NCBI GenBank assembly: GCA_902793325.1
Contig: CADBCY010000020.1
Span: 1-50,075 of the forward strand
DNA from: an uncultured Eubacteriales bacterium
GTDB taxonomy: Bacteria > Bacillota > Clostridia > Christensenellales > Aristaeellaceae
DNA: 50,075 nucleotides
Direction of reading: 5' to 3'
Below the pieces are notes generated by a model. It made no database searches. It saw nothing but the letters and a program-made list of their open reading frames with translations, and was not told the origin of the DNA. How positions within the stretch are numbered: the stretch's first letter is position 1; each line of letters begins with the position of its first letter. Of this stretch, positions 1 through 50,075 are shown one piece after another. Made by a program: the position numbers and the translations under genes.

Positions 1-125
1 CTTCTTCCTTGTTTGTTTAGCAGCTACAATTAGAAGTCTTTCATGCTCCTTTTGTCTATCGCATTTCTGTCAATCCCACAACTTTCCGTGATGAACCTTG
101 TTTTTGTGTGTTGTGCATAAAATAT

Positions 126-152
126 CCGTCCGAAAACTGTGTTTTCGGACGG
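126..152 (-). terminator. Rho-independent terminator-like hairpin after the tRNA-Val remnant
   Basis: A perfect 12-bp inverted repeat (126-137 with 141-152) has a 3-nt loop. On the minus strand it is followed by an AT-rich stretch (ATATTTTAT). It lies just 3' of the truncated tRNA-Val copy and was probably that gene's terminator. Bases 1-125 show no credible gene. Confidence 0.6.
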
Positions 153-156
153 ATTG

Positions 157-213
157 TGGTGGTCGCAACAGGACTCGAACCTGTGACCCCATCGATGTGA
201 ACGATGTGCTCTG
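157..213 (-). pseudogene. 3' portion of a tRNA-Val(CAC) gene with encoded CCA
   Basis: The minus strand matches the intact tRNA-Val at 2727-2799 from about tRNA position 21 to the 3' end. This covers the end of the D-arm, the anticodon arm with CAC, the variable loop and the T-arm, plus the 3' acceptor strand, and CCA is encoded at 157-159. The first roughly 20 nt are replaced by unrelated sequence that cannot pair with the acceptor strand, so no cloverleaf forms. The missing 5' piece is the fragment at 2831-2852, which suggests that one tRNA gene was split by an insertion. Confidence 0.7.
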
Positions 214-294
214 CCATAGTGCCCTTTGTACATGATGCGCCTGTGTCAAGAGAACCGTCCCCGTGACTCAGGATTCCCCCGGCGTCTCGGATAC

Positions 295-2607
295 TCATTC
301 GCAGCGAATCACATGGATATTCGTGATGGCGCACTGATCGCCGGTGAGCGCGACATACACATCCTTCACATCGTCGAGGATCGTCGTGACGCTGTTTATG
401 GCGATGCCCAGATTCTCCGTTTGCATGGTGATCACGTTCTCATTCCTCTTGATCTTTATGATACAATCCAAGCCTTTTTTGTTTTCATCCTTCCAGATAT
501 TCCAGCCCTCAAAGCTGGCCTGCTGCCTGACTTGAACCTTGTTTTCGACGTGTGCATCCGATTCCCAGTTCTCACCGTCCAGCCGCAAAAGGATGTATTC
601 CCGGAAATCTGCGCCGCTTATCTTGCCGTCGTTTGATGAGAATACGCTGATGAACGGGCAATGCCACACCAGACGCGCCGTCGGCAGGCTCATCGTATGG
701 AAGGAGAGCGTCATGCCGTCGCCGATCAATATACCTTCAGAGGCGTCCGTGCGCCAGCTGTCCACCTGGACGTTCGGCACATCCCCCTCCGGGCAGTCCT
801 TGATGAAGCTGATCTCCTCGGCGATGCGCGGGATGTCGTCCGGCCCGATTTCCACAGCGTCGTTTTCAATCCGGATGTTGTGAAGCTCGCAATGCTCTCC
901 GCTGAGCGCGATATAGACAAACCGCGAAGTGTCGGGCAGCGCCAGGATGACCTGCAACGTCCGCTTTTCATCCGAAATCCTGACGACGGCGTGGTCCTTG
1001 TAGCGGGCGGCTTCGACCTTGTAACGCTGGCCACGCTCGGGTTCGCCAAAGCCGGCTGGCTCCAGGTCGCTCTCCTGATCGAGAACGCGAACCTCGGTAT
1101 TGCGCGTATTGCGCGCCGTGACGTGTCCGTCCAATCGAATTTGGGCATACTCGAAATAAAGCAGATTTCGGTTGTCTTCCTCCCCTGGGTGCACCTGGCC
1201 GTCCAGCGCGTCAAACAAGATCAATGAGGGCAGGCATTCCTCCGCAGAGAAGCCGTCGTCCGGCTGGCTGCAAAGGCTGATTCGGGTCGGTTTTTTCGTA
1301 ACAACGATGCCCTCTGTGCAATCGTGATAGATGGAATCGCAGCGCACGCTGGTCGTTGGCGTCAGGTTTGAACCGGAAATCATCTCCTGCATCCTGTATT
1401 CGGTATCTATGTCGATGTAGCTTCGGTTGGAAGTCATGGCGTCGTATGCGTCCGAGACGGCGATGATGCGAGCGATTTCCGGAATTTCCTCACCCTTGAG
1501 GCCCTCCGGATAACCTTTGCCCCCATAGCGCTCGTGATGATAGCGCGCGCCGATGCTCAGCCACGGGGATTGCCTTATTGTGGACAGAATCTGGCCGCCC
1601 AGAACGGGATGCCGCTTGATCTGTTCAAATTCCTCGTCCGAGAGGCGGCCTTTCTTATTGAGGATGGAACTCGGCACACCGATCTTGCCCACGTCGTGCA
1701 GAAGTGCCGCAAAATACACCCTTTCGCACTCCTCTTCGGGTTTTCCGACAGACTTGGCAATCTTCAGCGAATACTCCGCTACGCGACGGGAGTGGCCGTT
1801 CGTGTAGGGATCCTTCGCGTCGATGGCGCTGGCCAGGGCCTCCGCCGTCTGTTCGAACATATCGTGTTCCTGTTCGCGTTCCTTCTTGTAAAATTCGATT
1901 TCCTGGTTTTTCGCCCGTTCAACGGTTTCATTCAGGTCGATCAACACAAACAGATACAGCAGTATAGCCATTCCCACAATCGACATATTCGTCAGGGACA
2001 GTCCGTAGGCAAATAATTGGATTATCGAAGCAATCAGAGGAATCACACTGTTCAGGATCAGCGAAAAAGCAATGACACGTCCCAGGGATTTGCGATATTG
2101 CAATTCGAGGGTAACATGCACGAGTGTGATTGCTATCGGCACAATAAAGCATACGATGTTCCAACGCGCTCTTTGATAGGTGTTTTGCGCGTCGAAGGTA
2201 TAATACAGTCCGGTAAACTGTGAAATGACGAGAAGTACTACGCCTACGACGAACAGGATTTCGCATAGATACAGCCGCTTTGGTATGATTCTCAGTCTGC
2301 CCTCGTTCCTGAACAGGTCAAACATGTAAAGTGTGAACGAATGCGTGATGTAAAGGGTCAGGAAGTACACAAGAAAGTTGCTGATTCGAACCATCCAAAA
2401 TCCCAGCGGACTTGGGTCGCCCCGATAGATATAGGCATAGCGGTCGGCAATCAGCAGGAGCATGGCGGCCGCTTCCAGCAGCGCGAGGATGCGCCTGCGT
2501 TTGCTCGAGAGTGTCTTGGTCATCACGGTCAACACCACGAGTATGCCGCAAATACCGCTCAAGAACAGCATGATATTCAGCTGATGGGTTTTCAGAAAAT
2601 CCAACAA
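295..2607 (-). CDS. Membrane HD-GYP domain protein with duplicated C-terminal beta-rich modules
   Basis: 770 residues. The N-terminal ~230 residues form about seven hydrophobic segments, a membrane sensor. An HD domain of HD-GYP type follows at roughly 245-405: HDVGKIG, HHERYGGKGYPEGL and the metal-binding VSDAYDAMTSNRSY are all visible, as expected for a c-di-GMP phosphodiesterase. The usual end of the HD-GYP domain is cut short and replaced by about 360 residues. In that part a similar block occurs twice, with endings like YIALSGEHCELHNIRIE and YVALTGDQCAITNIHVI, which indicates an internal duplication. The start is TTG, behind AAGGAG. G+C content is visibly lower than in the neighbours and the gene lies between tRNA-Val fragments, suggesting acquisition. 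The function of the C-terminal modules is unknown. Confidence 0.85.
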   Translation of the reverse strand: MLDFLKTHQLNIMLFLSGICGILVVLTVMTKTLSSKRRRILALLEAAAMLLLIADRYAYIYRGDPSPLGFWMVRISNFLVYFLTLYITHSFTLYMFDLFRNEGRLRIIPKRLYLCEILFVVGVVLLVISQFTGLYYTFDAQNTYQRARWNIVCFIVPIAITLVHVTLELQYRKSLGRVIAFSLILNSVIPLIASIIQLFAYGLSLTNMSIVGMAILLYLFVLIDLNETVERAKNQEIEFYKKEREQEHDMFEQTAEALASAIDAKDPYTNGHSRRVAEYSLKIAKSVGKPEEECERVYFAALLHDVGKIGVPSSILNKKGRLSDEEFEQIKRHPVLGGQILSTIRQSPWLSIGARYHHERYGGKGYPEGLKGEEIPEIARIIAVSDAYDAMTSNRSYIDIDTEYRMQEMISGSNLTPTTSVRCDSIYHDCTEGIVVTKKPTRISLCSQPDDGFSAEECLPSLILFDALDGQVHPGEEDNRNLLYFEYAQIRLDGHVTARNTRNTEVRVLDQESDLEPAGFGEPERGQRYKVEAARYKDHAVVRISDEKRTLQVILALPDTSRFVYIALSGEHCELHNIRIENDAVEIGPDDIPRIAEEISFIKDCPEGDVPNVQVDSWRTDASEGILIGDGMTLSFHTMSLPTARLVWHCPFISVFSSNDGKISGADFREYILLRLDGENWESDAHVENKVQVRQQASFEGWNIWKDENKKGLDCIIKIKRNENVITMQTENLGIAINSVTTILDDVKDVYVALTGDQCAITNIHVIRCE

Positions 2608-2698
2608 CGTTTCTCTCTCCTTCCGCCGGGCAGGTTCAGTGTGTGTGTCGCGGGGGCGGTTTTCTTGACATATTTCTCAACCACAAGAATAAGCAATA

Positions 2699-2720
2699 AG
2701 CCGAACCTTGCGGTTCGGCT
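2699..2720 (-). terminator. Terminator of tRNA-Val
   Basis: A 9-bp perfect stem (2699-2707 with 2712-2720) has a 4-nt loop. On the minus strand TTATTGCTTATTCTT follows. It sits directly after the intact tRNA-Val gene. Confidence 0.65.
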
Positions 2721-2726
2721 CTCAAG

Positions 2727-2799
2727 TGGTCGCAACAGGACTCGAACCTGTGACCCCATCGATGTGAACGATGTGCTCTACCAACTGAGCCATGCGACC
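2727..2799 (-). tRNA. tRNA-Val(CAC)
   Basis: The 73-nt minus-strand sequence folds into a full cloverleaf: acceptor GGTCGCA/TGCGACC, D-stem GCTC/GAGC, anticodon stem CATCG/CGATG with loop TTCACAT (anticodon CAC, decoding GUG), T-stem ACAGG/CCTGT and discriminator A. CCA is not encoded, unlike in the truncated copy at 157-213. Confidence 0.95.
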
Positions 2800-2830
2800 T
2801 TGTTTAGTTTGACAACTCAACCAGTACGTA

Positions 2831-2852
2831 CTACCAACTGAGCCATGCGACC
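2831..2852 (-). pseudogene. 5' fragment of a second tRNA-Val gene
   Basis: On the minus strand the first 22 nt of tRNA-Val (acceptor strand, start of D-arm) are repeated exactly, then the match stops. The fragment is the first thing downstream of the strong promoter at 2885-2913. It is complementary in extent to the 3' fragment at 157-213. Confidence 0.75.
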
Positions 2853-2884
2853 ATATTCAGCTGCGCTGTTCAAAACGCAAAGCT

Positions 2885-2913
2885 ATTATAGCATCCCGGG
2901 AGGGGGTTGTCAA
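2885..2913 (-). promoter_or_regulatory. Consensus promoter for the tRNA-Val transcript
   Basis: On the minus strand TTGACA (2913-2908) is separated by 17 bp from TATAAT (2890-2885), a perfect sigma-70/sigmaA match. Transcription would run through the 5' tRNA fragment into the intact tRNA-Val. The rest of 2914-3100 holds no recognisable feature apart from the ribosome-binding site of the next gene. Confidence 0.8.
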
Positions 2914-3100
2914 GGGGTTGAGGGAATTTTAATCTGTTGTTTTCTTCGTTGAGCGGACCAATACCTCGCGCCGGGCGGTTAGGGCATCGGCCATGCCTGG
3001 ATGCAGCGCGTCAAGCGCATGCCGAGAAGCACATCCCGCGCGCATGGTCTCCGCCCGTTCGGGCATAATATGCCGGAAAAGACGCATAGGAGGTCATGGT

Positions 3101-3535
3101 ATGAACGAAACGGTGCAACTGTTGCAGGATGTCGTGCGCAACGCGCGCACGGGCCGCGACGCGGTGGAGCAATTGATGAAGAAGGCAGAATCCGGGCGCA
3201 TGCACGACGAGCTCGCGAGGGAGCTGGAGGACTACACCGCGGCCCAGCACGAGGGAGAGCGCGCGCTCGTCGACGCGGGCGGCAGGGCCGAGCCCTCCGG
3301 GCCGATGGAACGCGCGGGCATGTGGATGGGCCTGGAGATGGAAACGCTGACGGATCGCAGCAGCGCCCACATCGCCGAAATCGCAATCCAGGGCGCGAAC
3401 ATGGGCGTGGTCGAGATGACGAAATCGCTGAACACCTACGCCGGGGCCGAGCCCGCCGCGCGCGACATGGCCGAGCGGTTCGTCGCGCGCCAGAACGAAA
3501 CCATCGAGCGGCAGAAGCAGTTCCTGAAGAACTGA
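3101..3535 (+). CDS. Small helical protein of unknown function
   Basis: 144 residues, almost entirely predicted alpha-helix, rich in Glu, Ala and Met, with no signal peptide and no membrane segment. The ATG at 3101 has AGGAGG 7-8 nt upstream, so the longer upstream-extended frames are not used. The pattern of two long helical hairpins resembles ferritin-like DUF families (DUF2383/DUF892 type), but I cannot identify the family and the metal-ligand pattern is not convincing. Its last codons (QFLKN and stop) are inside a 119-bp tandem duplication. The gene is followed by a structured repeat and a terminator at 3854-3884. Confidence 0.7.
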   Translation: MNETVQLLQDVVRNARTGRDAVEQLMKKAESGRMHDELARELEDYTAAQHEGERALVDAGGRAEPSGPMERAGMWMGLEMETLTDRSSAHIAEIAIQGANMGVVEMTKSLNTYAGAEPAARDMAERFVARQNETIERQKQFLKN

Positions 3536-3753
3536 AGCGGACGCCCCGCCCTATTCCCCGCCGCGTTGCTCCGCGGCATTGGCATCGCGCGGGCAGGGCG
3601 CGCGCCCGGAATCCCGCTGGCACAGAGTGCGGAGAGCAGTTCCTGAAGAACTGAAGCGGACGCCCTCCCCTATTCCCCGCCGCGTTGCTCCGCGGCATTG
3701 GCATCGCGCGGGCAGGGTGTGCGCCCGGAGTCCCGCTGGCACAGAGTGCGGAG
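3516..3753. repeat. Tandem duplication, two 119-bp units
   Basis: The segment starting at AGCAGTTCCTGAAGAACTGA near 3516 recurs at 3635 with a few substitutions, giving a period of 119 bp. The first unit begins inside the end of the preceding gene, so the gene's last codons are copied downstream as non-functional sequence. Each unit contains the hairpin GCCGCG/CGCGGC. The second unit runs into the structured repeat at 3749-3851. Confidence 0.85.
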
Positions 3754-3851
3754 AAAGCAGGCAGGACAGCCGGACGCAGCAGGCGGAGCTTTCCCCCGCC
3801 TCAGCGATTTTCCGGAAAACCGCCGCGGTCGCGGCAATTATCGGCGCTCCG
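3749..3851 (+). repeat. Structured intergenic repeat, short copy (A)
   Basis: This segment shares ordered blocks with 48880-49051: GAGAAAG, GACGCAGCAGGCGG, CCGCGGTCGCGGC and TTATCGGCGCTCCGAA, each with one or two substitutions in the other copy. A closing stem CGGAG (3749-3753) with CTCCG (3847-3851) is CAGAG/CTCTG in the other copy, a paired change. The long internal hairpin of the other copy is reduced here to a GGC/GCC stub. It sits between the gene ending at 3535 and that gene's terminator. It could be an RNA element or a small non-autonomous mobile repeat. Confidence 0.55.
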
Positions 3852-3853
3852 AA

Positions 3854-3884
3854 CCTCCCCGGACAAAGGTCCGGGGAGGATTTT
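3854..3884 (+). terminator. Rho-independent terminator
   Basis: An 11-bp perfect G+C-rich stem, CCTCCCCGGAC with GTCCGGGGAGG, has loop AAAG and is followed by ATTTT. It ends the transcript of the gene at 3101-3535. The remaining 3885-3992 holds only the ribosome-binding site of the next gene. Confidence 0.8.
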
Positions 3885-3992
3885 CCGTCCCAATCCCCGG
3901 TACATCGCCAGAATGCCGTGCGTATTCAGAATGAAGCACCATCCGGAACAAACCGGCGGCGGCGCGCGTCTATCCTTCGGAGGTGGTCTTAC

Positions 3993-4934
3993 ATGTCCAT
4001 TGGAAAGCGCATGCTCGCATGGATGCTCATGGCGACGCTGCTCTGCCGGCCCGTGTGCGCGATGACGCTGGAGGAGGCCAGGGATGCCGTCGTGGCAAAC
4101 GACCCCAAAGCCGCCAATGCCAGGGAATTCTGGATGTACCAATCCTCTGAAACGGACGGCATGTGGGTGGTGTACGCCACCGGCATCGATTCGTCGACGA
4201 TGGCGTTCAAGGGCGGCGCATGGTTCGTCACGCCGGATCGGACGGTATGCCTGGGGCATACCCGGTCGCTGCGCGACTGGGACTTCTACTCCAGCGCGCC
4301 GCAATCGCCCGCACCCGCCGACGACGGCGGCAAAAGGCAGGTCGCGAACCTCTGGCCCGCGCTGTACGTCGCGCAGGGGCCGGAATTCATGACCAGCAAG
4401 TCCGATCAACTGCGCGCCTGGCGGCTCGATCCCACGAGCTCGCTTCCCGCGAAGATGGATGTCGGGAAGCTGATCGACATCGACAGCGAATTCGGCCAGC
4501 TCGTGGGAATGGTCGAGGCGTTCGACTACGACTATGCCTTCCTCGCAATCGAAGAAGGGGCGCTATTGCAGATCGCCGCGACGCCGATCGGGGAATCCGT
4601 CGTGCGCGCGTTCCCCGACGGCGCCAAGCTGTTGGATCAGTTGGGCGCGCAGGGCTATGCGCCGACCGGTTTTCTCTATCGCGCCGCCGTGCCCGGGAGC
4701 GTCGAAAGCCTGGGCGACCTCCAGAACGCGGCGGGCAGCATCGCGATCAACCTGGAAAAGGACGGCGAGCCGTGGCACACGTATTTCTTCTATGCCCGTC
4801 CCGGAGAGGCGCTGAGCTATATCGACGGTTCTGATTGGGGCGGCGGGGATGAGCTGTGGATCCTGGCCTTCGAGGGCAGGGCATCCGACAGGATCGACGC
4901 CGGGCTGGAAACGGTGGAGACGCGGATTCCGTAA
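3993..4934 (+). CDS. Secreted protein of unknown function
   Basis: 313 residues starting at the ATG that follows CGGAGG. Residues 1-23 form a signal peptide (positively charged start, hydrophobic core, likely cleavage after PVCA), so the mature protein is exported. The mature part is mixed alpha/beta, rich in Trp, Tyr and Asp, with no cysteine pattern, membrane anchor or catalytic motif that I recognise. It stands as a single gene between two terminators, so context gives no hint. The open frame extends upstream to 3579, but that part covers the repeat region and lacks a ribosome-binding site. Confidence 0.75.
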   Translation: MSIGKRMLAWMLMATLLCRPVCAMTLEEARDAVVANDPKAANAREFWMYQSSETDGMWVVYATGIDSSTMAFKGGAWFVTPDRTVCLGHTRSLRDWDFYSSAPQSPAPADDGGKRQVANLWPALYVAQGPEFMTSKSDQLRAWRLDPTSSLPAKMDVGKLIDIDSEFGQLVGMVEAFDYDYAFLAIEEGALLQIAATPIGESVVRAFPDGAKLLDQLGAQGYAPTGFLYRAAVPGSVESLGDLQNAAGSIAINLEKDGEPWHTYFFYARPGEALSYIDGSDWGGGDELWILAFEGRASDRIDAGLETVETRIP

Positions 4935-4958
4935 TCACTCGACCGGATGCCGGGAGCC

Positions 4959-4993
4959 AAACCGGGAGGGCACGTCGTGCCCTCCCGGTTTTT
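4959..4993 (+). terminator. Terminator between convergent genes
   Basis: A perfect stem, AAACCGGGAGGGCAC with GTGCCCTCCCGGTTT, has a 3-nt loop and ends in five T on the plus strand. It lies between the plus-strand gene ending at 4934 and the minus-strand gene ending at 5024. It may act in both directions, better on the plus strand. Confidence 0.85.
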
Positions 4994-5023
4994 GATCGTG
5001 AATGCGCCCGCTCGGCGGCGCGG

Positions 5024-5953
5024 TCAGTTCAACTCGCTTCCGCCCCATTCGACGACGGTGAACCCCCGCCGAACCGGCGTCTCCGGAAGCACCTGCTCCG
5101 GGATCTCCACGGCTTCCTCCAGCGGCCGGTAGACCATGAAAACGCGAATGCGCGTCTCCGGCTCGACGGAGAACGCCAGCGGCATTGCGGCGTCGATCTC
5201 CTCCATGCGCTCAAAGCGAATCAGGTTATACGGGTTCTGCTGCAGGTTCGGGAGCCAATAGACGATGAACTCCTCGGCCTCGCGCTCCGTCAGCCCGAGC
5301 GCGGCGAGCTTTTCCTCGAGGAAGGCGGCCGTATCCTGCCCCGCGACCACGAAGCCCTCGTCGATCGCGGGCGTCACATCGAACGCGCCCTCCCAGTAGA
5401 GCGCGTACAGGCTTCGGCCGGAGTCGAGGTCCGTCAGAGTGCCGTCGGGACGGGCCGACACGCGCCAGCCGTCCCCGTAGGCCGGATAGGACGCGGTGAT
5501 CGCCTCGGGCCTGCCGAGCTTCACGGTGAGCTCCGTCTCTTCCTCGGGATAGAGGTAGAGTATGGGCTTCTTCATTACGATCACCGGGCCGATGATCGTG
5601 GGATCGACGATAACGGGGCTATTGACGGTGATCCTGCAGGTGAGCTTCTTCGCCCCGACCCTGGCGGTGATTTTGGTCGTTCCGGGCTCCAGCGCGGTGA
5701 CGCGGCCATGGCGGTTCACCTTCGCGACGCACTTATTGGAGCTGGACCAGGTGACCCATCGCTTCGTCCCCGAGACCTTCAGCCTGAGCGTGTCCCCCAC
5801 GTCGAGCGTGGCGCGGGTTTTGTTCAGCTTCACGCCCGAGGCGGCGCTCGCCGAATCGACGATGCCGAACCGCGCCGGCAACGCGCACCCTAGCGCCACG
5901 CAGGCCGCGAGCACCAGGCACAGCGCGACCGCCAGCTTTCCGATCCTGTTCAT
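5024..5953 (-). CDS. Secreted protein with bacterial Ig-like (Big_2) domain
   Basis: 309 residues. An N-terminal signal peptide (hydrophobic LAVALCLVLAACVALGCAL) is followed by a Big_2-like domain at about 40-108 (VTWSSSNKCVAKVNRHGRVTAL, a typical Big_2 core). A ~200-residue domain begins KPILYLYPEEETELTVKLG and ends VEWGGSELN. I recognise the second domain as recurring in secreted proteins of Clostridia without known function. No sortase motif is present. An in-frame TTG lies one codon upstream of the chosen ATG, both behind AAGGAG. The gene is 55 bp downstream of the flavoprotein gene and may share its transcript. Confidence 0.8.
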   Translation of the reverse strand: MNRIGKLAVALCLVLAACVALGCALPARFGIVDSASAASGVKLNKTRATLDVGDTLRLKVSGTKRWVTWSSSNKCVAKVNRHGRVTALEPGTTKITARVGAKKLTCRITVNSPVIVDPTIIGPVIVMKKPILYLYPEEETELTVKLGRPEAITASYPAYGDGWRVSARPDGTLTDLDSGRSLYALYWEGAFDVTPAIDEGFVVAGQDTAAFLEEKLAALGLTEREAEEFIVYWLPNLQQNPYNLIRFERMEEIDAAMPLAFSVEPETRIRVFMVYRPLEEAVEIPEQVLPETPVRRGFTVVEWGGSELN

Positions 5954-6008
5954 CAATCATCGCTCCTTTCCCTCGCCGGCATGGCCGACCTGTCGCTTTC
6001 CCGCGCCG

Positions 6009-7763
6009 TTATGCCGCCGGGGCGACCTCCGCGGCCGCGGCGTATGCCGCCGCCTGCGCGCCGGCGATGCGGCCGAACACCACGAAGTCGCACACCGCGT
6101 TGCCGCCGATGCGGTTGCCGCCGTGCACGCCGCCGGTGGTCTCGCCCGCCGCGAACAGGCCGGGAATCGGGTTGCCCTCGGTGTCGATCACCTCGGTGTC
6201 GGTGTCGATCTTGATGCCGCCCATGGTGTGGTGGATGCCGGGGGCGATCTGAATTGCGTAGAAGGGCGCGGTGGACAGGTCGGCGTCCATGCCGTTGTTG
6301 CGGCCGAACTCCGCGTCCTCGCCCGCGGCCACCGCCGCGTTCCAGGTGTTCATGGTCTCGACGAACGCCGCCTCGTCCACGCCCATGGCCTGCGCGAGCG
6401 CCTCATAGGTATCGCCCGTCACGGCCATACCCAGCTCGATGTACTGCTTGGCGGACTTGTTGTTGTCCACCAGGTTCTGGTCGAAGATGATGTAGGCGTA
6501 GCCGCCGGTCTGCTCCAGCTCCGCCGCCGACACCGCGTCGCGCGTGGCCAGGTCGTTGCAGAAGCGCCTGCCCTCCTGGTTCACCAGGATCGCGCCCAGC
6601 GAGCGCATCTTCTCGGAGACCAGCATGCTGGTGGCCTGGTACACGGTGGGATGGAGCTGGATCTGGTCCATGTCCACGGTGGCCGCGCCCACGGCCTCGG
6701 CCATCAGGATGCCGTCGCCCGTCGCGCCGGGATGGTTCGTGGTCACGGCGTTGGCGAGGCTCGGGTTGAAGGAGCACATCAGCTCGAAGTTCGCGCCGAA
6801 GCCGCCGGTGGCCAGGATCACGGCCTTGGCGTTGACGGTGTATTCGTGCTCGGCGTCGTTGGCCTTCACGCCCACCGCCGCGCCGCCGTCCATCAGGATC
6901 TCGGTGGCGGTGGTGTTCAGCATGATCTCAATGCCCTGCTTCTCGGCTTCCTCGCCGAGCTTTGCGACGAGGTACGCGCCCACGGGGCTGCCGTCCTCGG
7001 GGGAATGCAGATACTTGTGGGTCGTGCCGCCGGTGGCCGCCACCCTGGGCAGCGGCGCGCCGATCGATTCCAGCCACTCCACGGCCTCGGCGCTGTTCTC
7101 GGCCATCGTGGTGACCAGCGCGAGGTCGTTGAGCTGATGGCCGCCGTTCATCGTGTCCTCGATGAATTCCTGCACGCCGCTGTCGACGATGCCCGCGGCC
7201 TCCTGGAACTTGGTGCCCGCGCAGTTCATGCCGCCGGAGGCCTTCAGGCTGTTGCCGCCCACCATGGGCATCTTCTCCAGCACCAGCACCTTCGCGCCCG
7301 CCTGGGTGGCCCGCACGGCGGCGGTCAGTCCCGCGCCGCCCGCGCCGACGATCACCACGTCGCAATCGAGCGTCACGGCGGTCTTCTCGGCCGCCTCGCC
7401 CGCGGCCTGCTCCACCATGAAGGGCGCGGGATCAATGCCGGCATCGGTCAGCGCCGCCTGGATGGCGTCCTTGATGGCGTTGCTGGTCACCGTCGCGCCG
7501 GCAATGCCGTCCACGGCGATGCTGTTGGCTTCGACGATCGCGCCGGGCAGCTTCTCCACCGCGATGGAGCCGATGCCGACGGTCTCGTTCTGCTCCAGGA
7601 CCTCGACTTCGTAGAGGGTGGTCGCGTCGGCGACGACCTGCACCACGACGTCCCCGTCGATGCCCTGGCCGACGCCCTGTGCGGTGATCTTTTCGCCTTC
7701 CGCGAGCGCCGCGCCCATGGCGAGCATCGCGAGAACGAGAACCCATGTGAGAATCTTCTTCAT
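6009..7763 (-). CDS. Secreted flavinylated fumarate-reductase-like flavoprotein
   Basis: 584 residues. A signal peptide occupies about 1-21 with no lipobox cysteine. An FMN-binding domain (~25-105) carries the ApbE flavinylation motif, D85-GIAGAT91, where FMN is attached to a threonine. The FAD domain begins DVVIVGAGGAG (136-146). Residues matching the flavocytochrome c fumarate/urocanate reductase active site are present in LHPT, HHTMGG and GGNRIGGN. The family reduces a double bond of an exported acceptor such as fumarate, urocanate or a related acrylate; the substrate cannot be told from sequence. No haem motif is present, so electrons must come from another extracytoplasmic flavoprotein or a membrane donor not found in this window. 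The start is ATG behind GGAGGAG. Confidence 0.9.
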   Translation of the reverse strand: MKKILTWVLVLAMLAMGAALAEGEKITAQGVGQGIDGDVVVQVVADATTLYEVEVLEQNETVGIGSIAVEKLPGAIVEANSIAVDGIAGATVTSNAIKDAIQAALTDAGIDPAPFMVEQAAGEAAEKTAVTLDCDVVIVGAGGAGLTAAVRATQAGAKVLVLEKMPMVGGNSLKASGGMNCAGTKFQEAAGIVDSGVQEFIEDTMNGGHQLNDLALVTTMAENSAEAVEWLESIGAPLPRVAATGGTTHKYLHSPEDGSPVGAYLVAKLGEEAEKQGIEIMLNTTATEILMDGGAAVGVKANDAEHEYTVNAKAVILATGGFGANFELMCSFNPSLANAVTTNHPGATGDGILMAEAVGAATVDMDQIQLHPTVYQATSMLVSEKMRSLGAILVNQEGRRFCNDLATRDAVSAAELEQTGGYAYIIFDQNLVDNNKSAKQYIELGMAVTGDTYEALAQAMGVDEAAFVETMNTWNAAVAAGEDAEFGRNNGMDADLSTAPFYAIQIAPGIHHTMGGIKIDTDTEVIDTEGNPIPGLFAAGETTGGVHGGNRIGGNAVCDFVVFGRIAGAQAAAYAAAAEVAPAA

Positions 7764-7956
7764 TTGCTTCTCCTCCTTCTGGTGTTGTCATGTGCTTCTT
7801 TATTCATCAACGGATTTGCCGTGTGAACTCGTATACCGCATGCAGCGCGCCGTCGCCCTGTCGCCACAGCTCCGTCCTCGCACGCCCGGCGTTCTTCCCG
7901 GCGTGCGCGGGACACAGGTATCGTCGGTGTACGCCTGCGCGTCGCGGAACAGCTTT

Positions 7957-8436
7957 TTACCCGGTCGGGAACTCCTCGCGCCCGAACACCACCAGGTAGA
8001 CCGTCATGTCGTGCTCAAGCAGGGATTTCCCGATGGCGTCCACCGCGACGGACATCGCCTGATCCTTCGGATAGCCGTAGGCGCCGGCGGAGATCATGGG
8101 AAAGGCCACCGTCTCGCAGCCGTATTCCAGCGCCAGTGCCAGCGAATTGCGGTAGCACGAGGCGAGCAGCTCCCGTTCGCCATGCGTCCCGCCGCGCCAG
8201 ATCGGGCCCACCGTGTGGATGACGTATTTCGCGGGGAGCCGGTAGCCCTTCGTGATCTTCGCCGCCCCGGTCTCGCAGCCGCCGAGGGTGCGGCACTCCG
8301 CGAGCAACTCCGGCCCGGCCGCGCGGTGAATCGCGCCGTCGACGCCGCCCCCGCCCAGCAGCGAGCGGTTCGCCGCGTTGACGATGGCGTCGACATGCAT
8401 CTTCGTGATGTCGTTCCTTACGATTTCAAGTGGCAT
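7957..8436 (-). CDS. Macro-domain protein (ADP-ribose / O-acetyl-ADP-ribose hydrolase family)
   Basis: 159 residues, essentially one macro domain. [20 protein letters not shown] and [10 protein letters not shown] match the ADP-ribose pocket of the YmdB/MacroD class, and the second glycine-rich loop ISAGAYGYP is present. The family removes acetyl from O-acetyl-ADP-ribose or ADP-ribose from proteins. The start is the ATG after GGAGGGG at 8436; the longer open frame upstream is a shadow of the kinase gene. No partner ADP-ribosyltransferase or sirtuin is adjacent. The 193 bp to the next gene (7764-7956) show no clear promoter or terminator. Confidence 0.9.
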
Positions 8437-8543
8437 GCGTATGCTCCCCTCCAAGTGCGCGCCGGGCTCGCCCGGGCGCTCGGTCCGTCCGCTCTGGGCA
8501 GCCCGGCGGGTCGCCGCCGCGCGGTCCCGCATTACACGCGGCG

Positions 8544-11054
<2,511 letters not shown>

Positions 11055-11157
11055 AGGCTGCTCCTTCGTCGGCTCCGCGGGCCGTGGGGATCGTCTCCCC
11101 GCGCCTGCGGGCGCGGGAACGGGCGTCCGGCCGCCTCCCGCGCTCTTGTCTGATTTG

Positions 11158-11187
11158 ATTATAACACAACGCGTTTCATATTGCCAT
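11158..11187 (-). promoter_or_regulatory. Promoter for the hybrid kinase
   Basis: On the minus strand TATAAT lies at 11163-11158, preceded 18 bp upstream by ATGGCA (11187-11182, 4 of 6 matches to TTGACA). It is about 100 bp upstream of the kinase start and divergent from the promoter at 11268. Confidence 0.55.
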
Positions 11188-11267
11188 AGGAAAAACGGCG
11201 GATTTGCCGCCCGGCGTAACAAAATGCGCGCGAACCGCCCTCCCGGACGCCCGCGCGGCAAGACCCG

Positions 11268-11296
11268 TGGACAAACGCCGCGGGATCCTGTATAAT
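11268..11296 (+). promoter_or_regulatory. Promoter for the fructosamine-kinase-like gene
   Basis: TGGACA (11268-11273) is separated by 17 bp from TATAAT (11291-11296). It is followed by a G+C-rich untranslated leader of about 120 nt in which I see no defined element. Confidence 0.7.
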
Positions 11297-11425
11297 AAGG
11301 CAAAACCCGCGGCCCCGACGGCGGCGGCCCGGGAAGCGCTCCCCGCACCGCGCGCTCGCGCCCGCAGGCCGACCGAAAGCGCCGTCCGCGGGGCGCGACC
11401 ACGATTCCGAAGGCAGGTGAACGAC

Positions 11426-12283
11426 ATGTACGCGCTGAACGACGCCCTTCGCGACGCCCTTGGCGCAGGGCTGCTCCGCTCCGATCCCGTCTCCGGCGGC
11501 GACATCAACGACGCCTTCCGGCTCGAGCTCACCGACGGCACGCGGGTCTTTATGAAGGCGAACCGCTCCGCCGGCCCCGGTCTCTTCCGCGCCGAGGCGG
11601 ACGGCCTGGAGGCGATCCGCGCGACCGGAGCCATCCGCGTGCCCCGGGTGATCGCCGCCGGAGAGGACGCGGCCATCGGCGCTTTCCTGCTGCTGGAGTG
11701 GGCGGAAAGCGCGACGCCGGCGCGCGGCTTCTGGGAGGACTTCGGGCGCGCGCTGGCGGCCATGCACGCCGCGCCCGGCTATGACCGCTTCGGCTGGGCC
11801 ACGGACAACGCCATCGGCATGAGCCCGCAGATCAACGCGCCGCGCGACCGTTGGACGGCGTTCTTCCGCGACTGCCGCCTCGCGCCGCAGTTCAGGCGCG
11901 CGGAGCGCTGGTTTGACGCCGCCGACCGCAAGCGCGCCGCGCGCCTGCTCGACCGCCTGGGGGACCTGCTCGTGGAGCCAGAGCGCCCTTCGCTGCTCCA
12001 CGGCGACCTGTGGTCGGGCAACTTCATCGCCGGAAACGACGGCCGCGCCTGGCTGATCGACCCGGCGGTGTACGCCGGCCATGCGGAGGCGGACCTCGCG
12101 ATGACGGAGCTGTTCGGCGGCTTCCATCCGCGCTTCTACGACGCCTACCGGGAGGTCCGCCCGCTGCAGCCGGGCTATCCGCAGCGCCGCGACCTGTACA
12201 ACCTCTACCACCTTCTGAACCACCTGAACCTGTTCGGCGGCGGCTACCTCGCTTCGGTGCAGCGCATCCTGCGGCGGTACTGA
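11426..12283 (+). CDS. Fructosamine/ketosamine-3-kinase family protein
   Basis: 285 residues, the usual length for the fructosamine-3-kinase family. The aminoglycoside-phosphotransferase-like fold is seen in the VFMKANR lysine strand, the catalytic loop LLHGDLWSGNF (H192, D194) and the metal-binding IDPAVYAGHAEADLAM. Family members phosphorylate ketosamine adducts on proteins or free amines so that they decompose (protein deglycation); bacterial substrates vary. The start is the ATG at 11426 after AAGGCAGG. It is transcribed alone from the promoter at 11268 and ends at the terminator at 12324. Confidence 0.9.
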   Translation: MYALNDALRDALGAGLLRSDPVSGGDINDAFRLELTDGTRVFMKANRSAGPGLFRAEADGLEAIRATGAIRVPRVIAAGEDAAIGAFLLLEWAESATPARGFWEDFGRALAAMHAAPGYDRFGWATDNAIGMSPQINAPRDRWTAFFRDCRLAPQFRRAERWFDAADRKRAARLLDRLGDLLVEPERPSLLHGDLWSGNFIAGNDGRAWLIDPAVYAGHAEADLAMTELFGGFHPRFYDAYREVRPLQPGYPQRRDLYNLYHLLNHLNLFGGGYLASVQRILRRY

Positions 12284-12323
12284 TCCGCGGCCGCGCAGCC
12301 CGGCGGATGCGTCGTCGACGCGC

Positions 12324-12347
12324 AAAAGGCGCCCTGCGGCGCCTTTT
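12324..12347. terminator. Bidirectional terminator
   Basis: A perfect stem, AAAAGGCGCC with GGCGCCTTTT, has a 4-nt loop and T/A runs on both sides. It lies between the convergent fructosamine-kinase-like gene (plus) and the M1-like gene (minus). Confidence 0.85.
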
Positions 12348-12387
12348 GCATGCGATTTTTGGCTGCGTTGCGCTCCGGCTGCGCCCC

Positions 12388-13899
12388 TCACTCGAACCAG
12401 TCGATGGTCTGGTTGACGTATTCGCCCACGTTGAACACCCAGTCGGTGAGGAAGGCCTCCCAGTCCCCGCCGGTGGCAGCGTCGAGGGCGGAGACGAAGT
12501 CCATCTCCGTCAGCGTCCGATCGGGCGAGCCCATGCGGGCGAACGCCGCCAGCCCCGCCAGCAGCCCGTCGCGCCCCATGGCCTCGCGCAGCTCGTGCAT
12601 CACCACCGCGCCGCGCGCGCGGATGATCGTATCGTAGGTTCGCCGGTCCATCAGCGCGGCGTCGCTGGTCACGCTCAGCCCGCCGGGCACGGTCATCTGC
12701 AGCTCGCTCACCCAGTCGCGGTTCACGGCCTTCAGGAAGGCGTCGCGGCCCTCGTCCTCCTCCAGCATCAGGTAGGACAGGTATTCGCACACGCTGTCGC
12801 TGAGCCAGGCGTCGGCGGAGGGCTCCGCGTAGGCCGCCATGCCGAAGATCTGCTGCGCGGCGGCGAAGCGCAGCACCTGCCCCAGCTCCGCCTCGCGGCC
12901 CGGCCCGAACAGCGCGGACGGCGCCCACACCGTCCCGGGGAAGACCATCGCGGACGGCGCGCAGTCGGACTGGACCACGTCCAGCGACCGCACGGGGTAT
13001 TCCCCGAACCACGCCTCGCAGAGGCTCACGGCCCGCGCGGCGGCCTTCGCCGCGGCGTCGCCCCGCGCGCCCGTCCACGCGGTGACCCTCACGCCGCCCT
13101 CCGAGGTCGCCTCCGACCTGCGCCAGCGCTTGCCGAAGCTCAGCGCGAATTCCCGCGCGCCCGCGGCCTCGATGCGCCACGTGCTCCGATGGCGCTCCGT
13201 GCCCACGAGCGTCTCCTCGCCGGTCGCGGCGGGCGCGTAGATCTCCGGCAGGGTCAGCGTCACGTCGAAGTCCGCCGCGTCGCAGTACAGCCAGCGGGTG
13301 AAGGTCAGCGGCCGCTTGACGACGAACTCGCGGTAGCGCGCGTCGTACACGCCCGGCGCGAAGTAGAACGCGGCGGCGCGGACGTCCGTATCCCCCGCCC
13401 CCTGGAAGGCGTTGCAGCGGGCCAGCAGCAGGTAATAGTCGAACTCGAACGCGCCCGACTCCCCCGGCCCGAGGTCGCAGGCCACGCGCAGGTACAGCTC
13501 GTCCTCGCCCTGGAAACCGTAGTCGGCGTCCGCGCCGTTGAAGCGCACGCCGCGAAGGTCCACGCCCGCGGGCGCGTAGCCCCCGGGGAACACCGCGGAG
13601 AATTCATCCGCCCCGGCCGCGAGCGCATCCTGCCTGCGGAACAGGTTGCCCGCGGCGTAGAACACCACCGCCTCCAGCCGCTCCGCGGAGGGATTCACAT
13701 AGACGAGGCGCTGCGAAATCTGCAGCGCCTGTTCGTCTTCCAGGTATTCAATTTTGATCTCCTGGCGGTGCCGCGGCTGGGTCGCCGGGGCTTCCTCGGC
13801 CAGGGCGAGCGCGCCGATCAGCGCGCTGACCACCGCGCCGCCCGCCAGCAGCGCCACCAGTACGATCGCGACGACGCGCATGACCTTCCTGTTCTTCAT
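12388..13899 (-). CDS. Exported M1-peptidase-like protein lacking the zinc-binding motif
   Basis: 503 residues. The N-terminal hydrophobic segment (~7-34) is a signal peptide or anchor. A beta-rich domain (~45-260) is followed by a helical domain resembling the gluzincin (M1) catalytic domain. At the position of HEXXH-QWFG the protein reads FAAAQQIFG (345-353), and the third ligand context WLNEGF reads WLSDSV (365-370), so both histidines, the catalytic Glu and the Glu ligand are lost or changed. It is therefore probably not an active M1 metalloprotease. It may bind peptides or act as a scaffold. Ten bp separate it from the signal peptidase gene upstream, so it belongs to the DUF951-lepB-lepB operon. 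The start is ATG behind GAGGAG. Confidence 0.8.
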   Translation of the reverse strand: MKNRKVMRVVAIVLVALLAGGAVVSALIGALALAEEAPATQPRHRQEIKIEYLEDEQALQISQRLVYVNPSAERLEAVVFYAAGNLFRRQDALAAGADEFSAVFPGGYAPAGVDLRGVRFNGADADYGFQGEDELYLRVACDLGPGESGAFEFDYYLLLARCNAFQGAGDTDVRAAAFYFAPGVYDARYREFVVKRPLTFTRWLYCDAADFDVTLTLPEIYAPAATGEETLVGTERHRSTWRIEAAGAREFALSFGKRWRRSEATSEGGVRVTAWTGARGDAAAKAAARAVSLCEAWFGEYPVRSLDVVQSDCAPSAMVFPGTVWAPSALFGPGREAELGQVLRFAAAQQIFGMAAYAEPSADAWLSDSVCEYLSYLMLEEDEGRDAFLKAVNRDWVSELQMTVPGGLSVTSDAALMDRRTYDTIIRARGAVVMHELREAMGRDGLLAGLAAFARMGSPDRTLTEMDFVSALDAATGGDWEAFLTDWVFNVGEYVNQTIDWFE

Positions 13900-13909
13900 C
13901 GGCTCCTCC

Positions 13910-14650
13910 TCACTCCACGGTCCGGATCTCGCTCAGCGGCCAGATCACCTGGCGCACGCGGCCCACGATCATCTTCCTGCCGATGGGGCCCACGTCCGAG
14001 GAGGTATCGCCGTCATTCCAGTCGCGGGAATCGTGGCTGTTGTAGCGGTTGTCGCCCACCACGAAGTACTCGTCCTCGCCCAGCACGTAGGCCTCGTAGT
14101 CGTCGGGGCTGCCGTAGGGATAGTAGGCGGCGTAGCGCTCGTCCAGCGCGACGTCCTCGCCGGTGTCGGCGGCGATCACGTGCGTGACGCCGTTCTCGCG
14201 GTACACGGTGTCGCCGGGAATCGCTACGCAGCGCTTCACGAAGAAGGTGTGCCCGCGGTTCGGGTAGTGGCAGATGACCACGATGTTGCGCTCCACGTCG
14301 CCGTACTTGGTATCCGGCACCCATACGAACAGCCGCTCGCCGTCGGCCAGCGTGGTGTCCATGGAGTGGCCGTCCACGCGGATGATGCGGAAGAAGAAGG
14401 TCTGGATGAAGAACACGATCACCAGCGCGAAGGCCAGCGCCACGATCCACTCCTTGATCTCCTGCTTCACGGTCTTCTTCGGCTTGTCCTTCTTCCGGCC
14501 GAACAGAAGCTGCGCGATGGTCTTGTCCTCCGGCGCGTCCTGCGCCTGCACGTCCTGCGCCTGCTCCTGCGCTTCCTGCGCGCGTTCGGCCTGCTCCGCC
14601 GCGGCCTTCACTTCCCCGGCGTTGTTCTCCCTGTTGTCAAACTGATCCAT
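13910..14650 (-). CDS. lepB: Signal peptidase I (long form)
   Basis: 246 residues. A charged, Gln/Ala/Glu-rich cytoplasmic N-terminus (1-65) precedes one transmembrane helix (~66-89) and the S26 catalytic domain. The Ser/Lys dyad is S96 in VDGHSMDTTL and K139 in FFVKRCVAIPGD; the box VVGDNRYNSHDSRDW is intact. It cleaves signal peptides of exported preproteins at the outer membrane face. The start is ATG after GAGGAG, 56 bp after the second signal peptidase gene. The long acidic-Gln extension is unusual for the family and of unknown role. Confidence 0.93.
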   Translation of the reverse strand: MDQFDNRENNAGEVKAAAEQAERAQEAQEQAQDVQAQDAPEDKTIAQLLFGRKKDKPKKTVKQEIKEWIVALAFALVIVFFIQTFFFRIIRVDGHSMDTTLADGERLFVWVPDTKYGDVERNIVVICHYPNRGHTFFVKRCVAIPGDTVYRENGVTHVIAADTGEDVALDERYAAYYPYGSPDDYEAYVLGEDEYFVVGDNRYNSHDSRDWNDGDTSSDVGPIGRKMIVGRVRQVIWPLSEIRTVE

Positions 14651-14706
14651 GCCCGGTCTACTCCTCGCTCGCGGCGGCGCCGCGGAATATGGTTTGCTGC
14701 ATTCGG

Positions 14707-15219
14707 TCAATCCACCGGACCCAGCCGGTCCAGGGGCCAGAGCACCCAGCGCACCCGGCCCAGGAAATCGGAGGCGGACAGCGTGCCCATGTCGGGCATG
14801 CGGCTGTCGTAGCTCTCGGCGCGGTTGTCCCCCAGCACGAGGTACTCGTCCTCGCCCAGCTCGACGTCGTAATCCCCGGAGGGTCCGGACACGTAGGGCT
14901 CGGACAGCGGCGCGCTGTTCACGTACAGCGTCCCTCCGCGCAACGCCACGCGCTCGCCCGGCAGGCCGATCACGCGCTTGACGTAGCGGTCCGCCCTCGC
15001 GGGAAACCGGCACTCCACCACGTCGCCCCGCGCAGGGCCGCCGCGGAGGTAGTCCCAGCGCGTGGCCAGCGCCACGTCGCCGCTTCGCAGCGTGTCCTCC
15101 ATGGAGACGCCCGTGATGCGCGTGAGCCCGAAGCCCCAGCGGCGGACGCACAGCCCGGCGGTCATCGCGAAGGCCAGCAGCAGCGCCAGGGCCAGGGTCC
15201 GGCCCAGCCAGCGCCTCAA
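14707..15219 (-). CDS. lepB: Signal peptidase I (short form)
   Basis: 170 residues. One transmembrane helix (~7-24) is followed by the S26 domain with S39 in ITGVSMEDTL and K81 in RYVKRVIGLPGE, and the box VLGDNRAESYDSR. It is a minimal type I signal peptidase. The start is a TTG whose last two bases overlap the stop of the DUF951 gene (TTGA), with GGAGG 7 nt upstream, indicating translational coupling. Having two signal peptidases in tandem suggests division of labour between substrates. Confidence 0.9.
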   Translation of the reverse strand: MRRWLGRTLALALLLAFAMTAGLCVRRWGFGLTRITGVSMEDTLRSGDVALATRWDYLRGGPARGDVVECRFPARADRYVKRVIGLPGERVALRGGTLYVNSAPLSEPYVSGPSGDYDVELGEDEYLVLGDNRAESYDSRMPDMGTLSASDFLGRVRWVLWPLDRLGPVD

Positions 15220-15413
15220 GCGTCGGCCTCCGCCGCGCTCTCCACCAGCTTCTTCACCCGCTTTTCAAACACCGGGCGCTCCAGCATGACGACGCGCCGG
15301 CACTTTTCACAGCGCATCTTGATGTCCGCGCCGACAAAGGTAATCCGCCACAGATCGTTCCCGCAGGGGTGCGCCTTGCGCATCTTCACGAGATCGCCCA
15401 CGTTCAGAAGCAT
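15216..15413 (-). CDS. DUF951 family protein
   Basis: 65 residues. GDLVKMRKAHPCGNDLW, VGADIKMRCEKCRRVVML match DUF951, a small basic, cysteine-containing Bacillota family whose role is unknown; CEKC may bind zinc. The ATG at 15413 is preferred because GGAGG lies 8 nt upstream; the in-frame ATG at 15428 has no ribosome-binding site. It overlaps the downstream signal peptidase gene by 4 nt. A TATAAT at 15437-15432 (minus) is close upstream but its -35 is poor. Confidence 0.9.
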   Translation of the reverse strand: MLLNVGDLVKMRKAHPCGNDLWRITFVGADIKMRCEKCRRVVMLERPVFEKRVKKLVESAAEADA

Positions 15414-15474
15414 CTCTCCGACCTCCATGCCATTATAGGCTTTCAATATTGACTCTGTATGAACATTGGATAAA

Positions 15475-16725
15475 TCATTCGTCCAGCGCCACGGCGTAGT
15501 ACCACGTCCGCCCGCGCACATCGCTCACTGCGGCCATCAGTTGCCCGTCGTAGACCGGGGCGGCCAGCTCCTCCCGGAGCTCCGGCGCGCGCCGGGTGCG
15601 CAGCGTCTCGTCCATCACGTGGTAGCCGTCCTCCCGCAGGTAGCCCAGGGACCAGCCGTCCACCGCGTCCAGCGGGCCCGCGCCCTCGGGAAGGCCCTCC
15701 GTATCCGCCTCGAACGCCTCCAGCGACGCGTGGTAAAAGCCCACCCCCGCGCGCACGCTCACCCGGCAGGCCGGGGCGTCCTCCGCCGGCGCGTCGAACT
15801 CCAGCGCGTAGCCGCAGCCGGCCAGCCGGCGCCTCGCGATGTTCAGCGACAGCGCGCACCGCTCGACGCCCAGGAACCGCCGACCGTTGCGCCGCGCGGC
15901 CTCCAGCGTGGTGGCGCTGCCCGCGAAGGGATCCAGCACCCACTCGCCCTCGCGCGAAGCGCAGCGCACGATGCGCTCCAGCAGCGCCAGCGGCTTCTGG
16001 TTGTCGTAGCCGGTGCGCTCGGGGTCCTTCTGCTGCAGGTGGTTCAGGTCCGCCCACACGTCCGTGGGCGCCACGGGATCGTCGTCGTAATAGGTGTACA
16101 CCTTCCCGTTGGCCCGTATGGAGCGGTACACGCGCCCGTCCGGGTCCACGTGCCGCCGCATGTGGTTGCTGCGCGGCTGCTTCGGCACGCTCATCACGGC
16201 GTCGATGTTGAAGTCGTATTCCTGCGACCTGGCGTAGAACAGGATCACGTCGTGCTTGCGGCTGAAGTGGCGCACGCTGCGCCCGCCGCTCTGGTACACC
16301 CAGATGATCTCGTTGAGGAAGTTGCGCTCGCCGAACAGCTCGTCCATCAGCAGGCGCACGTGGGCGTCGGCGCGGTAGTCCACGTGCACGAAGATCATGC
16401 CGTCCTCCCGCAGGAGCCTCCGGCACAGCGTGAGCACCGCGCGCAGCAGCGACAGGTACTCCTCCCGGTCCCTGAGATCGCGGTAGCTCGGCACGGCGAA
16501 GTTCGCCCGGCTGCCGCGCCAGCCCTCCGCGCCGACGCGAAGGCGCATGAAGAAGCGGTCGCCGGTCATGAAGGGCGGGTCCATGTAGATGAGCTTGACC
16601 CTGCCCTCGAACTCGGGCAGCAGGCCCTCCAGGCGCGAAACGGCGTCGCCCAGCAACAGCCGCCCGCTGATCTCCCGGTTCGACGGGTGAATCTCCCGCG
16701 TCACATGCACCGGCCTCGCCGTCAT
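15475..16725 (-). CDS. Orphan beta-class DNA (adenine) methyltransferase
   Basis: 416 residues. Motif IV DPPF (49-52) precedes the AdoMet motif I DPFAGSATT (265-273), the beta-class order seen in type III Mod and M.HinfI-like enzymes. The target-recognition region lies between them. After the catalytic core a ~100-residue C-terminal extension (from ~315) has no motif that I recognise. No restriction endonuclease or specificity subunit is adjacent, so it is an orphan enzyme, perhaps regulatory. The ATG at 16725 follows GAAGGAG at good spacing; a GTG three codons upstream overlaps that site and is less likely. The target sequence is not predictable. Confidence 0.88.
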   Translation of the reverse strand: MTARPVHVTREIHPSNREISGRLLLGDAVSRLEGLLPEFEGRVKLIYMDPPFMTGDRFFMRLRVGAEGWRGSRANFAVPSYRDLRDREEYLSLLRAVLTLCRRLLREDGMIFVHVDYRADAHVRLLMDELFGERNFLNEIIWVYQSGGRSVRHFSRKHDVILFYARSQEYDFNIDAVMSVPKQPRSNHMRRHVDPDGRVYRSIRANGKVYTYYDDDPVAPTDVWADLNHLQQKDPERTGYDNQKPLALLERIVRCASREGEWVLDPFAGSATTLEAARRNGRRFLGVERCALSLNIARRRLAGCGYALEFDAPAEDAPACRVSVRAGVGFYHASLEAFEADTEGLPEGAGPLDAVDGWSLGYLREDGYHVMDETLRTRRAPELREELAAPVYDGQLMAAVSDVRGRTWYYAVALDE

Positions 16726-16816
16726 GCCGCTCACTCCTTCGACTTCGTCCGTGGTTGGAACCCATGCGCAGGCCCGCCGGTCGGCGAACCGCTCTCTCCA
16801 TGATTATCACCCAATT

Positions 16817-16845
16817 ATTATACCATCATTTCGTGACGAGCACAA
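16817..16845 (-). promoter_or_regulatory. Promoter for the DNA methyltransferase
   Basis: On the minus strand TTGTGC (16845-16840) is separated by 17 bp from a perfect TATAAT (16822-16817). Confidence 0.6.
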
Positions 16846-16909
16846 GGCTGGGATTTGACTTCCGGGCAAAAACGCTCACCGCCCCTCGGGGCGGGCGGGG
16901 CGCATTATC

Positions 16910-16921
16910 GAACATCAGTTT
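16910..16921 (+). promoter_or_regulatory. LexA (SOS) box-like site upstream of uvrB
   Basis: GAACATCAGTTT fits the Gram-positive LexA half-site pattern GAAC-N4-GTTY. It lies about 20 bp upstream of the uvrB -35 region. One flank (C before GAAC) also fits the longer Bacillus consensus, but the central RNRY part does not. Confidence 0.45.
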
Positions 16922-16941
16922 AAGTCTTTCCGCAGGCGGTT

Positions 16942-16968
16942 TTCAAGGCGTTCCAAAGGTGTTATAAT
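16942..16968 (+). promoter_or_regulatory. Promoter of the uvrB repair operon
   Basis: An extended -10 element, TGTTATAAT (TATAAT at 16963-16968), with only a weak -35 about 16 bp upstream. It is 30 bp before the uvrB start. Confidence 0.6.
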
Positions 16969-16997
16969 GATGAGGACATCATCACCGGGAGGCCGCC

Positions 16998-19019
16998 ATG
17001 TACAAGCTCCATTCGGAATACGCGCCGACGGGCGACCAGCCCCAGGCCATCGCCAGGCTGAGCGAGGGCCTGGCGAAGGGCATGCGCCACCAGGTGCTGC
17101 TGGGCGTCACCGGCTCCGGCAAGACCTTCACCATGGCCAACATCATCAAAAACGCGGGTCGGCCGGCGCTCGTCATCGCCCACAACAAGACCCTCGCCGC
17201 CCAGCTCGCCGCCGAGTTCCGGGAGTTCTTCCCGGAAAACGCCGTGGGCTACTTCGTGTCCTACTACGACTACTACCAGCCGGAGGCCTACATCCCTTCC
17301 TCCGACACCTACATCGAGAAGGACGCCTCCATCAACGACGAGATCGACCGCATGCGCCACAGCGCCACCGCCTGGCTCTCGGAGCGGCGGGACGTGGTCA
17401 TCGTGGCCTCGGTCAGTTGCATCTACGGCCTGGGCAGCCCGGAGGAGTACGAGGATCTGTCCGTGTCCCTGCGGGAGGGGCAGGAGATCGACCGCGACGA
17501 GCTGCTCCGGCGGCTGGTGGAGATCCAGTTCACCCGCAACGACTTCGAGCCGGAGCGCGGCACGTTCCGCGTGCGGGGCGAGGTCATCGAAATCGTGCCC
17601 GCGGCGTCGGAAAAGCGCGGCGTGCGCGTGGAGCTGTTCGGGGACGAGATCGAGCGCATCAGCGAGGTGGACATGGTCACCGGCAAGGTGCTGCGGCTCA
17701 TGAACCACGTGATGATCTTCCCCGCCTCCCACTACGCCACCAGCAAGGACAAGCTGGACCGCTGCATCGTGGAGATCGAGCGCGACCTGGAGCTGCGGCT
17801 GAAGGACCTGCGCGCGGCCGACCGCCTGCTGGAGGCCCAGCGGCTGGAGCAGCGCGTGCACTACGACATCGAGATGATGCGGGAGATCGGCTACTGCAAC
17901 GGCATCGAAAACTACTCCCGCTACTTCGACGGCCGTCAGCCCGGCGAGGCCCCCTTCACGCTGCTGGACTACTTCCCGAAGGACTTCCTGGTGTTCATCG
18001 ACGAGGCGCACGTGACCGTGCCCCAAATCCGCGCCATGTACAACGGCGACTTCGCCCGCAAGCGCACGCTGGTGGACTACGGCTTCCGCCTGCCCGCCGC
18101 CTACGACAACCGGCCGCTCAAGTTCCACGAGTTCGAGCAGCGCGCCGGCCAGACCATCTACGTGTCCGCCACCCCCGGCCCCTACGAGCTTTCGCACGCG
18201 GAGCAGGTGGTGGAGCAGATCATCCGCCCCACGGGCCTCATCGACCCGGAGATCGTGGTGCGCCCCGCCACCGGGCAGGTGGACGACCTGCTGGGCGAGA
18301 TCCACAAGGTCACCGATGGCGGCGGGCGCGTGCTCGTCACCACGCTGACCAAGCGCATGGCGGAGAGCCTGACGCAGTACCTGAAGGAGATGGACGTGCG
18401 GGTGGAATACCTGCACTCGGACATCGAGACGCTGGAGCGCATCAAGCTGATCCGCGGGCTGCGGTCCGGCGAGTTCGACGTGCTGGTGGGCATCAACCTG
18501 CTGCGCGAGGGCCTGGACATGCCGGAGGTCAGCCTCGTGTGCATACTGGACGCCGACAAGGAGGGCTTCCTGCGCAGCGAGACTTCGCTCATACAGACCA
18601 TCGGCCGCGCCGCCCGCAACGTGGACGGCCGGGTAATCATGTACGCCGACGAGATCACCGACTCCATGGCTCGCGCCATCGCCGAAACCAACCGCCGCCG
18701 GGAGATCCAGCAGGCGTACAACGAGGAACACCACATCCAGCCGCAGACCATCCGCAGCGCCATCCGCGAGCTGATGGAGGTCACCCGCGCGCCCGACGAC
18801 TCCGCCGACCAGGGCATGGACGAGGAGGAGAAGCGCATGGCCATCGAGCGCATCGAGGAACTGATGCTCCAGGCCGCGAACAACCTCGACTTCGAGAAGG
18901 CCGCCCGCTACCGCGACCAGATGCTGGCGCTGAAGGGCGAAAAGGTCATGGCCAGTGCCGAGCAGTCCCGCCAGCGGCGGCGCAGGCGCGAAAAGACCAC
19001 CCACCGCAACCCGGGCTGA
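16998..19019 (+). CDS. uvrB: Excinuclease ABC subunit B
   Basis: 673 residues, the normal length. The Walker A motif [15 protein letters not shown] lies near the N-terminus, then the beta-hairpin region [16 protein letters not shown], helicase motifs DEAHVTVPQ and QTIGRAARN, and a C-terminal UVR/UvrC-binding coiled coil ([20 protein letters not shown]). It verifies DNA damage delivered by UvrA and loads UvrC. ATG follows GGGAGG. First gene of the repair operon, 101 bp upstream of the TfoX-N gene. Confidence 0.98.
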
Positions 19020-19120
19020 CGGCCCATAAGAAGACGCGCCGGGCCGCGAACGCCCGATGGATCTGCCGACGCTCCGGCCGCTGTAACCCGTCCCCAACAA
19101 CGACGCAGGGAGGAACCGAT

Positions 19121-19435
19121 ATGGCTACGACCCGGGAATTCCACGATTACGTGCTGGAACAGCTCCGCCGCGCGGGCGAGGTCACCACGCGGCGCATGAT
19201 GGGCGAGTACCTCGTCTACTACCGCGGCAAGCTGGTGGGCGACATCTGCGACAACTGCCTGTACCTGAAGCAGACGCCCGCCTCCTGCCGCCTGCTCCCC
19301 GACGCGGAGAAGGGCTACCCCTACGAGGGCTCAAAGACGCTGATGCTGATGGTGGACCGCTTCGAGGACGCCGAGCTGATGGCCGCGATCCTCGAGGGCA
19401 TGTACGCCGAGCTCCCCGCCCGGGCGATGCGCTGA
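19121..19435 (+). CDS. TfoX N-terminal domain protein
   Basis: 104 residues that consist only of the TfoX/Sxy N-terminal domain ([30 protein letters not shown] is the typical core). Full-length TfoX regulates competence in gammaproteobacteria, but this single-domain form is widespread in Clostridia with no established role. ATG is preceded by GGGAGG. It is inserted between uvrB and uvrA in the same direction, so it is presumably co-expressed with excision repair. Confidence 0.85.
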
Positions 19436-19473
19436 GCCCGACCCTCCCCGACCCTATATTCGAGGTAAACCGT

Positions 19474-22335
<2,862 letters not shown>

Positions 22336-22339
22336 ACGC

Positions 22340-23611
22340 ATGGACAAGCTGCGCGAGACCCTGCTTCGCTACGAGCCCGCCGACGCGCGGGAAGCGCGGG
22401 ACCGGGAGGTCATGCTGCTGGCGCTGGACACCCAGCCCACGCCGCTGACGCGGGACAATCCCATCGCCCACTTCACCGCCTCCGCCTGGATCGTGAATCC
22501 CGCCCGCACGCGCGTGCTGATGGCGTTTCACAACATCTTCCGCACCTGGTCCTGGACGGGCGGCCACGCGGACGGCGAGAGCGACCTGCTGGCCGTCGCG
22601 CTGCGCGAGGCGCGCGAGGAGACCGGCATCGCCGACGTGCGGCCCGTCCGTGAGGGGATCTATTCGCTGGAGATCCTGCCCGTGCCCGCCCACGTAAAGC
22701 GGGGCAGGCAGGTCTCCCCGCACCTGCACCTGAACGTCACCTTCCTGCTGGAGGCCGACGACGCCCAGCCGCTGCGCGCCAAGCCCGACGAGAACAGCGA
22801 CGTGGCCTGGCTGCCGCCGGACGAGGCGGCGGAGAACCGGGAGGAGCCGTTCATGGCGGTGATCTACCGCAAGCTGAACGCGCGGATCCCCCGTCCCGCC
22901 GGTTTCGACCTCGCGCCCGTCGTCGCGCGGCTGCGGGAGGCGTCGGACGCGGAGTACCGCGCGCTCAGCGAAAAGCTGTCGCCGGGGCTGTCGCTCGAGG
23001 TGCTCGGCGTGCGCATGCCGATGCTGCGCGCGATGGCGAAGGAGCTCTGCCGGGGCGACTGGCGCGGCTTCCTGGAGGCCAGCCGTTCCGCGCCGGTGTT
23101 CGAGCTGCGCATGCTCCACGGCATGGTGCTGGGCGGCGCGAAGTGCGCCATGGAGGAGCGCCTCTGCGGGATCGACGGCTTCCTGCCCTTCGTGGACAAC
23201 TGGGCCGTGTGCGACGGGCTGTGCAGCAGTCTCAGGCCGAAGCCCGCGGAACGTGCCGCGCTGTTCGACTTCGCCTGCGCCTGCGCCGGTTCCGACGCGG
23301 AATTCCGCAAGCGCTTCGGGCTGGTGGTGCTGATGGACGCCCGCTACGCCCAGCCGCCCTATGTGGATCGCGTGCTGGACGTCTACCGCGGCTTCGATCA
23401 CCCGGGCTACTACGCCCGCATGGGCGCGGCCTGGGGCCTGGCCACGCTGTACCTGCGCGCGCGGGACGGCGTGCTGGACATCCTCCGCGCCGGGGCGCTG
23501 GACGAATTCACCCACAACAAGGCCATCCAGAAGATCCAGGAATCCTACCGCGTATCGCCGGAGGACAAGGCGCTGGCCAAAGCCCTGCGCCGAAGGAAGG
23601 AACGGTCATGA
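22340..23611 (+). CDS. Fusion of a Nudix hydrolase and an AlkD-like DNA alkylation repair domain
   Basis: 423 residues. The N-terminal part (to ~185) is a Nudix domain with a Nudix box at about 74-97 (GGHADGESD... REAREETGI), in which the first conserved Glu is shifted by one. The C-terminal part (from ~205) is the HEAT-like DNA_alkylation/AlkD fold: PVFELRMLHGMVLG, FVDNWAVCDGL (W288, D292) and YYARMGAAWGLATLYL. AlkD-type proteins excise 3- and 7-alkylpurines from DNA, while Nudix enzymes hydrolyse nucleoside diphosphate derivatives. The substrate of this Nudix is unknown. ATG is 4 bp after the uvrA stop and the end overlaps the next gene by ATGA. The two-domain polypeptide is continuous with no frameshift. 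Confidence 0.88.
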   Translation: MDKLRETLLRYEPADAREARDREVMLLALDTQPTPLTRDNPIAHFTASAWIVNPARTRVLMAFHNIFRTWSWTGGHADGESDLLAVALREAREETGIADVRPVREGIYSLEILPVPAHVKRGRQVSPHLHLNVTFLLEADDAQPLRAKPDENSDVAWLPPDEAAENREEPFMAVIYRKLNARIPRPAGFDLAPVVARLREASDAEYRALSEKLSPGLSLEVLGVRMPMLRAMAKELCRGDWRGFLEASRSAPVFELRMLHGMVLGGAKCAMEERLCGIDGFLPFVDNWAVCDGLCSSLRPKPAERAALFDFACACAGSDAEFRKRFGLVVLMDARYAQPPYVDRVLDVYRGFDHPGYYARMGAAWGLATLYLRARDGVLDILRAGALDEFTHNKAIQKIQESYRVSPEDKALAKALRRRKERS

Positions 23612-24096
23612 ACGACACCACGCTTTGCTACATCACCCAGGGCACCCGCACCCTGATGCTGCACCGCACGAAGAAGAAAAACGACGTCAACCACGACAAG
23701 TGGATCGGCATCGGCGGTCACCTGGAGCCGGGCGAGACGCCGCTGGAGGGCATCCTGCGCGAGGCCAGGGAGGAAACGGGGCTGACGCTGCTGGACTGCC
23801 GCAAGCGGGGCGTCGTGCACTTCCGCTCGGACACGGACCCGGACGAGGACATGCACCTGTTCACCGCGACCCGCTGGACGGGATCGCTGACCGCCTGCGA
23901 CGAGGGCGACCTGGCGTGGATCGAGTGGGACGAGCTGCTCTCGCTGACGCTGTGGGCGGGCGACAGGATCTTCCTGAAGCTGCTGAACGACGGGGCGGAG
24001 GGCTTCGAGCTCACGCTGGAATACCGCGGCGGGGACCGGCTGGTCCGCGCCGTGCTGAACGGGCGAACGCTGCCCGTCGACGGGGAGGTGAACTGA
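23608..24096 (+). CDS. Nudix hydrolase, probable 8-oxo-dGTP/oxidised nucleotide diphosphatase
   Basis: 162 residues. The Nudix box at 37-59 is perfect (GGHLEPGETPLEGILREARE then ETGL), preceded by MLHRTKKKNDVNHDKWIGI, the arrangement of MTH1/MutT-like 8-oxo-dGTP diphosphatases. It would clean oxidised precursors from the nucleotide pool. Its ATG overlaps the stop of the preceding gene (ATGA), and it is followed after 1 bp by the zinc-ribbon gene, so the operon is tightly coupled. Confidence 0.9.
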   Translation: MNDTTLCYITQGTRTLMLHRTKKKNDVNHDKWIGIGGHLEPGETPLEGILREAREETGLTLLDCRKRGVVHFRSDTDPDEDMHLFTATRWTGSLTACDEGDLAWIEWDELLSLTLWAGDRIFLKLLNDGAEGFELTLEYRGGDRLVRAVLNGRTLPVDGEVN

Positions 24097-24097
24097 C

Positions 24098-24358
24098 ATG
24101 CGATGCAGTTGTCACAACTGCGGCACCTACATGGCGCAGTCGGAGGGCCTGGAGCTGGGCTGCGTGTGCCCGGAGTGCGGCTACCGCTGCAAGGCCTGCC
24201 TGGGCACGAACACCGTGGTGAGCCGGGAAAACCTGGCCGGGCTGAAGTTCGACGCCCAGCTCATGCAGGACATCTTTTCCAGCTTCGACCCCGAAGACGG
24301 GGCCGCGCCGCTGGAGGACAGCCCCGACAAGTGGGGCGACAGCCAGTGGGAGGACTGA
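24098..24358 (+). CDS. Small cysteine-rich (zinc-ribbon-like) protein
   Basis: 86 residues. Eight cysteines lie in the first 34 residues: C3, C5, C8, then C22, C24, C27, C31 and C34 (CVCPECGYRCKAC), suggesting two metal knuckles. The rest is an acidic tail. Not recognised as a named family. The start ATG lies 1 bp after the Nudix stop with GGGGAGG upstream. Context puts it in the repair operon, so a DNA- or protein-binding accessory is possible, but this is inference. Confidence 0.7.
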   Translation: MRCSCHNCGTYMAQSEGLELGCVCPECGYRCKACLGTNTVVSRENLAGLKFDAQLMQDIFSSFDPEDGAAPLEDSPDKWGDSQWED

Positions 24359-24359
24359 C

Positions 24360-25157
24360 GTGATCCGCTCGTCGACACCCGTCCGGGCCGCGTTTTTCGA
24401 CGTGGACGACACGCTGCTCTCCCACCGGACGGGCAGGGTTCCCGAATCCGCGGTGCGCGCGCTGCTTCGGCTGCACGGGGCGGGCGTACTGCTGTTCCTC
24501 GCCACGGGCCGACACATGCTGGAGATGCGGGACCTGTGCGGCATCCTGGACCTGCCCTGGAACGGCTTCGTCACGCTGAACGGCCAGCTCTGCACCGACG
24601 GGAAGCGCCCCTTCCACGCGCTGCCCATCGACCCGCAGGACGTCCGGCGGCTGGTCGAAGCGACGGAGGCCATGGACATCCCCTGCATGTTCGCCGAGGC
24701 GGACCGCATCTACGTCAACCGGCACGACGACGCGGTGCGCGGGGCGCTGGCGGCGATCCACACGCCCCTCCCGCCGACGGGCGAGCTGCGCCGCGGACTG
24801 TCGCACGCCGTCTACCTGGCGGTCACCTACTGCGGCCCCGAACGGCAGGCCGTGCTGATGGCCCGGCTGGAGCACGCGCGATGCAGCCAGTGGAACCCGC
24901 ACGGCTTCGATATACTGCACCGGGACGGCGACAAGGCCCTGGGCATTCGCAAAACCTGCGAGGTGTTCGGCATCGCCCCGGAGGAGGCGCTGGCCTTCGG
25001 CGACGCGGCGAACGACGTGGGCATGCTGCGGGCGGCGGGCATCGGCGTGGCGATGGGCAACGGCTCGGTCGAGGCCAGGGCCGCCGCCGACTTCATCGCC
25101 CCCGACATCGACGACGACGGCGTCGCCCGCGCGCTTCGTTCACTCGGTATCCTGTGA
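24360..25157 (+). CDS. HAD-superfamily (Cof-type, IIB) phosphatase
   Basis: 265 residues. Motif I is FFDVDDTLL (nucleophile D14, D16), motif II is LFLATGR, and motif IV is AFGDAANDVGML. A type IIB cap lies between motifs II and III. The ending VAMGNGSVEARAAADFIA is typical of Cof/YidA-like sugar or nucleotide phosphatases. The start is GTG at 24360 with GGGAGG 7 nt upstream. Last gene of the operon, followed by a strong terminator. The substrate is not predictable. Confidence 0.9.
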   Translation: MIRSSTPVRAAFFDVDDTLLSHRTGRVPESAVRALLRLHGAGVLLFLATGRHMLEMRDLCGILDLPWNGFVTLNGQLCTDGKRPFHALPIDPQDVRRLVEATEAMDIPCMFAEADRIYVNRHDDAVRGALAAIHTPLPPTGELRRGLSHAVYLAVTYCGPERQAVLMARLEHARCSQWNPHGFDILHRDGDKALGIRKTCEVFGIAPEEALAFGDAANDVGMLRAAGIGVAMGNGSVEARAAADFIAPDIDDDGVARALRSLGIL

Positions 25158-25166
25158 CCAAAATAG

Positions 25167-25207
25167 GCATCGGGGACGGCTCTCTGCCGTCCCCGATGCT
25201 TTCTTTC
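25167..25207. terminator. Strong terminator between the repair operon and nudC
   Basis: A perfect 14-bp stem, GCATCGGGGACGGC with GCCGTCCCCGATGC, has a 5-nt loop followed by TTTCTTTCT on the plus strand and CCTATTTT on the minus strand. It serves the convergent HAD gene and nudC. Confidence 0.9.
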
Positions 25208-26023
25208 TCATTCCGGCTCCCTGCCCGCGCGGAACACCATCATCATCTCGTTGGTGAGGCTGAAATCGTTCGGCTGGCCGACGACGTCGCCGCGCGCCAC
25301 CCATTGGGCCTCCTTCAGCTCGTTGGCGTCCATGTGGATCTCGTCGCTGCCGTCCACGTCGCAGTAGAAGCCCGCCAGCAGGTCGTCCGCGATGGCCCAG
25401 GGCTGGCTCTTGTAGTAGCGGACGTTCTTCACCCGCAGCCCCGCCTCCTCCATGACCTCCCGCGCCACGGTCTGCTCCAGCGTCTCGCCGATCTCCGTGA
25501 AGCCCGCGATCAGGGCATAGTAGGGAATGTCCCGCCCGCGGTACTTGGTGCACAGGATGTAATCCCCGTTGGTCACGCCGACGATCACCGCCGGGTTGAT
25601 CCTGGGGTAGATCCGCCGCGCGCAGGCCGGGCACACGATGGCCCGCTCGTCCTCCGCGAGCGCCGTCGGCCGCCCGCAGCGGCCGCAGAAGCGGTTGTCC
25701 GCATACCAGTTGGCGAGCTGAAAGGCCGTCCACGCCGCGAAGATCAGCGCCCTCGGCCCCTCCGCGCGGCGGCGCAGCTCGCGCACCGGCACGAGCTCCC
25801 AGCCCTCGGGAACGCCTTCGCACAGGTAGCAGGGCGCGTCGTCCAGCGCGAAGAGGTATCGGCCGTCGCGCCGCTCCCCCACCCTGGGCAGCTCCACCGC
25901 GCCGTCCCGGATCCGGCAGGCCACGGCGCCGCCCTCGAAGGCGAACAGTATCCCGCCCGACTCCACGGCTTTGCCGGGGATGAACTCGTTGCGCAGCCTG
26001 TGGGGAAAGATGTCCTGGATCAT
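25208..26023 (-). CDS. nudC: NudC-type NAD(H) pyrophosphatase (Nudix, zinc-containing)
   Basis: 271 residues. An N-terminal domain precedes a zinc ribbon with C113, C116, C131 and C134, and a Nudix box at 174-196 (GFTEIGETLEQTVAREVMEE, then AGL). The NudC signature begins SQPW (206-209) but continues AIADDLLAGF instead of the usual PFPxSLMxGF. Family enzymes hydrolyse NADH and remove NAD caps from RNA 5' ends. ATG follows GGGGAG. It is transcribed alone from a near-consensus promoter with three phased repeats upstream. Confidence 0.9.
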   Translation of the reverse strand: MIQDIFPHRLRNEFIPGKAVESGGILFAFEGGAVACRIRDGAVELPRVGERRDGRYLFALDDAPCYLCEGVPEGWELVPVRELRRRAEGPRALIFAAWTAFQLANWYADNRFCGRCGRPTALAEDERAIVCPACARRIYPRINPAVIVGVTNGDYILCTKYRGRDIPYYALIAGFTEIGETLEQTVAREVMEEAGLRVKNVRYYKSQPWAIADDLLAGFYCDVDGSDEIHMDANELKEAQWVARGDVVGQPNDFSLTNEMMMVFRAGREPE

Positions 26024-26056
26024 GCCGCTCCCCTGCCTTTCCTTCCGTATACTGCC

Positions 26057-26085
26057 ATTATAGCATTTCCGGCCCCGCCTGCCAA
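26057..26085 (-). promoter_or_regulatory. Promoter of nudC
   Basis: On the minus strand TTGGCA (26085-26080), a 17-bp spacer and TATAAT (26062-26057) form a near-consensus promoter, 34 bp before the nudC start. Confidence 0.8.
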
Positions 26086-26098
26086 GGCCCTCTTCGCC

Positions 26099-26154
26099 CT
26101 TTCGCCGCCCACGGCGCGCTCTTTCGCCGCCCGCGGCACACCCTTTCGCCGCCC
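26099..26154. repeat. Three 12-bp direct repeats with exact 22-bp period
   Basis: CTTTCGCCGCCC occurs at 26099, 26121 and 26143, each followed by a different 10-bp spacer. The array begins 14 bp upstream of the nudC -35 element, and 22 bp is close to two helical turns. This is the pattern expected of a regulator's binding sites. It is an alternative to chance repetition in G+C-rich DNA. Confidence 0.6.
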
Positions 26155-26196
26155 CGACGCGCCCGTTGCCCGCCTGGGATCGCGCGCGGGGGAGCC

Positions 26197-26258
26197 CAAA
26201 AATTGTCTGTCCCGCCTCGGTTGCGTCGCCCTTGCAAGTTGGCAACGCGGAGGCGGGA
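26197..26258 (-). terminator. Probable terminator of the fatty-acid operon after mntP
   Basis: On the minus strand a 9-bp stem (GAGGCGGGA/TCCCGCCTC paired as 26250-26258 with 26210-26218) plus an inner GTTGC/GCAAC stem is followed after six bases by TTTTT. The 26259-26386 stretch between it and the mntP stop contains short hairpins but no gene that I can support. Confidence 0.5.
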
Positions 26259-26386
26259 TCAGTAGGGTTTGTCGGGCGAACCCGGCTATGGTATTCTATG
26301 AAGGCCATCGGCCTCCCATGACTCATCGTATCAAAACTATATGTACTGAATGTGAACGGGGTCGCACGATTTTCGGGCAATCCGCT

Positions 26387-26968
26387 TCAGAGGAAGCTCT
26401 TGATGAAGATTTCCAGGCCGATGCCGATGAGGATCACCCCGCCCAGCACGCTGGCCTTCCCCGCCAGTCGCGTGCCGAAGCGCCGGCCGATGTGAACGCC
26501 CGCGATGCACACGGCGAACGTGACCACCGCGATGATCACCGACGCCGCCAGCGCGGAGCGCAGCCCGTACTCGGCGATGGTGAAGCCCACCGACAGCGCG
26601 TCGATGGAGGTCGCCACGCCCTGCATCATCAGCGCGCCGCGGCCCAGCGGCACGCCCTCCGCCGCGGATTCGCCGCCGCGCAGGCCCTCCCACAGCATCT
26701 TGCCGCCGATCCAGCCCAAAAGGCCCAGCGCGATCCACGGGATGAGGCGCTCGAAGGCGCGGAAGTACTCCACCACCGTGTGCACGCACACCCAGCCGAT
26801 CATGGGCATGATGAACTGGAAGAAGGCAAAGGTCCCCGCGATGCGCACGCGCTCCCATCGGCCCATGCCGGGGTTGCCGAGGCCGTTCGCCATGGAGACC
26901 GAAAAGGCATCCATGGCAAGGCCCACGCCCAGCAGGGCGCTGTTGCCCACAAAACCCGCGATACCCAT
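26387..26968 (-). CDS. mntP: Manganese efflux pump MntP
   Basis: 193 residues, six transmembrane segments in two three-helix halves. Each half begins with the conserved acidic motif: AMDAFSVSMANG (D20) and SIDALSVGF (D123), as in MntP/YebN. It exports Mn2+ to prevent toxicity. ATG is preceded by GGAGG. It lies 49 bp after degV as the last gene of the fatty-acid operon. No yybP-ykoY Mn2+ riboswitch is present in the short upstream gap. Confidence 0.93.
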   Translation of the reverse strand: MGIAGFVGNSALLGVGLAMDAFSVSMANGLGNPGMGRWERVRIAGTFAFFQFIMPMIGWVCVHTVVEYFRAFERLIPWIALGLLGWIGGKMLWEGLRGGESAAEGVPLGRGALMMQGVATSIDALSVGFTIAEYGLRSALAASVIIAVVTFAVCIAGVHIGRRFGTRLAGKASVLGGVILIGIGLEIFIKSFL

Positions 26969-27017
26969 AAGCGCCTCCGAAGTCGCAATGATGAATTCTA
27001 TGCCGGCCGGCGGCCCG

Positions 27018-27836
27018 TCAGTCGTCGAGCCAGCTCAGCCCCACGGCGCCGGTGCCCAGGTGGATGGCCAGCACCGGGCCCAGCGGGCGGCGCTCCACGG
27101 CCACGCCCCGCGCGGCGAGCGCCTGCGCCAGCGCGTCGGCCTGCTCGCGGGCGTCCGAGTCCATCATGACCACGCGCCCGATGCCCTGGGGCAGCTTCTG
27201 CATCAGCTGCCGCCGCTGGTCGCTCCTCCCCCGCGCGATGCCGCTGGACACCAGCGCGCCGTCCACGCAGCGCAGGATCGGGCGGATGTTCAGTATGGTG
27301 GACACCGACAGCTTCACGCTGCCGATGCGCCCGCTGCGGCGCAGGGGCTCGATGTCCTCCACGGTGAACACGATCTCCACCTTTTCCCGCAGCGCCTCCA
27401 GCGCCTGCGCGGCTTCCTCCAGCTCCAGGCCGCTGTCCAGCAGCGCCCGGGCGCGCATCACCAGCTGCGCCAGCCCGCCCGCGGTGGAGAGGGAGTCCAC
27501 CACCCGCACCTTGCGGGGATCCACCTCCCGGGCCGCGAACACGGCGTTGCCGTAGGTGCCGCTCATGCGCGAGGACATGGTGACGCAAAGCACCTCGCTC
27601 CCCGCCTGCACCAGGCTCCGGAAGGCGCTGACGAACGCCGCCCGGCTCGCCTGAGCGGTGTGCAGCCGCACGGTATAGCGGTTGATGAGCCGCCCGTAGT
27701 CGCCGTTCTCGCCCTCGTAGCTCTCGGGGCGCACGGCGCCGCCCAGGGAATAGGTCATGGGCACGACCACCACGCCCAGCCGTTCCGCCTCCCCGCGGGT
27801 CAGGTAGGCGGAGCTGTCCGTTACGATTACCCTCAT
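27018..27836 (-). CDS. DegV family fatty-acid-binding protein (FakB-like)
   Basis: 272 residues. VTDSSAYL at the start, a central TMSSRMSGTYGNA and VVDSLSTAGGLAQLV are typical of DegV proteins, which bind a fatty acid between two domains; FakB members present it to the kinase FakA for phosphorylation. Start ATG is 1 bp after the accA stop, so it is translationally linked to the acetyl-CoA carboxylase genes. This location supports a role in handling the operon's product or exogenous fatty acids. No fakA (Dak2/DegV kinase) is in the window. Confidence 0.9.
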   Translation of the reverse strand: MRVIVTDSSAYLTRGEAERLGVVVVPMTYSLGGAVRPESYEGENGDYGRLINRYTVRLHTAQASRAAFVSAFRSLVQAGSEVLCVTMSSRMSGTYGNAVFAAREVDPRKVRVVDSLSTAGGLAQLVMRARALLDSGLELEEAAQALEALREKVEIVFTVEDIEPLRRSGRIGSVKLSVSTILNIRPILRCVDGALVSSGIARGRSDQRRQLMQKLPQGIGRVVMMDSDAREQADALAQALAARGVAVERRPLGPVLAIHLGTGAVGLSWLDD

Positions 27837-27837
27837 G

Positions 27838-28620
27838 TCACGCTTCTCCCATTCTTCCGATCTTCCGGAACTTCTCATACCGATGTGCCAGCAGCGCCTC
27901 TTCGCCCATGCCGGCGTAGTGCCCCAGCGCCTTCCAGAGCGCCGCGCGGAGGTTGTCGTACACGCGCGGCCAGCCGTCGCGCTCGCGGAACACGTGCTCC
28001 ACCACTTCCATGCGCCTGAGGTCGTGCGCGGTGAGCTTCAGGCACTCGCTGGCGCGATCCGCGGCGCCCGCGTCCTTCCACAGGATGCTGGCCGCGCCCT
28101 CGGGCGAAATGACGGAGTACACGGCGTTTTCGAGCATCCACACCTCGTCGGCCACGGCCAGCGCCAGCGCGCCGCCGCTGCCGCCCTCGCCGATGACGAC
28201 GGACACGATGGGCACCCTGAGGCCCATCATGGTCGTCAGGTTCTCGGCGATGGCCTGGCCCTCGCCGCGCTCCTCGGCCCCGATGTCGCAGGCCGCGCCG
28301 GAGGTATCCACCAGGCAGACCACCGGCCTGCGGAACTTCTCGGCCAGGCGCATCTGCCGTAGCGCCTTGCGGTAGCCCTCGGGATGCGCGGAGCCGAAGT
28401 TTCGGCGCATGCGCTCCTCGAGGGTCGCGCCGCGCTCAATGCCGATCACGGTCACCGGACGGCCGTTCAGCCGGGCGATGCCCGCGATCACGGCGGGGTC
28501 GTCGGCATAGCGCCGGTCGCCGTGCATTTCGATAAAGTCGGTGAAGATGCCCTCGATGAAGCTCGCCGCGGTGGGCCGGCCGCCGGCGCGGGCCGCGAGC
28601 ACCTTGTCGTATGCCTTCAC
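27838..28620 (-). CDS. accA: Acetyl-CoA carboxylase carboxyltransferase subunit alpha
   Basis: 260 residues, a short form as in other Bacillota. The carboxyltransferase core is seen in GDRRYADDPAVIAGIARL, VDTSGAACDIGAEERGE and VVIGEGGSGGALALAVAD. With AccD it transfers the carboxyl from biotin to acetyl-CoA. I choose the GTG at 28620, which overlaps the accD stop (GTGA) and has AGGAGG 7 nt upstream; the GTG two codons earlier is too close to that site. Confidence 0.95.
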   Translation of the reverse strand: MKAYDKVLAARAGGRPTAASFIEGIFTDFIEMHGDRRYADDPAVIAGIARLNGRPVTVIGIERGATLEERMRRNFGSAHPEGYRKALRQMRLAEKFRRPVVCLVDTSGAACDIGAEERGEGQAIAENLTTMMGLRVPIVSVVIGEGGSGGALALAVADEVWMLENAVYSVISPEGAASILWKDAGAADRASECLKLTAHDLRRMEVVEHVFRERDGWPRVYDNLRAALWKALGHYAGMGEEALLAHRYEKFRKIGRMGEA

Positions 28621-29531
28621 GTCCACGCCTCCTCTCCGTGCAGCCGGAGCAGCCGCGCGATCGTCGCGCGCTGCGAGCGCCGGTCCACGATGAGGTCCAC
28701 GAAGCCGTGCTCCAGCAGGAACTCCGCCCGCTGGAATCCCTCGGGGAGCTTCTGGTGGGTGGTCTGCTCGATGACCCTGGGCCCGGCAAACGCCACCAGC
28801 GCGCCGGGCTCGGCCAGCGTGATGTCCGCCTCCATGGCGAAGGACGCCGTCACGCCGCCGGTGGTGGGGTCGGTGAGCACCGCGATGTAGAGCAGCCCCG
28901 CGTCGCCGTGCCGCCGCACCGCGCCGCTGGTCTTGGCCATCTGCATGAGCGAGAGTATGCCCTCCTGCATGCGCGCGCCGCCGGACACGGTAAAGCCCAC
29001 CACGGGCAGGCGCCGCGCCGTCGCCGCCTCGAACAGCCGCGTGATCTTCTCGCCCACCGCCGTGCCCATGGAGCCCATCATGAACGCGGGGTCCATCACA
29101 TACAGCGCGCAGGGGCAGCCCTCCACGCGCGCAAAGCCCGTGGCGACGCCCTCCGCCGCGCCGGACGCCGCGCGCGCGCGCCGGAGCTTCTCGTCGTAGC
29201 CCGGAAAGCCCAGGTGGTTGGGCTCGGTGAAGTCCTCGTTCACGGCATGATAGCTGCCGGGGTCGGCGATCAGCGCGATGCGCCGCGCGGGGCCGATCCT
29301 GTGGTGCAGGCCACAGTTCGGGCAGATGCCCGCGTTCTGCGCCAACTGGTCGGCAAAGATCATGGCCTTACAGCCGGGGCAGGCCTCCATGAGCCGGTCG
29401 GGCACGTTGGGCGCAACCGCCTCGGCCGCCGCACGCTCGCCGCCCTCCAGGGCGTTGCGGGGCTTCCGGAACAGTGTCTTTGAGATCGAACGGCCGGTCG
29501 ACAGGCCGCCGCGCTGCTTTTCCAGTATCAT
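28617..29531 (-). CDS. accD: Acetyl-CoA carboxylase carboxyltransferase subunit beta
   Basis: 304 residues. A four-cysteine zinc ribbon (CPGCK and CPNCG, about residues 51-73) precedes the crotonase-like carboxyltransferase domain with MGSMGTAVGEK and SGGARMQEG. It pairs with AccA to make malonyl-CoA. The start ATG overlaps the accC stop (ATGA), and its stop overlaps the accA GTG. Confidence 0.96.
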   Translation of the reverse strand: MILEKQRGGLSTGRSISKTLFRKPRNALEGGERAAAEAVAPNVPDRLMEACPGCKAMIFADQLAQNAGICPNCGLHHRIGPARRIALIADPGSYHAVNEDFTEPNHLGFPGYDEKLRRARAASGAAEGVATGFARVEGCPCALYVMDPAFMMGSMGTAVGEKITRLFEAATARRLPVVGFTVSGGARMQEGILSLMQMAKTSGAVRRHGDAGLLYIAVLTDPTTGGVTASFAMEADITLAEPGALVAFAGPRVIEQTTHQKLPEGFQRAEFLLEHGFVDLIVDRRSQRATIARLLRLHGEEAWT

Positions 29532-30868
29532 AAGTCAAAGTTCTGCTCGTAGAAAGCGGTCGTGGTGTTGCCGGCCTCGAACTCGGGCGAGCTGATCATC
29601 TCCAGTTGCAGGTCGCCGGTGTGCTCCACGCCCTCCACCACCATCTCGCACAGGGCGGCCTGCATCTTGCGAATGGCCTCCTGCCGGGTGTGGGCGTGCA
29701 CGATCAGCTTGCCGATCAGCGAATCGTAGTAGGGCGGGATCTCGTAGCCCTGGTAGAGCGCGGTGTCGAAGCGCACCCACGGCCCGCCGGGCACGTGCAA
29801 CAGCTCGATCCGCCCCACGCTGGGCCGGAAGCCGAGGGCGGGGTTCTCCGCGTTGATCCGGCACTCGATGGCGCTCCCGGACAGCCGCACGTCCGACTGT
29901 CCGAAGGGCAGCGGTACGCCCGCGGCGACGCGAATCTGCCACTTGACCAGGTCGAAGCCGGACACCATCTCCGTCACCGGGTGCTCCACCTGCAGGCGGG
30001 TGTTCATCTCCATGAAGTAGAACTGGCCGTCCTGGGTGAGCAGGAATTCCACCGTGCCCACGCCCTCGTAGTGCGCGGCGACGGCGGCCCTGCGCGCGGC
30101 GTCGTACAGCTTCTCCCGCAGCTCGGGCGTCACCGACGGGGAGGGGCTCTCCTCGATCAGCTTCTGGTTGCGGCGCTGGATGGAGCACTCGCGCTCGCCC
30201 AGGCACAGCACCTTGCCGAACCGGTCGCACAAAAGCTGCACCTCCACGTGGTGGACGTCGGTCAGCAGCTTTTCCATGTAGACCTCGCCGTCCCCGAAGG
30301 CGGCGCGCGCCTCGGCGGCCGCGGCCTCGAAGGCCGGGGCGACCTCCTCCATGGCGTACACCCTGCGGATGCCCCTGCCGCCGCCGCCGGACCGCGCCTT
30401 GATGAGCAGCGGGAAGCCGATCTTGGCCGCCTCGCGCTCCGCGGCCTTCGCGTCGGGCACCAGGTCGCAGCCGGGGATCACCGGCACGCCCGCGGCGCGC
30501 ATCGTGCGGCGGGCGTTGTCCTTGTCGCCCATGGCGGCGATGACCTCCGCGGGCGGGCCGATGAACCGGATGCTGCACTTCTCGCACAGCCGGGCGAACT
30601 GCTCGTTCTCGGACAGCAGGCCGTAGCCGGGGTGGATGGCGTTCACGCCGCAGGCCACCGCCGCCGACAGGATCGCGGTCATGTTCAGGTAGCTCTGCCC
30701 CACCGACGCCGGGCCGATGCAAATGCTCTCGTCCGCCAGGGACACGTGCAGCGCGTTGCGGTCGGCTTCGGAAAACACGGCCACGGTGCTGACGCCCATC
30801 TCCTTGCAGGCGCGAATCACCCGCACCGCGATCTCGCCGCGGTTGGCAATCATGATCTTGGGAAACAA
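29528..30868 (-). CDS. accC: Biotin carboxylase
   Basis: 446 residues, normal length. FPKIMIANRGEIAVRVIRAC opens the N-terminal domain; an ATP-grasp domain with KARSGGGGRGIRRV and MEMNTRLQVEHPVTEM follows, then the C-terminal domain. It carboxylates the biotin of AccB using ATP and bicarbonate. The start is TTG at 30868 with AGGAGG 8 nt upstream; there is no ATG before the conserved ANRGEIA except inside it, and the frame extending to 30946 lacks a ribosome-binding site. Confidence 0.96.
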   Translation of the reverse strand: MFPKIMIANRGEIAVRVIRACKEMGVSTVAVFSEADRNALHVSLADESICIGPASVGQSYLNMTAILSAAVACGVNAIHPGYGLLSENEQFARLCEKCSIRFIGPPAEVIAAMGDKDNARRTMRAAGVPVIPGCDLVPDAKAAEREAAKIGFPLLIKARSGGGGRGIRRVYAMEEVAPAFEAAAAEARAAFGDGEVYMEKLLTDVHHVEVQLLCDRFGKVLCLGERECSIQRRNQKLIEESPSPSVTPELREKLYDAARRAAVAAHYEGVGTVEFLLTQDGQFYFMEMNTRLQVEHPVTEMVSGFDLVKWQIRVAAGVPLPFGQSDVRLSGSAIECRINAENPALGFRPSVGRIELLHVPGGPWVRFDTALYQGYEIPPYYDSLIGKLIVHAHTRQEAIRKMQAALCEMVVEGVEHTGDLQLEMISSPEFEAGNTTTAFYEQNFDL

Positions 30869-30932
30869 GGGTTTTTCCTCCTGGATACGGCGGATTCCGG
30901 TTCGTCGCAACCCGGCGAACCGGAATCCCCGC

Positions 30933-31358
30933 TTACTGCTTTGCAATCATGAATATGAACTCGCCCGCGGCGCACACCTGGCCGTCCACGGCGGCCTCGG
31001 CCTTCACCACGTACAGGTTCATCTTGCTGCGCACCAGCTCCGAGTGCACCACGAGGGTATCGCCGGGGCGCACGGGGCGGCGGAAGCGCACGTTGTTGAT
31101 GCCCGCATAATAGGGCACCGCGCCGGGAATGGCGTCCTTCATCAGCATGCAGGAGGCCTGGGCGATGATCTCGCACTGTACGACCCCCGGCACCACCGGG
31201 TTCCCGGGAAAGTGGCCCTGCAGGAACCACTCGTCGCCGCGCACGCGGTAGCGGCCCTCGGCGGTGCCGTCGTCCAGCAGCGCGGCCTCGTCCAGCAGCA
31301 GCATGGCGTCCCGGTGCGGCAGCACCTGCATGATGCCTTCACGGTTGAGCTTTTCCAT
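30933..31358 (-). CDS. fabZ: 3-hydroxyacyl-ACP dehydratase FabZ
   Basis: 141 residues, one hot-dog domain. The catalytic pair is H49 in LQGHFPGNPVVPGV and E63 in QCEIIAQ. It dehydrates 3-hydroxyacyl-ACP in every elongation round. It sits between accB and accC, as in streptococcal and clostridial fab clusters. No FabA or FabM isomerase gene is in the window, so the route to unsaturated chains is not visible here. Confidence 0.96.
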   Translation of the reverse strand: MEKLNREGIMQVLPHRDAMLLLDEAALLDDGTAEGRYRVRGDEWFLQGHFPGNPVVPGVVQCEIIAQASCMLMKDAIPGAVPYYAGINNVRFRRPVRPGDTLVVHSELVRSKMNLYVVKAEAAVDGQVCAAGEFIFMIAKQ

Positions 31359-31398
31359 TGATTCTACCTCGTTTTCTGCCTGCGCGGATGCGCCCGCG

Positions 31399-31842
31399 TC
31401 AGTCGATCTTGAACAGCGGCTGGCCGTATTCGACGATGGCGCCGTCGGTCAGGCACACGTCCACGATCTCGCCGTCGCGGTCGGCGGTGATCTCGTTCAT
31501 CAGCTTCATGGCCTCGATGATGCACACCACGTCGCCCTTCTTCACCCGGCTGCCCACCTTCACGAACGGCTCGGCGTCCGGGGAGGGCGCGGCGTAGAAG
31601 ATGCCCGGCATGGGGGCCTTGATCTCCGCGGCGTCGGCGAAGTTCACCCCGGGCACGGGCTCGTCCAGCGGCGCGGGGACCTCCGGCATCGCCGGCAGCG
31701 CCGGCGCGGCGGCGACGGCCGCGGACGCGGGCGCGGCCTCGCGCTTCAGCACGATGTGCGTCTCGCCTTCGCTGACCTCCAGGGTCGTCAGGCCGGTCTG
31801 GCTCAGAATCTCGGCCAACTGGCGTATCTGCTTGATGTTCAT
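31399..31842 (-). CDS. accB: Biotin carboxyl carrier protein
   Basis: 147 residues. A small N-terminal helix pair and an Ala/Pro-rich linker (~36-70) are followed by a biotinyl domain with the biotinylation site EAMKLMNEI (K113). It shuttles carboxyl groups between AccC and AccAD. The ATG at 31842 overlaps the fabF stop (ATGA) with GAGG 8 nt upstream; a GTG two codons earlier is less well spaced. Confidence 0.96.
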   Translation of the reverse strand: MNIKQIRQLAEILSQTGLTTLEVSEGETHIVLKREAAPASAAVAAAPALPAMPEVPAPLDEPVPGVNFADAAEIKAPMPGIFYAAPSPDAEPFVKVGSRVKKGDVVCIIEAMKLMNEITADRDGEIVDVCLTDGAIVEYGQPLFKID

Positions 31843-33071
31843 AGGCACTTCCTCAGCGCGAGCACGGCGTTATGGCCGCCGAAGCCCAGCGACGAGGACA
31901 CCGCCATTTCGATGTCCGCGCGCACGGCCTCGTTCGGCACGTAGTTGAGATCGCAGTCGGGGTCGGGTTCGCGCAGGTTGATGGTGGGCGGCACAATGCC
32001 CCGCCCCAGCGCCATGGCGCAGGCGATGCACTCCACCGCGCCCGCCGCGCCCAGCATGTGGCCGGTCATGGACTTGGTGCTGCTCACCAGCGCCGCGCGG
32101 GCGGCCGCCTCCCCCAGCGCCTGCTTGATGGCCAGGGTCTCGACCTTGTCGTTCATCGGGGTGCCGGTGCCGTGGGCGTTCACGTACAGCCGCTCGCCCG
32201 CGTAGCCCGCCTCCTCCAGCGCCAGGCGGATGGCGTTCGCCGCGCCGACGGCCTCGGGATGGGGCGCGGTGATGTGGTAGGCGTCGCAGGTATTGCCGTA
32301 CCCGGCCACCTCGGCGTAGATCTTCGCGCCGCGCCGGAGGGCGTGATCGTAGGACTCCAGCACCGCGATGCCCGCGCCCTCGCCCATCACGAACCCGCCG
32401 CGGCGGGCGTCGAAGGGCAGCGAGGCGGCGTTCGGGTCGTCGCTGGTGGACAGGGCCTTCATGTTGGAAAAGCCCGCCACCGCCAGCGGGATGATCGTGG
32501 CCTCCGCGCCGCCGGCGATGACGGCGTCCGCGTGGCCGTAGCGTATGGCCCGGAACGCCTCGCCGATGGCGTGGGTACTGGTGGCGCAGGCCGTGACCAC
32601 GGGCAGGCAGGGCCCCTGGGCGTTGAAGCGGATGGCGATGTTGCCCGCGCCCATGTTGGAGATCATCATGGGGATGAAGAACGGGGACACGCGCCCCGGC
32701 CCGCGGGTGAGCAGGCGCTCCGTGTCGGCCACGAAGGTCTGCATGCCGCCGATGCCGCTGCCCACGTACACGCCCAGCCGATCGGGTGCGACGCTGCCCT
32801 CGACGCCGCTGTCCGCCACGGCCTGGATCGCCGCCGCCAGTGCGTACTGCGCGAACATGTCCATGCGCTTGGCCTGGGCGCGCTCGATGCCCGCGGCCTC
32901 GGGATCGAAGCCCTTCACCTCGCCCGCCAGCGTGGCCTTGTAGCCCTCGGTGTCGAAGCGCGTGATCGGCCCGATGCCGTTTTTGCCCGCGATGAGGCTT
33001 TCAAAGAAGGTCGCGGCGTCGTTGCCCACGGGGCTGATGACGCCGATGCCCGTGATAACCACTCGATTCAT
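31839..33071 (-). CDS. fabF: 3-oxoacyl-ACP synthase II
   Basis: 410 residues. Thiolase fold with catalytic C162 in VVTACATSTHA, His in NAHGTGTPMND and His in TGHMLGAAGAVE. It condenses malonyl-ACP with a growing acyl-ACP. The ATG at 33071 has GAGG upstream, 69 bp after fabG. Confidence 0.97.
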   Translation of the reverse strand: MNRVVITGIGVISPVGNDAATFFESLIAGKNGIGPITRFDTEGYKATLAGEVKGFDPEAAGIERAQAKRMDMFAQYALAAAIQAVADSGVEGSVAPDRLGVYVGSGIGGMQTFVADTERLLTRGPGRVSPFFIPMMISNMGAGNIAIRFNAQGPCLPVVTACATSTHAIGEAFRAIRYGHADAVIAGGAEATIIPLAVAGFSNMKALSTSDDPNAASLPFDARRGGFVMGEGAGIAVLESYDHALRRGAKIYAEVAGYGNTCDAYHITAPHPEAVGAANAIRLALEEAGYAGERLYVNAHGTGTPMNDKVETLAIKQALGEAAARAALVSSTKSMTGHMLGAAGAVECIACAMALGRGIVPPTINLREPDPDCDLNYVPNEAVRADIEMAVSSSLGFGGHNAVLALRKCL

Positions 33072-33140
33072 ATTGCTGTACCTCGATGGGAATGGGGAAT
33101 CGCTCCGGATCGTCGGCCGTCCGCCGGGAACCGGTCGCAT

Positions 33141-33887
33141 TTACATATACAGTCCGCCGTCCACGTGGATGACCGCGCCGGTGATGTAGGACGCGCCGTC
33201 GCCGGCCAGGAAGGCCGCCAGGTTCGCCACGTCCTCCGCCTGGCCCACGCGGCCCAGCGGGATGGTCTTCGCCATGGCCTCGAAGGCGGCCTGGTTCATG
33301 CTTGCGGTCATGTCCGTCTCGATGAAGCCGGGCGCGATGGCGTTGCAGGTGACGCCGCGGGGCGCGAGCTCGCGCGCGATGGTCTTGGTGAGGCCGATCA
33401 CGCCCGCCTTGCTGGCCGCGTAGTTGGCCTGCCCGGCGTTGCCCATCACGCCCGCGATGGAGGCGATGTTGATGATCCTGCCGCTGCGCCGCTTCATGAA
33501 GTCGGCGTACAGCGCGCGGATGGTGTGGAACGCGCCGTTCAGGTTCACCGCGAGCACGCGGTCGAACTCCTCCGGGCTCATGCGCAGGGCCAGCTTGTCC
33601 TTCGTGATGCCGGCGTTGTTCACCAGCACGTCCACCGGGCCGAGGGTTTCCCTGACCCTCGCGACAGCGGCGGCCACCTGTTCGTAATCGCTGACGTCGC
33701 ACTGCACGGCCAGCGCCTTCGCGCCCAGGGCCTCGATGTCCCGCGCGGTGGCGTCGGCGGCGTCGGCGTTCCCGGCGTACAGGATCGCCACGTCCGCGCC
33801 ATGCTCCGCCAGCTTCAGCGCGATGGCGCGCCCGATGCCGCGGGACCCGCCCGTGACCAGCGCGACCTTGTTGTTCATGGAAGTCAT
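33141..33887 (-). CDS. fabG: 3-oxoacyl-ACP reductase
   Basis: 248 residues, a short-chain dehydrogenase. The NADPH motif is TGGSRGIGRAIA; the catalytic S143, Y156 and K160 are visible in NIASIAGVMGN and NYAASK. It reduces 3-oxoacyl-ACP. ATG follows GGAGG; a second in-frame ATG lies three codons later. Confidence 0.97.
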   Translation of the reverse strand: MTSMNNKVALVTGGSRGIGRAIALKLAEHGADVAILYAGNADAADATARDIEALGAKALAVQCDVSDYEQVAAAVARVRETLGPVDVLVNNAGITKDKLALRMSPEEFDRVLAVNLNGAFHTIRALYADFMKRRSGRIINIASIAGVMGNAGQANYAASKAGVIGLTKTIARELAPRGVTCNAIAPGFIETDMTASMNQAAFEAMAKTIPLGRVGQAEDVANLAAFLAGDGASYITGAVIHVDGGLYM

Positions 33888-33924
33888 GGGTTCCTCCGTT
33901 GGGGTATTGCGGTCGGCCGACGGC

Positions 33925-34839
33925 TCACAGGAGCCCGGCCAGGCATGCGCGCAGGGTCTCGGGGTCGGAGACGGAGAACGCCTTCGCGCCGGGCAGCGTG
34001 CGCTTCACCAGGCCCGCGAGGGTCGTGCCGGGGCCGAACTCCACGAAGGCGTCCGCGCCGGCCTCGGCCATGCGCTCGATCGTCTGCTGCCAGCGCACCG
34101 GGCCGCTGGCCTGTGCGGAGAGCAGCGCCTTCGCCTCGCCGGCCGTATACGGCGCCGCGGTGCGGTTGGCGTACACGGGAACGGCGGGCTCGGACACCGT
34201 CATCGGCGCGAGCATCTCTGCCAGCGCGTCCGTGGCGGGGCGCATCACCGGGGTGTGGAAGCTGCCGCCCACCTTGAGGGGCATGCAGCGCCCGCCCGCG
34301 GCCTTCACCCGCGCCGCGATCTCCGGCAGCAGGTCCTCGGCGCAGGCCACCACGGTCTGGCCGGGGCTGTTGTAGTTGACGGGGTACGCGCCTTCCAGAC
34401 CCGCGCAAAGCTCCTCCACCTGCGCGGCGGTCAGCTTGAGCACCGCCGCCATGGCGCCGGGATGCTCGTCGTTGCAGCGCTGCATGGCCTCGCCGCGGCG
34501 AATCACCAGCCGGATCACGTCGTCCAGCGGCAGCATGCCCGAAAAGGCCACCGCGCACAGCTCGCCCAGCGAGAAGCCCGCGGCGCAATCGGCCCTCAGG
34601 CCCGCCTCCGTCGCCGCCATGGCGCAGGCCAGGTCGGTGGCGAACAGGCAGGGCTGGGTGTTGGCGGTCTGCTTCAGTTCCTCGGCGTCGCCGTGGAAGC
34701 ACTCATCCAGCGTGCCGGGGCGGACGGCCTCCACCGCGTCGAACACCCGCTTTGCGGCGGGGGACGCCTCGTAGAACGCCTGCCCCATGCCCGGCGCCTG
34801 CGCGCCCTGGCCCGCGAACAGGAAGGCTATCTTACCCAT
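33925..34839 (-). CDS. fabD: Malonyl-CoA:ACP transacylase
   Basis: 304 residues. IAFLFAGQGAQAPGMG opens the domain; catalytic S90 is in GFSLGELCAVAF, where the usual GHSLGE has Phe for His next to the nucleophile; the second catalytic His is in GSFHTPVM. It loads malonyl onto ACP. Its ATG lies 13 nt inside the 3' end of fabK, so translation is coupled. The longer frame upstream to 35757 is a shadow of fabK. Confidence 0.95.
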   Translation of the reverse strand: MGKIAFLFAGQGAQAPGMGQAFYEASPAAKRVFDAVEAVRPGTLDECFHGDAEELKQTANTQPCLFATDLACAMAATEAGLRADCAAGFSLGELCAVAFSGMLPLDDVIRLVIRRGEAMQRCNDEHPGAMAAVLKLTAAQVEELCAGLEGAYPVNYNSPGQTVVACAEDLLPEIAARVKAAGGRCMPLKVGGSFHTPVMRPATDALAEMLAPMTVSEPAVPVYANRTAAPYTAGEAKALLSAQASGPVRWQQTIERMAEAGADAFVEFGPGTTLAGLVKRTLPGAKAFSVSDPETLRACLAGLL

Positions 34840-35774
34840 TGGGACGCCTCCCCCAGCAGACGCTCGGTCTCGCGCATGAGATCGTCCACGATCTCCTTCG
34901 CGCTCTGCTCCTTCTTCACCAGCGCGGCGATCTGGCCCGCCAGGAAGCTGCCCTCCTGGAGGTTGCCGTCCACGGCGGCCTTGCGCACCGCGCCCACGCC
35001 GAAGGCGGCCAGCTGCTCGTCGGTGACGGCGGGGTCGAGCTCCAGTTCCGCGAATTTGTTGGAGAAGGGGTTCTTCAGCGCGCGCACGGGGTGGCCCAGC
35101 CGGCGACCGGTCACCTGGGTGGCGATGTCCTTCGCGTCGAGCACCTTCTGCTTGTAGTTGGGATGGATGCCGCACTCGTAGGCGGAGAGGAAGCGCGTGC
35201 CGCACTGCACGCCCTCCGCGCCCAGCATGAACGCTGCCGCCATGCCGCGCCCGTCGGCGATGCCGCCCGCCGCGATGACGGGAATCTGCACCGCGTCCGC
35301 GACCTGGGGCACCAGCGCCAGCGTCGTCAGCTCGCCGATGTGGCCGCCGGATTCCGTGCCCTCGGCGATGACGGCGGTCGCGCCGCCGCGCTCCACCCTG
35401 CGGGCGATGGCCACGGAGGGCACCACGGGCACCACCTTGATGCCGGCCTCCAGCCAGGCGGGCATGTACTTGCCGGGCAGGCCCGCGCCGGTGGTGACCA
35501 CAGGCACCTTCTCCTCGGCGACCAGCTTCGCCACGGCCTCCACGTGGGGGCTCATCAGCATGATGTTCACGCCGAAGGGCCTGTCGGTGAGCGCGCGGCA
35601 GAGGTGGATCTGCTCGCGCACGTAATTCTCTCCGGCGTTCATGGCGGAGATGATGCCCAGCCCGCCGGCGTTGGACACCGCCGCCGCCAGCTTCGCGTCG
35701 CTCACCCAGGCCATGCCGCCCTGGAAGATGGGATAGCGGATGCCGATGGCATCGCAAACTCGGGATTTCAGCAT
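34827..35774 (-). CDS. fabK: FMN-dependent enoyl-ACP reductase II
   Basis: 315 residues, TIM-barrel nitronate-monooxygenase-like fold. YPIFQGGMAWVSD, VVTTGAGLPGKY, EGTESGGHIG and AAGGIADGRGMAAAFMLGA match FabK. It performs the last reduction of each elongation round with FMN and NAD(P)H and replaces the triclosan-sensitive FabI. It starts 2 bp after acpP and overlaps fabD. Confidence 0.96.
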   Translation of the reverse strand: MLKSRVCDAIGIRYPIFQGGMAWVSDAKLAAAVSNAGGLGIISAMNAGENYVREQIHLCRALTDRPFGVNIMLMSPHVEAVAKLVAEEKVPVVTTGAGLPGKYMPAWLEAGIKVVPVVPSVAIARRVERGGATAVIAEGTESGGHIGELTTLALVPQVADAVQIPVIAAGGIADGRGMAAAFMLGAEGVQCGTRFLSAYECGIHPNYKQKVLDAKDIATQVTGRRLGHPVRALKNPFSNKFAELELDPAVTDEQLAAFGVGAVRKAAVDGNLQEGSFLAGQIAALVKKEQSAKEIVDDLMRETERLLGEASQWVR

Positions 35775-35776
35775 GC

Positions 35777-36007
35777 TCAGCCCTTGGTCCTTTCGTTGAT
35801 CAGGTTCACCAGGTCCTGCACGGTGGCAATGCCCTCTTCCAGCTCGATGGTGATGTTGAACTCGTCCTCCAGGGTCATGACCATCTCGGCGATGTCCAGG
35901 GAGTCCACGTTCAGGTCCTTGAAGGTGCTGTCGGGGGTGATGCTCGCGGCGTCGATGCCCTTGCTGTCCACGATGGTCTCGACGATCTTCTCGAATACGT
36001 TATCCAT
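35777..36007 (-). CDS. acpP: Acyl carrier protein
   Basis: 76 residues, acidic four-helix protein with the phosphopantetheine attachment Ser S36 in NVDSLDIAEM. It carries the acyl intermediates of fatty-acid synthesis. ATG with AGGAGG upstream, between fabH and fabK. Confidence 0.97.
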   Translation of the reverse strand: MDNVFEKIVETIVDSKGIDAASITPDSTFKDLNVDSLDIAEMVMTLEDEFNITIELEEGIATVQDLVNLINERTKG

Positions 36008-36082
36008 TGTCTGTTCCTCCTGAAATGGTTGTCGGTGGGTTTATGTCATCGTCCCGCGGGGGGGAGCGCCTGACGCGGTGGT

Positions 36083-37030
36083 TTACCATTCGACGTAGGC
36101 CGTGCCGGTGCACAGCCCCGCGCCGAAGGCGCTGAAGATCAGCCTGCTGCCGGGGGTCAGCCGGCCGTCCCGGTTCATGACGTCCAGCAGCAGCGGCACG
36201 CTGCACGAGGACGTGTTGCCGGTGAACTCGATGTCGTGGGGGAAGCGCGCCTCGTCCACGCGCAGCCGCGTGCGCACGCCCTCCAGGATGCGCAGGTTCG
36301 CCTGGTGGAGGAGGTAGTAGTCCACGTCCTCCGGCCGAAGCCCCTGCATATCCAGCATCGCGCGGATGTCCCGCAGCGAGTGGGACACCGCGAACTTGTA
36401 GACCTCCTGCCCCGCCATCTTCAGATACGTCGCGGGCGCGGGGTCCACCGCGAAGGGGCTGTTGCCCGGCGGGGTCTCGGCGCAGAGCACCTCGCGCCGC
36501 GGCTCGGCGTCAAAGGCGATCGCCTTCACGCCCTCGCCCTCGCCCAGCACCACCGCCGCGGCGGCGTCGCCGAAGAGCACGCAGGTGGTGCGGTCGTTCC
36601 AGTCCACGAAGCGCGACAGCGCCTCGGCGCTGACCAGCAGGATCCTGCGCGCCTGGCCGGACTCCATCATGCCCTTCGCCAGCGCCAGCGCGGCCACGAA
36701 GCCGGTGCAGCCGGCGTTCAGGTCGAGCCCCATGCACTTCAGGCCCACGGCGGGCTGGATGTCCATGGCCAGGGCGGGCGTGAGCGTCTCCGCCAGCACG
36801 GTGGTCACCAGCACGAAGTCGATCTCCCCGGGCGCGACGCCCGCGTTTTCCAGCGCCCGCGTCGACGCCGTCTCGGCGAGCGATTGCAGCGTCTCGTCGG
36901 AGAGCAGCCGCCGCTCGCGGATGCCGGTGCGGGTGGCGATCCACTCGTCGCTGGTGTCCAGGAACCCGGCCAGCCGGTCGTTCGTCACCGTCAGCTTCGG
37001 AAGCGCGCTGCCGGTGCCCAGTATCCTCAA
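36083..37030 (-). CDS. fabH: 3-oxoacyl-ACP synthase III
   Basis: 315 residues. Catalytic C108 in LNAGCTGFVAAL, His in LLHQANLRI and Asn in GNTSSCSVP form the KASIII triad. It starts fatty-acid synthesis by condensing acetyl- or branched acyl-CoA with malonyl-ACP. The start is TTG overlapping the fabT stop (TTGA) with a G-rich site upstream, so fabT and fabH are translationally coupled. Confidence 0.96.
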   Translation of the reverse strand: MRILGTGSALPKLTVTNDRLAGFLDTSDEWIATRTGIRERRLLSDETLQSLAETASTRALENAGVAPGEIDFVLVTTVLAETLTPALAMDIQPAVGLKCMGLDLNAGCTGFVAALALAKGMMESGQARRILLVSAEALSRFVDWNDRTTCVLFGDAAAAVVLGEGEGVKAIAFDAEPRREVLCAETPPGNSPFAVDPAPATYLKMAGQEVYKFAVSHSLRDIRAMLDMQGLRPEDVDYYLLHQANLRILEGVRTRLRVDEARFPHDIEFTGNTSSCSVPLLLDVMNRDGRLTPGSRLIFSAFGAGLCTGTAYVEW

Positions 37031-37509
37031 CTCGATTCCCCCCTGCTCCCGGCCTCCAGCTCTTCGAGCTTCAGCCGGATGAATTCATTGATGCCCCGCA
37101 TGGATCGAAGCAGCACGTCCTGCTCCGCCTCGTCCACGTTGGCGCGGACGGCGTGGATCATCCTGCGGTGAAACCACCGGTGCGCCACGTCCGCCTGCCT
37201 GCCCTTGGGCGTCAGCGTGATGTGCACCGTGCGCCCGTCGCCGCGGCCTTTCTCCTTGGACACGTAGCCCTTGCCCTCCAGCCGCTTCACCATGGCCGTG
37301 ACGGAGGGCAGCGTAATGTCCATTTCCTGGGAGATCTCGGTGATGGTGCGGCCCGCGTCGCCGCCCTTGCCCACGCACTCAATGGTGTGCATCTCGGGGA
37401 TGGACAGCTTGCCGGCGCTCAGGTCGCGCAGCATGATCTCCTCGATCTTCCCCACGGAACGGTAGGTCTCCACCAGCAATGTGTTCAGTTCCTCGCCAAA
37501 GGCATCCAT
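37027..37509 (-). CDS. fabT: MarR-family fatty-acid synthesis regulator FabT
   Basis: 160 residues, a MarR winged-helix protein: ITEISQEMDITLPSVTAMVKRLEGKGYV is the DNA-binding helix-turn-helix and KEKGRGDGRTVHITLTPKG the wing. FabT in lactic acid bacteria represses the fab operon with acyl-ACP as co-repressor. The identical position, first gene before fabH, supports the same role here. The ATG at 37509 has GGAGG 8 nt upstream; the GTG three codons earlier overlaps that site. An inverted repeat overlaps its own promoter, implying autoregulation. Confidence 0.9.
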   Translation of the reverse strand: MDAFGEELNTLLVETYRSVGKIEEIMLRDLSAGKLSIPEMHTIECVGKGGDAGRTITEISQEMDITLPSVTAMVKRLEGKGYVSKEKGRGDGRTVHITLTPKGRQADVAHRWFHRRMIHAVRANVDEAEQDVLLRSMRGINEFIRLKLEELEAGSRGESS

Positions 37510-37550
37510 GCAGACCACCTCCGATCCGCGCGCAGGAGCCGCCGCCCCTT

Positions 37551-37573
37551 TAATTAGTTAGACAAGCTAATTA
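37551..37573. promoter_or_regulatory. Probable FabT operator
   Basis: TAATTAG (37551-37557) and CTAATTA (37567-37573) form a perfect inverted repeat with a 9-bp spacer. It is in an otherwise G+C-rich region and overlaps the -10 element and start point of the fabT promoter, where a bound MarR dimer would block transcription. Confidence 0.6.
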
Positions 37574-37597
37574 TAGACGTTCCGCGCGAAAAGTCAA
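37570..37597 (-). promoter_or_regulatory. Promoter of the fatty-acid synthesis operon
   Basis: On the minus strand TTGACT (37597-37592), a 16-bp spacer and TATAAT (37575-37570). It is 60 bp upstream of fabT and overlaps the inverted repeat at 37551-37573. Confidence 0.8.
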
Positions 37598-37640
37598 GTA
37601 AAAATCTGGATATTTTTCGTTATTTGTGTTAACGTAAAAT

Positions 37641-37667
37641 GACATCTGGTAATTATTACCAGATGTC
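37641..37667 (-). terminator. Terminator of the TupA-like gene
   Basis: GACATCTGGTAA with TTACCAGATGTC forms a 12-bp perfect stem with a 3-nt loop, followed on the minus strand by ATTTTACG. It lies 17 bp after the gene's stop. Confidence 0.7.
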
Positions 37668-37684
37668 GCCATTTTCGTGAATCA

Positions 37685-38575
37685 TCATTCCTCGATGGGC
37701 AGGCGCAGGCAGTCGCCCATGGCCCGGGCGAAGGACTCGGGCGCCACGCGGCCGAAACCGGCGCTGTTCAGGAAGGTGATCTCGCCGAACACCGGACGGC
37801 CGTCCACCACGTAGAAGTCCACCCGCGCGTGCAGGAAATCCGCGGAGAGCGTGCGCGCGGCGTCCAGCAGCGCATCCAGGCAGGGCGGCCGGGGCACGTC
37901 CGCGCCGCCGGCGGGATAGGCCATCTCGCAGCCGCGCTGCAGCCGCCAGTCGGCGTCGTAGATGTTCTTGTAGTGCTTCCCCTCGAAGCGCCCGGAATCC
38001 ACGCTGATGTACCGCGGCACGCCGTTGAAGCAGTAGACCTTGTAGTCGTCCAGCGCGTCGGTGCCGGGGCCGTTGGTCAGCAGCGCCTCCACGATCACCC
38101 GCGGCCGCACCTTGCCGTAGAACCACTCCCCGTAGCAGGGGATGTACCGCGCCTTCAGCCAGCGCCGCAGCCTTCGCACGGTCTGCTCCCGGTCCAGCGC
38201 GTCGCGGTCGCGGCAGATGATGTTGAAGGAGGAGCCGGTCGTGACCTTGATGACGAAGGCCTTCGGCAGCCGGTCGAAGGGAATCTCCGCCGGGTCGTAG
38301 CCCGACCACAGCAGCTCGTTCAGCAGGCCCTCCAGCCCCTTCTCCGCCACGTATTGCCGCACGGTGTACTTGTCCACGCAGCGGGGCATCAGCGGGTTGC
38401 GGTCGTAGAGCTTGATCCATTGCAGCTTTTCATTGTAGGTTTTGGGGTGGTCGAGATCCAGCCGCTTCCCCGTCTTGAGCCGGTACAGCAGCTTCGCGTT
38501 CAGCCGCGGGCTGACGGCGTACAGCAGGTTGAAGGGCGTCAGGATCACGTTTTTCAGCAGCGCGTTCACACTCAT
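37685..38575 (-). CDS. TupA-like ATP-grasp protein (envelope polysaccharide/polymer synthesis)
   Basis: 296 residues matching the TupA-like ATP-grasp family: NEKLQWIKLYDRNPLMPRCVDKY, DDYKVYCFNGVPRYI and RVDFYVVDGRPVFGEITFL. The founding member makes the polyglutamate-glucuronate wall polymer teichuronopeptide; others occur in capsule and polysaccharide loci. Its acceptor is unknown here. ATG follows GAGGAG. It is divergent from a glycerophosphotransferase-like gene with back-to-back promoters, suggesting a shared role in the cell surface. Confidence 0.85.
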   Translation of the reverse strand: MSVNALLKNVILTPFNLLYAVSPRLNAKLLYRLKTGKRLDLDHPKTYNEKLQWIKLYDRNPLMPRCVDKYTVRQYVAEKGLEGLLNELLWSGYDPAEIPFDRLPKAFVIKVTTGSSFNIICRDRDALDREQTVRRLRRWLKARYIPCYGEWFYGKVRPRVIVEALLTNGPGTDALDDYKVYCFNGVPRYISVDSGRFEGKHYKNIYDADWRLQRGCEMAYPAGGADVPRPPCLDALLDAARTLSADFLHARVDFYVVDGRPVFGEITFLNSAGFGRVAPESFARAMGDCLRLPIEE

Positions 38576-38621
38576 GGGCTCTCCTCGGGCGCTCGCCGCC
38601 CGCGCGTGGATTTTCTTCCAA

Positions 38622-38650
38622 AGTATAGCCCACCGGACGGCAAAAGTCAA
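38622..38650 (-). promoter_or_regulatory. Promoter of the TupA-like gene
   Basis: On the minus strand TTGACT (38650-38645), a 17-bp spacer and TATACT (38627-38622). Confidence 0.75.
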
Positions 38651-38661
38651 TCCTCGCCGCC

Positions 38662-38691
38662 TTGACACCCTCGCGGCGCAGGTGCTATAAT
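38662..38691 (+). promoter_or_regulatory. Promoter of the glycerophosphotransferase-like gene
   Basis: TTGACA (38662-38667), an 18-bp spacer and TATAAT (38686-38691), both hexamers perfect. The divergent promoter's -35 starts only 12 bp away, so the two may compete for polymerase or share a regulator. Confidence 0.8.
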
Positions 38692-38723
38692 CCATGGCAT
38701 CAATCCCGTGCCGGAGGCAAGCC

Positions 38724-39899
38724 GTGTCCATCAAAGCTCTGCTCAAGAAAAACAAGGCGGTGTTCCGCGCCGCGCAGGCCGCGCGGACCCTGCCCTATCC
38801 CCTGCTGCGCGGCCTGTGCGGCCTGTTCCGCCGCGCCTGCGGCATCGACCGCCGCACGGTGTACTTCTCCAGCTTCGGCGGCATGCTGTGCAACGACAAC
38901 CCCCGCGCGGTGGCCGAGGCGCTGCACCGGCTCCGGCCCGACCTGCGGCTCGTATTCTGCCTGAGCGGCGCGGGCAAGCGGGACAGGACCCTGCCGGACT
39001 GGATCGAGGCCGTGCCGCGGCGCTCCCTGCGGGCGCTGAAGGCGCTGTCCACCGCCCGCGTGCTGGTGCTGAACGCCGCCATGCAGCCCTGGATGCGCCG
39101 CTTCCCCGGCCAGCGCTATGTACAGACCTGGCACGGCGACCGGGGCTTCAAGCGCATCCGACTGGACGTTCACCCGGGCCGGGCGTCCTACCTCCGCGAG
39201 GGCGCGTGGATCGACCTGGCCGTGTCCGGCTCCGCCTTCGGGAGCCGCGTGTTCCACTCCGCCATGGCGGTGCAGGGCGAGATCCTGGAAGAAGGCTGCC
39301 CGCGCAACGACCTGCTGGTCGCCCGGCCCCCGGAGGTCGCCGCGCGGATGCGGGCGGCGCTGGGCATTCCCGACGGCGCGCGGGTGCTGCTCTACGCCCC
39401 CACCTTCCGCAACAGTTCCTCCGGCGGCGCGCAGGACGCGACGTTCCGCCTGGACGCCGCCCGGGAAGCGCTGGAGCGGAGCACCGGCGAGCGCTGGGTG
39501 TGCCTGACCCGCAGCCACGAGCTGGCGCGGGGCATCCGCGCGGGCGGGGCGAAGGACGTCAGCGGCGTGGCCGACGTCAGCGCGCTCCTGCTGGCGGTGG
39601 ACCTGCTCATCACCGACTATTCCTCCATCGGCGGGGACTTCATGCTGCTGGATCGCCCGGTGATCTACTTCCAGCCCGACCGCGGCAGCTACGACACCGA
39701 ACGCGGCCTGTACTTCGACCCGGACGAATCGCCGCTGCGGGTCGCCCACTCCGAGGAGGAGCTGCTGGCGCTGCTGTCCGGGCCCATCGACGCCGCTGCC
39801 AACTGCCGCGCGTGCCTGGCGTACTTCGGCGCGCGGGAGACCGGCCATGCGTCTGAGGCCGTGGCCCGCTGGATTGCGGAGCGCATCGACGGGGACTGA
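38724..39899 (+). CDS. CDP-glycerol glycerophosphotransferase family protein (TagB/TagF-like)
   Basis: 391 residues. The family signatures VQTWHGDRGFKRI, VLLYAPTFRN and LLITDYSSIGGDFMLLDRPVIYF are clear. Such enzymes transfer glycerol phosphate or a related alditol phosphate from a CDP donor to a lipid-linked or polysaccharide acceptor, peripherally at the cytoplasmic membrane. The start is GTG at 38724 with GGAGG 6 nt upstream; the ATG at 38694 lies upstream of the expected transcription start and has no ribosome-binding site. The acceptor polymer is unknown. Confidence 0.88.
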   Translation: MSIKALLKKNKAVFRAAQAARTLPYPLLRGLCGLFRRACGIDRRTVYFSSFGGMLCNDNPRAVAEALHRLRPDLRLVFCLSGAGKRDRTLPDWIEAVPRRSLRALKALSTARVLVLNAAMQPWMRRFPGQRYVQTWHGDRGFKRIRLDVHPGRASYLREGAWIDLAVSGSAFGSRVFHSAMAVQGEILEEGCPRNDLLVARPPEVAARMRAALGIPDGARVLLYAPTFRNSSSGGAQDATFRLDAAREALERSTGERWVCLTRSHELARGIRAGGAKDVSGVADVSALLLAVDLLITDYSSIGGDFMLLDRPVIYFQPDRGSYDTERGLYFDPDESPLRVAHSEEELLALLSGPIDAAANCRACLAYFGARETGHASEAVARWIAERIDGD

Positions 39900-39952
39900 T
39901 CCCGCGGCGCGCGGGCGAACATTATCATATCATTAAATCTGAGGCCGTCGCA

Positions 39953-39981
39953 TTGACAAAACCCGGCCGCGGCCCTATAAT
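39953..39981 (+). promoter_or_regulatory. Promoter of the aromatic amino acid operon
   Basis: TTGACA (39953-39958), a 17-bp spacer and TATAAT (39976-39981), a perfect consensus. Transcription would start near 39988 and produce a leader of about 230 nt before aroF. Bases 39900-39952 show only a short G+C-rich hairpin without a T-run. Confidence 0.85.
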
Positions 39982-40050
39982 ACTTGCAACGGTACGTTAG
40001 CAGGGTGAATCGCCCCGCGGCGCCCGGCAACACAATCGGAGGAAATCCCC

Positions 40051-40110
40051 GTGAAAAAGCATTGCGCGTACAGCTATTATTACTTTACCTTTATCGGCTT
40101 TGGCAGATAG
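40051..40110 (+). CDS. Tyr/Phe-rich leader peptide of an attenuator
   Basis: A 19-codon frame starting with GTG, with GGAGGA 7 nt upstream, encodes MKKHCAYSYYYFTFIGFGR: four Tyr (three in a row) and three Phe. It lies between a consensus promoter and a Rho-independent terminator, directly before the gene for the first enzyme of Tyr/Phe synthesis. This is the layout of ribosome-mediated attenuators such as E. coli pheA, whose leader is Phe-rich. Stalling at the Tyr codons (40069-40083) would leave 40113-40125 free, whereas a ribosome at the stop codon (40108-40110) would cover it. The frame is too short for ordinary gene finders. Confidence 0.85.
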   Translation: MKKHCAYSYYYFTFIGFGR

Positions 40111-40112
40111 AG

Positions 40113-40173
40113 GAGCTTTGCTGTACCGCGGATTTTCGTTCACGGATCGAAAAACGGCCCTGCAGTGAAACTC
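40113..40173 (+). promoter_or_regulatory. Candidate antiterminator pairing
   Basis: GAGCTTTGCTGTA (40113-40125) can pair with TGCAGTGAAACTC (40161-40173), with one mismatch and three G-U pairs. The second segment includes the inner 5' arm and loop of the terminator, so the two structures exclude each other. A shorter alternative, TTTTCG (40133-40138) with CGAAAA (40149-40154), also competes with the terminator. Proposed by eye, not computed. Confidence 0.45.
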
Positions 40174-40190
40174 GCTGCGGGGCCGTTTTT
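40150..40190 (+). terminator. Attenuator terminator before aroF
   Basis: AAAAACGGCCCTGCAG (40150-40165) pairs over 16 bp with CTGCGGGGCCGTTTTT (40175-40190), one G-U pair, 9-nt loop, ending in five T. It is 29 bp upstream of the aroF start and would stop transcription unless the leader structure is rearranged. Confidence 0.9.
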
Positions 40191-40219
40191 CATGGGACAA
40201 ACGGAAAGGAGCGCGCGCC

Positions 40220-41227
40220 ATGATTATACTGCTGAAGGACAAGGTGGACGAGAAACAGGTCAAAAACCTGACCAACTGGCTGGAGGGCATCGGCTTTCAA
40301 CTGCACATCTCCAAGGGCGAGCACAAGACCATCATCGGCCTGATCGGCGACACCAGCCGCGTGGACATGGATCTGATCGCCTCGCTGGACATCGTGGAGA
40401 CCGTGAAGCGCATCCAGGAGCCCTTCAAGAGCGCCAACCGCAAGTTCCACGAGGACGACACCGTCATCGACATCGGCGGCAGGGCGAAGATCGGCGGCGG
40501 CAACTTCCTGATGATCGCCGGCCCCTGCTCCGTGGAGAACCGGGACCAGATCATCTCCGTGGCGCGGGACGTGAAGGCCAGCGGGGCGGGCATGCTGCGC
40601 GGCGGCGCGTTCAAGCCCCGCACCTCCCCCTACGCCTTCCAGGGGCTGCACGAAAAGGGGCTGGAGCTGCTGAGCGAGGCCAAGCGCGCCACGGGGCTGC
40701 CGATCATCACCGAGATCATGGAGGCCGGCCACCTGCCGCTGTTCGAGGACGTGGACGTCATACAGGTCGGCGCGCGGAACATGCAGAACTTCGAGCTGCT
40801 GAAGGAGCTGGGGCACTGCGGCAAGCCCATCCTGCTGAAGCGCGGCCTGGCCAACACGCTGGAGGAGCTGCTGATGAGCGCCGAATACATCATGGCGGGC
40901 GGCAACGAGAACGTGATCCTGTGCGAGCGCGGCATCCGCACCTTCGAGACCTACACCCGCAACACGCTGGATCTCTCCGCCGTGCCCGTGCTTCGCCGGC
41001 TCACGCACCTGCCCGTGGTGGTGGACCCCAGCCACGCCACCGGTCACAGCTACCTGGTGAAGAGCATGGCCCTGGCGGCCACCGTGGCCGGCGCGGACGG
41101 CCTGATCATCGAGGTGCACAACGACCCGCCCCACGCGCTGTGCGACGGCAAGCAGTCGCTGACCCCCGCGCAGTTCCAGGATGTGGCGGACTGCGTTCGC
41201 AACGTATTGCCCTTCAGAGTGCGGTAA
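40220..41227 (+). CDS. aroF: 3-deoxy-7-phosphoheptulonate synthase (DAHP synthase, type I-beta)
   Basis: 335 residues. A ~70-residue ferredoxin-like N-terminal domain precedes the barrel, as in the Thermotoga enzyme where it gives Tyr/Phe feedback inhibition. Catalytic segments include [34 protein letters not shown] and [15 protein letters not shown]. It condenses PEP and erythrose 4-phosphate, the committed step. ATG with AAGGAG 8 nt upstream, directly after the attenuator; first gene of the operon. Confidence 0.97.
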
Positions 41228-41240
41228 AGGAGGAATTCCC

Positions 41241-42083
41241 ATGACCATCGGCATCATCGGGCTGGGACTGATCGGCGGATCGCTGGCGCTGAGCATCCGC
41301 AGGCACACCGGGCACACCGTGCTGGGCCGGGACATCGACCCCGCCACCATGCTCCGCGCCAAGGCGGTGAACGCCATACACGACGAGCTGACCGACGAGC
41401 GCCTCCCCGAGTGCGACCTCGTGCTGGTGGCGCTGTACCCCCAGCTCTGCGTGGACGTGATCGCGAGCCTCGCCGACCGGTTCGGCGACCACGCGGTGGT
41501 GGTGGACTGCGCCGGCGTGAAGCGCCACGTCTGCCGCCAGCTGGAGCCCCTCGCCGCGCGCTGCAAATGGCAGTACGTGGGCGGGCACCCCATGGCGGGG
41601 CGCGAGTTCTCCGGCTTCTCCTACGCCCGCGCGGACCTGTTTGAAAACGCCAGCATGATCCTCTGCCCCCCGGCGGAGGTGGAGATCGAAACGCGCGAGC
41701 TGCTCAAGCGCTTCTTCCTGGAGATGGGCTTCAAGATGGTGCGCTTCAGCACCCCCGAGGCCCACGACCAGATGATCGCCTACACCAGCCAGCTCGCCCA
41801 CGTGGTGTCCGGCGCCTACGTGAAAAACCCCCTCGCCGCCGAGCACAAGGGCTTTTCCGCCGGCAGCTTCCTGGACATGACCCGCGTCGCGCGGCTGAAC
41901 GAGAAGATGTGGACGGAGCTGTTCCTGGAGAACGACGACCTGCTCCTGCCCGCGCTGGACGACCTGATCCTGCGGCTGAACGCCTACCGCGACGCGCTCG
42001 CGGGCCGCGACCCCGCGGCGCTGGAGCCGGTGTTGAAGGAGGGCCGCCTGTGCAAGGAGGCCCTGGACGAGCCCGCGCCGTAA
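41241..42083 (+). CDS. tyrA: Prephenate dehydrogenase
   Basis: 280 residues. The NAD-binding loop IGIIGLGLIGGSLA and the active-site segment VGGHPMAGREFSGF are typical of TyrA; the helical dimerisation domain follows. There is no ACT or chorismate mutase domain, so it relies on PheA for the mutase step. It oxidises and decarboxylates prephenate to 4-hydroxyphenylpyruvate. ATG with AAGGAGG upstream, 13 bp after aroF. Confidence 0.94.
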   Translation: MTIGIIGLGLIGGSLALSIRRHTGHTVLGRDIDPATMLRAKAVNAIHDELTDERLPECDLVLVALYPQLCVDVIASLADRFGDHAVVVDCAGVKRHVCRQLEPLAARCKWQYVGGHPMAGREFSGFSYARADLFENASMILCPPAEVEIETRELLKRFFLEMGFKMVRFSTPEAHDQMIAYTSQLAHVVSGAYVKNPLAAEHKGFSAGSFLDMTRVARLNEKMWTELFLENDDLLLPALDDLILRLNAYRDALAGRDPAALEPVLKEGRLCKEALDEPAP

Positions 42084-42102
42084 TCGAAAGGAGGATGAGG
42101 CC

Positions 42103-42609
42103 ATGCAGATCACCGTCAGGCACGCGCTGCGCGAGGAGCTTCCCCGCGTGAACGAGCTGCGCCGACAGGTCAACGAGCTGCACGTCGAGGGCCGCCCGGA
42201 CATCTTCCGGCCCGGCTTCTGCGAGGAGCTGCGGCAGCATGTGGTCGAGCTGTTCGACCATCCCGAGTCCTCCGCCGTGATCGTGGCGCTCGTCGACGGC
42301 GTGGTGGCGGGCTTTGCCTCGGTCCAGTACGTGCACCGGCCGCAGAGCCCCTACAACAATCCCCAGGACCTCTACCACGTCCAGGAATTCGGCGTGGACG
42401 CCGCCTTCCGCCGCCGGGGCGTCGCGACGGCGCTCGTCGACTTCATGCGCGCCGACGCCCGCGAGCGCGGCTTCGCCCGCATCGACCTGGATGCCTGGGC
42501 GTTCAACGAGGGCGCGCTGGCGTTCTACCGGCGCGCGGGCTTCCGGCCGTACCGGTGGTACTTTGAGATGAATACGGAGGAGGAATCGCCATGCGCACCG
42601 TCCATGTAA
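42103..42609 (+). CDS. GNAT-family N-acetyltransferase
   Basis: 168 residues. The acetyl-CoA loop is VDAAFRRRGVATALVDFM and the end of the fold DAWAFNEGALAFYRRAGF is typical of GNAT. ATG with AAAGGAGG upstream, 19 bp after tyrA; its 3' end overlaps aroB by 19 nt, so it is integrated into the aromatic operon rather than a chance neighbour. No GNAT step belongs to the shikimate pathway; substrate unknown. Confidence 0.88.
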   Translation: MQITVRHALREELPRVNELRRQVNELHVEGRPDIFRPGFCEELRQHVVELFDHPESSAVIVALVDGVVAGFASVQYVHRPQSPYNNPQDLYHVQEFGVDAAFRRRGVATALVDFMRADARERGFARIDLDAWAFNEGALAFYRRAGFRPYRWYFEMNTEEESPCAPSM

Positions 42610-43655
42610 ACGCTTCCACACCCTACGACGTGCTCATCGGCGAGGGCCTGATCGACCGCGCGGGCGAGCTGACCGCGAAGGTCGTGAAGCCCTGCCGGGC
42701 GGTGATCGTCGCCGACGACACCGTGGACGAGCTCTACGGCGACCGGGTGCAGATCAGCTTCAGCTACGCCGGTTTCGACGTCTCCCGCTGGACCTTCCCC
42801 GCCGGGGAGGCCAGCAAGAACCTGGGCACGCTGTCGGAGCTGCTGGAGGAGCTCGCCGGGCGGCGCGTGACCCGCAGCGACCTGGTGGTTGCGCTGGGCG
42901 GCGGCGTGACCGGCGACATGGCGGGCTTTGCCGCGGCGGTGCTGAACCGCGGCGTGCGCTTCGTGCAGATCCCCACCACGCTGCTGGCCGCGGTGGATTC
43001 CTCCGTGGGCGGCAAGACCGCGGTGGACCTGCGGGCGGGCAAGAACCTGGCCGGGGCGTTCCACCAGCCGAGCCTGGTGGTGACCGATACCGACGTGCTC
43101 CGCGAGCTGCCCGCGGCGCTGCGCTCCTGCGGCGCGGCGGAGGCGATCAAGTGCGGTGTGCTCCGCGATCCGGCGCTGTTCGACCTGCTGGAGGGCGGCG
43201 ACTGGCTGGGCGACATCGACGAGATCGTGGTGCGCTGCGTGGCCTACAAGCGCGACGTGGTGGCCCGCGACGAGTTCGACACCGGCGACCGCGCCTTCCT
43301 GAACCTGGGCCACACCTTCGGCCACGCCATCGAGCAGTTGAGCGGGCTGACCGTCAGCCACGGCGAGGCGGTGGCCGTGGGCATGCTGATGGCCGCGACG
43401 AGCGCCGGTTGCCCGGACGACACGGTGCTGCGCCTCGCGCGGTGCCTGCGGGCCAACGGGCTGCCGACCCACTGTCCCTACGGCGCGCAGGCGCTGGCGG
43501 GCGCGGCGCTGTCCGACAAGAAGCGCTCGGGCGACACCCTCACGCTGGTGCTGCCGGAGGCGATCGGCAGGTGCATACTCAGGAAGATTCCCGTCGGCGC
43601 GCTCGAAGACTGGTTCGCCCGCGCGCTCGCGGCGCAGGAGCGGCTGGCGCTATGA
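42591..43655 (+). CDS. aroB: 3-dehydroquinate synthase
   Basis: 354 residues. ALGGGVTGDMAGFAAAVLNRG (residues ~101-121) binds NAD; PTTLLAAVDSSVGGKTAVDL, AEAIKCGVL and NLGHTFGHAIE carry metal- and substrate-binding residues. It converts DAHP to 3-dehydroquinate. ATG lies inside the end of the GNAT gene, and the stop overlaps the aroA ATG (ATGA). Confidence 0.97.
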   Translation: MRTVHVNASTPYDVLIGEGLIDRAGELTAKVVKPCRAVIVADDTVDELYGDRVQISFSYAGFDVSRWTFPAGEASKNLGTLSELLEELAGRRVTRSDLVVALGGGVTGDMAGFAAAVLNRGVRFVQIPTTLLAAVDSSVGGKTAVDLRAGKNLAGAFHQPSLVVTDTDVLRELPAALRSCGAAEAIKCGVLRDPALFDLLEGGDWLGDIDEIVVRCVAYKRDVVARDEFDTGDRAFLNLGHTFGHAIEQLSGLTVSHGEAVAVGMLMAATSAGCPDDTVLRLARCLRANGLPTHCPYGAQALAGAALSDKKRSGDTLTLVLPEAIGRCILRKIPVGALEDWFARALAAQERLAL

Positions 43656-44857
43656 ACGCGACGATCTATCCGGGAAAGCTCCGCGGCGCGGTGCAGGCGC
43701 CGCCCTCCAAGTCCGCCGCGCACCGGGCGCTCGTCGCCGCCGCGCTGGCGGACGGGCCGACCTCGCTGCGGCTGGGCAGGCTCAACCAGGACATCGAAGC
43801 CACCATGCGCTGCCTCTCGGCGCTCGGCGCGTCGTTTGACGGGGACGGCGAACGATGGCAGGTCATGCCCGCGTCGCGCGTCCCGGCGCGCGCCGAGCTG
43901 GACTGCGGCGAGAGCGGCTCCACGCTGCGCTTCCTGCTGCCCGTCGCCTGCGCGCTGGGCGCGAGGGCGCGCTTCACGGGCCGCGGCAGGCTGCCGGAGC
44001 GCCCCAACCGCGCGCTCACGGAGGCGCTTCGCGCCCACGGCGCGACCATCGACTCCGACCTGCTGCCCATGGCCGCGGAAGGACCGCTGACCGCCGGTCG
44101 GTTCGCGCTGCCCGGCGACGTGTCCAGCCAGTACGTCACCGGCCTGCTGTTCGCGCTGCCGCTGCTGGACGGGGACAGCGCGATCGCCCTGACCACGCGG
44201 CTGGAATCCGCCGCCTATGTGGACATGACGCTCCGGGCGCTGGCGGCGTTCGGCGTGATCGCCGAGGCCACGGAATCCGGCTGGCGCGTGCTGGGCGGGC
44301 AGCGCTACCGTACCCCGGGCCGGCTCGACGTGGAGGGCGACTGGTCGGCGGCGGCCTTCTGGCTGGCGGCGAACCGCATCGGCTCGGACGTTCGCGTCGA
44401 GGGCCTCTCGGAGGATACCGCCCAGGGCGACCGCGCCGTCCTGTCGCTGCTGGGCCGGCCCAGGATCGACGCCTCGAACGTGCCGGACCTCGTCCCCGCG
44501 CTGGCCGCGGCGGCGGCGACGCTGCCCCAGGTGACGACCGTCACCGGCGCGGCGCGGCTGAGGCTCAAGGAGAGCGACCGGCTCTCGGCCACGGCGGGCT
44601 TCATCAACGCCCTCGGCGGCCGCGCGGAGGCCACCGCGGACGGCCTGATCGTCGAAGGCGGCCGTCCAATCCGCGGCGGCCGGGTGGACGGCGCGGGCGA
44701 CCACCGCATCGTCATGGCCGCCGCCGTGCTCGCCACCGCCGCCGACGGCCCGGTGACCATCGCCGGCGCGGAGGCCGTGGCAAAATCCTACCCCGACTTT
44801 TTCCGGGACTTTATCCGACTGGGAGGGCGCGCAGATGTCGAACAGCCTTGGCAATAG
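43652..44857 (+). CDS. aroA: 5-enolpyruvylshikimate-3-phosphate synthase
   Basis: 401 residues, somewhat short. PPSKSAAHRALVAAALA contains the phosphate-binding Lys/Ser; DCGESGSTLRFLLPV is the PEP/glyphosate loop; SSQYVTGLLFALPL, GDWSAAAFWLAA and RLKESDRLSA follow. Compared with E. coli LGNAGTAMRP the loop keeps the Gly but has Phe where Pro101 lies. ATG overlaps the aroB stop, and the 3' end overlaps aroC by 23 nt. The frame upstream to 43151 is a shadow of aroB. Confidence 0.94.
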   Translation: MNATIYPGKLRGAVQAPPSKSAAHRALVAAALADGPTSLRLGRLNQDIEATMRCLSALGASFDGDGERWQVMPASRVPARAELDCGESGSTLRFLLPVACALGARARFTGRGRLPERPNRALTEALRAHGATIDSDLLPMAAEGPLTAGRFALPGDVSSQYVTGLLFALPLLDGDSAIALTTRLESAAYVDMTLRALAAFGVIAEATESGWRVLGGQRYRTPGRLDVEGDWSAAAFWLAANRIGSDVRVEGLSEDTAQGDRAVLSLLGRPRIDASNVPDLVPALAAAAATLPQVTTVTGAARLRLKESDRLSATAGFINALGGRAEATADGLIVEGGRPIRGGRVDGAGDHRIVMAAAVLATAADGPVTIAGAEAVAKSYPDFFRDFIRLGGRADVEQPWQ

Positions 44858-45923
44858 CTACCGCGTGCAGATCTTCGGGCAGAGTCATTCCCCGCAGATC
44901 GGCTGCGTGATCGAGGGCGTCCCCGCGGGGATCGTCCCGGACATGGAATCCATACGATCCTTCATGGCCCGCCGCGCCCCGGGCGGCGCGCTGTCCACGG
45001 CGCGCCGGGAAGCGGACGAACCCCGCATCGTCGCCGGCCTCAACGACCGCGGCGAGACCTGCGGCGCGCCGCTGACAGCGCTCATCGAGAACGCCGACCC
45101 GCGCAGCCGCGACTACGACAGGCTGCGGGACATCCCCCGCCCCGGCCACGCGGACTACACCGCCCGGGTGAAGTTCGGCGGGCACAACGACATCCGCGGC
45201 GGGGGCCAGTTCTCCGGGCGGCTCACCGCGCCGCTGTGCTTTGCCGGCGCGCTGGCGATGCAGTTGCTCCGGGACAGTGGCGTGCGGATCCGCGCGCGGG
45301 TCCTGCGCGTCGCGGGCATCGAGGACGACGCCGTCGACTTCCTCCGTCCCCCCATGGACGGCCTGTGCGACGGCCCGCTGCCCTGCGTGAACGCCGACGC
45401 CGCCGCGCGGATGGCCGGGGCCATCGAGGCGGCGCGCGCGTCGGGCGATTCCGTGGGCGGCGTCGTGGAGTGCTTCGCCACCGGCCTGCCCGCCGGGCTG
45501 GGCGACCCGATGTTCGACGGCGTGGAGAACCGCCTTGCCCGGGCGCTGTTCGGCATCCCCGCCGTGCGGGGCGTGGAGTTCGGCGCGGGCTTCGCCGCGG
45601 CGGACATGACCGGCTCCGCCCACAACGACGCCCTTCGCGCGGCGGCGGACGGGGTCGCATTCGAATCCAACCGCCACGGCGGCGCGCTCGGGGGCATCAC
45701 CAGCGGCGCGCCGATCGTCGTTCGCGTCGCCTTCAAGCCCACGCCCTCCATCGCCCGGCCCCAGCGCTCCGTGTCGCTGTCCCGGGGCGAGGATGCGGAG
45801 CTGGTGATCGAAGGCCGTCACGACCCCTGCGTGGTGCCCCGCGCCGTGCCCGCGGTGGAGGCCGCCGCGGCCTGCGCGCTGCTGGACATGATGCTGGACG
45901 CGGGCCTTTCCTTCCCGACCTGA
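44835..45923 (+). CDS. aroC: Chorismate synthase
   Basis: 362 residues. FMN-dependent AroC fold: IFGQSHSPQIGCVIEGVPAG (the common GESHG reads GQSHS but keeps His), DIRGGGQFSGRLTAPLCFAG, FGAGFAAADMTGSAHND and GGALGGITSGAPI. It makes chorismate from EPSP. The ATG lies within the end of aroA; the gene ends 15 bp before pheA. Confidence 0.95.
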   Translation: MSNSLGNSYRVQIFGQSHSPQIGCVIEGVPAGIVPDMESIRSFMARRAPGGALSTARREADEPRIVAGLNDRGETCGAPLTALIENADPRSRDYDRLRDIPRPGHADYTARVKFGGHNDIRGGGQFSGRLTAPLCFAGALAMQLLRDSGVRIRARVLRVAGIEDDAVDFLRPPMDGLCDGPLPCVNADAAARMAGAIEAARASGDSVGGVVECFATGLPAGLGDPMFDGVENRLARALFGIPAVRGVEFGAGFAAADMTGSAHNDALRAAADGVAFESNRHGGALGGITSGAPIVVRVAFKPTPSIARPQRSVSLSRGEDAELVIEGRHDPCVVPRAVPAVEAAAACALLDMMLDAGLSFPT

Positions 45924-45938
45924 AACGGAGGTATCGCC

Positions 45939-47084
45939 ATGGAGCTCAACGAGATCCGCCGGGAAATCGACAACATCGACGACCAGCTCGTGAAGCTGTT
46001 CGTGGCGCGCATGGAGGCCGTGGGCCGGGTGGCCGCCTCCAAGCGCGAGACGGGCAAGCCCATCCTCGACCACGCCCGGGAGCGCGCCGTGCTGAACCGC
46101 GTGGCCGCGCAGGCGGGCGACGATTGCGCGCCCTACGCGCGGGCGCTGTACAAGCAGATCTTCGACCTGTCCCGCGCCTACCAGAGCAGCCTCTTCCACT
46201 ACGAGACGCCGCTGGCCGACCGCATCGCGGACGCCCTCGCGAACACTCGCGGGAAGCGGCTGCCGGACCGCGCGCTGGTGGCCTGCCAGGGCACCGAGGG
46301 CGCCTACGCCCAGCAGGCGTGCGAGAAGCTGTTCGCCTGCCCGGACATCCTCTACTTCGACAGCTTCGAGGGCGTGTTCCGCGCCGTGGAGCAGGGCATG
46401 TGCCGCTACGGCATACTGCCCATCGAGAACAGCACCGCCGGTTCCGTCACGCAGGTGTACGACCTGATGGAGCGGCACGACTTCCACATCGTCGGCGCGC
46501 AGAAGCTGCGCATCGACCACCGGCTGATGCGCCGGAACGGGCGCTCGAAGACGCCGATCACCGAGATCGTGTCCCACGAGCAGGCGCTGCGCCAGTGCAG
46601 CGATTACCTGGCCGCGCACCCGCAGATCAGGGCCACGCCGATGGAGAACACCGCCAAGGCGGCGGAATACGTGGCCCGGTGCGAGCGGGACGACATCGCC
46701 GTGATCGCCTCCCGCGCCTGCGGCGGCCTGTACGGGCTGGACGTGATCGACGACGCCGTGGCCAACAGCGAGAGCAACTACACGCGGTTCATCTGCATCT
46801 CCCGGGCGCTTGAGATCTACCCCACGGCGCGGAAGATCAGCCTGATGCTGAACCTGGCGCACGAGCCGGGCTCGCTGAACCAGGTGCTGAACAAGCTGGC
46901 CATCGCGGGGCTGAACGTGACCAAGCTGGAGAGCCGACCGATGCCGGGGCGGGAGTTCGAATTCCGCTTCTTCTTCGACATCGCCGCCAGCGTCGCCGAC
47001 CCCGACGTGCCGCGCCTGCTGTGCGAGCTGGAGGCCCGCAGCGAGCGGTTCGTGTTCCTGGGCTGGTACGACGAGGCGAACTGA
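45939..47084 (+). CDS. pheA: Bifunctional chorismate mutase / prephenate dehydratase
   Basis: 381 residues, three domains. An AroQ-type chorismate mutase (1-85, LNEIRREIDNIDDQLVKLF) precedes prephenate dehydratase (from ~112, VACQGTEGAYAQQACEKLF, GILPIENSTAGSV, NYTRF) and a C-terminal ACT domain with the Phe-binding ESRP motif. It converts chorismate to phenylpyruvate with probable Phe feedback. It also supplies prephenate for TyrA. ATG after ACGGAGG. Confidence 0.97.
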   Translation: MELNEIRREIDNIDDQLVKLFVARMEAVGRVAASKRETGKPILDHARERAVLNRVAAQAGDDCAPYARALYKQIFDLSRAYQSSLFHYETPLADRIADALANTRGKRLPDRALVACQGTEGAYAQQACEKLFACPDILYFDSFEGVFRAVEQGMCRYGILPIENSTAGSVTQVYDLMERHDFHIVGAQKLRIDHRLMRRNGRSKTPITEIVSHEQALRQCSDYLAAHPQIRATPMENTAKAAEYVARCERDDIAVIASRACGGLYGLDVIDDAVANSESNYTRFICISRALEIYPTARKISLMLNLAHEPGSLNQVLNKLAIAGLNVTKLESRPMPGREFEFRFFFDIAASVADPDVPRLLCELEARSERFVFLGWYDEAN

Positions 47085-47094
47085 GGTGAGGCGC

Positions 47095-48336
47095 ATGGAA
47101 TACGGCCTGATCGGCGCAAAGCTGGGGCACAGCTACTCCCCCGCGCTGCACGCGCGGCTGGGCGACTACGACTACCGGCTCTACGAGCGCACCGAGGCGG
47201 AGTTCGTCGAGCTGATGGCCCGCCGCGACTTCAAGGGGCTGAACGTCACCATTCCCTACAAGAAGGTGGCCTTCGCGCACTGCGACGTCCTCTCGGACAC
47301 CGCCCGCGCCGTGGGCTGCGTGAACACGCTCGTCGTGCGGCCGGACGGCGCGCTGTACGGCCACAACACCGACATCGGCGGCTTCCTCGCGCTGGCGCGG
47401 CGCGCGGGCATCGACCTCGCGGGCCGGAAGGTGGTGGTGCTGGGGAGCGGCGGCGCGAGCCTCACCGTCCAGGCCGCGGCGCGGCAGTCGGGCGCGTCGG
47501 CGGTGGTCGTCGTCTCCCGCGGCGGCCCCGTGGACTACGAGGCCCTCTACCGCGACCATGCGGACGCCGGGATCCTGGTAAACGCCACCCCCGTGGGCAT
47601 GTACCCGGACAACGGCCGCGCCCCCGCCGACCTCGGCCGCCTGCCCGCCCTGAGGGGCGTGCTGGACGTGGTGTACAACCCCGACAAAACCGCGCTCGTG
47701 CTGGACGCGGAGGCGCGGGGCATCCCCGCCGCGGGCGGGCTTTACATGCTGGTGGGCCAGGCCAGGGAGGCGGCGGAGCTGTTCACGGGCCATCCCATCG
47801 ACGAGGCCGTCGCGGAGGATCTGTACGCCCGGCTGCGCGGCGAGGTGCTGAACCTGGTCCTCGTCGGCATGCCCGGCTGCGGCAAGACCACGCTGGGCAG
47901 GCGGCTGGCGGAGCGCATGCGCCGCCCGTTCGTAGACTGCGACGCGGAGATCGAGCGCCGGGCGGGACGCGGCATTCCCGAGATCTTCGCCGCCGACGGC
48001 GAGGCGGCCTTCCGGGCGCTCGAAGCGCAGGTGCTCGCCGACGTCGGCCGGGAGAAGGGGCAGGTGATCGCCACCGGCGGCGGCGCCGTACTGCGGCCGG
48101 AGAACGTGCGCGCGCTTCGGCAGAACGGCGTCGTGGCGCTGCTGGAGCGCCGCCTGGACGCCCTGCCCACGGAAGGCCGTCCCCTCTCCAAATCCCCCGA
48201 GGCGCTGGCGGCCATGTGGGCGGTCCGCGCCCCGAAGTACCGCGCCGCGGCGGACTTCACCATCGACAACAACGGTTCGCCCGAGGAAGCCCTCGCGCGA
48301 ACGGAGGAGGCGTTCCATGAAGCTGCTGGTCGTTAA
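47095..48336 (+). CDS. aroE-aroK: Shikimate dehydrogenase - shikimate kinase fusion
   Basis: 413 residues. Residues 1-~245 are shikimate dehydrogenase: GHSYSPALHA, catalytic K56 in NVTIPYKK, NTD at 91-93, nucleotide loop VLGSGGASLT. Residues ~250-413 are shikimate kinase: Walker A GMPGCGKTTLGRR (258-270), DCDAEIERRAGRGI, FRALE, ATGGGAVLR and lid GRPLS. One chain therefore does two non-consecutive positions flanking shikimate, reducing dehydroshikimate and phosphorylating shikimate. The ATG at 47095 has GAGG 8 nt upstream; the GTG at 47086 is less well placed. It overlaps aroQ by 20 nt. Confidence 0.95.
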   Translation: MEYGLIGAKLGHSYSPALHARLGDYDYRLYERTEAEFVELMARRDFKGLNVTIPYKKVAFAHCDVLSDTARAVGCVNTLVVRPDGALYGHNTDIGGFLALARRAGIDLAGRKVVVLGSGGASLTVQAAARQSGASAVVVVSRGGPVDYEALYRDHADAGILVNATPVGMYPDNGRAPADLGRLPALRGVLDVVYNPDKTALVLDAEARGIPAAGGLYMLVGQAREAAELFTGHPIDEAVAEDLYARLRGEVLNLVLVGMPGCGKTTLGRRLAERMRRPFVDCDAEIERRAGRGIPEIFAADGEAAFRALEAQVLADVGREKGQVIATGGGAVLRPENVRALRQNGVVALLERRLDALPTEGRPLSKSPEALAAMWAVRAPKYRAAADFTIDNNGSPEEALARTEEAFHEAAGR

Positions 48337-48751
48337 CGGCCCCAACCTGAACATGCTGGGCATCCGGGAAAAGCACATCTACGGCGACCGCGACTACGAC
48401 GCGCTGTGCCGCTACATCCGCGAGGAGGCGGCGAAGCTGGGCTGCGAGGTGGAGCTGTTCCAGTCCAACCACGAGGGGGCCATCGTGGACCGCATCCAGC
48501 AGGCCTACTTCGACGGCACCGAGGGCATCGTCATCAACCCCGCGGCTTACACCCACACCAGCGTGGCAATCCTGGACGCGCTGAAGGCGGTGCAGTTGCC
48601 CGCCGTGGAGGTCCACCTCTCCGATGTGAACGCGCGGGAGGAATTCCGCCGGCTCTCCTACGCCGGCATGGCCTGCCGGGCGCACTTCATCGGCCTAGGC
48701 TTTGAAGGGTACGGGCGGGCGATGGCGTGGCTGGTCCAGGCGAAAGGCTGA
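48317..48751 (+). CDS. aroQ: 3-dehydroquinate dehydratase, type II
   Basis: 144 residues. LLVVNGPNLNMLGIREKHIYG with the catalytic Tyr, FQSNHEGAIVDRIQ, INPAAYTHTSVAI and EVHLSDVNAREEFRR identify the dodecameric type II enzyme. It makes 3-dehydroshikimate. The ATG is inside the end of the aroE-aroK gene; last gene of the operon. Confidence 0.97.
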   Translation: MKLLVVNGPNLNMLGIREKHIYGDRDYDALCRYIREEAAKLGCEVELFQSNHEGAIVDRIQQAYFDGTEGIVINPAAYTHTSVAILDALKAVQLPAVEVHLSDVNAREEFRRLSYAGMACRAHFIGLGFEGYGRAMAWLVQAKG

Positions 48752-48813
48752 CCGCGGCGCCGGGAAGGCTGTCCCCCTGCCTGCGCGTGGATTGATTTTG
48801 TTATCTCCATGAT

Positions 48814-48852
48814 AAACGGCCTGCGCCCGAAATCAACGGGCGCAGGCTGTTT
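48814..48852 (+). terminator. Terminator-like hairpin after aroQ
   Basis: AAACGGCCTGCGCCCG pairs over 16 bp with CGGGCGCAGGCTGTTT. It is 62 bp after the aroQ stop. The T-run is short. A second hairpin with the same stem sequence lies at 49056-49086. A separate 12-bp hairpin (CAGCATGTTGAC with GTCGACATGCTG, loop GAA, 48853-48879) follows immediately. Confidence 0.65.
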
Positions 48853-48879
48853 CAGCATGTTGACGAAGTCGACATGCTG

Positions 48880-49051
48880 CAGAGTGGGGAGAAAGGTTGC
48901 AAGGCAAGGAAGGCCGTCCTGCGGATGCGGGAGCTTACCATGACGTAAGTGACCAAATCCGCAGGGCGGCCTGACGCAGCAAGCGGGAATTCCCTCCGCG
49001 CAAGCGGCCTTTCAGGGAATTCCCGCGGTTGCGGCCTTTATCGACGCTCTG
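48880..49051 (+). repeat. Structured intergenic repeat, long copy (B)
   Basis: Four nested stems are visible: CAGAG (48880-48884) with CTCTG (49047-49051); AAAGGTTGCAA (48892-48902) with TTGCGGCCTTT (49029-49039); GGCCGTCCTGCGGAT (48912-48926) with ATCCGCAGGGCGGCC (48957-48971), capped by CTTAC/GTAAG; and GCGGGAATTCCCT (48983-48995) with AGGGAATTCCCGC (49014-49026). Together they form a closed multi-branched fold. Sequence blocks are shared with 3749-3851. No coding potential is evident. It could be a structured RNA or a small mobile repeat. Confidence 0.6.
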
Positions 49052-49055
49052 AAAC

Positions 49056-49086
49056 GGCCTGCGCCCGAAATGATCGGGCGCAGGCC
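49056..49086 (-). terminator. Terminator-like hairpin after valS
   Basis: GGCCTGCGCCCG pairs perfectly over 12 bp with CGGGCGCAGGCC, 7-nt loop, 15 bp after the valS stop. Only three T follow on the minus strand, so efficiency is uncertain. It may also end transcripts coming from the aro operon. Confidence 0.55.
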
Positions 49087-49101
49087 ATTTGTCTGTTTGG
49101 A

Positions 49102-50075
49102 TTATGCTTTCAGCGTCTCCATCTCCGCGATGCGCTTCCGGAGCTTTTCGAGCAGGCCGCGGTTGGTGGCCAGCTTCTCGCGCTCGGCCTCCACGAGCTG
49201 GGCGGGGGCCTTGTTCACGAAGCCGGGGTTGCCCAGCATCTTCTCGGCGCGGGCGATCTCGTTCTCCAGGCCCTTCCGGTCCTTGGCGAGGCGCGCGAGC
49301 TCCTTGTCCACGTCCACCAGCTCGCCCAGGGGCATGAAGAATTCGCAGGCCTCGGCCACGCCGGAGGCGGACTTCTCGGGGTTCGGCGCGTCGTGGGCGA
49401 TGAACTCCACCGCGCTGGCGTTGGCCAGGCGCTTGAAGTAGCCCTCGGCGGCGGCCAGGGCGTCCTTCCAGCCCTCGTGGGGCTTGAGGATCAGCGTGGC
49501 GCGGCGGCCGGGCTGTACGTTCATCTCGGCGCGCAGGTTCCTGACGGCGCGGATGATCTCCATAATGCCCTCCATGCGCGCGGCCTCGGCGGGGAAGTCG
49601 AACTCGGGCTTCAGCTCGGGCCACTTCGCGGCGATGAGCATGCCCTCCGCGTTCGGCAGGTAGCCGTAGACCTCCTCGGTGATGAACGGCATGTAGGGAT
49701 GCAGCAGCTTCAGCATGCCGGTGAGCACGTACAGCAGCACCTCCTGGGTGGTCTCCTTGACATCGCCCTCCTCTGCGTACAGGCCCTGCTTGGCGGCCTC
49801 GATGTACCAGTCGCAGAAGGTGGACCACACGAAGTCGTAGAGCTTCGTGGCCGCCAGGCCCAGGTCGTAGCTCTCCAGGTTCTCGGTGATGCCGCGCACG
49901 GCCTCCTGATAGCGGGTCAGGATCCACTTGTCGGCCAGGGACAGCCTGGAGGCGTCGATGCCCCTGGGGGTAAAGCCCTGCAGGTTCATCAGCACGAAGC
50001 GGCTGGCGTTCCAGATCTTGTTGGCGAAGTTGCGGAAGGACTCGATCTTCTCCTCGCTCATGCGGATGTCGCTGC
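49102..50075 (-). CDS. valS: Valyl-tRNA synthetase, C-terminal part (runs off the window)
   Basis: The last ~324 residues are present; the frame stays open to the right edge, so the start and catalytic HIGH region lie outside. The KMSKS-proximal end is followed by the helical anticodon-binding domain (KIWNASRFVLMNLQGF, FCDWYIEAAK, LHPYMPFITEEVYGYLP) and the C-terminal coiled-coil arm (VDKELARLAKDRKGLENEI and NKAPAQLVEAEREKL), which are diagnostic of ValRS. It charges tRNA-Val, including the CAC isoacceptor at 2727-2799. Confidence 0.96.
   Translation of the reverse strand, partial: SDIRMSEEKIESFRNFANKIWNASRFVLMNLQGFTPRGIDASRLSLADKWILTRYQEAVRGITENLESYDLGLAATKLYDFVWSTFCDWYIEAAKQGLYAEEGDVKETTQEVLLYVLTGMLKLLHPYMPFITEEVYGYLPNAEGMLIAAKWPELKPEFDFPAEAARMEGIMEIIRAVRNLRAEMNVQPGRRATLILKPHEGWKDALAAAEGYFKRLANASAVEFIAHDAPNPEKSASGVAEACEFFMPLGELVDVDKELARLAKDRKGLENEIARAEKMLGNPGFVNKAPAQLVEAEREKLATNRGLLEKLRKRIAEMETLKA

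Follow-up and report, generated by a model that had tools for sequence, protein, structure and literature searches.

Gene content and layout of the aroF locus

The stretch of DNA analyzed here (50,075 nucleotides [nt], referred to as the window) carries on its plus strand nine genes of the same direction which, according to their profile matches, cover the seven steps to chorismate and the Tyr and Phe branches minus the last transamination. The first gene is aroF (40220 to 41227; NF006421, TIGR01361, PF00793, and PF18152), encoding a DAHP synthase with a ferredoxin-like N-terminal domain. It is followed by tyrA, the prephenate dehydrogenase gene (41241 to 42083; PF02153 and PF20463), the start of which was chosen by us within the longest frame, beginning at 41181. 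Further downstream lie aroB, encoding 3-dehydroquinate synthase (42591 to 43655; TIGR01357), aroA, encoding 3-phosphoshikimate 1-carboxyvinyltransferase (43652 to 44857; TIGR01356), aroC, encoding chorismate synthase (44835 to 45923; NF003793 and TIGR00033), and a gene for a chorismate mutase-prephenate dehydratase of the pheA type (45939 to 47084; PF01817 and PF00800). The series ends with an aroE-aroK fusion for shikimate dehydrogenase and shikimate kinase (47086 to 48336; PF08501 and PF01202) and aroQ, encoding a type II 3-dehydroquinate dehydratase (48317 to 48751; NF003805 and TIGR01088). The remaining gene, between tyrA and aroB, encodes a GNAT acetyltransferase (42103 to 42609; PF00583), to which profiles of named subfamilies match only weakly. 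The next terminator-like site on the same strand is found at 49056 to 49086.

The upstream neighbor of the leader is a glycerophosphotransferase-type gene (38694 to 39899; PF04464). Behind it, at 39953 to 39981 on the plus strand, we identified a sigma-70-type promoter (TTGACA-17-TATAAT) that matches the consensus at 12 of 12 bases and thus deserves the word perfect, used for it in an earlier note on this DNA. RNA polymerase would start from it at about position 39988, and a TTGACA/TATAAT-like pair was also seen by eye upstream of the frame in most of the printed loci of the genus. Both sequence and translation bore out the short frame claimed in the same note: a ribosome-binding site, GGAGGA (40038 to 40043, plus strand), stands 7 nt upstream of a GTG codon that opens a leader frame of 19 sense codons, ending with TAG (40051 to 40110, plus strand). 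The frame translates as VKKHCAYSYYYFTFIGFGR followed by the stop, and 4 Tyr and 3 Phe codons make it rich in codons for the products of the pathway; by their profiles, the downstream genes belong to the synthesis of both of these amino acids.

It had also been suggested that the reach of this leader would extend, through chorismate, to every product derived from it, which is too wide a claim here: neither the trpE-type domain PF04715 (TrpE/PabB N-domain, anthranilate synthase) nor the trpC-type domain PF00218 (IGPS) had a match in the organism's own genome, which is 95% complete. At that completeness, the absence could possibly reflect an assembly gap; if it is real, the operon serves only Tyr and Phe, matching its sensor. 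Within the genus, PF04715 was found in 8 and PF00218 in 12 of 25 genomes, a pattern in which Trp auxotrophy may come and go. Relatives that do bear trpE (for instance, loci L002 of genome G021 and L008 of genome G008) keep the same Tyr/Phe leader, and the sensor therefore does not follow the Trp pathway.

Competing pairings in the leader RNA

An intrinsic terminator (strands 3 and 4; 40149 to 40191, plus strand) separates the frame from the first gene and folds into a stem of 20 bp with a 3-nt loop and U5. A terminator with T5 had been recognized in the earlier note with a stem of 16 bp; the terminator stands, while its stem has to be lengthened because the A5 and U5 ends pair too. It was missing from the output of a simple terminator scan, probably as a result of the U run being consumed by the stem. 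Strand 3 (40161 to 40173, plus strand), located within the terminator (5′ arm and loop), pairs either with strand 4 or, forming the antiterminator, with strand 2 (40113 to 40126, plus strand). The previously claimed antiterminator, 40113 to 40125 with 40161 to 40173, indeed pairs at 12 of 13 positions. In addition, strand 2 pairs through 40120 to 40126 at 7 of 7 positions with a protector, strand 1 (40068 to 40074, plus strand), which overlaps the Tyr7-Ser8 codons. This strand within the frame was not named in the earlier note and completes the usual attenuator design. The leader as a whole folds much better than its shuffles (z of −4.83).

We analyzed the effect of a ribosome on these pairings by folding the RNA as it would exist prior to the synthesis of strand 4, with the bases under the ribosome forced to be single stranded; this is a thermodynamic model, and the mask is an assumption of it. 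Without a ribosome, the probability of the 1:2 pairing was 0.94 to 0.98 and that of the 2:3 pairing was 0.00. When the A site was placed at Tyr7, Tyr9, Tyr11, Phe12, Phe14, or Phe17 (the six codons run), the probability of 2:3 reached 0.78 to 0.98, and a ribosome positioned on the stop codon gave 0.21 to 0.41. The comparison of competing folds, which the note had proposed as a check, hence gave a 2:3 pairing that is frequent at Tyr and Phe codons, rarer at the stop, and absent from the ribosome-free RNA. In the model, this is the behavior of a classic attenuator, and it reproduces the idea that stalling at Tyr or Phe codons frees 40113 to 40125 to pair with 40161 to 40173.

The pairings were then examined in 59 of 80 nonredundant aroF loci. 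To be included, a locus had to have 5 or more Tyr/Phe, a hairpin no weaker than −10 kcal/mol, and a distance from stop to hairpin of 5 to 75 nt. Compared with shuffles by RNAduplex, the 2:3 pairing reached a P value of ≤0.05 in 20 and the 1:2 pairing in 21 of the 59 loci, about 3 being expected for each, with median P values of 0.085 and 0.125, respectively. Taken alone, the window's own 2:3 pairing is no better than shuffles (P = 0.66), while its 1:2 pairing beats them (P = 0.000). A better test of co-evolution than shuffling is the swapping of strands between species. In the same 59 loci, own strands were favored over swapped ones by 2.87 kcal/mol for 2:3 and by 12.32 kcal/mol for 3:4 (for each, 0 of 10000 permutations were as low), and the own terminator arms ranked in the best 10% for 57 of the 59. 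The controls lay near zero, with 0.28 kcal/mol for 1:3 (1547/10000) and 0.34 kcal/mol for strand 2 with reversed strand 3 (1177/10000). The gain for 1:2 was 4.29 kcal/mol; since strand 1 with reversed strand 2 also gained 1.82 kcal/mol (0/10000) and 1:4 gained 0.66 kcal/mol (65/10000), the 1:2 gain is partly due to base composition. The antiterminator that excludes the terminator is thus seen in the pairing itself, in the masked folding, and in the swap test, and a protector pairing is present in or beside the frame.

The note had also asked for covariation in both structures. Within the genus (21 sequences), 98.8% of 252 cells were paired in 2:3 and 94.6% of 147 cells in 1:2, and none of the pairs of either helix had changed on both sides, because the strands hardly vary. 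For the antiterminator, the expectation was therefore not borne out. As for the terminator, 88.0% of 384 cells held over the 19 pairs of 3:4, and 4 pairs had changed on both sides, a number equaled in 31 of 500 shuffles. With near-invariant strands that prove nothing, genus covariation was dropped as support. Three motifs were seen by eye to recur across families: GCAGC upstream of the aromatic run, GCUGC downstream of it, and GCAGU within the hairpin. This recurrence would explain the alanine pairs (as in FAAEY) that precede the run in many leaders, if these residues correspond to strand 1.

Distribution of the Tyr/Phe frame and alternative readings

To follow the frame beyond the window, we collected the 400 bases upstream of aroF at 134 loci and kept the 80 that had more than 300 bases and whose AroF proteins differ by more than 20%. 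Under a rule fixed before counting (a ribosome-binding site, 10 to 45 codons, and 6 or more Tyr/Phe in a stretch of 12 residues), the frame was present at 53 of the 80 nonredundant loci, compared with 0.26% of dinucleotide shuffles. Phe plus Tyr ranked first of the 190 residue pairs with these 53 loci, followed by Ala plus Phe with 35 and Ala plus Tyr with 30, and on the opposite strand 0 of 80 loci reached even 5 Tyr/Phe. For the counts by group, the demand on the ribosome-binding site was relaxed slightly. The organism's own genus had the frame at 21 of 21 aroF loci (shuffles, 0%) and its order at 50 of 80 (0.25%). The corresponding numbers were 41 of 67 for the class draw, which includes locus L171 of the own order (shuffles, 1.0%), 11 of 49 for the phylum draw, which includes L196 and L197 of the own class (1.4%), and 52 of 78 for the nearest loci of named records (1.0%). 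These loci are the best among the matches listed plus a hand-picked one per genus and not random draws; loci with fewer than 250 upstream bases were dropped, namely, 1 of the 81 from the order, 2 of the 69 from the class, and 2 of the 80 nearest ones. The search for a conserved Tyr/Phe frame upstream of aroF in relatives, another check proposed at the outset, was thus positive, and the cognate codons are conserved in these groups. A lenient search (at least 4 Tyr/Phe) returned a frame in 122 of the 134 loci; it includes false calls and was excluded from the conservation counts.

At 30 of the 80 order loci, no frame was found by the rule. An upstream gene running into aroF was considered as the cause, but among the loci lacking the frame this applied to no more than 4 of 25 in the order and 3 of 23 in the class. 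The second DAHP synthase copies of four genomes of the order (L260 to L263) had the Tyr/Phe leader in 0 of 4 cases, and the two copies in these genomes are probably under different control. A covariance model built from the 21 genus leaders found one match each in 20 of 25 genus genomes (E value of ≤0.001), although 18 of these were already in the model's own alignment, leaving G020 and G024 as new. Of the genomes that the model did not match, G001, G014, and G022 had no aroF match, and G011 and G012 had an aroF fragment lacking its 5′ end. In 16 genomes from other families of the order, a single weak match was obtained (G048; E value of 7 × 10−4), so that the model is genus specific; beyond the genus, conservation is judged by the frame rule.

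The carriers include the named isolates Angelakisella massiliensis (L079), Aminicella lysinilytica (L106), Emergencia sp. 1XD21-10 (L109), Sporobacter termitidis (L116), Anaerotignum neopropionicum (L121), Yanshouia hominis (L129), and Ruminococcus sp. zg-924 (L150), and the leader is therefore not an artifact of metagenome bins. The closest named AroF among the matches listed, with 89% identity, belongs to the uncultured Clostridiales bacterium RUG311. Aromatic-rich, Clostridia-like frames were also noticed at aroF in records labeled Treponemataceae, Thermoguttaceae, Planctomycetia, and Lentisphaerae (L089, L095, L127, and L153, respectively). They passed the lenient rule only, had no clear ribosome-binding site, and were excluded as evidence; they represent either mis-binned contigs or gene transfer, which are indistinguishable here. 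In some leaders of more distant Clostridia (L264, L273, L276, L277, L290, L294, and L297), the aromatic run includes Trp codons, many of them in a Ser-Trp pair, for which others, such as L295, have Ser-Gln. The Trp-bearing leaders are perhaps triple aromatic sensors, or the codons may merely be part of an RNA strand.

Three computed findings, namely, a conserved frame, a set of three pairings that compete with each other, and the response of these pairings to the ribosome mask, together indicate that the element is very probably a transcription attenuator of the ribosome-mediated type whose leader peptide mixes Tyr and Phe. Among other readings, a TnaC-like arrest peptide fares best and is still improbable. 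Here, the nascent aromatic chain together with a free aromatic metabolite would stall the ribosome, the metabolite being the signal. Such a role would fit the near-constant Phe-Ile-Gly and last codons of the genus leaders (TTT, ATC, and GGC in 21 of 21 and AGA in 19 of 21). However, this constancy is at the nucleotide level, as suits the RNA hairpin that both the fold and the structure of the covariance model place there, and Tyr and Phe interchange at position −5 (Tyr in 10 and Phe in 7). Moreover, outside the genus the peptide keeps just the aromatic run, along with some residues overlapping strand 1 or 2, while its remainder changes.

Even less probable is a riboswitch or T-box as the acting element, the short frame being incidental. 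T-boxes are numerous in the organism's own genome (19 matches with an E value of ≤0.001, five of them above the cutoff), several of them, by eye, before aminoacyl-tRNA synthetase genes (Val, Cys, Met, Ile, Ala, Ser, and Pro) and asparagine synthetase, and one locus of the class draw (L299, positions 55 to 322) has a T-box upstream of aroF, the same gene under another kind of tRNA-charging sensor. Nevertheless, no T-box motif was found at any of the 21 genus loci, the 80 order loci, or the 78 nearest loci of named records, and Rfam 15 returned nothing at cutoff for the window except two tRNAs, without a match to the T-box family RF00230. Under relaxed settings, the best subthreshold match was to Thr_leader, an attenuator that also works through a leader peptide (31 bits versus a cutoff of 55; E value of 4.5 × 10−4), followed by the trpB motif (23.7 of 59 bits) and Leu_leader (12.3 of 50 bits), a resemblance to known attenuator designs. 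A riboswitch would also leave the Tyr and Phe codons unexplained. Rfam applied to 20 related loci, 13 of which have the leader by eye, found only two T-boxes, in L188 and L299. Before trpE, the genus relative L327 has a T-box motif below the Rfam cutoff, and the more distant L325 has one above it.

It is scarcely credible that the product of the frame is a small protein with a function of its own and that the hairpin acts as an ordinary, partial terminator: the frame is conserved in the genus, but beyond it only the aromatic run and the residues overlapping strands 1 and 2 are kept, and a product-based role does not predict a skewed choice among synonymous Phe codons.

Phe codon choice, proposed mechanism, and known systems

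The skew was seen when the leaders of 129 loci (in the window, for example, 40084 to 40101) were compared with the aroF genes; since the sequences are related, the P values of this comparison overstate its significance. In the genus, Phe is encoded by UUU at 56 of 57 positions in leaders and at 20 of 210 in aroF genes (odds ratio of 532), and 12 genes of the window use UUU for 14 of 131 Phe codons. The preference extends to hosts with a GC content above 55% (142/180 in leaders versus 94/344 in aroF; odds ratio of 9.9), of 45 to 55% (166/201 versus 201/394; 4.6), and of up to 45% (138/155 versus 189/277; 3.8). Tyr codons, unlike those of Phe, are not pushed toward their U-ending form, with UAU in leaders versus aroF at 21/91 versus 4/83 in the genus and, in the order of falling GC content, at 62/148 versus 73/165, 90/179 versus 83/178, and 48/109 versus 89/134. 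The UAC at Tyr7 may be set by its place in strand 1. Other NNU codons were modestly raised in GC-rich groups (12/83 versus 73/1575 and 58/145 versus 692/2643) and not in AT-rich hosts, making general A/T pressure an insufficient cause of the UUU preference. RNA structure was rejected as its cause as far as the predicted switch is concerned, as changing three UUU codons to UUC left the predicted probabilities unchanged within 0.01.

Phe is usually read by one tRNA. According to a model paper, attenuation needs particular synonymous codons, acting via isoacceptors, and an experiment with rare codons in the leu leader is cited there (PMC1183508); with a single tRNA for Phe, this argument is not transferable as it stands. 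Our guess is that UUU is preferred for its slower wobble reading. If such tuning is true, the attenuator would read the speed of UUU decoding, i.e., the charging and perhaps the modification of tRNA-Phe, and not only the amount of Phe.

From the promoter, the frame, and the terminator, we infer that the promoter is used, that the frame is translated, that transcription terminates, and that the system responds to Tyr and Phe supply, along the following lines. The ribosome would trail RNA polymerase along the leader frame. With ample charged tRNA-Tyr and tRNA-Phe, it would reach the stop codon at 40108 to 40110 and mask part of strand 2, strand 3 would then pair with strand 4, and transcription would end at about 40190. 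With either of the two charged tRNAs in short supply, the ribosome would stall at one of the seven control codons and mask strand 1, allowing the 2:3 pairing to form, the terminator to be blocked, and the nine-gene operon to be transcribed. In the case of no translation, the 1:2 pairing would form and termination would follow by default.

The pheL, trp, and his leaders of Escherichia coli combine a leader peptide rich in codons of the product, three competing pairings, and an intrinsic terminator before the first gene, all of which are shared by the present element. A T-box binds tRNA directly; those at aroF and trp genes of relatives (L299 aroF and L325 trpE) do the same job of reading tRNA charging with no leader peptide. 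Compared with the E. coli pheA, trp, and his attenuators, all three named as controlled by attenuation in PMC1183508, the element found here controls the first enzyme, all steps to chorismate, and both branches, mixes Tyr and Phe codons in one frame, resides in a Clostridia-type host, and scores below the Rfam cutoffs for leaders.

The view expressed in the earlier note that attenuation of this kind is mainly proteobacterial and that Bacillota usually use T-boxes or TRAP has to be corrected, as leaders from Bacillota are in print (PMC2965389, PMC9413887, and PMC8632094). The first two papers describe His leader peptides in Bacillota; as far as their descriptions go, these share the classic attenuation that replaces T-boxes, whereas their codons are for histidine and their genes are his or hisS. 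The third reports uORFC-13-1, a predicted upstream open reading frame (uORF) with promoter, ribosome-binding site, and terminator directly upstream of aroF, for which attenuation was proposed; its published description gives 24 sequences, from Acholeplasma and unassigned environmental DNA only, and names at least one Phe codon. The position at aroF and the affiliation to Bacillota sensu lato are shared with our element, which differs from that description in its runs of Tyr and Phe and its presence in many families of Clostridia. A survey covering five genomes, that of Clostridium novyi among them, lists two candidate uORFs coding for Phe and Tyr before shikimate genes (PMC6429828). Their description there gives no distribution or competing pairings, the genome and genes being placed in the supplements, and these uORFs may be the same element as the one described here. 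Frames with aromatic codons at aroF or shikimate genes are thus, by these published descriptions, already predicted in print, while our searches of the open-licence PMC literature yielded no description of a Tyr/Phe attenuator at aroF in Clostridia. The kind of element is therefore known, and within the scope of those searches, this member and its breadth are undescribed.

The counts provide a large natural data set on codon choice in such sensors, in which the UUU preference is the part that specialists may not expect, and we offer an annotation rule for the locus, namely, a Tyr/Phe frame plus a terminator upstream of aroF. By sequence, the Tyr/Phe leader attenuator looks common in Clostridia. 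It is a tentative and rather doubtful extension that an ancient mixed Tyr/Phe attenuator is the standard for the shikimate operon in much of this class, tuned to Phe codons that are nearly all wobble-read UUU. Clostridia are usually described through their T-boxes; here, a classical leader-peptide attenuator, best known in proteobacteria, is counted before the first shikimate gene in many of them, and both systems coexist in the organism's own genome.
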